Of a stretch of 46,706 nucleotides of DNA, positions 1 to 46,706 are shown one piece after another (the stretch's first letter is position 1; the number at the start of each line of letters is the position of its first letter). The notes below the pieces were generated by a model. It ran no database searches and was not told where the DNA came from. It saw only the letters and a list, made by a program, of their open reading frames with translations. Position numbers and translations under genes: made by a program. Source of the stretch: Rhodoferax sp. (GTDB lineage: Bacteria; Pseudomonadota; Gammaproteobacteria; Burkholderiales; Burkholderiaceae_C); the NCBI GenBank assembly GCA_011391545.1, contig JAABQI010000262.1:1-46706 (forward strand), in the 5' to 3' direction.

Positions 1-1187
1 AGGCTGGCCAAACCCGACACCAACACCGCCAGCACCAGCACTCCGAGCACTTCGGTGGCGGCCAGGGTGGGGCGCAGCGTGATCTGCTCCCGACCAAAGC
101 TGAAGATGATCGGCCAGACGTTGAGTGCCGCCACCACGGCGTAGCTCAGGGCGATACCCGCCAGTGCACCAGCCAGCCCGAGCAGCAGGCCCTCGCTCAA
201 AAAGATGGCCATCAGCTTGCGCGGCTGGGTGCCAATGGCCGCCAGCGTGCCAATCTCGCGAATGCGTTCATAAACCGCCATCAGCATCACGTTCATCACA
301 CTCACCAGCACAATGGCCACCAGCATGATGCGGATGAAAAAGGTCATCAAGTCGATCATTTTGACGATGTTGGCAAACGGTGACAGTTCTGCCCAGGTGT
401 GCAATTCGGTGGCGGGCTTGTCTTCCTTGTTGCGGATGGTGTCAAGGGCCGTGTTCAGGCGCTGCTGTGTGGTCGGCAGGGCACTGATGTTTTTCAGCCG
501 CACGGCGACCTCCATCACTTCTTCCTTGTCCATGCGCAGCAGCTCGCGGGCATCCTTGATGTCAATGTAACCGTCGCGCCCGCCGGGGCCGGTGATGCCC
601 TCCAGAATGCCGCCCACGACAAAAGTCTTTCCGTTGACCGAGCCCGAGGCGTTGGTGGCCACCAGCACCACCGAGTCACCCAGCTTGACCTTCATGCCGC
701 GCGCCAGCAGTGCCGGCACCAGCACCTTGCCGGGCTCCACCAGGGGCCCGGTCTTGTTGCCCTCGCTGATGCGCTGGCGCAGCGCCGGCACGGCGGCGTC
801 TTCGGCGGCCGCGTCGACACCGTTGAGGCGGATGCTGCTGTTCTCGGTGAAGTTGCTGAACATGGCACCGAGCTTGACACGCTTGGAATAAGCCAGCACG
901 GCCGGGTCAGCCTTGAGGGCGTCCTCAATCAGCCCAACCGCGCGGGGCTGCAGACTCATGGTCAGCGGCAGGTTGTCCATGGACGCGGTGTAGCCCTTGC
1001 GGTGGACCTGCAAGTGGCCCAGCATGCTGTCGGTGATCGAGCCCACCATGGTTTGCTTGAAGGATCCGGCGGCGGCCACGAACAACAGCAGCGCCACCAC
1101 ACCCAGCGTAATGAGCAAGGCCGTCAGCAGGGTACGGCGCTGGTAGCGCAACAGGTTGCGCATGGCGAGTTTCAGGGTAGAGCTCAT
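1..1187 (-). CDS. ABC transporter permease, FtsX/MacB/LolC type (3' end cut by window)
   Basis: Inner-membrane permease of an ABC exporter of the MacB/LolCE class. Reading the minus strand from the ATG at 1187 gives an uninterrupted frame to base 1, so the gene runs off the left edge and about 395 residues are visible. It begins [18 protein letters not shown], followed by a hydrophobic helix (about residues 20-42) and a periplasmic MacB_PCD-like domain. Two membrane segments follow; the first is rich in V, M and L, and the linker YERIREIGTLAAIG is typical of FtsX-domain proteins. The ATG overlaps the stop of the upstream ATPase gene (ATGA), which indicates translational coupling. The substrate is unknown; lipoprotein, lipid or peptide export are all possible. 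The family call is firm and the subclass is inferred. Confidence 0.85.
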   Translation of the reverse strand, partial: MSSTLKLAMRNLLRYQRRTLLTALLITLGVVALLLFVAAAGSFKQTMVGSITDSMLGHLQVHRKGYTASMDNLPLTMSLQPRAVGLIEDALKADPAVLAYSKRVKLGAMFSNFTENSSIRLNGVDAAAEDAAVPALRQRISEGNKTGPLVEPGKVLVPALLARGMKVKLGDSVVLVATNASGSVNGKTFVVGGILEGITGPGGRDGYIDIKDARELLRMDKEEVMEVAVRLKNISALPTTQQRLNTALDTIRNKEDKPATELHTWAELSPFANIVKMIDLMTFFIRIMLVAIVLVSVMNVMLMAVYERIREIGTLAAIGTQPRKLMAIFLSEGLLLGLAGALAGIALSYAVVAALNVWPIIFSFGREQITLRPTLAATEVLGVLVLAVLVSGLAS

Positions 1188-1873
1188 GGCGCAACTCCTT
1201 GGGTGAGCAGGCGACCGTCTTCAAGCGTGAAGATTTGTTCGGCCTCCTGCATGATCTTGGGGTCGTGGGTGGAAAAAATGAAACTGGTGCCAAAGTCGTC
1301 GCGCATGGCCTTCATCAGGTTGAGCACCTTGTAGGCGGTGTCATGGTCGAGGTTGGCGGTGGGCTCGTCGGCCAGCACCAGTTTGGGTTGGCCAACCAAG
1401 GCGCGTGCCACTGCCACGCGTTGCTTTTGCCCGCCCGAGAGCTGGTCCGGGCGCTTGTGCGCCTGATCTGTCATGCCCACAGCGGCGATCATCTTGTTGA
1501 CCTGCTCGCGGCGCTTGGCCTCGCTCCAGCCGCGCACCATCAGCAATGGGTATTCGATGTTTTCATAGGCGCTGAGCACCGGCACCAAGTTGAAGTCCTG
1601 AAACACAAAACCAAGGTTCTCGCCCCGAAAGGTGGCGGCGGCGCTGCGCGACAGCGTGCTGATGTCGGTGCCATGCACCAGCAGCGTGCCGCTGCTGGGA
1701 TGGTCCAAGCAGCCGATCAGATTGAGCAGTGTGGACTTGCCACTGCCCGAGGGGCCGACAAAGGCGGCAAAAGCGCCCTCCCCGATCTCGAAGCTGAGGC
1801 CCCTGAGGGCAGGCACCTCCTGATCGCCGACAGAATAGTTTTTTGTGACATTTTTCGCTTGTATCAAGGCCAT
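1184..1873 (-). CDS. ABC transporter ATP-binding protein, LolD/MacB type
   Basis: Cytoplasmic ATPase partner of the FtsX-like permease that follows it. The 229-residue protein has Walker A (GPSGSGKST), a Q-loop (FVFQDFNL), the ABC signature (LSGGQKQR), Walker B ([12 protein letters not shown]) and a switch histidine (FSTHD), so all catalytic parts are present. The start at 1873 (MALIQAKNV) is preceded by GGAG at a good distance. An in-frame start seven codons further upstream has weaker support. The stop overlaps the permease ATG. The LolD/MacB/FtsE subclass is judged from length and signature context. The transported substrate cannot be read from the sequence. Confidence 0.88.
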
Positions 1874-2019
1874 GTTTTTCTCCGGCTCAACCACCCGTCA
1901 AGGAACGATTGCAGGGTCAACCACTCGACCCTGAAATTTTCCTCATCGGGGCACGGATCGAGTTCTGCCCCGAGCACAATTTAACCCCTGACGCGTCAAC
2001 GCCATGTTGATGAAATCGA

Positions 2020-2405
2020 CTATTTTGTAAGGCTGGCGTGAAGAACAATGAACCAGCGGGCTACCGGGTCTCGGCGCACGCGGGCGTGGGCCACCACAAA
2101 CTCCGCAATGGATGGCACATCGGACAAGTCCTGCTGGGTCAAGCCCGGTGTCACGGCGACCTGAGCCGGTGAACCCGGCGTGTCGCTGGCAATGGCCTCA
2201 ATGCCGGGCCACTGTGGCCAGAGTGTGTCTTTGCCTTAAGGGGTTCGCCACACTTCCAGCTTGGAAAAATTGCCGTTCTTGAAGCCGTCAATCAGCACCA
2301 GATCGCTTGCTGCAGTTGCAGGCACCAAGCGTTCCAGCAGTGTGGCCTAGCCCATGCCGCGATCTCCGGCATGGGCAAATATCCTCACAGCGCCCTGCTG
2401 ACGGA
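2020..2405 (-). pseudogene. Decayed mobB (molybdopterin-guanine dinucleotide biosynthesis protein B)
   Basis: No open frame covers this stretch, but the minus strand reads through two stops as the C-terminal half of a MobB protein. The pieces are DLVLIDGFKNGNFSKLEVWR, then after a TAA (2236-2238) IEAIASDTPG, and finally a tail like LSDVPSIAEFVVAHA. A TAG at 2347-2349 interrupts it further upstream. The intact MobB at 40837-41370 has the matching blocks DWVLVEGFKDSDLLKIEVWR and FITAIATDSPD. The P-loop half is missing: the remnant begins at the stop of the multiheme cytochrome gene. It is probably a second, module-linked mobB lost by truncation and nonsense mutations, now redundant with the intact copy. 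Confidence 0.75.
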
Positions 2406-4415
2406 TCAGAATTGTGAGAAGAACCCGATACCCACCAGCGTCAGCAAGATCAGGCCGCAGGCGATCAGGACAAATCCCAAGACCCGTGAGGCAGCCATCT
2501 TGCCGGGTGACGGTGGATCCACCAGATACTTCTCGAGCTCTCCGCTTGCCACCAGGCGCTCGTACTCCTTGGCATGCTCATGCTTGAAGTCTTCCAGCGA
2601 GAACGTGCCAGTGAACATCACCACATCCAGCGGGAACTTGTCGGGCCGGAAATGGTTGTTGAAGAAGTGCACGGTGAACAGGAACACCACCGCCAGGAAC
2701 GCCTCTTCACCGTGGAAGATGGCCGCCACGTTGAACACCCAACCCGGCAGGAAGGAGCCGAAGAAGTTGGAGAACCACATGATCAAACCGCTCACACCAA
2801 TGATCGTCACCCCCCAGAACGGTGCCCAGTAGTCAAACTTCTCCCAGTAGGTCCAGCGGTCAAACTTGGGACGCGGACCCATGCCGAAGAACCACTTGAA
2901 CATGGCGATCATGTCCTTGCCGTCCTGCAGGTTGGGCACCAGCGAATCCGGACCGAAGAACTTGAAGGTGCTCCAGTTCTTGGCAATGCGCCAGGTGATG
3001 TAGAACAGGTGCCAGAAGAAGACACCGGCAAAGATCACCGCACTCACCCTGTGGATCAGGCCGGCCGTGTGCGGGCCACCGAGCATTGTCATGAGCGGCA
3101 CAGCCCACGGCGATGCCGGATAGAACAACGGAATGCCGGTCAAGGTCAGGATCATCAGGCTCAAGGCAAATGTGATGTGGGCCAGGCGCCAGATCGGACT
3201 GAAGCGACGCACGTGTTTGCCTTGCAGATTGACGGGCAGCGCGTCCACCTTGATGTGCGGTTGCGTCTTGCGCAGTTGGCGCTCCTTGTATTCACGGAAG
3301 AACCACAGCAGCGTGTGCAACCAGAAGAAACCAAAGGTCCCCACCAGCAGCTGAATCATGATCTGCCAGGCCACCCAGATTTGCGGGTATTTGTTGAAGT
3401 CGCCGCCATGACCATGCGGCTGGAACGAGCTGAAGCCAGCCGGTGCCAGAGCCAGGTCTTCCTTGCCGCTGTGGCAGGTCTGGCAGGTCTTGAGGCGGTT
3501 GTCGATATGCACCATGGATTTGGGGTCGTCGGTCTTCAACACCTTGTGGCTGCCATGGCAGTCGTAACACTTGGCCGTGTAGGCATAGCCCAGGGTGCTG
3601 ATCTTGCCATGGTAGGTGGCCATGTAGGTTTGCAGATTCTCTTCATGGCAGGTGCCACACTGCTGGGTCACGGCCAGTTTGAACGGGTCTCCAGAGGAGT
3701 TGGTGATGCTGTGCGAACCGTGGCAATCCGAGCAGACGGCAGCCTTGGGGTTGTTCTTTTCGAGCACTTCCTTGCCGTGAACCGAGCCGGCGTAGTCGTC
3801 GAGTTGGTCTTCATGACAGGTGCCGCAATTGTTGGAGATCCCCAGGCGCCACTGGTCGTACTGCGGCGTGTCTTTGGCTGGCACATTGAAGCTGTGCGTG
3901 TCGTGGCAGTTGTCACACGAGGCATTGGGTATGGTTGGGTCGTCCGCATTCGGCCGCGCATGGAACGATGCTTTGTAGGCCTCGATGTTCTTGGCGACCA
4001 GTTCAAGCCTGGGCTTGTCTTTGGCGCTGCCCGATTTTTGGGCTTCGTCCCAAAGATTTTGGTGGCAGCCTGCGCAATCGACCTTCGCGAGCTTCAGCGC
4101 CGGGTCTTTGGCATGGGCGTTGGCATTCTCTGCGTTGTCCTTGATGTCCGCGTGGCAGGCCACGCAGGTCATTTTGGCGTGCACGCTTTGGCCAAATTTG
4201 TCCGGCATGACCGCAAGCAATTCACGCGCCTCACCGTCGCTTCCTGGCACTTCAAGCTTGCCCTTCTTGCCATCGTGGCAACTCAGGCAGGAGGCATTGT
4301 CCAGCTGAGCGGGTGCAGCTTCAGCCGCCGGGCTGGCCGCAAGCGCCGGCAAGCTCAGGCAGGCGCCCAGCAGCCAGGCTAGCCCGCCCAAAAGAAGTGA
4401 GGATTTGAGTCGCAT
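2406..4415 (-). CDS. Nine-heme cytochrome c / membrane cytochrome b fusion, CbcL-like quinone oxidoreductase
   Basis: The 669-residue protein has a Sec signal peptide (cleaved near residue 27, ALA-AS) and a periplasmic region with nine CXXCH motifs starting at residues 43, 84, 114, 167, 197, 228, 253, 283 and 311. From about residue 346 there are six hydrophobic helices with histidines placed as in the HydC/FdnI (cytochrome b561) family, for example in LIHRVSAVIFAG and in VHFFNNHF. Nine c hemes plus an FdnI-like domain is the architecture of Geobacter CbcL, an inner-membrane quinol oxidoreductase used in metal respiration. Here it follows a molybdoenzyme operon with no NrfD-type anchor, so it is the best candidate for the quinone-linked module. 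A terminator lies between it and the cytochrome c gene upstream. No strong ribosome site is visible before the ATG, but the signal peptide fixes the start. Function is inferred from architecture and context. Confidence 0.85.
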   Translation of the reverse strand: MRLKSSLLLGGLAWLLGACLSLPALAASPAAEAAPAQLDNASCLSCHDGKKGKLEVPGSDGEARELLAVMPDKFGQSVHAKMTCVACHADIKDNAENANAHAKDPALKLAKVDCAGCHQNLWDEAQKSGSAKDKPRLELVAKNIEAYKASFHARPNADDPTIPNASCDNCHDTHSFNVPAKDTPQYDQWRLGISNNCGTCHEDQLDDYAGSVHGKEVLEKNNPKAAVCSDCHGSHSITNSSGDPFKLAVTQQCGTCHEENLQTYMATYHGKISTLGYAYTAKCYDCHGSHKVLKTDDPKSMVHIDNRLKTCQTCHSGKEDLALAPAGFSSFQPHGHGGDFNKYPQIWVAWQIMIQLLVGTFGFFWLHTLLWFFREYKERQLRKTQPHIKVDALPVNLQGKHVRRFSPIWRLAHITFALSLMILTLTGIPLFYPASPWAVPLMTMLGGPHTAGLIHRVSAVIFAGVFFWHLFYITWRIAKNWSTFKFFGPDSLVPNLQDGKDMIAMFKWFFGMGPRPKFDRWTYWEKFDYWAPFWGVTIIGVSGLIMWFSNFFGSFLPGWVFNVAAIFHGEEAFLAVVFLFTVHFFNNHFRPDKFPLDVVMFTGTFSLEDFKHEHAKEYERLVASGELEKYLVDPPSPGKMAASRVLGFVLIACGLILLTLVGIGFFSQF

Positions 4416-4433
4416 GATTCAATACTGATGAAC

Positions 4434-4470
4434 AAAAAAAATGGCCACGGTCTGTAAGGACTGTGGCCAC
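4434..4470 (-). terminator. Rho-independent terminator after the small cytochrome c gene
   Basis: On the minus strand a hairpin with a 7-bp arm (GTGGCCA / TGGCCAC), one mismatch and three further inner pairs is followed by eight T residues. It lies 24 bases after the cytochrome c stop and 18 bases before the start of the nine-heme cytochrome gene, so it would reduce read-through into that gene. Confidence 0.75.
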
Positions 4471-4494
4471 GAGTTTGGCGAAATAAACGCTGAA

Positions 4495-4839
4495 TTACTG
4501 AGCCAGGATCCAGTCAGCCAGGTTTTTCAGCTCTTTGGCGTCTTTGGTGTCAACGACTTTGTGCTTCTCTTCAGTGCCATCGGCCAGTTTGACCATGGGG
4601 CCAGTCGTAAAGTTGGTCACAAGCTTTTCCTCACCGTCAGCTTTGCCCTTGTATTTGGCGGCAATTTTCTTCAGCGACGGGCCTTTTTTGGTCTTGTCAA
4701 CGGCATGGCACTTGGTGCAGTCGTTGGCTTTCATCAGGGCTTTTGCTGCTTCTTCATCTGGCGCAGCGTGCGCGGGTGTCAGGCAGGCGAGAGCCAGCAC
4801 AGCGGATGCACTGGCGAGGGCGAGAGAAGATTTGAACAT
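4495..4839 (-). CDS. Small periplasmic class I cytochrome c (c551/c552 type)
   Basis: The 114-residue precursor has a clear signal peptide (cleavage near AHA-AP, residues 24-26) and one heme site, CTKCH. A later Met in the segment TTGPMVKLADG may be the distal heme ligand, as in small class I cytochromes c. The gene is preceded by AGGAG. It stands between the chaperone gene and the nine-heme cytochrome gene and ends in a strong terminator. The likely role is a soluble electron carrier between the molybdoenzyme and the membrane cytochrome or another partner. The heme site and export are seen directly; the partner is inferred. Confidence 0.88.
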   Translation of the reverse strand: MFKSSLALASASAVLALACLTPAHAAPDEEAAKALMKANDCTKCHAVDKTKKGPSLKKIAAKYKGKADGEEKLVTNFTTGPMVKLADGTEEKHKVVDTKDAKELKNLADWILAQ

Positions 4840-4895
4840 TGTTTAACTCCTGAAGTGAAATGGGTAGCACGCGAAAAAATATTTCGAAGAAACAC

Positions 4896-5573
4896 TTAAT
4901 TGAGAATCATTCTAGCGCCTGGGGAGTTCGAGTGCGATTGATATAGATCAAACGAACCCGATTCCATCTGAAGCAAGCGTTCCGTGAATTCGGCCAATTC
5001 GCGATAGAAGGCAGTTTCTGCTCCCTCTTTGATCGCAGCGGCAAACGGGCTGATCCAGGCACCCAGATGTTCGCCAAGAAAACGCCTGCGCAGTTGGTCG
5101 ATGGCGGCCAGTTCATCCGCTTTGCCAGCAGCCTGAGCCCGGTTGCTGTGGAACGTGAGCAGGTACAAAAACTCCAGTTCCACGGCCACATGGTCAGGCA
5201 ATTCCCGGAACTCCGGGTCGACCTCAAAACCACCTTCACTGTACAACTCCAGAACGGCCGGGGGTGGATTGTCATCGGTCGCAACGGGCGGATTCAACCA
5301 TGACGCGCCGTATGGATTGGCGAGAGCTTCAATCGGGCCAAGAAAAAGCCGCGTGTAGTCCACCAGCAAGGTCTGCAAGTCCTGCGCGGCAAACGCCTCC
5401 CCCAGTCTGCGTGCCGGCTCGACAAGATCCGGGTGAACCTTGCTGGCAGCCAGTCTGATGGAGTCAAACAGCTTTTCCTCTGCAAATTCTGGTGCCGGTT
5501 CGTAAAAGCAGGCGGACAAAAACCGAAACAAGTCCTCTTTTGCACTGGCTTTGTCAGGCTCGAATTCGGACAT
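4896..5573 (-). CDS. TorD/DmsD-family redox enzyme maturation chaperone
   Basis: Cytoplasmic chaperone expected to bind the Tat signal and help insert the molybdenum cofactor into the catalytic subunit encoded two genes upstream. The 225-residue protein is all-helical in character and carries the family motif as ELPDHVAVELEFL near residue 135, plus the early DYTRLFLGP segment. The ATG at 5573 (MSEFEPDK) has AAGGAG at the right distance, so I prefer it to an upstream in-frame start that overlaps the ferredoxin gene. It occupies the ArrD/ArxD position in known arsenate/arsenite operons. The family is clear; its specific client is inferred from gene order. Confidence 0.88.
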   Translation of the reverse strand: MSEFEPDKASAKEDLFRFLSACFYEPAPEFAEEKLFDSIRLAASKVHPDLVEPARRLGEAFAAQDLQTLLVDYTRLFLGPIEALANPYGASWLNPPVATDDNPPPAVLELYSEGGFEVDPEFRELPDHVAVELEFLYLLTFHSNRAQAAGKADELAAIDQLRRRFLGEHLGAWISPFAAAIKEGAETAFYRELAEFTERLLQMESGSFDLYQSHSNSPGARMILN

Positions 5574-5641
5574 TGGTTCTCCTTGGACGCAAAAAGAGGA
5601 ATCTGCACAACGGGCGCCCATGGAAACTGAAGGCGTCCCCA

Positions 5642-6439
5642 TCAGACGCGAGGGCTGTATTTTCCAATGTAATGTACATTGGGTTTGGTGCCTTTTTCTT
5701 CCTGCAGACGGAATGATTTTTCCAGCCTCAGGATTTGCGCAATTTCTGTGTTCGGGTCATCCTGGTCTCCAAAAATGCGCGCCTTGGCCGGGCACACTTC
5801 GACACAGGCGGGCTGCAGGCCATTGAGCACGCGGTGGTAGCAGAAGGTGCACTTCTCGACCACATCGTCCTTGCGCACCGGTTGCAGGTCGCCGCCTTTC
5901 CAGGCGTTCAACATGGGTGGTGTTGCACCCGCCAGGGCCGAGACCTCGGCACCGGAAGTCGTGCACCCCGGGATGGCCGAGGTTTTGTCGGCCCAACGCG
6001 GCTGGGTGTTTTCGTCCATGGCGTTGAAGCTGATGACACTGTAACTGCCACCTTCCAGGCTTGAAGCGTCGAGATTTTCGTGGCTGTAAGGGCAGTTGGT
6101 CTGGCATTCCCGGCACCCGACACACAAATCGGGGTTGTGCATGGTGATGCCCTCGGGCGTCTTGTACAGGGCCCTGTAAGGTTTGCCAGGACCTGCTTTT
6201 TCCGGATTGCCCGGGCACTTCGTGACGCAAGGTGCATCGGTACAGTGATTGCACAGCACCGGCATGACAAAGTGCTTCGTGTTGGGAAACGTTCCTTCGG
6301 TGTGCATCAGGAAATCGGCCCAGTTGAAGCTTTGTCCATCAGCGCGGTCGCGGGTGTTGTTTTCTGCTTTGCAGGCAAAGGCGCAAGCACCGCAGCCGTT
6401 GCATTTTGCGAGGTCGATGACCATTCCAAGTCTTGACAT
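5642..6439 (-). CDS. Four-cluster [4Fe-4S] ferredoxin subunit of molybdoenzyme (ArrB/ArxB/PsrB type)
   Basis: Electron-transfer subunit that pairs with the catalytic subunit encoded just upstream (28-base gap). The 265-residue protein has four Cys groups: CNGCGACAFACK near the N terminus, CNHCTDAPCVTKCP, CVGCRECQTNCP, and the split group CTFCYHRV...CVEVCP. These match the four [4Fe-4S] clusters of the DmsB/PsrB family. There is no signal peptide, so it is probably carried across the membrane by the Tat signal of its partner, as is usual for the family. AGGAG precedes the ATG. The assignment is firm for the family; the Arr/Arx class follows from the partner. Confidence 0.9.
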   Translation of the reverse strand: MSRLGMVIDLAKCNGCGACAFACKAENNTRDRADGQSFNWADFLMHTEGTFPNTKHFVMPVLCNHCTDAPCVTKCPGNPEKAGPGKPYRALYKTPEGITMHNPDLCVGCRECQTNCPYSHENLDASSLEGGSYSVISFNAMDENTQPRWADKTSAIPGCTTSGAEVSALAGATPPMLNAWKGGDLQPVRKDDVVEKCTFCYHRVLNGLQPACVEVCPAKARIFGDQDDPNTEIAQILRLEKSFRLQEEKGTKPNVHYIGKYSPRV

Positions 6440-6467
6440 GATTTGCTCCTAAATTGTTGCTCGGCGA

Positions 6468-9023
6468 TCAGGCCTTTTGAATCCGCACACCGGTAAAGCC
6501 GCCATTGCGGGCGGTGGCACCGCTGAGCCGGTCGTAGTCATCGACCAGGATCTCGTTGTTGTTGCCACCCTTGGGTGTCGCCTTGGCAAAGTCTTTGGCA
6601 GCCACCCGGCCATAAGCCCAGTGACCCTGGCCGTAACACTTGGCCACCGTGCCGGGGCGCACCCCCTCCCACAGCTTGAGCTGGCAACTGATCGTTCCGG
6701 TGATGGAGGTGATGGTCACGTTGTCGCCGCTCTTCAGGCCCAGTTTGGCACCGTCAACCGGGTTCATCTTGACCACATCACCCCAGGACACATCGCCCGG
6801 GTCGACCTTCTTGAACTCTTGATACCAGGGCAGATTTTGCGAACGACCCTCGCGATTCAGACGCGATTTGTAGTCAATAAAGGTAAGCGGGTAGTCGGCC
6901 AGACTGCCATGGCGTTTCACAGTTTCATAGTGCGGCACAAAGGCGACTTCGCCGCGCGCCACATAACCGCTGACCGTCAGGATGTCGTCGACGGTGGTCT
7001 CATACTTCTTGGCGTGCTCCAGCAGGCCCGCCTTGAGCGACTCGCTGTAAAACTCGAATTTCTTGGTAGGGGTGTTGAACTTGCCGCCCCAACCCTTTTT
7101 AAGCGTGTACTTCGGTCCGCTGAACATACCCTTCTTCTTGAAGTCGGCCCAGCCGTTGATCGGTGCATCACCCTTGAGGGGCTCCTTGGCCATCCACAAG
7201 GGCGCACTGGTCATCTTGGCCGCGATCTCGCTGAACTCCAGCGCAGTGGTCGGCGCCTTGCCGGTTTCGGGGTCCTTGAACTCGTTGGCGTAATAGTCGA
7301 ACAGATTGGCAAAACCCCTGGCCTTGAGCTTTTCAGCCAGCAGCCACATGACTTCGGTTTCTTCCTGCTTGACATCCCAAAGGCGTTTGACGGCACCTTG
7401 CTGAATGGACGCGTAGGCGTAACCGTTGCCCATGTTGGTGACGACGGACCAACCCTCTGCCGAGTTGAAGGTCGAGGGCAGCACGATGTCGGCAAACATC
7501 GTCATCTCCGAGGCATTGGGCACCATGTGCACAAAGAATGGCACGGCGGCCAGGGCTTTTTCCCAGCGCTGGGTTCCGGTGGCAGAGAAGGCAAAGTTGG
7601 ACCATGACGAGATGAACACCTTCACCGCACCCGGATCCTTGAGCATGCCATTGGCCACGTTGTTGGTCACCACACCGCTGCCCGGCTTGGCGCCCATCAT
7701 GGCGGGCATGTCCTTGGCACCACGGCCATCAAGCTTCTTTCCCTTGCTGGCTGCCTTGGCCTGTTCGTCCACATATTTGTCCAACTTGGGGAACTTGGCA
7801 ATTGGCACACTGCCACTCTGCCAGACACCGCCTTCGGCGTCGATGGAACCGAGCAAACCGTTGAGCGCATGCACGGCCATGGCACTGTAAGTGCCGCGCG
7901 GGTGCATGGCTGCGCCAGGGCCCATCCACACCGTCACTTTGGGTGCGGCCTTGCCCATGGCCCGGGCGACGCGCACAATTTGCGCCGCAGGAATCAGGGA
8001 TTCCTTTTCGCCCCAAGCGGGTGTGCGGTCCTTGAGTTCCAGATTCCACCATTTCACCAGGCCATGCGTTTCCTTCTCGGAAAAGGTCGCTTCATCCACA
8101 GCTTTGCCGGCCACAAACAGGTTCTTGCCGTCCGTGAAATCACCCACGAACTCACGGTTCCACAGGCCTTCGGTCAGCAGCACATGCGCAATGGAACCCG
8201 CCAGCGCACCGTCGGTACCGGGGTTGATCGGCAGCCACTCATGTGCCTTCGCAGCGATATTGGACAAGCGCGGATCAACCGCAATGACGGTGCCGCGTTT
8301 GACGATGTCCGGGAAACGGTTCATGGTGTTGGGCACCATGCGGTTGGAGGCCAGCGGGTCGCAGCCCCAGGCCACCAGGCAGTTGGTATTGGCCAGGTCA
8401 TAGTCGCGGTAGCCAAAGAAGCCCTGGGTCAGGCCGGGGCCCATTTTTTCGGCCTCGGCGCAGATGGCGCTGTGCGAAAAATAGTTGCCGGTGCCAAAGA
8501 TTTTGGGCAGGGTGCCGTAGAGCAGTTCTGTCGAAGTCGGCGAGTAACGGCCGCGCATGTACATGAGCTTGTGCGTTTCGCCCGCTGTGCGCAAAGCGAT
8601 CATCTTGTCGGCCACCGTGTTGAGGGCTTCGTCCCAACTGATGGGTACGAACTTCGGGTCGATGCCACGGCCCTTGAGCGGGTTGGTGCGTTTCATGGGC
8701 ACCTTGATTCGGTCCGGGTCATACATCTGCTGCGGGATCAGGTGACCACGCGGGCAGCAATAGCCGTGGTTTGTCTTGGACAGCGGGTTGCCGCGCACCC
8801 GGGTGGCGCGGCCACCCTGCACAAAGATCTGGATGGCACACCACTGGGTGCAGCCCTGGCAAGTGCTGGCAACCCAGTCACCCATGGCGGGGCTGCTGGG
8901 TTTGGCCTTGCGGGGAATCAGCGCGCTGTGCAGGGGTGCGGCCGACATGCCTGCACAACCGATCATCAGCGACCCGGCAGTCAGGCCGGAGGCCATAAGG
9001 AAAATTCGTCTTGTCAGCTTCAT
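6468..9023 (-). CDS. Tat-exported molybdopterin oxidoreductase, arsenate reductase / arsenite oxidase (Arr/Arx) like catalytic subunit
   Basis: Catalytic subunit of the DMSO reductase superfamily, 851 residues, close to usual ArrA/ArxA length. It starts MKLTRRIFLMASG, a Tat signal with the twin Arg at residues 5-6; GGAG precedes this ATG, so an upstream in-frame start is rejected. A [4Fe-4S] site is seen as Cys 55, 58, 62 and 90. The block SHSAICAEAEK (183-193) contains Cys188, the expected molybdenum ligand in the Arr/Psr group. It also holds His184, Ser185 and Lys193, and with RGRY (157-160) and Tyr205 these match residues I recall lining the ArrA arsenate pocket. Later blocks such as KWWNLELKDRTPAW also fit Arr/Arx. 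Other oxyanions of selenium, antimony or sulfur cannot be excluded, and the direction of reaction is not readable. A sigma-54 promoter lies just upstream. Confidence 0.85.
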   Translation of the reverse strand: MKLTRRIFLMASGLTAGSLMIGCAGMSAAPLHSALIPRKAKPSSPAMGDWVASTCQGCTQWCAIQIFVQGGRATRVRGNPLSKTNHGYCCPRGHLIPQQMYDPDRIKVPMKRTNPLKGRGIDPKFVPISWDEALNTVADKMIALRTAGETHKLMYMRGRYSPTSTELLYGTLPKIFGTGNYFSHSAICAEAEKMGPGLTQGFFGYRDYDLANTNCLVAWGCDPLASNRMVPNTMNRFPDIVKRGTVIAVDPRLSNIAAKAHEWLPINPGTDGALAGSIAHVLLTEGLWNREFVGDFTDGKNLFVAGKAVDEATFSEKETHGLVKWWNLELKDRTPAWGEKESLIPAAQIVRVARAMGKAAPKVTVWMGPGAAMHPRGTYSAMAVHALNGLLGSIDAEGGVWQSGSVPIAKFPKLDKYVDEQAKAASKGKKLDGRGAKDMPAMMGAKPGSGVVTNNVANGMLKDPGAVKVFISSWSNFAFSATGTQRWEKALAAVPFFVHMVPNASEMTMFADIVLPSTFNSAEGWSVVTNMGNGYAYASIQQGAVKRLWDVKQEETEVMWLLAEKLKARGFANLFDYYANEFKDPETGKAPTTALEFSEIAAKMTSAPLWMAKEPLKGDAPINGWADFKKKGMFSGPKYTLKKGWGGKFNTPTKKFEFYSESLKAGLLEHAKKYETTVDDILTVSGYVARGEVAFVPHYETVKRHGSLADYPLTFIDYKSRLNREGRSQNLPWYQEFKKVDPGDVSWGDVVKMNPVDGAKLGLKSGDNVTITSITGTISCQLKLWEGVRPGTVAKCYGQGHWAYGRVAAKDFAKATPKGGNNNEILVDDYDRLSGATARNGGFTGVRIQKA

Positions 9024-9062
9024 AACATGCTCCTGATTTGATGTTCGACTGATGAGATCTCC

Positions 9063-9077
9063 GCAAACTTCATGCCA
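9063..9077 (-). promoter_or_regulatory. Sigma-54 promoter of the molybdoenzyme operon
   Basis: On the minus strand the sequence TGGCATGAAGTTTGC matches the sigma-54 consensus TGGCAC-N5-TTGC with a single difference and exact GG-N10-GC spacing. Transcription would start near 9051, giving a leader of about 28 bases that contains the GGAG at 9030-9033. The divergent operon encodes a sigma-54 activator with an intact GAFTGA loop, which supports the call. Confidence 0.8.
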
Positions 9078-9088
9078 TGGATCAAGTT

Positions 9089-9115
9089 GCGCGCCAAGTT
9101 CTGTGCCTGGCGCGC
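9089..9115. promoter_or_regulatory. Inverted repeat GCGCGCCA-N11-TGGCGCGC
   Basis: A perfect 8-bp inverted repeat with an 11-base spacer lies directly upstream of the sigma-54 promoter. It could be a binding site for a further regulator or a DNA structure between the promoter and the upstream activator site. Nothing else ties it to a known protein. Confidence 0.35.
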
Positions 9116-9225
9116 TGGATGCGAGCCAAGAAGGCAATGGTTTTGAGAGTGGCGCGCCTTGCATGGAACGCCGGCAATGTCTTGTGTTCTGACATTTGCA
9201 TGACATTCAACAATCCGACACAGTC

Positions 9226-9241
9226 GTTACCCATTGGTAAC
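9226..9241. promoter_or_regulatory. Operator copy 1, GTTACC-N4-GGTAAC (likely upstream activator site)
   Basis: A perfect inverted repeat GTTACC-CATT-GGTAAC centred about 156 bases upstream of the -24 element of the sigma-54 promoter, a usual enhancer distance. Two more copies lie at 9385 and 9426, so this is most simply the recognition site of the divergently encoded sigma-54 activator. Confidence 0.75.
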
Positions 9242-9377
9242 CCTTCATGGACCCAAACTGGAAACCGTCCAAGAAAAGCCGAAGCGGCGAGGGGTCTGTC
9301 GGTGATCCCCATCGCTAGAATTCTGTTTGTTTGGAGTGGTCTTTCTTGAGTGGCGCAGCCCGGGCGCCAGAAAGACA

Positions 9378-9407
9378 TTGATGTGTTACCGGCAGGTAAC
9401 CTGATAC
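9378..9407 (+). promoter_or_regulatory. Candidate sigma-70 promoter of the sensor-kinase-regulator operon
   Basis: TTGATG (9378-9383) and TGATAC (9402-9407) are separated by 18 bases, and operator copy 2 fills the spacer. The -10 match is only moderate, so this is a candidate; the position of the operator inside the spacer is the main support. Confidence 0.4.
9385..9400. promoter_or_regulatory. Operator copy 2, GTTACC-N4-GGTAAC
   Basis: A perfect second copy of the inverted repeat (GTTACC-GGCA-GGTAAC). The spacer bases differ from copy 1 while the arms are identical, as expected for a protein site. It lies within the likely promoter of the regulator operon. Confidence 0.75.
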
Positions 9408-9425
9408 ACCCATCATCTGACTGAG

Positions 9426-9441
9426 GTCACCGATCGGTAAC
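9426..9441. promoter_or_regulatory. Operator copy 3, GTCACC-N4-GGTAAC, next to the ribosome site
   Basis: A third copy with one changed base in the left arm. It ends ten bases before the ATG at 9452 and directly abuts the Shine-Dalgarno stretch AGGA. A protein bound here would block transcription of the regulator operon, which suggests autoregulation. Confidence 0.65.
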
Positions 9442-9451
9442 TAGGAAAAAA

Positions 9452-10306
9452 ATGTCAAAACTCATCAGGCGCCAGTTCATTGCTGCTTGCCTTGGCGCAA
9501 CCTGCTTGCGCGCTCTGGGCAGTACCGAGGCGCGCCCCATCCGGTTCGCCATGACACCCGCTTTCCTGCACGACCAGCACGCCTTGCTGGCTGAATGGCG
9601 GATGTATCTGGAAGCACGCCTGAATCGTCCCGTGGAGTTTATTCAGCGTGACCGCTACCGCGAGACGATGGACCTGCTGCAGCAGCAAAAGGTCGAGTTC
9701 GCATGGATTTGCGATTACCCCTACGTGATGTTGAAAAATGAGGTTCGTCTGCTGTCGGTGGCTGTCAACAACGACAAGCCGACCTACCGTTCCTACCTCA
9801 TCGTGCCGACACGCGACACCCAGACCCGCAGTGTGCTTGACCTCAAGGGCCGCGTCTTTGCCTATGCTGACCCCTATTCAAACACCGGCTATCTGGTGCC
9901 GCGCTTCGAGATCAAAAGCAACGGCGCCGACCCAGCCACTTTTTTCAAACGAACCTTTTTCACCTGGTCGCACCGCAAGGTGATCGACGCTGTGGCTGCC
10001 GGGCTGGTGCAGGGCGCCTCGGTGGACAGTTATGTCTGGGATTCCCTGAGCCAGGTGCGCCCTGACATCACCGCCAAAACGCGCATTGCCTGGAAATCCG
10101 AAGAATACGGTTTCCCGCCCATGGTGGCCCACCGCAATGTGCCGGAGGCTGACTTCAAGCGCATGCAGGACGTCCTGCTGGGCATGGCCGACGAACCTCA
10201 GGGTCGCGCCATGCTGGAACGGCTCAACCTGAATGGGTTCATCACCGGATCGCCCAAGCTCTATGACCGTGTGGCAGAAATGATGCGGCTATTTGGCGAG
10301 CCTTGA
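9452..10306 (+). CDS. Periplasmic PhnD-type binding protein, AioX/ArxX-like sensor subunit
   Basis: The 284-residue protein starts MSKLIRRQFIAACLG, an export signal with a twin Arg. It then has the fold pattern of PhnD/phosphate-phosphonate binding proteins (PIRFAMTPAF, DLKGRVFAYADP). The mature part contains a single Cys, Cys87, in EFAWICDYPYV. In AioX, the arsenite-binding partner of AioS, a Cys in the pocket is needed for arsenite sensing, so Cys87 is a candidate metalloid ligand. The gene is followed by its kinase with a TGATG overlap, and the trio matches the order X-S-R of arsenite-responsive systems. No transporter genes accompany it, so a sensing role is likelier than uptake. The ligand is inferred. 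Confidence 0.82.
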   Translation: MSKLIRRQFIAACLGATCLRALGSTEARPIRFAMTPAFLHDQHALLAEWRMYLEARLNRPVEFIQRDRYRETMDLLQQQKVEFAWICDYPYVMLKNEVRLLSVAVNNDKPTYRSYLIVPTRDTQTRSVLDLKGRVFAYADPYSNTGYLVPRFEIKSNGADPATFFKRTFFTWSHRKVIDAVAAGLVQGASVDSYVWDSLSQVRPDITAKTRIAWKSEEYGFPPMVAHRNVPEADFKRMQDVLLGMADEPQGRAMLERLNLNGFITGSPKLYDRVAEMMRLFGEP

Positions 10307-11754
10307 TGCGCCTTTTTGATCTCAGCCTGCAGTTCAAGATGCCGCTCTGGGGCGGTGGATTGATCCTGGCCACGGCCTTGGCCTTGTCCACCTCGTTTGT
10401 TATCCAGACCTGGGATAACCTGCACGAGGAGATTCACAAGAATGCACAGGACATCGGGCGCACCATGGCGCGATCGCTGTTTCCGGTGATGCTGCACGAC
10501 GAAGTATGGCAAGCCTTTGAGATCGTTTCCCTGCCCTTTGCGGCCGTTCCCAGCGCAGCGCTTGCCGAGAGCCTGATGGTGCTCGACAGCGCCGCCCGTG
10601 TCTATGTGTCGTCGCGCCCCGAAGACCATCCCGTGCTGAGCCCGCTGGCTTCGCTGGGCGGGGAACTGGCTGAACTGGACCGGGCTTTCCCTCGCGAACC
10701 AGATGCCAAAGTGTTTGTGCTGGACAAAGGGCCCGCGCAACACATTTATGTGACCTTGCCGATTGTCAATGACGGGGTGCGGCTGGGCACCCTGGTGGTG
10801 GCCTACAACAAGTCCCTGCTGTGGCAGCGCTTCACCCACCTGCTTGGCAACGCCTTGTGGGTCACCTTGCTGGTGCTGGGCGTGTTGCTGCCGATTACCG
10901 CTTACTGGGGACGGCGCATGATGCAGCCGATGCGACTGATCACCGAGCGCATCAGCCGCATCGGCAGCAATGAGTTCGAAGCGCTCGATGCCTCGCTCTA
11001 CCCGTACAAGGATGAAGTGGGCCAGCTGTTTGCAGCTTATGCCGACATGCGTGCCAAACTGATGGAAAAAGCAGCGTTGGAACAGGAAATGGTTAAGAGC
11101 GAGCGCATGGCAGCCGTCGGGCGGCTCACGGCCAGCATTGCCCACGAAATCAACAACCCGCTGGGCGGCATGCTCAATGCCATCAGCACCCTCAAACGTT
11201 TTGGCAGCCCGGACCCGGTCATGCAGAAAACCGTGTCATTGCTGGAGCGGGGTCTGTCGCAGGTGCGCGACACGGTAGCCGCCCTGCTGGTGGAAGCCAA
11301 GGTGAAAAGCCGCTCCTTGAGTCCGACGGACCTGGACGATGTGCGCATTCTGGTGAACCATGCCGCCAAAAAGCTTGCCACCCAGTTCACCTGGGAGATT
11401 GACCTGCCCGCTGCGGTGGCGCTGCCATCCACCCTGGTGCGTCAGGTGCTCATCAATTTGCTGCTCAACGCCATCACGGCCGCGGGCCAGGGTGGCCAGG
11501 TGGCGCTGCGGGTGGATGCCGACGGACACGGCGTGACCATGGTGATCGAGAACAACGGTAAATCACTGTCGCCCGAGCAACTCGGTCGCCTGTTTGAACC
11601 CTTTACCCAGTTCTCTGACAATGGCAACGGGCTGGGACTCTGGATTTGCTACCAGATCGTGACGCAACTGGGCGGTACCATCCAAGCTGAATCCGATCCC
11701 GCGCTGACCCGCTTCAGCGTGAACTTTCCCCTGAATTCATCCAAAACACCTTGA
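10306..11754 (+). CDS. Sensor histidine kinase, AioS/ArxS-like
   Basis: Inner-membrane kinase of 482 residues. One membrane helix at about 16-37 and a second at about 180-200 enclose a periplasmic region of some 140 residues. A HAMP-like linker follows. The H-box is SIAHEINNPLGG with phospho-accepting His280, and the ATPase domain shows the N-box (VLINLLLNAI) and the G-box (GNGLGLWICYQI). The HEINNPL form is typical of NtrB-like kinases that pair with sigma-54 regulators. The ATG at 10306 overlaps the stop of the binding-protein gene, and the stop overlaps the regulator ATG in the same way. The periplasmic region probably contacts the X protein. Confidence 0.9.
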   Translation: MRLFDLSLQFKMPLWGGGLILATALALSTSFVIQTWDNLHEEIHKNAQDIGRTMARSLFPVMLHDEVWQAFEIVSLPFAAVPSAALAESLMVLDSAARVYVSSRPEDHPVLSPLASLGGELAELDRAFPREPDAKVFVLDKGPAQHIYVTLPIVNDGVRLGTLVVAYNKSLLWQRFTHLLGNALWVTLLVLGVLLPITAYWGRRMMQPMRLITERISRIGSNEFEALDASLYPYKDEVGQLFAAYADMRAKLMEKAALEQEMVKSERMAAVGRLTASIAHEINNPLGGMLNAISTLKRFGSPDPVMQKTVSLLERGLSQVRDTVAALLVEAKVKSRSLSPTDLDDVRILVNHAAKKLATQFTWEIDLPAAVALPSTLVRQVLINLLLNAITAAGQGGQVALRVDADGHGVTMVIENNGKSLSPEQLGRLFEPFTQFSDNGNGLGLWICYQIVTQLGGTIQAESDPALTRFSVNFPLNSSKTP

Positions 11755-13097
11755 TGCCGCAATTCTTGCCCAAAATTTGCCTGATCGAAGACGACGAGAT
11801 CATGGGCGAATCACTCGCCGATCGCCTCAATCTTGAGGGCTTCAGCTTTGACTGGCACCGCAACGGCAGCGAGGCGCGCGACGCCTTGCGCTCCCAGGCT
11901 TACGCCTTGGTGATCAGCGACATCCGCCTGCCAGACATCACTGGCGATGCCCTGTACGAGGAGTTGCGCGCGGAGCACCTGAGCTTGCCACCGTTCATCT
12001 TCATTACCGGGCATGGTGACATCGACACCGCCGTGCGCTTGCTCAAGGCGGGCGCTCACGACTACATCACCAAGCCATTCGACCTGGATGAGTTGATCGA
12101 CAAAATCAATGCCGTGGTTGCCCAAAGCAGCAGCCAGGGACCCGCCGCGCTGGGCCAGTCACCTGCCATGCGGCATATCGAGGCCATGCTGCATCGTTTG
12201 GCGGCCAGTGATACCTCGGTGCTTATCACCGGTGAATCCGGCGTTGGCAAAGAGCGTGTGGCCCAGGCCCTGCATCAGTTGACCGGTGTGACCAAGCCCT
12301 TTATTGCAGTCAACTGCGGTGCGTTGACCGAAAGCCTGCTCGAGGCCGAGCTTTTTGGTTACGAAAAAGGGGCCTTTACCGGGGCACTCCGAACGAAAAA
12401 AGGGGTCTTTGAGCAGGCCAGCGGTGGCACGCTTTTTCTCGATGAAATCGGTGACATGCCGCTGTCCATGCAGGTAAAGTTGCTGCGCGCGCTGCAAGAG
12501 CGCTGCATTGTGCGGGTTGGTGGTGAGACGCCCATTCCGGTGGACATCCGGCTGATGTGCGCCACCCATCAGGTTCTGCAGGAGCGTGTGCAATCTGGTG
12601 ATTTTCGCGAAGACCTGTACTACCGCATCAACGTGGTCGAGCTGCGCATACCGCCACTTCGTGAGCGCCCGGACGACGTCCTGCCGCTGGCACGTCAATT
12701 TTTGGCCACCATTGCAGTGACCAACAAAAAGCTCCCACTCATCCTGACACCCGCCGCCGAGCACGCGCTGAAAAACTACCGCTGGCCAGGCAACGTCCGT
12801 GAACTTAAAAATGCGCTGGAGCGCGCCAGTCTGATGAGCGACGGCCGGACCATCTCACACGACAAGCTGTTCGACCGCCCCGCCCCCCAACTGACCGAGC
12901 AACAGGTTGAGGCAGGCAGCCTGCGTGACTACCTGAGTGAGTGTGAACGCGATTTCATCGTGCATGCGCTTGACAACTGTCAATGGCAAATTGCCTGCTG
13001 CGCGGATAGCCTGGGCATCAGCCGGAAAAATTTGTGGGAGAAAATGCGCAAACTGGGGATCGACAAAGACGCTGATGGCAGCAAACCAGCACCTTGA
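11754..13097 (+). CDS. Sigma-54-dependent response regulator, AioR/ArxR-like (NtrC family)
   Basis: The 447-residue protein has a receiver domain (acidic pair EDD at 12-14, phospho-acceptor Asp56 in VISDIRLP, Lys in ITKPF) and an AAA+ domain with Walker A GESGVGKE. The sigma-54 contact loop is intact (EKGAFTGA), and Walker B is GTLFLDEIGDM. A Fis-type helix-turn-helix closes the protein (ADSLGISRKNLWEKM). It should activate the sigma-54 promoter at 9063-9077 through the GTTACC-N4-GGTAAC sites. It is translationally coupled to the kinase by TGATG. The regulatory logic is inferred; the domains are plain in the sequence. Confidence 0.92.
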   Translation: MPQFLPKICLIEDDEIMGESLADRLNLEGFSFDWHRNGSEARDALRSQAYALVISDIRLPDITGDALYEELRAEHLSLPPFIFITGHGDIDTAVRLLKAGAHDYITKPFDLDELIDKINAVVAQSSSQGPAALGQSPAMRHIEAMLHRLAASDTSVLITGESGVGKERVAQALHQLTGVTKPFIAVNCGALTESLLEAELFGYEKGAFTGALRTKKGVFEQASGGTLFLDEIGDMPLSMQVKLLRALQERCIVRVGGETPIPVDIRLMCATHQVLQERVQSGDFREDLYYRINVVELRIPPLRERPDDVLPLARQFLATIAVTNKKLPLILTPAAEHALKNYRWPGNVRELKNALERASLMSDGRTISHDKLFDRPAPQLTEQQVEAGSLRDYLSECERDFIVHALDNCQWQIACCADSLGISRKNLWEKMRKLGIDKDADGSKPAP

Positions 13098-13109
13098 CCC
13101 AGGAACTCC

Positions 13110-14051
13110 ATGAGTCACGACCACCACGACCACGCCCCAGCCAACTTCAACCGCGCATTTGCCATTGGCATCGTCCTCAACCTGGCGTTTGTCGGCATCG
13201 AGGCGTTTTATGGCTGGCGTGTCAATTCTCTGGCCCTGCTGGCCGATGCCGGGCACAACCTCAGCGACGTGGCCGGCCTGGTGCTGGCCTGGGGCGGCGC
13301 GCTGGCCATCCGGCTGGTCCCTGACGCGCGCCACACCTACGGCTGGAAGCGCGCCACGATTCTGGCCGCCTTTGCCAACGCCTTGCTGTTGCTGGTGGCC
13401 ATGGGCGGCCTGGCCTGGGAAGCCATCGGGCGGCTGATGTCCAACGAGGTGTCGCTGCAGGAGCAGGGCCTGACCATCATGGTGGTGGCCGGTATCGGCA
13501 TCTTGGTCAACACCGCCACCGCCCTGCTGTTCATGCGCGGACGCGAACACGATCTCAATATTCGGGGCGCCTTTCTGCACATGGCCGCCGACGCGCTGGT
13601 CTCGGCCGGGGTCGTGGTGGCGGGTGCCTTGACACTGTGGATGGGCTGGACCTGGCTCGACCCGGTGGTGAGCCTGGGCATTGCCGCGGTGATTCTGTGG
13701 GGCACCTGGGATTTGTTCAAGCAGTCCCTGCACATGCTGTTTGATGGTGTGCCCGCCCATATCGACCCCCAGGCAGTGCACGATTGTCTGGCCGCGCTAC
13801 CCGGCGTGACCCAGGTGCACGACCTGCACATCTGGGCGATGGGCACCTCGCACGTCGCGCTCACGGCGCATCTGGTCATGCCGCAGGGCCAGGCCGACGA
13901 TGCCTTTCTGAATCAGGCCACCGAGCTGATGCACGACCGCTTCGAAATCACCCATGTCACCCTGCAGGTGGTCAAGGTGCCATTTACACCCAGTTGTGTT
14001 CCCGTGCCCGACAAGGACAAGCCGACTCAGGCAGAATCCTGCCCTGTATGA
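13110..14051 (+). CDS. Cation diffusion facilitator (CzcD/ZitB-like metal exporter)
   Basis: Inner-membrane proton-coupled exporter of Zn, Cd, Co or a similar divalent metal, 313 residues. A His-rich N terminus (MSHDHHDHA) precedes six membrane helices. The metal site is seen as HxxxD in helix 2 (ADAGHNLSD, His49 and Asp53) and again in helix 5 (FLHMAADAL). A C-terminal cytoplasmic domain follows (ITHVTLQVVKV). The gene begins 13 bases after the response regulator stop, and its own stop overlaps the next ATG (ATGA). It therefore may be co-transcribed with the regulators upstream and with the ligase and amidotransferase downstream. Confidence 0.9.
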   Translation: MSHDHHDHAPANFNRAFAIGIVLNLAFVGIEAFYGWRVNSLALLADAGHNLSDVAGLVLAWGGALAIRLVPDARHTYGWKRATILAAFANALLLLVAMGGLAWEAIGRLMSNEVSLQEQGLTIMVVAGIGILVNTATALLFMRGREHDLNIRGAFLHMAADALVSAGVVVAGALTLWMGWTWLDPVVSLGIAAVILWGTWDLFKQSLHMLFDGVPAHIDPQAVHDCLAALPGVTQVHDLHIWAMGTSHVALTAHLVMPQGQADDAFLNQATELMHDRFEITHVTLQVVKVPFTPSCVPVPDKDKPTQAESCPV

Positions 14052-15364
14052 ATCCTAACCCTGCCACAGCCGGCGCCCTGTCATCTGCCGAGGCCCTGAA
14101 CCGCGACTGCTTTTGTCGCACCCTGAACCTGGCGCGTCTGCGTGAACAGTTGGAGAGCGAGCCCAGCCTGAAGGGCATGATGGCCAACATCACGCAAACC
14201 CGGCCCAATCTGTTTTCATCAACGGTGGTGTTCGTCTCGCAAAAGGTGCAGCAACAAATCACGGACACCATCACCGCCATCGAGCGTGTCGCCGCCCTGC
14301 CCGGCTACCAGGTGCAAGCGCTGTCGCGTGCCGACGCCTCGGCGCAGCACGACTTCGGTCCGCTGGGTGCCTGCATGGGGTACGACTTTCACCTGAGCGC
14401 CTATGGTCCCCAACTCATCGAGATCAACACCAACGCCGGTGGCCTGCTGCTCAATGTGGCCCTGGCGCGCGCGCAGGAGGCCTGTTGCGACGAGATGGAC
14501 TGGGCTTTTCCGTCCAACGCACGGCGCGACACCCTGAAAAAAACCATTTTTGACATGTTTGCTGCCGAGTGGCAATTGCAGCGCGGCACGGCACCCTGGC
14601 GTTCGGTGGTGATTGTGGACGAAGCCCCGCAGGACCAGTACTTGGCGCCGGAATTTGAATTGTTTCGCCAGCTGTTCAGCCAAAACGGCATCCAGGCCGC
14701 CATTGCCGACCCGTCGGAACTGATCTGGCAAAACGGCAAACTCATGCACCAGGGCATGGAGGTCGACATGGTCTACAACCGCCTGACTGATTTTTACCTG
14801 ATCGAGCCAGCCCATCTGGCCCTGCGCCAGGCGCATGAGGCCGGAGCCGTGGTGCTTACGCCGCACCCGCGCGCCCACGCGCTGCTGGCCGACAAGCGCA
14901 ACCTGATCGCGCTGAGCCAGAACGAGCTGTTGCTGGCTTGGGGTGCCTCAGCCGCCGACCGCAAAATATTGTCGGGCAGTGTGCCTGCCACACGCCTGGT
15001 GACACAGGAGCGCGCCGGCGAGTTGTGGGCGCAACGGCGTCACTTGTTCTTCAAACCGGTGGCGGGTTATGGCGCCAAAGCTGCGTACCGGGGCGACAAG
15101 CTCACGCGCCGTGTCTGGTCCGAGATTCTGGAAAGCGATTTTGTCGCGCAGGCGCTGGTGCCGCCGAGCGGTCGCATGACCCTGGTCGATGGCGTACAGA
15201 CCGACCTCAAGTTTGACATCCGCGCCTACAGCTACGCCGGTCAGGTGCAACTGCTGGCAGCGCGCATGTATGCCGGCCAGACCACCAACTTCCGCACCCA
15301 GGGTGGCGGTTTTGCGCCGGTGATTGTGGTGCCCTCAGAGGCGCTTGCCACAGGAAGCTGTTGA
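14048..15364 (+). CDS. Circularly permuted ATP-grasp-like ligase of unknown substrate
   Basis: A 438-residue protein of no recognised pathway. The segment order resembles circularly permuted ATP-grasp enzymes: YGPQLIEINTNAGG comes early (about 120-135), then VYNRLTDFYLIEP, the nucleotide-loop-like FFKPVAGYGAKAAYRG (about 335-350), and DLKFDIRAYSY with FRTQGGGFAPV near the end. ATP-grasp enzymes of this kind join a carboxylate to an amine. The ATG at 14048 overlaps the CDF stop, and the stop overlaps the amidotransferase ATG, so all three are coupled. It lacks the GNAT domain of the known N-acetylglutaminylglutamine synthetase. A short peptide or amide product is my guess from the neighbour. 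Confidence 0.65.
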   Translation: MNPNPATAGALSSAEALNRDCFCRTLNLARLREQLESEPSLKGMMANITQTRPNLFSSTVVFVSQKVQQQITDTITAIERVAALPGYQVQALSRADASAQHDFGPLGACMGYDFHLSAYGPQLIEINTNAGGLLLNVALARAQEACCDEMDWAFPSNARRDTLKKTIFDMFAAEWQLQRGTAPWRSVVIVDEAPQDQYLAPEFELFRQLFSQNGIQAAIADPSELIWQNGKLMHQGMEVDMVYNRLTDFYLIEPAHLALRQAHEAGAVVLTPHPRAHALLADKRNLIALSQNELLLAWGASAADRKILSGSVPATRLVTQERAGELWAQRRHLFFKPVAGYGAKAAYRGDKLTRRVWSEILESDFVAQALVPPSGRMTLVDGVQTDLKFDIRAYSYAGQVQLLAARMYAGQTTNFRTQGGGFAPVIVVPSEALATGSC

Positions 15365-17169
15365 TGTGCGGAATTTGCGGCGAATTGCGCTTTGACGGCG
15401 CGACGCCTGACATGGCGGCCCTGGCGCGCATGTCAGACCAGCTGGCCCGGCGCGGACCGGACCACTCGGGCACCTACCAGGACGGCCCGCTGGCCTTTGG
15501 CCACCGGCGCCTGTCGATCATTGACCTGTCCGCCCACGCCCACCAACCCATGGTCGATGCGGTACTGCAGCTGACGCTCGTTTTCAACGGCACCATCTAC
15601 AACTACCGCGAATTACGCACCGAGTTGCTGGCCCTGGGCTACCATTTTTTCTCTGAAGGCGACAGCGAGGTCATCCTCAAAAGCTACCACGCCTGGGGCG
15701 AGCAATGCGTGACGCGGTTCAAGGGCATGTTTGCCTTTGCCATCTGGGACCAGCGCAGCAACCAGTTGTTTCTGGCGCGCGACCGTTTCGGCATCAAGCC
15801 GCTGTACCTGAACCAGACCAGCGAGCGGCTGCGCTTTGCCTCCAGCCTGCCGGCCTTGCTGGCCGGCGGTGGCGTCGACACCAAGCTCGACCCAGTGGCG
15901 CTGCACCACCACTTCACTCTGCACACCGTGGTGCCGGCGCCGCGCACGGTTTTAAAAGGCGTGCGCAAACTGCCCCCCGCCACCACCTTTCGCATTGGCT
16001 CGGACGGCGCAGTGACCGAGCAGGTGTACTGGACGCTGGACGCGACCCGGCCGGAAACGCCTTTGTCTGAGGCTGAGTGGCTGGACGCCACCCGCGAGCA
16101 ACTGAGCCAGAGCGTCAAGCGCCGCCTGTTGGCCGCCGACGTGCCGGTGGGTGTTCTGCTGTCCGGCGGGCTCGATTCCAGCCTGCTGGTGGGCTTGCTG
16201 GCAGACCAGGTGCCTGATTTGCGCACCTTTTCCATCGGCTTTGAAGACCTGGGCGCCGGCGCCGAGAAGGCCGACGAGTTTGAATTCTCCGACCAGATTG
16301 CCGCCCATTTCAACACGCGCCACCGCAAGTACAGCATTGCCAACAGCGAGGTCATGGCCCGCTTGCCAGAAGCCGTCGCCCAAATGACCGAGCCCATGGT
16401 CAGCCATGACGTGATCGCGTTTTACCTGCTGGCCGAGCGGGTGTCCAAAGATGTCAAGGTGGTGATGAGCGGCCAGGGCGCTGACGAGGTCTTCGGCGGC
16501 TATTTCTGGTACCCCAACATGGACGCATCAAGCGGCACGCCGCTGGAGCGCTTCAGCCAGCATTACTTCGACCGTGACCACAGCGAGTATCTGCAGATGA
16601 TCGCGCCAGCCTTCCAGGTGGGCGATGTCACTTCCGAGTTGATCGCCACCGAACTGGACAAGCCCGGCGCTGATGAATTTCTGGACCAGGTCTGGCGGCT
16701 CGATGCCACCACGCTGATCGTCGACGACCCGGTCAAGCGCGTGGACAACATGCCGATGGCCTGGGCGCTGGAAGTGCGCACGCCGTTTCTGGACCATGAA
16801 CTGGTGCAACTGGCAGCGCACATGCCGCCCGGGCTGAAATTGAAAGAAGGCGGCAAGTTTCCGCTCAAGGCCATTGCGCGCGGGCTGATTCCGGACTCGG
16901 TCATCGACCGGCCCAAAGGCTACTTTCCGGTGCCTGCCCTCAAGTATGTGCGCGGCCCGTTTCTGGAAATGATGCGCGGCATTCTGATGTCAGAGGCCTG
17001 CCGCAAGCGCGGCCTTTACCAGCGCGACTATGTGGACAAACTTCTGGCCGACCCGGAAGCGCCCGAGCACTTCACCCGCATCAACGGCAGCAAGCTGTGG
17101 CACCTCGCGCTGCTGGAATGGTGGCTGCAGGTGCATGTTGACCCGCTGCCCAGCGCACCACCGTCATGA
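15364..17169 (+). CDS. Asparagine synthase-family amidotransferase, AsnO (N-acetylglutaminylglutamine amidotransferase)-like
   Basis: A glutamine-dependent amidotransferase of 601 residues. The start MCGICGE leaves the catalytic Cys2 at the N terminus after Met removal, and the class II glutaminase domain follows (RRGPDHSG, GHRRLSIIDLS, VFNGTIYNY). The synthetase domain carries the PP-loop LLSGGLDSSLL and later GQGADEVFGGY. The overall sequence, including TVVPAPRTVLKGVRKLPPAT and VDDPVKRVDNMPMAW, is nearer to AsnO of the NAGGN osmolyte system than to housekeeping AsnB. It probably amidates a product of the adjacent ATP-grasp ligase. The two genes overlap by one base (TGATG). The NAGGN-specific GNAT ligase and peptidase are not in view, so the product may differ. 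Confidence 0.85.
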   Translation: MCGICGELRFDGATPDMAALARMSDQLARRGPDHSGTYQDGPLAFGHRRLSIIDLSAHAHQPMVDAVLQLTLVFNGTIYNYRELRTELLALGYHFFSEGDSEVILKSYHAWGEQCVTRFKGMFAFAIWDQRSNQLFLARDRFGIKPLYLNQTSERLRFASSLPALLAGGGVDTKLDPVALHHHFTLHTVVPAPRTVLKGVRKLPPATTFRIGSDGAVTEQVYWTLDATRPETPLSEAEWLDATREQLSQSVKRRLLAADVPVGVLLSGGLDSSLLVGLLADQVPDLRTFSIGFEDLGAGAEKADEFEFSDQIAAHFNTRHRKYSIANSEVMARLPEAVAQMTEPMVSHDVIAFYLLAERVSKDVKVVMSGQGADEVFGGYFWYPNMDASSGTPLERFSQHYFDRDHSEYLQMIAPAFQVGDVTSELIATELDKPGADEFLDQVWRLDATTLIVDDPVKRVDNMPMAWALEVRTPFLDHELVQLAAHMPPGLKLKEGGKFPLKAIARGLIPDSVIDRPKGYFPVPALKYVRGPFLEMMRGILMSEACRKRGLYQRDYVDKLLADPEAPEHFTRINGSKLWHLALLEWWLQVHVDPLPSAPPS

Positions 17170-17197
17170 ACACGGTGCCTGTGGCGGGGCACGCCGT

Positions 17198-18619
17198 TCA
17201 AGAATTCGGTTTCGCCAGCAGGTAGGCGAAGAATGCCCGGTCGGCGCCGAGCATGTGCCGGGCCACCACGTCGTGGGCCAAAAATTCAAACAGTTCGCCA
17301 ATTGCCAGCGTGCCGTCGTGAAAATGCTTGACGAGCACCACCGCCTTGTCAACCAGCGCGCTGTGAATGGCCGCATGCTCTGCAGCCTTCGGATAGCCCG
17401 CTGCGCGGATGATGACTTCTTCGTCCTTGAAATGCTGCACCACATCCCTGACCAGGGTATTGACCAACTCAGCCACCTCTGATTCGGGACGGGCTGACAG
17501 CACGGCGCTGAGCAGATGGTTGGCATCGGCAAAAAGGCCGCGGTGCTGTTCATCGATCACCGGGTTGCCGCACTCATAGGCCGCATGCCAGGAAAGACGC
17601 ACGAAATTGGCGGCCACGTTTTCTCCAGCACCACCGCGTTGGGGGGTTTCCGGTGCAATTTGCACCTGATTGCGGCCACAGGCTTTGGCCCGGTAAAGTG
17701 CCGCATCGGCGCGCTTGAACCAGTTCTCCCAGGCCTCTCCCACCATGCACTCGGCCACACCCACGCTGATCGTCACTTGCCCCACACCGGGAAAAGTGGT
17801 TTTGGCGATGCACTCGCGCAGCCGTTCCGCCAGCATCGCCACGGTCGACAGCGTGGTGTTGGGGCACAGCACCACAAATTCTTCGCCGCCCCACCGCGTC
17901 AGCGTGTCTGATGCGCGCAGGCTTGCCTGCAACACATTGGCCAGCTTCACCAGCACCTGGTCCCCCACGCTGTGGCCATGTTCATCGTTGACTTTTTTGA
18001 AAAAATCAATGTCGACAATGAGCATGCTCAGAGGATGGTCGTAGCGCTTGAGCCGGTCCATTTCATTGACCAGAGCCTCTTCGAGGCGGCGCCGGTTCCA
18101 GGCTCCCGTGAGCTTGTCGGTGCTGGCCAGTTTGGACAGTTCGATCAGCGTTCTCTGCAACTCCTGGTTGGTGTTCTGCAAGAGTTCCAGCGACTTCTGC
18201 ATTTTGTCGATATTGCCCATGCGCGCGGTGTCGAGCATGGCGACTCCGATGAACAGGAGTTGCCCATCCGTGCCATGCACCGGGAACTTGAACCACAGGC
18301 ATTGGAGGGACTTGCCGTTAACCCAACAATCAAGCTGGTCGCTGCAGGTGGCGGCACCTGCCAGGATTTGCGCATCGGATTGCTGCAGTTGCGCCAACAC
18401 TTCGGCAGGAAACAGATCGGCATCGGTCAGACTTTCGAACTGCTGTGGGGTCTTGCCGAAATAGCCTTGCATGACCTGGTTGGACAGCGTGTAACGGCCG
18501 TCCATGGCCTTCACGGCAACCCCGGCGCCCAGCGTCTGCGGCATCATCAGCGCAATCAGGCCTGAAGCCTCGATGACATGCGCCTTGGCGAAACTGTAGA
18601 TCAGGTCGTTTTCGTTCAT
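17198..18619 (-). CDS. Diguanylate cyclase with N-terminal PAS-like and C-terminal hemerythrin domains
   Basis: A soluble 473-residue signalling protein that should make cyclic di-GMP. A PAS-like sensory region covers about residues 30-150. The GGDEF domain follows, with active site WGGEEFVV and an upstream inhibitory site RASD five residues before GGEEF, so product feedback is likely. From about 345 a bacteriohemerythrin domain shows the di-iron ligand pattern NPVIDEQHRGLF, HFKDEEVIIR, AEHAAIH and HDVVARHMLGAD. Hemerythrin domains bind O2 or report redox state, so the enzyme may tie c-di-GMP to oxygen. It is convergent with the amidotransferase gene and stands alone on its strand. Confidence 0.9.
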   Translation of the reverse strand: MNENDLIYSFAKAHVIEASGLIALMMPQTLGAGVAVKAMDGRYTLSNQVMQGYFGKTPQQFESLTDADLFPAEVLAQLQQSDAQILAGAATCSDQLDCWVNGKSLQCLWFKFPVHGTDGQLLFIGVAMLDTARMGNIDKMQKSLELLQNTNQELQRTLIELSKLASTDKLTGAWNRRRLEEALVNEMDRLKRYDHPLSMLIVDIDFFKKVNDEHGHSVGDQVLVKLANVLQASLRASDTLTRWGGEEFVVLCPNTTLSTVAMLAERLRECIAKTTFPGVGQVTISVGVAECMVGEAWENWFKRADAALYRAKACGRNQVQIAPETPQRGGAGENVAANFVRLSWHAAYECGNPVIDEQHRGLFADANHLLSAVLSARPESEVAELVNTLVRDVVQHFKDEEVIIRAAGYPKAAEHAAIHSALVDKAVVLVKHFHDGTLAIGELFEFLAHDVVARHMLGADRAFFAYLLAKPNS

Positions 18620-18925
18620 GATTGAACTCTGGTGGGAGTTGCGAGCTGAAGAGGCTGGCCCATCAAGGGCAAATCCAACTCAGGCAATAACCATGGGCAA
18701 TGTCGCCATTGACAGCCAGCAAGCGGCTGAGTTCTTCGAACATGATGGTTGCTGATTATCCAACGGAGCCATTGTGGGTATCGGCAAAGTATAGCCACCG
18801 CAGCTTCAGCCCATCCCGGCCCGCAAGCTGGCAGCCACCACTGCGGCGTGTCCCGTTGTTAAACTTGGCCCGGTGGTCAACACTACACTTGAGTGGACAC
18901 ACCACTATTCTTGCGGGGCTGGGCA
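18620..18925. other. Divergent intergenic region without a recognised gene
   Basis: About 300 bases between two divergent diguanylate cyclase genes. No convincing open frame, RNA gene or repeat is visible. It must hold two promoters, but I could not assign well-matched -35 and -10 elements. Confidence 0.5.
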
Positions 18926-20488
18926 GTGAAAAAAAACAATGACATCGTGAGCGAGCGGTCGTCAGCCGCGCCCGATACATTCGACCTATTGAAGGCGCGG
19001 CAAACCCTGCTGCCCTTGTTGCGCTACATCGTGGCGGCCCTGTTGTTGGGTCCGATCTTCACCTTGCTGGCCTTGCGCCCGGTCCTGACGAGTTCTCCGG
19101 TGAATGTGCTGGGTCCAGCTGCCATTTTTTTGTTGGGTCTGACCGCCTGGTATTTGATTTCAGTTCGCAGGATCAACGCCGCCATCAAGCTGGTGATGGT
19201 TGGCTTCTGGATCGCAGTCACTGGCATCGCCATTTTTACCAGTGCCCTGCAGTCGCCCGTCATGGTGGTTTATCCGGTCATGATTTTATTAACGGGGTGG
19301 CTCGTCAGTGTCCGCTCCGCCAAGCTGATGACGGGGCTCACCGTGGCAGCCAGCCTGGTGTTGTGGCTGGCCGAGAAAAAGCAATGGCTGCCGACTCAGT
19401 TCGCGCCGTCCACAGCGGTGTACGCCGTTCACCAGATCATCATCGTCTTGCTGTCGGCTGCTTTGATTGTTTATGTGGTGCGGATCTTCAAGCTGCGCCT
19501 GAAGCAACTTCATGAAACCCGCAACAGTCTAAAAACACAGGCGCTGGCGCTGCGGCAAAGCGAAGACCGCTACCGCACCTTGATCGAATGGTCGCCCGGG
19601 GCCATTCTGGTGCATCGCCTGGGAAAAATCATCTATGCAAACCCGGCAGCCATCAAGCTGTTTGGCGCCTCTGATGCTGGCGCGCTGCTGGCCAAAAAAA
19701 CCAGCGATCTGATCCACCCGGACGAATTGGCCGCTCAGACAGCGCGCATGGCAAGCATCATCCAGCAGGAGGCCATTGCACCGGCCACCGAGTCACGCTT
19801 TCTCAAGCTCGACGGCACGGTGATCACCGTTCAGGTTCAGGGCACCGCCATTGACTACGACGGCGAGCCCGCCATCCATGTGGCCATCCACGACCTCACG
19901 GAGCGCAAAAAGCTCGAAAACGACATCCGGCAATTGGCCTTTTACGACGACCTGACGCTGCTGCCCAACCGCCGTCTGCTGGAGGACCGCTTGCGCCAGG
20001 TCATTTCGACCAGCCAGCGCCGCTGCGATTACAGTGCCCTGATGTTCCTGGATCTGGACAATTTCAAGCCGCTCAACGACAGCCATGGGCACGCCCTCGG
20101 CGACGCCTTGCTGGTCGAGGTTGCCATTCGGCTCAAACAATGTGTCCGCGGCATGGATACTGTGGCGCGCTTTGGCGGCGATGAGTTTGTCGTGCTGATC
20201 CCGGAGCTCGGCAAGGCACAGCCCGAGGCCACCGGGCAGGCGCTGGGCATTGCTGAAAAAATCCGCAAGGAGCTGTCCCGGCCCTATGCGCTCGCCCGTC
20301 AGCCTGCTGCCGGGGCCGGGGCCGGGGCCAGCATCACGCACCATTGCACGGTCAGCATTGGCGTTTTGGTTTTTTCCGCTGAGCAGGCGCCCACGGATGT
20401 TCTTTTGAAGTGGGCCGATGCCGCCATGTACCAGGCCAAGGACGAGGGCCGCAACAGGGTGCATTTGTTCCAGGAAATGCCGGCATGA
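18926..20488 (+). CDS. Membrane-bound PAS-GGDEF diguanylate cyclase
   Basis: A 520-residue inner-membrane protein. Several hydrophobic helices fill about residues 30-200, a PAS domain follows (SEDRYRTLIEWSPGAI to AIHDLTERKKLE), and a GGDEF domain ends it. The active site is RFGGDEFVV and an inhibitory RGMD lies five residues upstream, so it should make c-di-GMP under feedback. I chose the GTG at 18926, which follows a GGGGCTGGG stretch; another GTG at 18893 is possible. A (GGGGCC)-type repeat at 20310-20329 encodes an Ala-Gly stretch. The stop overlaps the next gene (ATGA), which suggests coupling to the transporter. Confidence 0.85.
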   Translation: MKKNNDIVSERSSAAPDTFDLLKARQTLLPLLRYIVAALLLGPIFTLLALRPVLTSSPVNVLGPAAIFLLGLTAWYLISVRRINAAIKLVMVGFWIAVTGIAIFTSALQSPVMVVYPVMILLTGWLVSVRSAKLMTGLTVAASLVLWLAEKKQWLPTQFAPSTAVYAVHQIIIVLLSAALIVYVVRIFKLRLKQLHETRNSLKTQALALRQSEDRYRTLIEWSPGAILVHRLGKIIYANPAAIKLFGASDAGALLAKKTSDLIHPDELAAQTARMASIIQQEAIAPATESRFLKLDGTVITVQVQGTAIDYDGEPAIHVAIHDLTERKKLENDIRQLAFYDDLTLLPNRRLLEDRLRQVISTSQRRCDYSALMFLDLDNFKPLNDSHGHALGDALLVEVAIRLKQCVRGMDTVARFGGDEFVVLIPELGKAQPEATGQALGIAEKIRKELSRPYALARQPAAGAGAGASITHHCTVSIGVLVFSAEQAPTDVLLKWADAAMYQAKDEGRNRVHLFQEMPA

Positions 20489-22089
20489 GCAACCTTGGTC
20501 TGTTGGGTGGACTGGCCGGTGGCGTCGGCCTGTTTCTGCTTGGCATGGGGCTCATGACCGACGGCCTGAAGCTGGCAGCAGGTCCGGCACTGGAGCGCAT
20601 TCTGATCAACGCCACCCAGACCCGCCTGCGCGGACTGGCCTCGGGCATGGTGGTGACCGCGGTGGTGCAGTCGTCGAGCGCGATCACGGTGGCCACCATC
20701 GGCTTTGTCAACGCCGGCCTGCTCAACCTGTCGCAGGCCGTGTGGGTGCTGTTTGGCGCCAACGTGGGCACCACCATGACCGGCTGGCTGGTGGCCCTGG
20801 TCGGGCTCAAGTTCCAGATCGAAGCGCTGGCCTTGCCGCTGATCGGCATCGGCATGGTGATGCGCCTGAGCGGTGTTGGCCAGCGCCGCGGCGCCATCGG
20901 CATGGCGCTGGCCGGCTTTGGCGTGCTGTTTCTGGGCATCGACATGCTCAAGGTGACTTTTTCAGCGCTCGCCACCGACTTTCACCTGCCCGAGGGCCAC
21001 GGCGCGCTCGACACGTTGATGCAGGTCGGCATCGGCATTTTTCTGACCGTGGTGATGCAAAGCTCCAGCGCCGCCCTGACCATTGCGCTCACAGCCGCCC
21101 AGGGCGGCCTGCTCAGCGCCCAGGGCGCGGCGGCGGTGGTGATCGGCGCCAACGTGGGCACCACCGTGACCGCGCTGATCGCGGCCATCGGCGCCACGCC
21201 CAACGCCAAACGGGCGGCGGCCGCGCACATTTTGTTCAACCTGCTCACGGGTGTGGTGGCGCTGATCCTGCTGCCCTGGCTGATCGACTTTTTGTCCGTG
21301 CTGCGCGACTGGCTGGGCCTGGCGTCAGCTCCGGCCGCCAAACTGGCGTTGTTTCACACGGTGTTCAACCTGCTCGGCGTGGCGCTGATCTGGCCGCTGG
21401 CCACGCGCATGACGGCTTATCTGGAAACCCGCTTCAAGGCGACCGATGAAGACACCGCGCGACCGCTTTACCTGGACAAAAACGTGCTCGCCGTGCCCGC
21501 GCTGGCGCTCGATGCCCTGCAGCGCGAGGTGCAGCGCATGGGGCAACTGGCCGTGGGAGTCGTGCAGACGGCATTCACCTTGCCGGATAGCCCGACATTG
21601 GTCACCCAGTCGTCCAGCGTGACGCGCCTGAACCAGGCCATTGCCGATTTCATCGTGCAACTCAACCGCGCCGGCATGTCGCCCGACAGCGCCGAGCGAC
21701 TGACAAGCATTTTGCGCCTGGCGCGCGATCATGACAGCGCCGCCGACCTGGCCTGTGAAGGCGCGCAAGCCTGGCTGGAAGCAGGCGCATTGGACGCGCC
21801 ACTGTCAGGCGAGCAGACCGCCTTCAGACAAAGCGCGCTGGTGTTGTTGAATCTGTGCAGCCTTGATGCGCCGCCAGCCCTGGCTTCACTGGACGCCGCA
21901 GCCGCCGAGTTCCTCGCTTGCTACGACACCCTCAAGAACCAGTTGCTGGTGGCCGGTGCCGTGGGCCAGGTGCCGGTGACGCGCATGGATGCCCATCTGC
22001 GCGCCGCCAGGGCGCTGCGCCGCGCGGTGGAACACGTTGAAAAAGCCACTCGTCTGCTGATCACCCATGCGACGAACCCCAACACCTGA
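20485..22089 (+). CDS. Na/Pi-cotransporter II-related protein (NptA/YjbB-like)
   Basis: A 534-residue membrane protein with two repeated Na_Pi_cotrans units. The QSSSA signature occurs twice (VVQSSSAITVATIG and VMQSSSAALTIALT), each followed by GANVGTT. These are the hallmarks of the SLC34-like phosphate transporter family. After about residue 330 a cytoplasmic helical, PhoU-like region of some 200 residues follows. The likely role is sodium-dependent phosphate movement across the inner membrane; in E. coli the relative YjbB exports phosphate. The ATG overlaps the stop of the diguanylate cyclase gene. Confidence 0.88.
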   Translation: MSNLGLLGGLAGGVGLFLLGMGLMTDGLKLAAGPALERILINATQTRLRGLASGMVVTAVVQSSSAITVATIGFVNAGLLNLSQAVWVLFGANVGTTMTGWLVALVGLKFQIEALALPLIGIGMVMRLSGVGQRRGAIGMALAGFGVLFLGIDMLKVTFSALATDFHLPEGHGALDTLMQVGIGIFLTVVMQSSSAALTIALTAAQGGLLSAQGAAAVVIGANVGTTVTALIAAIGATPNAKRAAAAHILFNLLTGVVALILLPWLIDFLSVLRDWLGLASAPAAKLALFHTVFNLLGVALIWPLATRMTAYLETRFKATDEDTARPLYLDKNVLAVPALALDALQREVQRMGQLAVGVVQTAFTLPDSPTLVTQSSSVTRLNQAIADFIVQLNRAGMSPDSAERLTSILRLARDHDSAADLACEGAQAWLEAGALDAPLSGEQTAFRQSALVLLNLCSLDAPPALASLDAAAAEFLACYDTLKNQLLVAGAVGQVPVTRMDAHLRAARALRRAVEHVEKATRLLITHATNPNT

Positions 22090-22116
22090 GGGCTTAAAAG
22101 ACAGGCACGCCCCGCG

Positions 22117-23307
22117 TTAAACCAAGGCCTGCCCGAGGCGCGCAACACCCTCTTCGATCTTCACCACATCTGCGGTCGCAAAGCTCAGGCGCAGCGTGGC
22201 CGGATCGGGGTCGTGCGCGTAAAACGGCGCGCCAGGCACAAAGGCCACCAGCTTGTCGATGGCGCGCTTGGCAAATTCGGCGGCATTGGCCGGCTTGCCA
22301 TGGGCACCGGTGAGCCTGGCCCAGAAAAACATGCCACCCTTCGGCTGATTGAATTCAATCGCATCCCCCAGTTCACGGCGCAAGGATTCGGCCATGACAC
22401 GCGCGCGCTCCGCATAGGTTTTACGCACCACGGCCAGCGTGTCATTTAATCGGTTCAACGTCAGGTAGTGGGCGCAGATGGCCTGCGTCAGATTGCTGGT
22501 GTGGGCATCGCTGAACTGCTTGCACATGGTGGCTTTTGCCAGCAATTCGGGCGGTGCAATCATCCAGCCCACGCGCAAGCCGGGGCTCAGTATTTTGCTG
22601 AAACTGCCGCAATGCGCCAGCCAGTCGCGGCTGCCGGGAACGCTGTCGCTCAAGGCCAGCAGGCTGGGCGGCGGTGGCGCATCAAAGTACAGCTCGCCAT
22701 AGGGATCGTCTTCCACGATCAGCGTTTGGGTGCGCACGGCAATTTCCAGAATACGCTTGCGCCGCGCCAGGCTCAGGGTGGCGCCGCTCGGGTTACCGAA
22801 GGTGGGGATCAGGTACACCAGCTTCGGCTTATGCTCGTCGATCAGGGCTTCGAGCTTGTCCACGTCGACGCCATCCGCATCAATCGGTGCGCCGATGATG
22901 TGGGCGCCGTAGAGCCGGAAACACTGGATGGTGGCCAGGAAGGTGGGCGCCTCCACAATCACGGTGTCGCCGGGCGAGATCATGGTTTTGCCGATCAGGT
23001 CAAGCGCCTGCTGGCTGCCGGTGGTCACGATCAGGCCATTCGGTGCCACCGTGCTGCCCTTGCCGGCCATGAACTTACTGATGCCTTCGCGCAGCGGCTG
23101 AAAGCCCTCGGTGGCGCCGTATTGCAGCACCGGGCCGGGGTTGCTCGCCAGCACCGCGGCGCTGGACTGGGCAATGCCCTCGGCGTCGAACAGCGCGGGG
23201 TCCGGGAAACCGCCGGCAAAGCTGATGATGCCGGGCTTGCCCAGCAGCTTGAAAAGCTCACGGATGGCGGAGGTTTCGATGGCGTCGAGTCGGGTGGCAA
23301 ATTGCAT
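22117..23307 (-). CDS. PLP-dependent aminotransferase, class I/II (2-aminoadipate / LysN-like)
   Basis: A cytoplasmic fold-type I aminotransferase of 396 residues. The cofactor lysine lies in CGSFSKILSPGLRVGW, and the PLP-phosphate and ring contacts are seen as TTGSQQALDL and PTFGNPSG. The N-terminal segment IISFAGGFPDPALFD is typical of the group that includes LysN and the aminotransferase part of MocR regulators, but there is no DNA-binding domain here. The substrate is uncertain: aromatic amino acids or 2-aminoadipate are common in the family. It is convergent with the phosphate transporter gene and divergent from nth. Confidence 0.87.
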   Translation of the reverse strand: MQFATRLDAIETSAIRELFKLLGKPGIISFAGGFPDPALFDAEGIAQSSAAVLASNPGPVLQYGATEGFQPLREGISKFMAGKGSTVAPNGLIVTTGSQQALDLIGKTMISPGDTVIVEAPTFLATIQCFRLYGAHIIGAPIDADGVDVDKLEALIDEHKPKLVYLIPTFGNPSGATLSLARRKRILEIAVRTQTLIVEDDPYGELYFDAPPPPSLLALSDSVPGSRDWLAHCGSFSKILSPGLRVGWMIAPPELLAKATMCKQFSDAHTSNLTQAICAHYLTLNRLNDTLAVVRKTYAERARVMAESLRRELGDAIEFNQPKGGMFFWARLTGAHGKPANAAEFAKRAIDKLVAFVPGAPFYAHDPDPATLRLSFATADVVKIEEGVARLGQALV

Positions 23308-23400
23308 GGGATAAGCTCGGATGAATGGAAGTCAAATTGTCACCGAAGATTCAACCCTGCAGCGGTTGTTGCGCTTGCCTTAACACTTGAAATTGAAATC

Positions 23401-24051
23401 ATGAACGCCAACGCGATCGAACACTTTTTTGCCACCCTGGCCGCAGCCAACCCGCAGCCGCAAACCGAGCTCAAATTCAGCAGCGTGTTTGAACTGCTGA
23501 CCGCCGTGCTGCTGTCAGCCCAGGCCACCGACGTGAGTGTCAACAAGGCCACGCAAAGCCTGTTCCTGGTGGCCAACACGCCGCAGAAAATGCTGGCGCT
23601 GGGACTGGAGGGGTTGGAGGGCTACATCAAGACCATCGGCCTGTACCACAGCAAAGCCAGACACCTGCTGCAAACCTGCCAGATGCTGGTCGACCGGTAC
23701 AACGGCGAGGTTCCGCGCACCCGTGAGGCGCTGGAATCGCTGCCCGGCGTGGGTCGCAAAACGGCCAATGTGGTGCTCAACGTGGCCTTTGGCGAGCCGA
23801 CCATGGCGGTGGACACCCACATTTTTCGGGTCAGCAACCGCACCGGGCTGGCGCCGGGAAAGACGCCGCTGGACGTCGAGAAAAAGCTGCTCAAGCGCAT
23901 CCCCGAGCCCTACCGCGTGCACGCCCACCACTGGCTGATTTTGCTGGGCCGCTACGTCTGCCAGGCGCGCACGCCCAAATGCTGGGACTGCGCAGTGGCG
24001 CCCTATTGCGACTTCAAAGCCAAAACCCCGCAACCAAAAAGCCGGGGCTGA
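23401..24051 (+). CDS. nth: Endonuclease III
   Basis: A DNA glycosylase/AP lyase for oxidised pyrimidines, 216 residues, near the usual length. The helix-hairpin-helix and catalytic lysine are in LPGVGRKTANVVL, and the catalytic aspartate is in VDTHIFRVSNR. The C-terminal [4Fe-4S] loop is complete, with Cys spacing C-x6-C-x2-C-x5-C in CQARTPKCWDCAVAPYC. The start at 23401 (MNANAIEHFF) matches family alignments; a long upstream extension of the same frame is antisense to the aminotransferase gene and is rejected. Confidence 0.95.
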   Translation: MNANAIEHFFATLAAANPQPQTELKFSSVFELLTAVLLSAQATDVSVNKATQSLFLVANTPQKMLALGLEGLEGYIKTIGLYHSKARHLLQTCQMLVDRYNGEVPRTREALESLPGVGRKTANVVLNVAFGEPTMAVDTHIFRVSNRTGLAPGKTPLDVEKKLLKRIPEPYRVHAHHWLILLGRYVCQARTPKCWDCAVAPYCDFKAKTPQPKSRG

Positions 24052-24275
24052 TGGGACATGCTGTGATGGGTTGGCGCTTGGCGATTGGGATGGGTCATGC
24101 GGGCCAAGCCAGGTGGCCGATATCACAAAGCGTAGCGCGTCTGAGGCGGTCCCCAATACCCCCGTTCGCTGCCGCCCGGGAAGAACAAAAGAGCCGCTGA
24201 TAACCACTTCACCCGGTTTTGTGGGTGCATGCTGTTAGCATTTTGGTCATCCGAAACCTTATTGAGGACGCGAAC

Positions 24276-24455
24276 ATGACCGAAGACACCCGCTGCTGCG
24301 GCACTGGCACTTGCCTGATCGACTCCCAGGGGCGCTGCTGGTGCGGCCAACAATGGGACGGCGAACAAATGTGCCGCCCGGCGCAAGACAGCCAACAACT
24401 CGCCCCCGCGGCGACCGACCCTACCGAAGGGGCGCCCGTCGCCAACGCCGATTGA
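24276..24455 (+). CDS. Small cysteine-rich hypothetical protein
   Basis: A 59-residue protein with six cysteines in its first half, in the pattern CCGTGTCLIDSQGRCWCG followed by MC. The second half is Pro- and Ala-rich and probably disordered. GAGG lies ahead of the ATG. The cysteine spacing suggests a metal or cluster site, and no known function is recognised. Its TGA overlaps the TTG proposed as the start of the SOUL-family gene, so the two may be coupled. Confidence 0.6.
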   Translation: MTEDTRCCGTGTCLIDSQGRCWCGQQWDGEQMCRPAQDSQQLAPAATDPTEGAPVANAD

Positions 24456-25150
24456 ATGCAATACACCGACTCTTTTTTTTGGTGGCCCTGGTGCTACCTG
24501 GAGGTGCCGCGATGGCAACCGAGGAACCAAAATTTGAAGTTTTGTCCCAACACGGCAAGATTGAACTGCGCCGCTATCCTGCATTCGTGATCGCAGAGAC
24601 CACGGTAGAGGGCGACATGGACGCCGCCTCCGGCAAGGGGTTTAGGGCCATTGCCGACTATATTTTTGGCAACAACCAATTGGTGTCACCAAGCCCGGAC
24701 GCCGCTTCCGAGAAGATTGCCATGACAGCGCCGGTGACGATGGAGCCACTGGCCCCGGAATCACAAAAAATCGCCATGACGGCACCGGTGGCGATGGAGC
24801 CGCTGACCAGCCAGGCTGCGGGCAGCGACGGCATGCCAGCCATGCAAGGCGCAACGCGCTGGCGCATGCATTTTGTGATGCCAAGCCAGTACACACTGGC
24901 CAGCCTGCCCAAGCCCAACAACCCGGCCGTGACCTTGCGCGAAGTCCCCGCCAAAACCTGGGCGGTGTTGACTTATTCGGGCTTCAACACCGAGGCCAAA
25001 ATTCAGCAAAAAACGGATGAACTGGTGGCGTGGCTGGCCTCACAAAAGATCAAGTCCATCGGCAGCCCGCAACTGGCACGCTACAACCCGCCATGGACCC
25101 TGCCCATGTTCCGTCGCAACGAGATCATGCTGGAAATTGAGCAGCCCTGA
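24452..25150 (+). CDS. SOUL-family heme-binding protein
   Basis: The protein is 232 residues if it starts at the TTG at 24452, which gives the signal-like start MNAIHRLFFLVALVLPGG and a cleavage site near AMA-TE. An ATG at 24512 with a very good GGAGG would give a 212-residue cytoplasmic form, so the start is not settled. The SOUL fold is recognised from KFEVLSQHGKIELRRYPAFV, the KIAMTAPV motif, and the C-terminal ARYNPPWTLPMFRRNEIML. The motif occurs twice through an 18-residue tandem duplication. SOUL proteins bind heme or related tetrapyrroles; the role here is unknown. Confidence 0.85.
   Translation: MNAIHRLFFLVALVLPGGAAMATEEPKFEVLSQHGKIELRRYPAFVIAETTVEGDMDAASGKGFRAIADYIFGNNQLVSPSPDAASEKIAMTAPVTMEPLAPESQKIAMTAPVAMEPLTSQAAGSDGMPAMQGATRWRMHFVMPSQYTLASLPKPNNPAVTLREVPAKTWAVLTYSGFNTEAKIQQKTDELVAWLASQKIKSIGSPQLARYNPPWTLPMFRRNEIMLEIEQP
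24710..24817 (+). repeat. 54-bp in-frame tandem duplication inside the SOUL gene
   Basis: Two copies of 54 bases encode EKIAMTAPVTMEPLAPES and QKIAMTAPVAMEPLTSQA. They differ at several bases, so the duplication is not recent. The frame is kept. Confidence 0.75.
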
Positions 25151-25232
25151 GCTTGATGAATGAAAACATTGGTGTGTCAAAGGGCTTCCAGCACCCGCTG
25201 TGTCCAGCCAAAGGCAAGGCGCCCCCGCACCA

Positions 25233-26009
25233 TCATTTGGGCAACGCCAGCCACTGCCCGGCCAGCGCATGGATGGCAATACGGCCATCAAACACCGTCT
25301 CCAAAGCCCGGTGCGTGGCGGCATCCGCACAGGCACCCTGGTGCGTGATCCGCCCGGCCGCCATGATGACCATGTCGTCGGCATGCAGCGCCATCGAAAT
25401 CTCATGTAGCACGCTGACCACGGTTTTGCCCTGGGCAATCAAATCACGCACCATGTGCAGCCAGTCGGCCTGGTGCGGCGGGTCCAGGTTGGCCAGCGGC
25501 TCATCCATCAGCAGCACTTGCGCCTGCACCGCCAGCGCGCGCGCCAGCAGCACGCGCTGGCGTTCGCCGCCCGAAAGTTGCCCCAAGGTGCGCCCGCGCC
25601 ATTCCCAGGCCTGCGTGGCGCGCAGGGCTTGCTCGACCGCAACATGGTCGGCGGCGCTGGGCGCGGCCAGCCAGGCCTGGTGCGGCAGGCGGCCCAGCAT
25701 GGCGACATCCCACACGGTCAGGTCGTCACCGGTAACCTCGTTTTGCCCCAGCCACGCCAGTTGTTGCGCCCGCACTCTGGCCGGCAAAGTGACAAGCGGT
25801 TGACCCAGCAAAGTGATGCGGCCGGTGTGCGGCAACAGATGGGCCAGCACCTTGAGCAGCGTCGATTTGCCAGCGCCGTTGGGGCCGACGATGCTGCACC
25901 AGCGCCCGGCGGGCAGGACCAGATCAATGTCATGCAAGATGTGCGCATCGCCCAGTTTGGCGTTGATGCGGCTGGCCTGAAGCGCCGGGGCAGGCATCAA
26001 GCCGCTCAT
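25233..26009 (-). CDS. btuD: Cobalamin ABC transporter ATP-binding protein, BtuD-like
   Basis: ATPase of the B12 importer, 258 residues, of the FecE/BtuD class. Walker A is GPNGAGKST, the signature is LSGGERQRV, Walker B is VLLMDEPLANLD, and the switch is SVLHE. It starts with the ATG at 26009 that overlaps the permease stop (ATGA). It is the last gene of the run that begins with the cobalamin riboswitch at 30976, which supports a B12 substrate over iron-siderophores. Another in-frame start inside the permease gene at 26054 is less likely. Confidence 0.85.
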   Translation of the reverse strand: MSGLMPAPALQASRINAKLGDAHILHDIDLVLPAGRWCSIVGPNGAGKSTLLKVLAHLLPHTGRITLLGQPLVTLPARVRAQQLAWLGQNEVTGDDLTVWDVAMLGRLPHQAWLAAPSAADHVAVEQALRATQAWEWRGRTLGQLSGGERQRVLLARALAVQAQVLLMDEPLANLDPPHQADWLHMVRDLIAQGKTVVSVLHEISMALHADDMVIMAAGRITHQGACADAATHRALETVFDGRIAIHALAGQWLALPK

Positions 26010-27028
26010 AGGCCGGTGCCCGAAACCGAGCGCGTGCTGCGCTGCATCAGCCACAGCAGGTAGCCGCCACCCAGCACCGCAGTGAGCACCCCCACCGGCA
26101 ACTCCTGCGGCGCCAGCAAACCGCGAGCCAGCACGTCGGCGGCCATCAGCAGCACGCCGCCCATCAGGCTGGAGAGAAAAATCAGGCGCCGATGCGTGGT
26201 CTTGGTGACCGAGCGCACCAGGTGCGGCGCCGCCAAGCCGACAAAGGCGATCAAGCCGGTTTGCGCCACTGCGGCGCCGGTGGCCAGGGCCAGCACCGCG
26301 ACCAGGGCGGCGCGCATTTGCGCCAGCGGCAGGCCCAGGCTGGCAGCGGTGGCCTCACCCAGCGAAAGGCCGTCGAGCACCGGGCTCAGCAGCCAGGCCA
26401 CCGCCATGCAGGCCAGCCAGACCAGCACCATCAACACCCAGGCGCTCCAGCCGACAAAACCGGTGCTGCCGAGCATGAACGCCTGCATCGATTGCATCAC
26501 CTCCGGGCTCATCAGCATCACCAGCGACGTCATGGCGCCCAGCACCACACCAACGATGACACCGGCCAGCAACAGGCGCAGCGTGTGCTGCACGCCCTGC
26601 GCCAGCACCAGCGTGAGCAAGACCGCGCCGACCGCGCCGGCAAACGCCGCACCGGTCAGTCCCAGGCGCACCAGCCACTCGGAAGCGAAGGGCGACACGC
26701 CAAACAGAATGAGCGCCAGCGCCACGCCCAGCGAGGCCCCCGAGGCGCTGCCCAGCAAATAAGGGTCGGCCAGCGGGTTGCGAAACAGCCCCTGTGCCAG
26801 CGCGCCGGCCAGCCCAAGCAGGGCGCCGGCGGCCCAGGCACCGAGCGTGCGCGGCAGGCGGATGTCGCGGACGATTTGCAGCGCCAGCGGGTCGTTCCAG
26901 GCTTGCAACACGCTCTCGAAACCGGTGCTGCCGACACTGGCGCCCAGCAACAGCAGCAGCAGGCCGGCCAGCAGCAACCCCAGCTCCAGCCTGGAGGCAA
27001 GGCGCAGTTGCCGGCCCACATCGGTCAT
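26006..27028 (-). CDS. btuC: Cobalamin ABC transporter permease, BtuC-like (FecCD family)
   Basis: A 340-residue integral membrane protein with about ten hydrophobic helices. FecCD-family landmarks include IRLPRTLGAWAAGALLGLAGA, NPLADPYLLGSASGASLGV and FVGLAAPHLVR near the C terminus. The last of these includes the loop that contacts the ATPase. The ATG at 27028 overlaps the stop of btuF (ATGA), and the stop overlaps btuD. B12 specificity is inferred from the riboswitch and the BtuB-like receptor in the same run. Confidence 0.87.
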   Translation of the reverse strand: MTDVGRQLRLASRLELGLLLAGLLLLLLGASVGSTGFESVLQAWNDPLALQIVRDIRLPRTLGAWAAGALLGLAGALAQGLFRNPLADPYLLGSASGASLGVALALILFGVSPFASEWLVRLGLTGAAFAGAVGAVLLTLVLAQGVQHTLRLLLAGVIVGVVLGAMTSLVMLMSPEVMQSMQAFMLGSTGFVGWSAWVLMVLVWLACMAVAWLLSPVLDGLSLGEATAASLGLPLAQMRAALVAVLALATGAAVAQTGLIAFVGLAAPHLVRSVTKTTHRRLIFLSSLMGGVLLMAADVLARGLLAPQELPVGVLTAVLGGGYLLWLMQRSTRSVSGTGL

Positions 27029-27885
27029 GGCAGCACCTTCAGCAAACATTGCGCCATCAACTGCGCACCCTCGGCCATGCGCGGGCCGGGCCGCACCAGC
27101 ATGTCAGCCTGCGCGGGGGTGAAGATGCACACCTGCTGGCGCGCAATGGCGCGAATGTTGTCCCATCCCGGGCGCCCGGCCATGCCGGCAAAATTGATGT
27201 CACCCACCATGATCACGTCCGGGTTGGCGCGCACCACGAACTCCGGGTTCAGCAGCGGAAACGGCCCGAGGCTGGCAGGGACGATATTCTGCACGCCCAG
27301 ACGCGTCAGGGTCTCGCCGATGAACGATGCCTCACCGGCCGCATAGGGCGCACGGTTGACCTCAAAATAGACCCGGATCGACCTGCTTTGCACAGGAAGC
27401 GACTGCGCCGCAGAGGCCATGCTGACCTCGATGGCCTGCCAGACCTGCGGCGCCGCGCTGGAGCCCAGCAACACGCCCAACGTGCCCAACACGCGCTTGA
27501 CGTCGGCGTGGTTTTTGGGCTCCAGCGCGACCACCTTGATGCCCAGCGCCTGCAAGCGCTCACCAACCCGCGACGAGGTGGCCATCAGCACCACGTCGGG
27601 CTTGAGCGCCACAATGGCCTCGATGCTGGGGTCCAGCCCACCGCCGACTCGCTGCAGTTTCTTGACGCTGTCAGGGTAGTTGGAATATCGGTCCACCGCC
27701 ACCAGTTTCTGGCATTGACCCAGAGCGCACACCGTCTCGGTCAGGGACGGCAGCAGGCTGACAATGCGCTGGGGTGGTTTCTCAAAACTGATCAACATAC
27801 CGCGGTCGTCGGTGACCTGGTAGGCATGGGCTACACCGAAGACCATCAAAATTGCGAACGCCAGGGCGCGATGAAAGTACTTCAT
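27025..27885 (-). CDS. btuF: Periplasmic cobalamin-binding protein, BtuF-like
   Basis: A 286-residue precursor with a Sec signal (MKYFHRALAFAILMVF, cleavage near AHA-YQ). The TroA/BtuF fold is shown by RIVSLLPSLTETVCALG, VGGGLDPSIEAIVALKPDVV and a late PGPRMAEGAQLMA. It should deliver vitamin B12 to BtuCD. Its stop overlaps the btuC ATG. It differs from its upstream neighbour in having a signal peptide, so the two are not interchangeable. Confidence 0.87.
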   Translation of the reverse strand: MKYFHRALAFAILMVFGVAHAYQVTDDRGMLISFEKPPQRIVSLLPSLTETVCALGQCQKLVAVDRYSNYPDSVKKLQRVGGGLDPSIEAIVALKPDVVLMATSSRVGERLQALGIKVVALEPKNHADVKRVLGTLGVLLGSSAAPQVWQAIEVSMASAAQSLPVQSRSIRVYFEVNRAPYAAGEASFIGETLTRLGVQNIVPASLGPFPLLNPEFVVRANPDVIMVGDINFAGMAGRPGWDNIRAIARQQVCIFTPAQADMLVRPGPRMAEGAQLMAQCLLKVLP

Positions 27886-27954
27886 GGCACGACCGCCAAA
27901 TCAGCCCAAAGACCATACTTGGAGGAGCATGAGTTTGACGTCGTCACTGTGAGC

Positions 27955-28773
27955 TCAGCCATGCGCCTGACTCCAGGCCATGACGATGCTGTGCAGTTGC
28001 GCCACGCCGTCGGTCAACGCGGCCGGGCCGGGCTGCAGGATGTCGGCCGACTTGATCTCGAACAGTTGCCTGGTCTTGACGGCCGTCACCTCGCTCCAAC
28101 CCGCGCGCGCCGCCACGTTTTGAGGGCGAAATTTCTTGCCGCACCAGGAGCCGATGATGATGTCGGGGTCGCGCCGGACGATCTCATGGCTGTCGGCAAT
28201 GATGCGGTGCTTGCCCAGCGATTGCCCGGCCAGCTCCGGAAAGATGTCGTCACCCCCCGCGATGCCGATCAGCTCGGACACCCAGCGGATGGCGCTGATG
28301 TGGGGCACATCCCACTCTTCAAAATAGATTTTGGGGCGACGGGGCAAGCCGGCGGCTGCCTTGGCTATGGCAGCCAGTTGCTGCTGCATGTCGGCAATGA
28401 GCATCAAGCCCCGCTCGCCCTGCCCGACCATTGCCGCCACCTGGTACAAGACTGAGAAAATCTCGGCCACGCTGCGCTGGTTGAACACCGTGACCTGAAC
28501 GCCAGCCCGAATCAGCGCACTGGCAATGTCGGCCTGCATGTCGGAAAAGCCCAGCACACAGTCTGGCTCCAGTGCCAGGATCTTGTCGATCTTGGCGCTG
28601 GTGAAGGCGCTCACCCGCGGTTTTTCAATCCGCGCCCGCTGCGGCCGCACCGTGTAGCCAGAGATGCCGACAATGCGGCTCTCCTGTCCCAGCAGGTAAA
28701 GCCACTCGGTGGTTTCCTCGGTGAGGCAGACGATGCGCCGAGGGGACATCTCGTGGGCGAGTGCTTGGCTCAT
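27955..28773 (-). CDS. BtuF-like cobalamin-binding-fold protein without signal peptide
   Basis: A 272-residue protein of the same helical-backbone binding fold (RIVCLTEETTEWLYLLG, KIDKILALEPDCVLGFSD, GPAALTDGVAQLHSIV). It begins MSQALAHEMSPRRI and has no signal peptide or membrane helix, so it would stay in the cytoplasm unless a start has been missed. It lies between the receptor gene and the exported BtuF gene within the riboswitch-led run. It might bind a corrinoid inside the cell. The substrate is unproven. Confidence 0.75.
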   Translation of the reverse strand: MSQALAHEMSPRRIVCLTEETTEWLYLLGQESRIVGISGYTVRPQRARIEKPRVSAFTSAKIDKILALEPDCVLGFSDMQADIASALIRAGVQVTVFNQRSVAEIFSVLYQVAAMVGQGERGLMLIADMQQQLAAIAKAAAGLPRRPKIYFEEWDVPHISAIRWVSELIGIAGGDDIFPELAGQSLGKHRIIADSHEIVRRDPDIIIGSWCGKKFRPQNVAARAGWSEVTAVKTRQLFEIKSADILQPGPAALTDGVAQLHSIVMAWSQAHG

Positions 28774-28806
28774 CGATGGACTTTGACAATCATAAAAACC
28801 GGCGGA

Positions 28807-30696
28807 TCAAAGTTTAGGAGCCCAAGTCAGGCCCACGTACAGGCTGCGTGGCTGCTGGTTGTAACCATACACCGTCTGGTACTTTTCATCGGTGGCGTTG
28901 TCCAGCCGCGCCTTGAGAAGCACGGTGGGCGACACCTGATACGACGCCGACAAGTCGAGCACAGCATATGCCTCCAGTGTGGTGTTGACTGTACTGAAAG
29001 TAGCCGGATCACTGTAGGCGTCGGGTCGATCGCCGCTGAACTGCAGGTCGGCACCCAGGCGCCATGCCCCCACCGGGTGAGAAACGCCCATTGACAGCAG
29101 GGTTGCGGCACGACGCAACAAGCGCTGGTTGTTGAGTTCATTCACCGGGTCTTGCACGGTCAGGCTGGCACGGACATCTGTGGCACCCACACTGCCCCGG
29201 TACGACAACTCCAGTCCCGAATTTCGGGTGCGACCAATGTTGGCAAAGGCATAAGTGACGAAGTCGTAATTCAATTGGTCTTCAATGCGCGTGTCGAAAT
29301 AGCTGGCGCGCACCCACTGCCGGCCCTGTTCGTATTGCACGCCCAGCTCCTGGCTGCGGGCGCGCTCGGGTTTGAGCAGGGGGTTGCCGTAACCGGGCGC
29401 GTACAGGTAGCCCAGCGGTGGCGCGTTAAAGGCGCTCGAGAGGCTCGCCGTCACTTTGACATGCGCCGTCACCGGGTAGCCGTAGCCCAGGAAACCAGTG
29501 CTCTCACTCAAATCACCGACCTTGTCATGACGCACATTGAGCTGAACGCTGCCCTTGCCAAATTGGCCTTCCAGGCCCGCGAACAAGGCACGGCTGTCAC
29601 GGTCTTCTTCATAAGTCGCAGCGTAAGGAGAATCGCTGCTGGTCGCCACATGCTGGCGCTGCTGCTCAAGTCCGGCGCTGGCCCGCCAGTCCTCACCCAG
29701 TGGCACGGTATTGACCCAACGCAGCACGGTGACCTGGGTCGTGAAACCATCGTTGGAGCCGTACAGGCCGTCATCCTGGCCGGTACTTTTATCAGACTGT
29801 TCACTGAGCGATAAACGGCTCCGCCACTTGCCCCAGGTGTTGTCGGTGAACAGCGTGGTCTGGCGCAAGCGGATGCTGGATGTCTGAATATCGGCAGGAG
29901 CGCCATAGGCATTGTCGTAGTCGGTGTCGGCATCCGACTGCATGAACCGCAGTCCGAAACTGTGCGCGGAGGAGAGTTTTTGCACCAGCGACAGATTGCC
30001 GCTGGTGTTTCGATAACCATCGACATCCGGGTTGGCACCAGGAAACTGGGTGGTATCGATGGCTGAAAAACCATCGGTTGTCATGCGCGAGAGCCCGGCA
30101 CTGACCGTTGTGGCGCCCAGGCTGGCGCTCGCGCTGCCAGAAATTTTGCGCGATGCGCGAGGCCCGACATTCAGTGAGACGTTGGCGGAAGGCTCGCGGC
30201 TACCCGTTTTGGTAAATATCTGGATGACACCGCCAATGGCGCCCGAGCCATAAATGGCAGACACGTTGCCGCGCACGATCTCGACCCGCTCGATGTTGTC
30301 GAGCATCAAATGCTCCAAGCTGACTGAACCAGAGGCGTCCTGTTTGTTTTGCGGCACGCCATCGATCAGCACCAGGGTTTGCAGCGCGGGCGCCCCGCGC
30401 ATGAACACGCTCGAAACCGTTCCGATGCCACCATTCTGGGTACGCTGCAAGCCGGCCTCGCGTTGCAGCAGCGTGACCAGATCGATGGCCTGGGAGCGTT
30501 CGATGTCCTCACGGCTGATCACGCTGGTGTGTGGCAAGGCGGAGCCGAGCAACTGCTCATTGCGGCTGGCCGTCACCACCACCTCCTGAAGAGTGGCAGT
30601 CTGCGCCAGCACCGGAAACACAGCAAAAACAGCCACAACGGAGGCGCACAAGCGCAGAGAAGCGCGACCGCGACTGGAAGAAGAACAATTTTTCAT
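28807..30696 (-). CDS. btuB: TonB-dependent outer-membrane cobalamin receptor, BtuB-like
   Basis: A 629-residue precursor, close to BtuB length. A signal peptide (to about AQT) is followed by a TonB box-like LQEVVVTASR. The plug domain has VFMRGAPALQTLVLIDGVP and IERVEIVRGNVSAIYGSGAIGGVIQI, and then come many amphipathic strands ending YVGLTWAPKL. The cobalamin riboswitch 80 bases upstream identifies the substrate as B12 or another corrinoid. It heads the uptake operon. The final residue is Leu rather than the usual aromatic, which is a minor oddity. Confidence 0.9.
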   Translation of the reverse strand: MKNCSSSSRGRASLRLCASVVAVFAVFPVLAQTATLQEVVVTASRNEQLLGSALPHTSVISREDIERSQAIDLVTLLQREAGLQRTQNGGIGTVSSVFMRGAPALQTLVLIDGVPQNKQDASGSVSLEHLMLDNIERVEIVRGNVSAIYGSGAIGGVIQIFTKTGSREPSANVSLNVGPRASRKISGSASASLGATTVSAGLSRMTTDGFSAIDTTQFPGANPDVDGYRNTSGNLSLVQKLSSAHSFGLRFMQSDADTDYDNAYGAPADIQTSSIRLRQTTLFTDNTWGKWRSRLSLSEQSDKSTGQDDGLYGSNDGFTTQVTVLRWVNTVPLGEDWRASAGLEQQRQHVATSSDSPYAATYEEDRDSRALFAGLEGQFGKGSVQLNVRHDKVGDLSESTGFLGYGYPVTAHVKVTASLSSAFNAPPLGYLYAPGYGNPLLKPERARSQELGVQYEQGRQWVRASYFDTRIEDQLNYDFVTYAFANIGRTRNSGLELSYRGSVGATDVRASLTVQDPVNELNNQRLLRRAATLLSMGVSHPVGAWRLGADLQFSGDRPDAYSDPATFSTVNTTLEAYAVLDLSASYQVSPTVLLKARLDNATDEKYQTVYGYNQQPRSLYVGLTWAPKL

Positions 30697-30714
30697 AGTT
30701 AGGAATACACCATC

Positions 30715-30745
30715 AAAAAGCCCTCACCGTCGTCCCCGACAGTGC
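30715..30745 (-). terminator. Stem-loop with T tract, probable expression platform of the cobalamin riboswitch
   Basis: On the minus strand CACTGTCG-GGGA-CGACGGTG forms an 8-bp stem with one G-T pair, then AGGGC and TTTTT. It lies after the riboswitch core and 18 bases before the btuB ATG. It could act as a terminator that forms when B12 is bound. The gap between the stem and the T run is longer than ideal. Confidence 0.5.
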
Positions 30746-30775
30746 ATGAGCGTCACGGTTGCGCACTTGCGCGCG

Positions 30776-30976
30776 CAGCCACCGTGTTGGCCGGTATCCG
30801 GGCTGGTGGAATCAACCTTGGTCGCCTTCCCAAGCGCGTGTTCATAACGCTCAGTGGCAATGATCAAAGCGGCATCAAAGAGATGCGTCCACTTACCGTT
30901 GCGGGGGCAGCGCAGGTTAGGTTTGCTTGGTTAAGCTTCACCCTCCTGCTTCCCGTTGAACTGCGGCGTGTGAACC
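30776..30976 (-). ncRNA. Cobalamin riboswitch
   Basis: The minus strand shows the conserved blocks of the B12 riboswitch in order: AACGGGAAGCAGG near 30955, GCCCCCGCAACGGTAA (about 30893-30908), then GCCACTG, TGGGAAGGC, and the B12 box AGCCCGGATACCGGCC at 30788-30803. The outer limits are approximate. It leads the BtuB-BtuFCD run and should repress it when cobalamin is plentiful. Confidence 0.93.
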
Positions 30977-31181
30977 ACGACGCGAGCACCAACGCCGCAA
31001 TTTTAGTGTTGTATTGCCGGATTCCTTTTTTTGCCGGCGGATCAATTGCCAAATCAGGGCTGTCTGAGGCTTTTGGCGGTACGATCAGCACCCTATGCGT
31101 TGTGCAAATCCTGACATGAATCAACAGCTTGCCATTCGGGTTCGCGGCATGTCTGCGGATCGCACACTTTAGAGGTACGGC

Positions 31182-32069
31182 ATGAAAGTCAAATTCTGGG
31201 GAGTCCGTGGCTCCATCGCCTCGCCCGGCCCCAACACCATGCGCTATGGCGGCAACACCACGTGCATTGAAATCCGCACCGACAACAACGAGCTCATCAT
31301 CATCGATGCCGGCACCGGCATTTTTCCGCTGTCCCAAACCCTGCTCAACGAATTGCCGGTGACCGCCAATGTGCTGATCACCCATTCGCATTGGGACCAT
31401 ATTCAGGGCTTGCCTTTTTTCCTGCCGAACTTTATCGCGGGCAACACCATGCGTTTGCATGGTGCCTATGATCCGATCGCCGGCAAGGGGATCGAGCAGG
31501 TCATGGCGGTGCAGCTTCAGTACAGCTACTTCCCGGTGCGCGAGGAAGAAATGAAGGCGCGCATCGAATACGTCACTTTGGCGCCCGATCAAAGCATTCA
31601 GATCGGCAGCGCCACGGTCACACCTTTTCTGATGAGCCATCCTGTGGTGGACTTTGGTTACCGGATTGAAGAAAACGGCAAATCCCTGTTTTTTACCGGC
31701 GACCACGAGCCGCCCCTGAACCACCTCACCCCGGGCGATGCGGGTTTTGCCCAGTTGCAGCAAGAGGTAGAGGCCAGAGGCGACTACCTGTTGCGGGCCA
31801 TGAAGGGGGTGGATGTGTTGATCGCAGATTGCTCCTACACCACGGCCGAATACCCGGACAAGATTGGCTGGGGCCATGGCACCTACCATTCGAGCATCGA
31901 ATACGCCAAGAAAGCCGGGGTCAAAAACCTGTTTTGCACCCACCATGAACCCACGCGCAGCGACGATGCGCTGGAGGCGGCCTTTGCCGAGGCCATCGCG
32001 GAACACCCGCGTCAGGCAGGCGACCCCATCTACCGCCTGGCCCGCGAAGGCGAGTGCTTTGAGTTCTGA
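31182..32069 (+). CDS. Metallo-beta-lactamase-fold hydrolase
   Basis: A cytoplasmic 295-residue protein. The N terminus MKVKFWGVRGSIASPG and the metal motif THSHWDHIQG (HxHxDH) are typical of RNase Z/PhnP-like members; further ligands are seen in FTGDHEPP and FCTHHEP. No signal peptide is present. A role as a phosphodiesterase or in cyclic-nucleotide signalling is possible from the family, but the substrate is not clear. It is divergent from the cobalamin riboswitch. Confidence 0.8.
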   Translation: MKVKFWGVRGSIASPGPNTMRYGGNTTCIEIRTDNNELIIIDAGTGIFPLSQTLLNELPVTANVLITHSHWDHIQGLPFFLPNFIAGNTMRLHGAYDPIAGKGIEQVMAVQLQYSYFPVREEEMKARIEYVTLAPDQSIQIGSATVTPFLMSHPVVDFGYRIEENGKSLFFTGDHEPPLNHLTPGDAGFAQLQQEVEARGDYLLRAMKGVDVLIADCSYTTAEYPDKIGWGHGTYHSSIEYAKKAGVKNLFCTHHEPTRSDDALEAAFAEAIAEHPRQAGDPIYRLAREGECFEF

Positions 32070-32090
32070 CGATTTGCGTTGAGTTTTGCC

Positions 32091-33554
32091 ATGCGCCCGG
32101 TCAACTTCGCACACCAGCAAGCGCTGCATGACTTGGCGGCGACGCGGCTACTTGAGGACCGCTTGCAGCAAGCCCTGCCTGAACACACCCTGATGGCGCG
32201 CGCCGGCCTGGCCGTGGCCAGGCTGGCACTGGCCATCGCCCCCCACGCCCAACGCATCTGGATTGCGGCCGGCCCGGGCAACAATGGGGGCGACGGCATC
32301 GAGGCCGCCCTGCATTTGAGACGCTGGGGCAAGCAACCCCTGGTGAGCTGGCTGGGCACGCCCGAGCAGGCGCCAGCCGACACACGCCTCGCCCGTCAAA
32401 ACGCCCTTGAAGCGGGTGTGCCATTTGTCGCTGGTCCGCCTGCGCAATTCGACTTGTGCATCGATGCCCTGCTGGGTATCGGCTCGCAAGCGCGCGAGCC
32501 TGCCCGCTTGATGGCTGACTGGATTCATCAGATCAACACTTGCGGTGCGCCCGTGCTGGCGGTGGATGTGCCCAGCGGCTTGCAGGCCGATACCGGAGCT
32601 TCCAGCACGTGCCATGTCAAAGCCAGCCACACCCTGAGCCTGTTGACACTCAAGCCCGGCCTGTTCACCGCACAGGGCCGCGACCTGGCCGGAAGCGTCT
32701 GGCTGGACGACCTGCAACAGGATCAGACCAACCCGAGCGCCCCGCCACCCTTGCCGCCCAGCGCCTGGCTGGCAGGCAGACCACTGGCCACGAGCCGCGC
32801 CCATGCCAGCCATAAGGGCAGTTTTGGGGATGTGATCGTGGTCGGCGGCGCAAGGGGCATGACCGGTGCTGCGCTGCTGGCGGCCTCCGCCGCGCTGCAC
32901 GGTGGCGCCGGGCGGGTGTTTGTCAGTCTGTTGGACGACCAGCCCTTGCGACTCGACACCACGCAGCCTGACCTGATGTTCAGGGATCTGGACACCCTGC
33001 CACTGGATTTGATGAGCGTGGTGTGCGGCTGCGGTGGCGGCACTGAGGTTGCAGCCCATCTGCCGGTACTTTTAAAGTCTGCCAAACAGCTGGTGATTGA
33101 CGCCGACGGCCTCAATGCCATCGCCCAATCCGCCTCGCTGCAAGCCCTGCTGGGCGAGCGTGGGCGGCAGCAGCGCGCCACCATCCTGACCCCGCACCCG
33201 CTGGAAGCGGCCAGGCTGCTGGCTTGCAGCGCAGCTGACATTCAAGCGAATCGCATGGCAGCGGCGCAACAACTGGCCCGGCGTTTCGGCTGCACCGTGG
33301 TGCTCAAGGGTTCCGGCACACTGATCGCCCAAGCCAACGCGGTACCGGTCATCAACCCAACCGGCAATGCCAGACTGGCCACGGGCGGCACGGGGGATGT
33401 GCTGGCGGGTTTGATCGGTGCGCGCCTGGCTGCTGGCCTCGATACCTTCGATGCCGCCTGCCAGGCCGTGTACCAGCATGGCTGGTTGGCAGACCACTGG
33501 CCGCAAGACCAGGCGCTGACGGCCTCGCGACTGGCCCATGCGCTGGCGGCGTGA
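32091..33554 (+). CDS. nnr: Bifunctional NAD(P)H-hydrate epimerase / ADP-dependent dehydratase
   Basis: A repair enzyme for damaged NAD(P)H, 487 residues. The N-terminal YjeF epimerase half carries WIAAGPGNNGGDGIEAALHL and a later AVDVPSGLQAD. The C-terminal kinase-like dehydratase half carries HKGSFGDVIVVGG, DADGLNAIA and NARLATGGTGDVLAG. Both active regions look intact. The start at the ATG 32091 (MRPVNFAHQQ) is preferred to a TTG four codons upstream. It follows the MBL-fold gene by 21 bases on the same strand. Confidence 0.92.
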   Translation: MRPVNFAHQQALHDLAATRLLEDRLQQALPEHTLMARAGLAVARLALAIAPHAQRIWIAAGPGNNGGDGIEAALHLRRWGKQPLVSWLGTPEQAPADTRLARQNALEAGVPFVAGPPAQFDLCIDALLGIGSQAREPARLMADWIHQINTCGAPVLAVDVPSGLQADTGASSTCHVKASHTLSLLTLKPGLFTAQGRDLAGSVWLDDLQQDQTNPSAPPPLPPSAWLAGRPLATSRAHASHKGSFGDVIVVGGARGMTGAALLAASAALHGGAGRVFVSLLDDQPLRLDTTQPDLMFRDLDTLPLDLMSVVCGCGGGTEVAAHLPVLLKSAKQLVIDADGLNAIAQSASLQALLGERGRQQRATILTPHPLEAARLLACSAADIQANRMAAAQQLARRFGCTVVLKGSGTLIAQANAVPVINPTGNARLATGGTGDVLAGLIGARLAAGLDTFDAACQAVYQHGWLADHWPQDQALTASRLAHALAA

Positions 33555-33565
33555 GCGCGACTTTT

Positions 33566-34324
33566 TTAGCCGCGCCCGGCAAACGGCATGTTGGTGGCCA
33601 TCACGGTGTGGAACATGACATTGGCCTGCAAGGGCAAGTTGGCCATGTAAAGCACCGATTGACCCACAATCGCCACGTCCATGACCGGCTCAACGGCCAG
33701 CGTGCCGTTGGCCTGCAAAATACCCGTCTGCATGCGTTGCGTCATTTCGGTGGCGGCGTTGCCAATGTCAATTTGGCCCACGGCAATGCTGTACTTGCGA
33801 CCATCGAGCGAGGCAGTTTTGGTCAGGCCCGACACGCCATGCTTGGTGGCGGTGTAGGCAATGGAATTCGGGCGCGGTGTGGTGGCTGAAATCGAGCCGT
33901 TGTTGATGATGCGCCCGCCCATCGGGGTTTGCGCCTTCATGACCCGAAAGGCTTGGCGCAGGCACAAGAACATGCCGGTCAGGTTGACATCGACCACTTT
34001 TTGCCAATCGGCCAGAGACAGGTCTTCCAGCAGCACACCGGGTGGCGCACTGGTGCCGGCGTTGTTGAACAGCACGTCGAGACGGCCAAAGTGCTGCACG
34101 GTGGCATCGAACAGTGCCACCACCGAGGCCTCTTGCGCGACGTCGGCAGGCACGGCCAGCGCGCGTTCACCAGCGCCCGACAAGGCCACCACATCCAGCA
34201 GAGGCTGCAAGCGCCTCCCCGCCAGCACCACCTGCCAGCCACCAGCCAGCAAGGCCAGCGCCGCCGCTTTGCCGATACCCGTACCAGCGCCTGTGACCAG
34301 CGCAACCTTGTTTGTTTTTGTCAT
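33566..34324 (-). CDS. Short-chain dehydrogenase/reductase (SDR)
   Basis: A classical SDR of 252 residues. The cofactor site is [10 protein letters not shown] at 10-19, NNAGT appears near residue 90, and the catalytic Ser-Tyr-Lys set is in the NGSISATT and YTATKHGV segments. The start [10 protein letters not shown] is chosen because the fold begins there; an upstream open extension of the frame overlaps RNase R and is not supported. The ribosome site is weak. The substrate cannot be told. It lies 25 bases after the rnr stop and may be transcribed with it. Confidence 0.87.
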
Positions 34325-34349
34325 GATTTTCAAGTGATTCACGTTGTTC

Positions 34350-36620
34350 TCAACTGCGACGACGAGGTTTGCGCGCCTTGTCCTTGGCTTTGGCAGGCGA
34401 AGCCGTTTTGGCGCCGCCCGAGCGCTTGGCCGCACCTGCACGCGGCAACGGCTCGGTAAGGCTGCGGCTGCGCCGACCGACACTGGCCACGCTGGCATCG
34501 TCAGCGAACAATTTACGGTCGATGCCCTCATAGGCCAACTCGCGCTCCTTGGACGCACGGGGCAGCAAGCCATCGTTCTCGGCGAGCAGGCGGAAATCAA
34601 TGCGCCTGCCATCCAGATCGACCCGGCTCACCTGCACCCGAACCCGCGTGCCCAGCGCATAACGCATGCCGGTGCGCTCGCCGCGCAACTCCTGGCGCGC
34701 TTCATCAAAACGGTAGTACTCGCCACCGAGTTCGGTGATGTGCACCAGGCCCTCGACGTACATGGCGTCGAGCGTGACGAAAATGCCGAAACTGGTCACT
34801 GCGCTGACGACGCCGGCAAATTCTTCACCGAGGTGATCGCGCATGTACTTGCACTTGAGCCAGGCCTCCACGTCGCGGCTGGCTTCATCGGCGCGGCGCT
34901 CGTTGGCGCTGCAATGCAGGCCGGCGGCTTGCCAAGCCTGCATGTCGGCACTGAGCTTGCGCGGTTTTTGAGCAGGCTCCTTGACGCGCGAAGCCAGATT
35001 TTTCTCCAGCCGTTTGGACAACTTGGCGTGCTGTTCGCCCGGTGTCGGCAAAATGGGCAACTGGTACTTGCTCTTGAGCAAAACCGCCTTGATGACCCGG
35101 TGCACCAGCAGATCGGGGTAGCGCCGGATCGGGCTGGTGAAGTGGGTATAGGCCTCAAAGGCCAGGCCAAAGTGGCCGCTGTTTTCGGGCGTGTAAATGG
35201 CTTGCTGCATGGATCGCAGCAGCATGGTCTGGATTTGCTGCGAGTCAGGCCGGTCCTTGGTGGCCTTGGCGATGGCCTGGAATTCAGCAGGGGAAGGGTC
35301 GTCACTGACGCTCAAACCAACCCCGATGATTTTCAGAAAATTACGCAACAGTTCTATTTTTTCAGGCGTCGGGCCTTCATGCACCCGGTACAAACCAACG
35401 TGCTTGCTTTGCGCAATGAAGTCGGCACTGCAGACGTTGGCCGCCAGCATGGCCTCTTCAATGAGCTTGTGCGCGTCGTTGCGCGTGCGCGGCACGATTT
35501 TCTCGATGTGGCCCGCCTCGTCGCAGACAATTTGCGTTTCCACGGTTTCAAAATCAACCGCACCGCGGCGCTCGCGCGACTTGAGCAGGGCACGGTAAAC
35601 GTCATGCAGGTTCATCAAATCGGTGATGCGCTCCGGGCGCCTGGCCGCCTCGGGGCCGCGGGTGTTGGCCAGAATGGCGGCCACCTCGGTGTAGGTAAAG
35701 CGCGCATGGCTCCACATCACGGCCGGGTAAAACTGGTAGGCTGTGACATCGCCGTCCTCGCTGACCAGCATGTCGCAGACCATGCACAGGCGCTCGACCT
35801 CGGGGTTCAGGGAACACAAACCGTTGGACAGTTTTTCAGGCAGCATCGGAATGACGCGGCGCGGGAAATAGACGCTGGTGGCGCGCTCGTAGGCGTCCAC
35901 ATCGATCGCGGAACCATTCTCCACATAGTGGCTGACATCGGCAATGGCCACCAGCAAACGCCAGCCTGCCACCGCCGACTTGCCGCGGCCAATCCTGGCG
36001 GGTTCGCAATAGACGGCATCATCAAAGTCGCGTGCGTCTTCGCCGTCAATGGTGACCAGCGGAACATCGGTCAGATCGACACGCTGGTTTTTGTCCTGCG
36101 GGCGCACCGTGTCGGGCAAGGTCCGGGCCAACGCAATGCAGGCGTCAGAGAACTCATGCGGCACATCGTACTTGCGCACCGCAATTTCAATCTCCATGCC
36201 GGGGTCATCCATCTCGCCCAGCACTTCCTTGATGCGACCCACCGGCTGGCCGAACAGCGCCGGCGGCTCGGTCAACTCGACCACTACCACCTGGCCCACC
36301 TTGGCCAAACCGGTGGCGGCTTTGGGGATCATGACATCCTGGCCATAACGCTTGTCTTCAGGCGCCACGATCCAGATGCCGCTCTCGCACAACAGACGGC
36401 CAATGATGACCTGGGTGCTGCGCTCCACAATCTCGACCACGCGCCCTTCGGGCCGGCCTTTGCGGTCGCTGCGCACAATGCGCACCTTGACGCGGTCCTT
36501 GTGCAGCACGGCGCGCATCTCGTTGGGTGGCAGGTAAATATCGGCCTCGCCATCATCCCGTGTCACAAAGCCGTGACCATCGCGATGCCCTTGGACTATT
36601 CCTTCAACTTCTTCCAGCAA
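34350..36620 (-). CDS. rnr: Ribonuclease R
   Basis: A 3'-5' exoribonuclease of the RNase II/R family, about 756 residues. Cold-shock domains come first ([25 protein letters not shown] read in parts), then the RNB catalytic domain with [14 protein letters not shown] and its metal-binding aspartates. An S1 domain follows ([18 protein letters not shown]), and a Lys/Arg-rich tail ends the protein, as in RNase R. No ATG lies at the natural N terminus. The TTG at 36620 is my choice; an ATG at 36698 falls inside the antisense of the tRNA-Leu gene. A start at a rarer codon near 36647 is also conceivable. Confidence 0.9.
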
Positions 36621-36670
36621 TGCGCTGGTTTGCTTGGTATTTTTGATACAATGCCTTTCTTTCCTGAAAT

Positions 36671-36755
<85 letters not shown>

Positions 36756-36810
36756 ATATAAATGAATTCCGGTTCATTTTGATGAAAGAAACCGGACGTT
36801 TTGAATAAAA

Positions 36811-36844
36811 AGCCGTTGCGAAGATTCTCTTCTTTGCAACGGCT
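36811..36844. terminator. Bidirectional rho-independent terminator between tRNA-Leu and rimO
   Basis: A 9-bp perfect stem AGCCGTTGC/GCAACGGCT, extended inward by further pairs, has T runs in both directions (TTTTTT on plus, TTTTATT on minus). It can end both the tRNA transcript and the long minus-strand run ending in rimO. Confidence 0.88.
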
Positions 36845-36881
36845 TTTTTGTTGCTTGCGACGGCCATTTTAACCGGGGTCG

Positions 36882-38276
36882 TCAAAATGGCTGGGCAATC
36901 AGGTCGTGGCCCTGCGCCGCGACGATTCGCGCCTTGGTGAATTCGCCCACGCGCAGGGTTTTGCTGATCTTCTCCGGCGGCAGCAGCTTGACCAGGCCAT
37001 CGATCTCCGGCGCATCGGCATAAGAGCGCCCGACGCCGCCTTTTTTTCCCTGCCCAGGCGCCGAGTCCACCAGAATCTGCATTGTGGCACCGACCCGCTT
37101 TTGCAGTTTGGCCGCAGAAACGGCCTCGGCCACCGCCATAAAGCGGGCGCGGCGTTCCTCGCGCAGCGCCTCGGGCAGCATGCCGCCAATGTCATTGGCG
37201 GCAGCGCCTGCCACCGGGCTATAGGCAAAACACCCGGTCCGGTCAATTTGCGCCTCGCGTATAAAGTCAAGCAGATGTTCGAACTCTGCTTCGGTTTCGC
37301 CCGGAAAACCTGCAATGAAAGTACTGCGCACCACGATGTCCGGGCAGGCCTCGCGCCAGCGCAGCAGCCTTTCCATGTTTTTCTCACCACTGGCAGGGCG
37401 TTTCATGCGCTTGAGCACATCGGGGTGGCTGTGCTGGAACGGCACATCCAGATAGGGCAGGATAAGCCCGGATGCCATCAGCGGCAGGATGTCATCCACG
37501 CTGGGGTACGGGTAGACGTAGTGCAAGCGCACCCAGGCGCCATGCACTTGCGCCATTTCGCCCAAGGCCTGGGCCAGTTCGAACAAACGCGTTTTGATGG
37601 GCTTGCCATTCCAGAAACCCATGCGGTATTTCACATCGACGCCGTAGGCCGAGGTGTCCTGGCTGATCACCAGCAATTCCTTAACACCGCCCGCGAACAG
37701 CGCCTGCGCTTCGTTGAGCACATCGCCAATCGGTCGCGACACCAGATCGCCGCGCATCGACGGAATGATGCAAAAGGTGCAGCGGTGGTTGCAGCCTTCG
37801 CTGATCTTGAGGTAGGCGTAATGCCGCGGCGTGAGCTTGATGCCAGCCACACCGAAGGCATTGGGCACCAGATCGATGAAGGGATCGTGCGGCTTGGGCA
37901 GGTTGGCGTGCACCGCGTCCATCACCTCCTGGGTGGCCTGCGGACCTGTCACGGCCAGCACGCTGGGGTGCATTTGGCGCACCAGGTTGCCGCCGCCCTC
38001 GCCCGTTTTGGCGCCCAGGCAGCCTGTCACGATCACCTTGCCGTTCTCGGCCAGCGCTTCGCCAATGGTGTCGAGGCTTTCCTTGACGGCATCGTCAATA
38101 AAGCCGCAGGTGTTGACGATGACCAGGTCGGCACCCTCGAACGTTTTGGAGGTTTGATAGCCCTCGGCGCTAAGCTGCGTCAGGATCAGTTCGGAGTCGG
38201 TCAGCGCCTTGGGGCAGCCCAAGCTGACAAAGCCAACTTTCGGCGCTCTCGCAGCCGGCGTGATGGAAGCATTCAT
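36882..38276 (-). CDS. rimO: Ribosomal protein S12 methylthiotransferase
   Basis: Radical SAM enzyme that adds a methylthio group to an aspartate of ribosomal protein S12, 464 residues. The N-terminal UPF0004 domain begins [17 protein letters not shown] and holds its own cluster cysteines ([15 protein letters not shown]). The radical SAM motif is [17 protein letters not shown] domain closes the protein. The [12 protein letters not shown] block separates RimO from MiaB. It is the last gene of the minus-strand run, 8 bases after phaR, and ends before a strong terminator. Confidence 0.95.
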
Positions 38277-38284
38277 TCAGAAAT

Positions 38285-38833
38285 TCAACCTTTTTTGGGG
38301 GGCGTATTGTTGATGCCAAAGGCGCCCAACATTTGCCCGGCCTGCTTTTGCATCTGCTCCTGCATTTGCGCCAACCAGGACTTGGATTGTTCCAGGCTAC
38401 CGCCCAGCATGGCCTGCATCGCCGGCGGCTGCAGGGTGGTGTACTGTTTCCACATCTCGGGCGTGAAGCCCTTGGTTTGCTCGGCAAACCGGGTTTGGGT
38501 GTCGATCAGGGTCTGGATGTTTTTCTCCAGATAACCCCCCAAAAAACCCTGCATGGCGTGGCCGTAAAAACGGATAAGACTTTCCAGCACCGGCGCCGTG
38601 AACATGGGCGAGCCACTGGTCTCGGCTTCCAGAATGATTTGCAGCAGAATGCTGCGCGTCAGGTTTTCCCCGGTCTTGGCGTCCACCACTTCGAAAGGCT
38701 CGCTTTGCATCACCAGGTCTTTCACTTCCGACAAGGTGATGTAGGTGGACGTCCTGGTGTCGTAGAGACGGCGATTGGGATACTTCTTGATAACGCGGTG
38801 AGCCGCTTGCGTCTCGGGGGTCTTGTCTTGCAT
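38285..38833 (-). CDS. phaR: Polyhydroxyalkanoate synthesis repressor PhaR
   Basis: A 182-residue regulator that binds DNA and PHA granules. The DNA-binding domain contains VIKKYPNRRLYDTRTS and the neighbouring LSEVKDLVMQSEPF. The C-terminal half is rich in Gln and Met, with a run of amphipathic helices typical of granule binding. The ATG at 38833 is used rather than a TTG three codons upstream. It lies between moaE and rimO on the same strand with short gaps, so it may be part of that transcript. Its presence implies the cell makes PHA. Confidence 0.92.
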   Translation of the reverse strand: MQDKTPETQAAHRVIKKYPNRRLYDTRTSTYITLSEVKDLVMQSEPFEVVDAKTGENLTRSILLQIILEAETSGSPMFTAPVLESLIRFYGHAMQGFLGGYLEKNIQTLIDTQTRFAEQTKGFTPEMWKQYTTLQPPAMQAMLGGSLEQSKSWLAQMQEQMQKQAGQMLGAFGINNTPPKKG

Positions 38834-38851
38834 GTCAATCAATGGTTGGGC

Positions 38852-39349
38852 TTATAAGCTCGTATTTTCAAGGGCAATGCCCCATTTGGCCAGCGCCGCG
38901 TCATCACTGACACGGGCATCTACCCAGCGTGCGCCTGTCGACGTCTGTTCTTTTTTCCAGAAGGGCGCCTGCGTCTTGAGGTAATCCATCAAAAACTCGC
39001 AGGCCTGAAAACTCTCGCCCCGGTGCTTTGAGGTGACCGCCACCATGACGATTTGATCCAGCGGTCGGAGCAGCCCGACACGGTGGATGACGCGGGCGCC
39101 AAAAATGTCAAAGCGCTGCTGTGCCGCGTCGATCATGGCCTCGATCGACTTCTCGGTCATGCCCGGGTAGTGCTCCAGTTCCATGCTGGCAATGGCGCCT
39201 GGCTCGTCCGCGGTGCGGTCGCGCACGGTGCCGATGAAGCTGCAAACGGCACCCACGCGCGGATCTTGCGCACGCAAAGCCGCGACTTCAGCGCTCAGGT
39301 CGAAGTCGGCCGTCTGGATGGAAACCCGGGGCGTGCTGGTATTCTGCAT
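38852..39349 (-). CDS. moaE: Molybdopterin synthase catalytic subunit
   Basis: Large subunit of molybdopterin synthase, 165 residues, which converts cyclic pyranopterin monophosphate to molybdopterin with sulfur from MoaD. MoaE landmarks are VCSFIGTVRD, LEHYPGMTEKSIEAM, SKHRGESFQACEFLMDYLK and PFWKKE, the last holding the active-site lysines. It starts 4 bases after the moaD stop. It is needed for any molybdopterin enzyme, including the Arr/Arx-like one in this window. Confidence 0.94.
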   Translation of the reverse strand: MQNTSTPRVSIQTADFDLSAEVAALRAQDPRVGAVCSFIGTVRDRTADEPGAIASMELEHYPGMTEKSIEAMIDAAQQRFDIFGARVIHRVGLLRPLDQIVMVAVTSKHRGESFQACEFLMDYLKTQAPFWKKEQTSTGARWVDARVSDDAALAKWGIALENTSL

Positions 39350-39353
39350 GAAC

Positions 39354-39605
39354 CTAGCCTCCGGTCACAGGCGGGAAAAATGCCACTTCGGCGCCCTCCC
39401 CCAGGACCACACTTTCATCACACATGACCTGGTTGAGCGCCATGCGCACCGCCTTGCCGCGCGCCAGACTCTCTTCGTGGCCGCCGCCCAAGGCGATGAG
39501 CTCATCGCGCAGGGCGGCCAGCGACGTTGACTGCGTGTCGCGCTGTTCGCTGCCTGCGCCAATGGTTTCGCGGATGGAGGCGAAATATTTCACCGTGACT
39601 TTCAT
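39354..39605 (-). CDS. moaD: Molybdopterin synthase sulfur carrier subunit
   Basis: An 83-residue ubiquitin-like sulfur carrier. It ends in FFPPVTGG, the Gly-Gly tail that is thiocarboxylated to donate sulfur to molybdopterin. The start MKVTVKYFASIRE is typical. Its ATG overlaps the moeA stop, and moaE follows after 4 bases. Confidence 0.94.
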   Translation of the reverse strand: MKVTVKYFASIRETIGAGSEQRDTQSTSLAALRDELIALGGGHEESLARGKAVRMALNQVMCDESVVLGEGAEVAFFPPVTGG

Positions 39606-40840
39606 GCCAGCAGCTCCGAAAAAGGAATGAAACGGACCACATCACCCGCAGCGATGGTGCCGCCCGGCGGGTTGTCCACCAAACCGTCGCCCCAGACTGC
39701 CGATGTCAAGACACCTGAACTCTGGTTGGCAAACAGATCAAGGCCGCCCGCGGCGTTGCGCCTGACGCGCAGAAATTCCCGACGCCTGTCGGCTCTGGGC
39801 CAATTGAAATTGGCCGCCATGGCGATGGGTTTGACAGCCGGTTCCGAAACCCCCTGCAGCTTCAGCAGAAATGGCCGCACAAGCAGCAAAAAGGTGACAA
39901 AGCTCGACACCGGATTACCCGGCAAGCCGATAAAGTGCGCATTGGCAACGCGGCCATAAGCAAACGGCTTGCCCGGCTTGATGGCAATCTGCCAAAGATC
40001 CAGATGCCCCAGGCTTTGCACCGCGGGCTTGATATGGTCCTCTTCACCCACCGAAACCCCACCGCTGGTCACAATCACATCGTGATGCTCAGCAGCGTCG
40101 CGCAAAGCGTCGATGGTGGCCTGGCGCTGGTCGGGCACGATACCCAGATCGGTCACCTCGCAACCCAGGCGAACCAACAGGGCTTTCAGGAAAAATCGGT
40201 TCGAGTTGTAAATGGCGCCGGGCGGCATGTCCTGCGGTGCCACGGTGCCCGGCATCACCAGCTCGTCGCCGGTTGAAAACAGGGCCACCCTGGGGCGACG
40301 CGCCACGCTCAGCACATCCATGCCAATGCTGGCGGCAAGGCCAAGCTCGGCGGGCGTCAGGCGCGCACCTTTTGCCAGCACGACAGCACCTCGCATGACG
40401 TCTTCGCCAGCGCAGCGTATCCACTGGCCCGCATTGGGCTGTGTCTTGATGCGCACGCTGCCGTCGGCCAGCACATCGCAGTCTTCCTGCATCACCACGG
40501 CATCAGCGCCCGGCGGAATCGGCGCGCCGGTAAAAATACGCGCCACCGTCCTGGGCGCCAGGGGCGTTCCCGCGCTTCCCGCCGGGATTCGCTGCGACAC
40601 GGGCAGCACCTGGGTCAGATCGGTCAAATCAGCGCAACGCAGCGCGTAGCCGTCCATGGAACTGTTATCTTGCGATGGCACTTGCAGTTGAGACACCAGA
40701 TCTTGCGCAAGCACCCGGCCATCGGCATCGAAAGTGGCAACTTGCTCAATTCCATCCAGCACGGTGGCGTGACCCAGCAATTGCGCCAGCGCATCATCGA
40801 GCGGCATCATGGGCTTGGCGCCAGGGCGGGCTGCGGTCAT
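39602..40840 (-). CDS. moeA: Molybdopterin molybdotransferase
   Basis: Inserts molybdate into adenylylated molybdopterin, 412 residues. Typical blocks are SQDNSSMDGYALR, FTGAPIPPGADAVVMQEDC, FSTGDELVMPG, the MoCF-like VTSGGVSVGEEDH, and FIGLPGNPVSSFVTF. It overlaps mobB upstream and moaD downstream by ATGA joints, so four molybdenum cofactor genes are coupled. Confidence 0.95.
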   Translation of the reverse strand: MTAARPGAKPMMPLDDALAQLLGHATVLDGIEQVATFDADGRVLAQDLVSQLQVPSQDNSSMDGYALRCADLTDLTQVLPVSQRIPAGSAGTPLAPRTVARIFTGAPIPPGADAVVMQEDCDVLADGSVRIKTQPNAGQWIRCAGEDVMRGAVVLAKGARLTPAELGLAASIGMDVLSVARRPRVALFSTGDELVMPGTVAPQDMPPGAIYNSNRFFLKALLVRLGCEVTDLGIVPDQRQATIDALRDAAEHHDVIVTSGGVSVGEEDHIKPAVQSLGHLDLWQIAIKPGKPFAYGRVANAHFIGLPGNPVSSFVTFLLLVRPFLLKLQGVSEPAVKPIAMAANFNWPRADRRREFLRVRRNAAGGLDLFANQSSGVLTSAVWGDGLVDNPPGGTIAAGDVVRFIPFSELLA

Positions 40841-41370
40841 GCGTGATTCTCGAAATCGTAGTCAAAGCGCGGTGCTTGTGAAATCAGCCAGTCAACCAGC
40901 GCATCAGGGTCATTGAGATCGAGCACTGGCAACTGTGTGGGCGTGGGCAATTGATCCGGCGAATCGGTCGCGATGGCGGTGATGAAGTCGTCTTGCGGGT
41001 AGCGCGCGGGCTTCTCCGAAGCAGCGCGCCACACTTCTATTTTAAGAAGATCGGAATCCTTGAATCCCTCCACCAGAACCCAATCGACGCCCTCGTACAA
41101 CTCGGCCAAGAGCTGGTGCACGGTGGGCCGTTTGGCCACCTCGAATTCGCGCATCAGGGCCATGCGCTGGTCTGAAGCCACCACCACTTCGAAGGCGCCA
41201 GCCTCACGGTGGCGATAGGTGTCTTTGCCGGCGTGGTCAATGTCAAAACGGTGGTGGGCGTGTTTGACCACCGACACGCGCAGCCCCTTGAGCCGCAGCG
41301 CCGGAATCAGGCGCTCGACCAGCGTGGTCTTGCCCGAACCGGAAAAACCGGCAAAGCCAACCACTTTCAT
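40837..41370 (-). CDS. mobB: Molybdopterin-guanine dinucleotide biosynthesis adaptor protein
   Basis: A GTP-binding P-loop protein that aids formation of the guanine dinucleotide form of the cofactor, 177 residues. Walker A is GFSGSGKTTLVERL; later blocks are DIDHAGKDTYRHREAGA and DWVLVEGFKDSDL. The ATG at 41370 overlaps the thrC stop (ATGA). The bis-MGD cofactor it supports is the form used by DMSO reductase-family enzymes such as the one at 6468-9023. A broken second copy lies at 2020-2405. Confidence 0.93.
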   Translation of the reverse strand: MKVVGFAGFSGSGKTTLVERLIPALRLKGLRVSVVKHAHHRFDIDHAGKDTYRHREAGAFEVVVASDQRMALMREFEVAKRPTVHQLLAELYEGVDWVLVEGFKDSDLLKIEVWRAASEKPARYPQDDFITAIATDSPDQLPTPTQLPVLDLNDPDALVDWLISQAPRFDYDFENHA

Positions 41371-42794
41371 GCGCAATGCCCGGCGATAAAAGTCTTGATG
41401 GCCTGCACATCAGCCGGCATGGTGACGACGCGCTTGGGCAGGGCTTCGATGCCGAGGAATTTTGCCGGACGATCAGGCTCGCGGCCGATCGCTTCAACGA
41501 TGGTTTCAGCAAATTTGATGGGCAACGCGGTTTCCAGCACGATCATGGGCACACCCGCCTGCGCGTGGTCGCGTGCCACCTTGACGCCATCCGCAGTGTG
41601 GGTGTCGATCATCATGCCGTGGCGCGCCCAAGTGTCCTTGATGGTCGCCAAGCGGTCTACATGGGTGCTTTTGCCACTGTCGAAGCCATAGCGCCTGGCG
41701 ACCTCGCTAAAGGCGGGGTGCGCCTCCAGGTCAAAGAAGCCGACACGCCCCAGGGCATCGCCAAAAAGCGACTTGATGCGCGCGCCGTCGCGCCCCAGCA
41801 GATCAAACACAAAGCGTTCGAAGTTGCTCGCCTTGGAGATGTCCATCGACGGACTTGAGGTTTCATGGGTGTCGGCGCTGGCACGAACGCGGTAAACGCC
41901 GGTTTTGAAAAATTCGTCGAGCACGTCGTTTTCGTTGGTGGCCACCACCAGGCGGGCAATGGGCAGGCCCATCATGCGCGCCACATGGCCGGCACAGACA
42001 TTGCCAAAATTGCCGCTGGGCACGGTGAAGCTTACTTTTTGCGTATTGTCTTTTGTCGCCTGGAAATACCCCGCAAAGTAATAAACGACCTGCGCCAGCA
42101 GACGCGCCCAGTTGATCGAATTGACGGTGCCAATCTTGTAGCGACGTTTGAAGTCCAGGTCGTTGCTGACGGCCTTGACCATGTCCTGGCAGTCGTCGAA
42201 AACGCCGTCCACCGCGATGTTGAAGATGTTGTCATCCATCAGGCTGAACATCTGCGCCTGCTGAAACGGGCTCATGCGGCCCTGCGGGCTGGTCATGAAG
42301 ACGCGCACGCCTTTTTTGCCGCGCATGGCGTATTCGGCCGCGCTGCCGGTGTCGCCGCTGGTCGCGCCCAAAATGTTGAGTTCTTCGCCGCGACGTGCCA
42401 GCTCGTATTCAAACAGGTTGCCCAGCAGTTGCATGGCCATGTCCTTGAAGGCCAGCGTCGGGCCGTTGGACAGGGCTTCGAGCCAGATGCCGTTTTCCAG
42501 CGCGCGCAGGGGCACGATCTCCGGGGTGCCAAACACTTCGGTCGTGTAGGTCTTGCGGCACAGGGCCTTCAGGTCAGCCGCGGGAATGTCGTCAATGTAG
42601 AGCGACAACACCTCAAAGGCCAAATCTGCGTAGCCCTGGTTCTGGTAAATGCCGCGCAAGCGGCTTAACGCGACGTTGTCCACCTGCGGGTAGTGTTCTG
42701 GCAGGTACAAGCCACCATCGGGCGCCAGGCCTTCAAGCAGGATGTCGCAAAAATGCTTGGGGCTTTGATCGCCCCGGGTCGAGATGTACTTCAT
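41367..42794 (-). CDS. thrC: Threonine synthase
   Basis: PLP enzyme converting phosphohomoserine to threonine, 475 residues, of the longer class found in Proteobacteria. It starts MKYISTRGDQSPKHFCD. The cofactor lysine is in SNGPTLAFKDMAMQ, and the phosphate-binding region is GATSGDTGSAAE. It follows hom with one base between the genes and overlaps mobB, so threonine and molybdenum cofactor genes share a transcript. Confidence 0.95.
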   Translation of the reverse strand: MKYISTRGDQSPKHFCDILLEGLAPDGGLYLPEHYPQVDNVALSRLRGIYQNQGYADLAFEVLSLYIDDIPAADLKALCRKTYTTEVFGTPEIVPLRALENGIWLEALSNGPTLAFKDMAMQLLGNLFEYELARRGEELNILGATSGDTGSAAEYAMRGKKGVRVFMTSPQGRMSPFQQAQMFSLMDDNIFNIAVDGVFDDCQDMVKAVSNDLDFKRRYKIGTVNSINWARLLAQVVYYFAGYFQATKDNTQKVSFTVPSGNFGNVCAGHVARMMGLPIARLVVATNENDVLDEFFKTGVYRVRASADTHETSSPSMDISKASNFERFVFDLLGRDGARIKSLFGDALGRVGFFDLEAHPAFSEVARRYGFDSGKSTHVDRLATIKDTWARHGMMIDTHTADGVKVARDHAQAGVPMIVLETALPIKFAETIVEAIGREPDRPAKFLGIEALPKRVVTMPADVQAIKTFIAGHCA

Positions 42795-42795
42795 G

Positions 42796-44157
42796 TCAGG
42801 CCAACTCTTCCTTGCGAATGCGGGTGATGGGCTCCAGCACGGTGGGCAGCGCCTGCATCTGAGCTATTGCCGTGTTCATGCGGGCTTCCATGCAGTCGTG
42901 GGTCAGGATGATGACATCGGTTTGTGGCACCTGGGGCTGTCCGGCAGCCGCTTCGGTACTGATCTCATCGGCCTCGCGTTGCAGCACCGCGTCGATGCTG
43001 ATGCCCGCTTGCGCAAGAATGCCCGTGACTTTGGCCAGCACACCGGTTTCGTCGGCCACACGCAAGCGCAGGTAGTAGCTGGTGACCACCTCGCCCATCG
43101 GCAACACCGGCAAATCGCTCATGGCATTGGGCTGGAAAGCCAGGTGCGGCACGCGCTGCTTGGGGTCAGCGGTGTGCAGGCGGGTGATGTCCACAAGGTC
43201 GGCAATCACCGCGCTGGCCGTGGGCTCGGAGCCAGCGCCCTTGCCGTAGTAGAGCGTGGTACCGACGGCATCACCCTGCACCACCACGGCGTTCATGGCG
43301 CCCTCAACGTTGGCGATCAGGCGCTTGGCTGGGATCAGACAGGGGTGCACGCGCAGTTCGATGCCTTCGGTGGGATTGGTCGCGTCGGGCTCCCGGCGCT
43401 TGGCAATACCCAGGAGCTTGATGCGGTAGCCCAGCTGCTCGGCGTATTTGATGTCAGCGGCACCGAGCTTGGTGATGCCTTCGATGTAGGCCTTGTCGAA
43501 CTGCACCGGAATGCCGAAGGCTATTGCCGACATGAGGGTGACTTTGTGCGCCGCATCAATGCCTTCAATGTCAAAGGTGGGATCGGCCTCGGCATAGCCC
43601 AGTGCCTGGGCTTGCTTGAGCACCACGGCAAAGTCCAGCCCCTTGTCGCGCATTTCGCTCAGGATGAAGTTGGTGGTGCCGTTGATGATGCCGGCAATCC
43701 ACTGGATGCGGTTGGCCGTGAGCCCCTCGCGCAGCGCCTTGATGATCGGTATGCCACCGGCCACAGCCGCCTCAAACGCCACCATCACGCCCTTAGCCGA
43801 TGCCGCCGCAAAAATCTCGGTACCGTGCACGGCCAGCAAGGCCTTGTTGGCGGTCACCACATGCTTTCCCGCTGCGATGGCCTCCAAAACCAGCGTTTTG
43901 GCAATGCCGTAACCGCCGATGAGCTCGATCACGATGTCAATCTCGGGGTTTGCGATCACGGCACGGGCGTCGTTGACCACGGTCACGTCCGGTCCCACCA
44001 GTTCTTGGGCGCGCGCCGCGTTCAGGTCGGCGACCATGGTGATCTCGATGCCGCGACCGGCGCGACGCTGGATTTCTTCCTGGTTGCGCTTGAGCACATT
44101 GAAAGTGCCGGAGCCCACAACCCCGATGCCCAACAGGCCGACTTGAATAGGTTTCAT
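42796..44157 (-). CDS. hom: Homoserine dehydrogenase
   Basis: Reduces aspartate semialdehyde to homoserine, 453 residues. The NAD(P) site is QVGLLGIGVVGSGT at the N terminus, and the catalytic domain has GIINGTTNFILSEM and the block GYAEADPTFDIEG. A C-terminal ACT domain (YYLRLRVADETGVLAKVTG) suggests threonine feedback. It lies 23 bases after alaA and directly ahead of thrC. Confidence 0.95.
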   Translation of the reverse strand: MKPIQVGLLGIGVVGSGTFNVLKRNQEEIQRRAGRGIEITMVADLNAARAQELVGPDVTVVNDARAVIANPEIDIVIELIGGYGIAKTLVLEAIAAGKHVVTANKALLAVHGTEIFAAASAKGVMVAFEAAVAGGIPIIKALREGLTANRIQWIAGIINGTTNFILSEMRDKGLDFAVVLKQAQALGYAEADPTFDIEGIDAAHKVTLMSAIAFGIPVQFDKAYIEGITKLGAADIKYAEQLGYRIKLLGIAKRREPDATNPTEGIELRVHPCLIPAKRLIANVEGAMNAVVVQGDAVGTTLYYGKGAGSEPTASAVIADLVDITRLHTADPKQRVPHLAFQPNAMSDLPVLPMGEVVTSYYLRLRVADETGVLAKVTGILAQAGISIDAVLQREADEISTEAAAGQPQVPQTDVIILTHDCMEARMNTAIAQMQALPTVLEPITRIRKEELA

Positions 44158-44180
44158 AAGTTTGATTTGCGAAAAATAAG

Positions 44181-45407
44181 TTAGTTGCTGTGCCGCTTGC
44201 GGTAGCCTTCAAGGAATTTGGCGATGCGGCCAATGGCCTCGCGCAGCTCGTCCTCGTGGGGCAAAAACACCATGCGGAAATGGTCGGGTGCCGGCCAGTT
44301 GAAGCCGGTGCCCTGCACCAGCATCACCTTGGTCTCCTGCAGCAATTCGAGAAAGAACTGCTGGTCGTCGGCAATGGGATACATGACCGGGTCAAGCTTG
44401 GGAAACATGTACAGGGCCGCCAAGGGTTTGACGCAGCTCACGCCGGGAATCGCGGTGATGAGCTCATACGCCAGGTCGCGCTGGCGGCGCAGACGACCGC
44501 CCTCGCAGACCAGATCGTTGATGCTCTGGTAGCCTCCCAACGCCGTCTGAATTGCCCATTGGCCCGGCACGTTGGAGCACAAGCGCATGTTTGAGAGCAT
44601 GTTGAGCCCTTCGATGTAGTCCTTGGCCGGCTTTTTGTCGCCCGAGACAATCATCCAGCCGGCGCGGTAGCCGCAAGAGCGGTAGCTTTTGGACAGCGAA
44701 TTGAACGTCAGCGTCAACACATCGTCGCTCAGCGATCCCATGGCCGTGTGCCTGGCACCGTCGTACAGCACCTTGTCATAGACTTCGTCGGCAAAAATCA
44801 CCAGGCCGTGCTCGCGGGCGATTTGCACCAGGGCCTTGAGCAAGTCATCGGCGTACAGCGCGCCCGTCGGGTTATTGGGATTGATCACCACCAGCCCCTT
44901 GGTGCGCGGCGTGATCTTGGCACGAATGTCGTTGAGGTCGGGCATCCAGCCATTGGCCTCGTCACACAGGTAATGCACCGGCGTGCCGCCAGACAGGCTG
45001 GCCGCGGCCGTCCACAAAGGGTAATCTGGCGATGGCAGCAAGATCTCGTCGCCATCGTCGAGCAAGGCGTTGGTGGCCATCACGATCAATTCGCTGGCGC
45101 CATTGCCGAGGTAAATATCGTCCAGCGTGACGGCCTTGATGCCCTGCTTCTGGGTTTCGTGCATGACCGCCTTGCGCGCTGCAAAAATGCCTTTGCTGTC
45201 CGAGTAACCTGCCGAGTTGGGCAGGTTGCGGATCATGTCCTGCTGGATTTCTTCAGGCGAGTCAAAGCCGAACACCGCGAGGTTGCCAATGTTGAGTTTG
45301 ATGATCTTGTGACCCTCTTCTTCCATCTGGCGAGCGGCGTCCATGATCGGGCCGCGAATGTCGTAACAGACATTGGCCAGTTTGGCTGATTTGCGTATGG
45401 TCTTCAA
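44181..45407 (-). CDS. alaA: Alanine/glutamate-pyruvate aminotransferase, AlaA-like
   Basis: A class I aminotransferase of 408 residues. The cofactor lysine is in NSLSKSYRSCGYRAGW; other contacts are GNGASELI and NPNNPTGALY. The best start is the TTG at 45407 (giving MKTIRKSAKLANVCYDIRG), because GGAGG lies at the right distance and the usual AlaA N terminus begins there. An ATG 17 codons upstream has no such support. It heads the nine-gene minus-strand run alaA-hom-thrC-mobB-moeA-moaD-moaE-phaR-rimO. Confidence 0.9.
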   Translation of the reverse strand: MKTIRKSAKLANVCYDIRGPIMDAARQMEEEGHKIIKLNIGNLAVFGFDSPEEIQQDMIRNLPNSAGYSDSKGIFAARKAVMHETQKQGIKAVTLDDIYLGNGASELIVMATNALLDDGDEILLPSPDYPLWTAAASLSGGTPVHYLCDEANGWMPDLNDIRAKITPRTKGLVVINPNNPTGALYADDLLKALVQIAREHGLVIFADEVYDKVLYDGARHTAMGSLSDDVLTLTFNSLSKSYRSCGYRAGWMIVSGDKKPAKDYIEGLNMLSNMRLCSNVPGQWAIQTALGGYQSINDLVCEGGRLRRQRDLAYELITAIPGVSCVKPLAALYMFPKLDPVMYPIADDQQFFLELLQETKVMLVQGTGFNWPAPDHFRMVFLPHEDELREAIGRIAKFLEGYRKRHSN

Positions 45408-45500
45408 AGTCCCTCCGGGCGTGATCACTAAAGAGCGAAACCTATAATTTGACCACAAGTTCCACCTGTCCCATCTCGATCACACCACAAGCCCTGCCCC

Positions 45501-45881
45501 ATGAAAATTCACCCTGACATCATCAGCGTGCCGTCCATCAGCTCTTATGGCACGGGCTGGGTGAAGGTGGGCGATGTTCAATTGACCCACAGCGTGGTCA
45601 TTGCCTCGGATGGCCGGCGTTTTGACTGGCAGTGCGCACGCTTTGAAGACCTGTCCGAAGCGCACTTTGAACAATTGGCCCAGTTGCAAACCGAACTGGT
45701 GATTTTTGGCAGCGGCACGCGCCTGCGTTTTCCGGCGGTGACCCTAACCCGCGGCCTGATCGAGCGCCAGATTGGCCTTGAATCCATGGACACCCAGGCG
45801 GCCTGTCGCACCTACAACATTCTGGCTGGCGAAGGCCGCCATGTCGCCGTTGCGCTGCTGATCGAAGACGCTGCCGTCTGA
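45501..45881 (+). CDS. Mth938-like domain protein (DUF498/NDUFAF3 family)
   Basis: A 126-residue cytoplasmic protein of the Mth938 fold, seen from the block LVIFGSGTRLRFP and the overall length. The animal relative NDUFAF3 helps complex I assembly, and bacterial members are often of unknown role. It is divergent from alaA and followed by the peroxiredoxin gene on the same strand. The function here is not clear. Confidence 0.8.
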   Translation: MKIHPDIISVPSISSYGTGWVKVGDVQLTHSVVIASDGRRFDWQCARFEDLSEAHFEQLAQLQTELVIFGSGTRLRFPAVTLTRGLIERQIGLESMDTQAACRTYNILAGEGRHVAVALLIEDAAV

Positions 45882-46046
45882 AAGCGTCAGGTCCTGGGCT
45901 TGGTATGGGTGAATAACCCTATCGAACCCGAATGTCAAATCGGAGTAAAATACGGGCCTTGCAGTCGGGGGCGCACAAGTGCTTTAAAAGGATAGTGTCC
46001 GCGACTTGAGAGACCGACGCATCCTGTCACACGAGATCGAAGAAAC

Positions 46047-46532
46047 ATGGCGATAGTTGTCAACAAACCCATCCCTGAATTTGAATCTACTGCTACTGGT
46101 GGCATCCGGGTCACCAACACGTCTCACCTGGGACATGTAGTCATTCTTTACTTTTACCCCAAAGACAATACACCCGGTTGTACCACCGAAGCCATGCAGT
46201 TTCGCGACAGGTACAAAGATTTTGTCAAGGCCGGTGCCACCGTATTCGGCGTCTCCCGAGACAACATGCGCTCCCACGAAGAATTCAAGACCAAGCTCGA
46301 ACTGCCCTTCGAGCTGATTGCCGACACCGAAGAAAAAATGTGCCACATGTTCGGTGTTGTCAAAAACAAGATCATGTACGGCAAAAAAGTCAAGGGTATT
46401 GAGCGCAGCACCTTCCTGATCGGCGCCGACGGCCTGCTCAAGGAAGAGTGGCGCGGCCTCAAAGTGCCAGGTCATGTGGACGACGTGCTCCGAGCCGTCA
46501 AGGAACTCCAAAAGACGCCGGCACTGGCTTGA
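46047..46532 (+). CDS. bcp: Peroxiredoxin, Bcp/PrxQ type
   Basis: A thiol peroxidase of 161 residues. The peroxidatic Cys45 is in YPKDNTPGCTTEA, as in Bcp. The resolving cysteine usually found five residues later is missing (Met50). A second cysteine, Cys99 in EKMCHMFGV, matches another conserved Bcp position. GAAGAAAC precedes the ATG. It should reduce hydrogen peroxide or organic peroxides in the cytoplasm using a thioredoxin-type donor. Confidence 0.92.
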   Translation: MAIVVNKPIPEFESTATGGIRVTNTSHLGHVVILYFYPKDNTPGCTTEAMQFRDRYKDFVKAGATVFGVSRDNMRSHEEFKTKLELPFELIADTEEKMCHMFGVVKNKIMYGKKVKGIERSTFLIGADGLLKEEWRGLKVPGHVDDVLRAVKELQKTPALA

Positions 46533-46635
46533 ATACCCGAGGGGTTGCAAAGAAACCTTGAATCCGCCCCGGAGCGTTTTGTCACAAAGGCCCGTGCATA
46601 ATCAAGTCCATGCCCCAACCTTCACTGCTTCCTGT

Positions 46636-46673
46636 AACAGCCGCCCTGGTGACATGGCGGCTGTTTCGTTTTT
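46636..46673 (+). terminator. Rho-independent terminator after the peroxiredoxin gene
   Basis: A 10-bp perfect stem AACAGCCGCC/GGCGGCTGTT with a 10-base loop is followed by TCGTTTTT. It lies about 100 bases after the bcp stop. The last bases of the window (AGGAG) look like the ribosome site of a gene that starts beyond the edge. Confidence 0.8.
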
Positions 46674-46706
46674 GAACTCGCAACCATCCTAACGCGCAGG
46701 AGTTTT

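Follow-up and report, generated by a model that had tools for sequence, protein, structure and literature searches.

The window analysed here is a stretch of 46,706 nucleotides from the draft genome of a Rhodoferax sp. (GCA_011391545.1), an assembly of 318 contigs that is 79% complete. On its minus strand, positions 2406-9023 contain an arrA-arrB-torD gene set and two cytochrome genes, one for a mono-haem cytochrome c and one for a protein of 669 residues that carries nine CXXCH motifs. A preliminary description of this DNA had recognized an Arr/Arx-like operon with a Tat-signal molybdoenzyme, an iron-sulfur subunit, TorD, a cytochrome c and a nine-CXXCH protein, and all five open reading frames were confirmed in place. 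The features of the region are as follows.

1184..1894, minus strand: ABC-exporter ATPase of the LolD/MacB type, found after the operon here and in locus L050
1895..2405, minus strand: remnant of the cofactor gene mobB, with parts missing; L050 has an open mobB here
2406..4415, minus strand: CbcL/MtrH/MtoC-family protein in which a cytochrome c part with nine CXXCH motifs is fused to a membrane module of six helices
4495..4839, minus strand: mono-haem cytochrome c, one CXXCH; closest solved relative MtoD, PDB 4xxl
4896..5642, minus strand: TorD-family chaperone (arrD), PF02613; the start may be internal, and a C-terminal extension overlaps the FNR-like box
4938..4951, minus strand: TTGAT-N4-ATCAA, an FNR-like box ahead of the gene for cytochrome c
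5642..6439, minus strand: arrB-like iron-sulfur subunit with ferredoxin-type clusters
6468..9023, minus strand: arrA-like catalytic subunit with Tat signal TRRIFLMASG, Fe4S4 and molybdopterin domains, RGRY and an ArrA-like Cys ligand region
9062..9077, minus strand: candidate sigma-54 promoter TGGCATGAAGTTTGCG, 38 bases before the arrA start, two mismatches to the consensus
9226..9241, unstranded: palindrome GTTACC-N4-GGTAAC, exact; candidate operator of the XSR activator
9385..9400, unstranded: second copy of the palindrome, exact
9426..9441, unstranded: third copy of the palindrome, one mismatch
9452..10306, plus strand: X, periplasmic oxyanion sensor of the AioX/ArrX family, Cys106 equivalent retained
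10303..11754, plus strand: S, sensor histidine kinase, by profile matches
11751..13097, plus strand: R, sigma-54-dependent response regulator, by profile matches

The genes of the operon are closely spaced. The arrA and arrB genes are 28 bases apart, arrB overlaps the chaperone reading frame, and gaps of 56 and 79 bases lead to the cytochrome c and the big cytochrome. The catalytic reading frame spans 6468-9206 (912 codons), and its Tat-type start is at Met 62, which gives 6468-9023; AGGAG precedes that start. The identical five-gene order is found in two further loci, L050 and L145, each with 81-95% protein identity, and the arrangement is therefore not due to chance. The ABC-exporter ATPase is probably not a member of the operon.

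The catalytic subunit possesses Pfam molybdopterin domains and matches the PDB ArrA 6cz7 (E 9e-272). Its best NCBIfam match is ArrA at 1039.7 bits, under the curated cut-off of 1600, and the iron-sulfur subunit reaches 218 bits for ArrB, under the cut-off of 450. Because both scores fall short, the enzyme is referred to here as ArrA-like and assigned to a divergent clade. Its identity is 48% to the named Ferrimonas ArrA (L146, P0241) and 32-33% to two ArxA-type references. A tree of 106 catalytic subunits was constructed by a quick method that carries a long-branch warning. It separates, with a support of 100, 101 Arr-side rows from three ArxA-type references, which were classed by motif (plus a nearby XSR and NrfD-type gene for L148 and L149) and not by name. 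The ArxA-type references, gammaproteobacterial ArrA, a group that includes a Desulfuromonas protein and the window clade are each separate at a support of 97-100. GRY is present in the 101 rows, including L066; the other five are the three ArxA-type references, with GRGWG, and two outgroup rows. XGRGWG is described as the mark of ArxA (PMC6549141). The preliminary description had left the enzyme as Arr/Arx-like. The Arr half of that assignment is supported, and the Arx half was rejected on the motif, which is RGRY, the low identity, the tree position and the lack of both arxB2 and an NrfD-type arxC. By these sequence characters the enzyme is on the ArrA side and not with ArxA.

The window clade includes loci titled Rhodoferax, Ramlibacter, Rubrivivax, Leptothrix, Propionivibrio, Accumulibacter and Sulfuritalea, and two of the Sulfuritalea-titled loci (L113 and L121) carry the cytochrome pair. 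Sulfuritalea hydrogenivorans sk43H is described as respiring arsenate and possessing arrAB (PMC6397845). In an account of SIP metagenomes, arrAB together with a TorD gene and RGRY was taken as functional Arr in such betaproteobacterial genera (PMC11283718).

The divergent XSR cassette probably regulates the arr operon. Sensor X is nearest to AioX (E 7e-56) and then to ArrX (E 1.5e-35), and it keeps an AioX-like loop. Six of the seven binding residues, Tyr88, Cys106, Tyr131, Ser161, Ser163, His192 and Asp210, are identical, the exception being Ser163, which is Thr. Cys106 is found in 20 of 20 X rows from 18 chosen arr loci and in all four rows beside a second molybdoenzyme considered below; this position is Ser in the three X rows beside MtrAB. 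According to PMC5908839, binding residues alone do not set the ligand of AioX/ArxX/ArrX sensors. It is very improbable that the substrate is another oxyanion, e.g., antimonate, with arsenic only a side substrate or inducer. The distance of the clade from named ArrA and its score under the ArrA cut-off would fit such an enzyme; however, the active-site stretch RGRYS, CAEA-KMGP agrees with that of 6cz7, and the sensor is of the arsenic type, with its constant Cys106.

Three palindrome sites at up to two mismatches are located in the interval between arrA and X, compared to 0.43 expected in the window. Of the named arr loci, 75 extend far enough upstream, and 25 of them have an exact palindrome, namely 21 of the 33 with X in the locus and 4 of the 42 without it. 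Across 60 genomes, 33 of 35 exact palindromes lie within the 3-kb surroundings of X and/or an arr gene, and G250 and G257 hold the other two; the X accompanying the palindrome in G293 is a distant one, with 38% identity. The count itself, 35 versus 24 for a reversed control compared by count, is not striking, and the placement is. Motif matches for sigma-54 number 29 across the window, equal to the 28.65 expected by chance, so the promoter is retained solely as a candidate because of its place.

The small cytochrome is a class I mono-haem cytochrome c related to PDB 4xxl, its best match among 19 PDB sequences (E 2e-29). This deposition is Sideroxydans MtoD (PMC4412085). In the big one, the nine CXXCH motifs fall within residues 43-311; besides a hydrophobic stretch at the N-terminus, it has six more hydrophobic helices. 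Members of the CbcL/MtrH/MtoC family are described as having 3-23 N-terminal CX2CH motifs, mostly six transmembrane helices and 416-1034 residues (PMC6295460), and the 669-residue protein, with nine motifs and six helices after the signal stretch, fits this plan. Its likeness to FdnI and cytochrome b561 is below the curated cut-offs (26.2 bits against 30.1 for PF01292; 27.8 against 115.85 for the formate dehydrogenase gamma family). A Foldseek search with a poor model (mean pLDDT 51) gave no match at E 0.001 or better. The protein had been introduced as CbcL-type. The family plan bears this out; however, judged by its neighbours and its MtoD-like partner, it appears to be better placed in the betaproteobacterial MtoC/MtrH branch.

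The link between metalloid and metal respiration that was suggested at the outset is supported. Ten relatives of the big cytochrome, with 54-80% identity, adjoin MtrA- and MtrB-like genes. Of 38 MtoC-type cytochromes taken from chosen loci, nine were labelled arr (L089 wrongly). Both MtrA- and MtrB-like genes are within 8.5 kb of 10 of the other 29, and one of the two genes is near 2 more. These labels are BLAST matches to two reference pairs, L066 and L136; the porin was confirmed by Pfam in both, and the decahaem protein is above its curated family cut-off in L066 only.

Sideroxydans lithotrophicus MtoD is reported to have a high potential, +155 mV (PMC4412085), and not to serve the membrane cytochrome ImoA (PMC13390432), and electron flow through an MtoD-like cytochrome c towards arsenate is awkward for these reasons. 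The enzyme could instead run in reverse, oxidizing arsenite and passing electrons via the MtoD-like cytochrome into the MtoC protein or to a high-potential acceptor. The potential of MtoD would suit this direction. So would the CbcL/MtrH/MtoC proteins, which are thought to run both ways (PMC6295460), and the sensor, which is closer to the arsenite-binding AioX than to ArrX. Nevertheless, the reversed direction appears quite unlikely given RGRY, the ArrA side of the tree, the lack of ArxC/NrfD and of a second ArxB, and arsenate respiration by the Sulfuritalea strain with arrAB.

Arr and the cytochrome pair have been joined more than once. In the cytochrome tree, arr-linked proteins occupy two positions far apart, and a topology constrained to unite them was rejected (AU test, p about 1e-95). 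The Rhodoferax arr-linked cytochromes alone may form one clade (p 0.18). L089, whose MtoC-like gene stands 7 kb off on the opposite strand, was left out of the AU test. The join has at least two origins, one in Rhodoferax and the other in a single Rhodocyclaceae-like genus. Two arr-free Rhodoferax genomes, G289 and G301 (loci L209 and L210), possess the same neighbourhood without the arr block. Their cytochrome c and MtoC genes, at 82-83% DNA identity, are followed directly by the cation-efflux gene that comes after R in the window. The FNR-like box is in the same place in L050, L145 and these two arr-free loci, with at most one changed base in the arms. Such a motif is expected 0.86 times by chance at up to one mismatch, and as its presence alone is unsurprising, the evidence is its conserved place. 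In the window, L050 and L145, the box is inside a C-terminal extension of TorD. The alignments of the 21 other TorD genes examined stop at residue 227-237 of 248, with no box inside the gene, and L110 has an FNR-like box 104 bases past its TorD gene. The arr-free site and the box thus favour insertion of arr and XSR before an existing, anaerobically controlled cytochrome pair. Alternatively, arr may have been lost later in G289 and G301. Taken together, the repeated joining and the empty site support the view of a single quinone module exchanged between an arsenate reductase and outer-membrane conduits.

The module is not a regular companion of Arr. For the best 80 of 275 named arr loci, up to 7.5 kb downstream on the same strand were explored; 3 loci end after a cytochrome c and 27 end too early, which leaves 50 that can be judged. 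The MtoC-type module is present in 7 of these (in L112 and L113, the contig end cuts the MtoC gene), a split nine-haem protein with a cytochrome b in 2, a cytochrome c only in 1, and none in 40. The window and extra loci, six further rows, are outside this tally, as is G252, which also has the A-B-D-c-MtoC order. The arrangement is a minority one. With 40 of the 50 judgeable loci lacking the module downstream, Arr can probably function in its absence. Some of the 40 have other cytochrome b genes nearby, which lie upstream of arrA in L125 and at a greater distance downstream in both L081 and L104. Other modules may thus exist at some arr loci that do not have MtoC.

Surveys of genomes gave a similar distribution. 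In 250 genomes of the order, a relative of the big cytochrome was identified in 13 (E 1e-50) and the arr enzyme, at a stricter E of 1e-150, in the source genome only. Among 60 Rhodoferax genomes, Arr is present in 15 (all at least 84% identical, some of them fragments), MtoC in 30 and MtrB in 33 (35 with two weak matches, G257 and G287). MtoC accompanies Arr in 10 of 15 (Fisher p 0.23) and MtrB in 24 of 30 (p 0.0002), and MtrB is found with Arr in 13 of 15 (p 0.006). Within this genus, the presence of the big cytochrome goes with MtrB and not with Arr. The preliminary description had seen it as standing in place of an NrfD anchor. The operon, 2406-9023, indeed contains no NrfD gene; however, a cytochrome that follows MtrB is not a dedicated replacement, and the survey goes largely against one by the preliminary description's own yardstick, a cytochrome gene equally common without the molybdoenzyme. 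In a second family of 297 genomes, the enzyme was identified in 14 (E 1e-200). All four arr genomes of one Rhodocyclaceae-like genus, g260, have the A-B-D-c-MtoC order, compared to none of the ten others, one of whose contigs ends right after a cytochrome c. Eight of the 14 are apparently the named loci L078, L080, L082, L096, L114, L117, L124 and L125, two of them in g260. The new cases in this genus are G652, a single contig of 3,802,648 bases, and G786. Searches of plasmids returned one Arx-type locus and zero MtoC.

The cytochrome pair could instead be an independent unit beside arr, for metal or extracellular respiration or for general quinol oxidation, and ArrAB could have another donor. 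The source genome has one NapC/NirT-family gene, with four CXXCH motifs, on contig C9, which could encode such a donor. The pair's own FNR-like box, its presence at the same site without arr, the association of MtoC with MtrB and the many arr loci without the pair are all consistent with an independent unit. Against it are the close same-strand joining behind torD, repeated in two lineages and found in four of four arr genomes of one genus, and the failure to find an MtrB gene in the 79% complete source genome. An independent unit is considered the less probable explanation, one that retains real weight.

A partner of the NrfD type was also sought. The PF03916 search of the assembly found one NrfD gene, on another contig, with DsrP as its best NCBIfam match (57.6 bits, cut-off 350). 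It was rejected as a partner, as it adjoins an iron-sulfur protein with a Tat-like start and a three-CXXCH reading frame and matches DsrP weakly. When four anchor proteins were compared by tblastn to 80 named and 14 family loci, NrfD-type anchors were found near arr only in L080/L292, which are one locus, and in L068 (with a PhsC-type query), and each adjoins a second, Arx- or Phs-like enzyme.

The module is also present beside a different molybdoenzyme. G256 and G277 encode an enzyme of 866 residues, about 25% identical to that of the window, for which the best NCBIfam match is PhsA (293 bits, cut-off 694). It is preceded by a similar X and S (R too in G277) and by the palindrome; an MtoD-like cytochrome c and an MtoC-type protein with 60-61% identity follow it. 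G259 has this enzyme, XSR and a cytochrome c without MtoC, and the contig of G280 ends before the MtoC position is visible. The second molybdoenzyme with the same module in G256 and G277 supports the view of the module as a plug-in. A further step would be ArrAB plugged into an extracellular-electron-transfer network, with electrons passing between arsenate and outside minerals via a shared MtoC/MtoD hub. This appears unlikely, and its clearest case would be Rhodoferax sp. U2-2l (L066). There, arrABD, a nine-haem cytochrome, a cytochrome b, an MtoD-like cytochrome c, a decahaem MtrA-like protein and an MtrB porin are encoded on one strand.

On balance, the locus is somewhat more readily understood as a respiratory arsenate reductase operon to which the Mtr/Mto pathway for metal respiration in betaproteobacteria contributed its quinone module. 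This reading draws on gene order, protein families, the motif, tree position, repeated joining and the conservation of operator and box, all of them found in the DNA itself. Quinol would be oxidized in the membrane part of the MtoC-type protein, and electrons would reach the periplasm by way of its nine c-haems. From there, the MtoD-like cytochrome c and the iron-sulfur subunit could hand them to the molybdenum centre of ArrA, which would reduce arsenate to arsenite. XSR would sense an arsenic oxyanion, and R, acting at the GTTACC-N4-GGTAAC palindromes, would switch on the arr promoter. An oxygen-sensing, FNR-like promoter of its own would be retained by the cytochrome pair. Here we infer the substrate, the direction, every electron-transfer step, the sensor ligand and the binding of R and FNR. 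Three points weigh most heavily against this reading: the majority of judgeable arr loci do not have the pair, the pair also exists where arr is absent, and the potential of MtoD is high.

The release of arsenate into groundwater goes along with the reduction of iron oxides. Should a single quinone module be able to work for either an arsenate reductase or a metal conduit of the outer membrane, the two processes would have parts, regulators and evolution in common in common freshwater bacteria. The MtoC/MtoD module is a candidate electron donor for part of a large arr clade, and the palindrome is a testable candidate operator for the clade's arsenic-type sensor.

The locus can be compared to several known systems. 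In Shewanella sp. ANA-3, the donor to ArrAB is the tetrahaem CymA. The window shares with this system the ArrA family, the motif, Tat export, a periplasmic enzyme and the lack of an NrfD anchor; it differs in that its operon holds a putative nine-haem c/b fusion and a mono-haem cytochrome c where ANA-3 uses CymA. The Geobacter sp. OR-1 arrABDE cluster and the arr clusters of Ramlibacter, Sulfuritalea and Rubrivivax, betaproteobacterial genera also in the present tree, likewise have arrA-arrB beside a TorD gene and RGRY; unlike for the window, no MtoC or MtoD genes are mentioned where these clusters are described in PMC11283718. Arx systems (arxB2ABCD with arxXSR) possess a divergent XSR and a related catalytic subunit, and differ in XGRGWG, a second iron-sulfur subunit, the ArxC anchor (NrfD in the Cereibacter locus) and an identity of only 32-33%. 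With AioXSR, ArxXSR and ArrXSR, the sensor family, the kinase, the AtoC-type activator and the binding residues except Ser163, which is Thr, are held in common; the palindrome is not named in the available text of that source (PMC5908839).

From the mtr/mto clusters, the window has the parts of CbcL/MtrH/MtoC and MtoD, namely an N-terminal multihaem c domain, six C-terminal helices and an MtoD-like neighbour (PMC6295460, PMC8805035, PMC4412085). Here the module is joined to a molybdoenzyme, and MtrAB is absent from the operon. Shewanella dmsEFABGH, in which molybdoenzyme genes and an extracellular-electron-transfer module are combined, is a precedent for such modularity; it is described as having a periplasmic cytochrome, DmsE, an outer-membrane protein, DmsF, and a reductase anchored on the outer membrane (PMC11302344). 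This cluster is closest to that of Rhodoferax U2-2l and not to the window. Among the matches listed in a search of open-licence PMC papers, largely titles and abstracts, no paper joins arr genes with MtoC, CbcL or MtoD. The operon is a new combination of known parts, and it suggests that arsenic and metal respiration share interchangeable wiring.

The flanks and interior of the window's arr operon contain three further elements:

1184-1894, ABC-exporter ATPase
1895-2405, mobB remnant with parts missing, between the big cytochrome gene and the ABC gene
4938-4951, perfect FNR-like palindrome within the end of torD

In comparison locus L050, an open mobB follows the operon. The ABC-exporter ATPase is also found, at 83-87% identity, near the arr loci L079, L081, L082, and L104, which are titled Propionivibrio, Accumulibacter and others. 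The position of the FNR-like palindrome is kept in the arr-free Rhodoferax relatives. Elsewhere in the window (17201-18619), a PAS-GGDEF protein carries a hemerythrin domain at its C-terminus.

The arr genes of Rhodoferax sp. U2-2l (NZ_JAJCTH010000011.1) lie within a larger cluster:

L066 8894-20878, genes on one strand, arr-mtr supercluster

These genes are arrABD, mobB, and those for a nine-haem cytochrome, a cytochrome b, an MtoD-like cytochrome c, a decahaem MtrA-like protein, and an MtrB porin. The oxyanion sensor, histidine kinase, and response regulator genes (XSR) are divergent from them. MtrA-MtrB clusters in L136, L138, and L139 contain MtoC and their own XSR, and in their X proteins the arsenite-binding Cys106 is replaced by Ser.

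Another molybdoenzyme operon, with a PhsA/ArrA-like catalytic subunit of 866 residues, was seen in L262 (genome G256), L263 (genome G277), L264, and L265. Regulators of the window's kind and the GTTACC-N4-GGTAAC palindrome are present at this operon, and so, in L262 and L263, are genes for an MtoD-like cytochrome c and an MtoC-type cytochrome.

Small cytochromes b with octahaem or nine-haem cytochromes occur close to arr genes in L064, L081, L104, and L147; the multihaem proteins of the first three form one cluster, and that of L147 is similar in appearance. In L125, L298, and L299, a cytochrome with seven CXXCH motifs and an accompanying small cytochrome b are encoded upstream of arrA; together they are perhaps a further electron module.

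One arr-like locus has additional genes beside it:

L068 6483-12579, arr-like locus, then X, S, and R genes

The opposite strand carries three genes that perhaps encode a second, Phs-like enzyme: one is B-like, one codes for a PhsC-type membrane protein, and one is A-like (31-33% identity) but partial.
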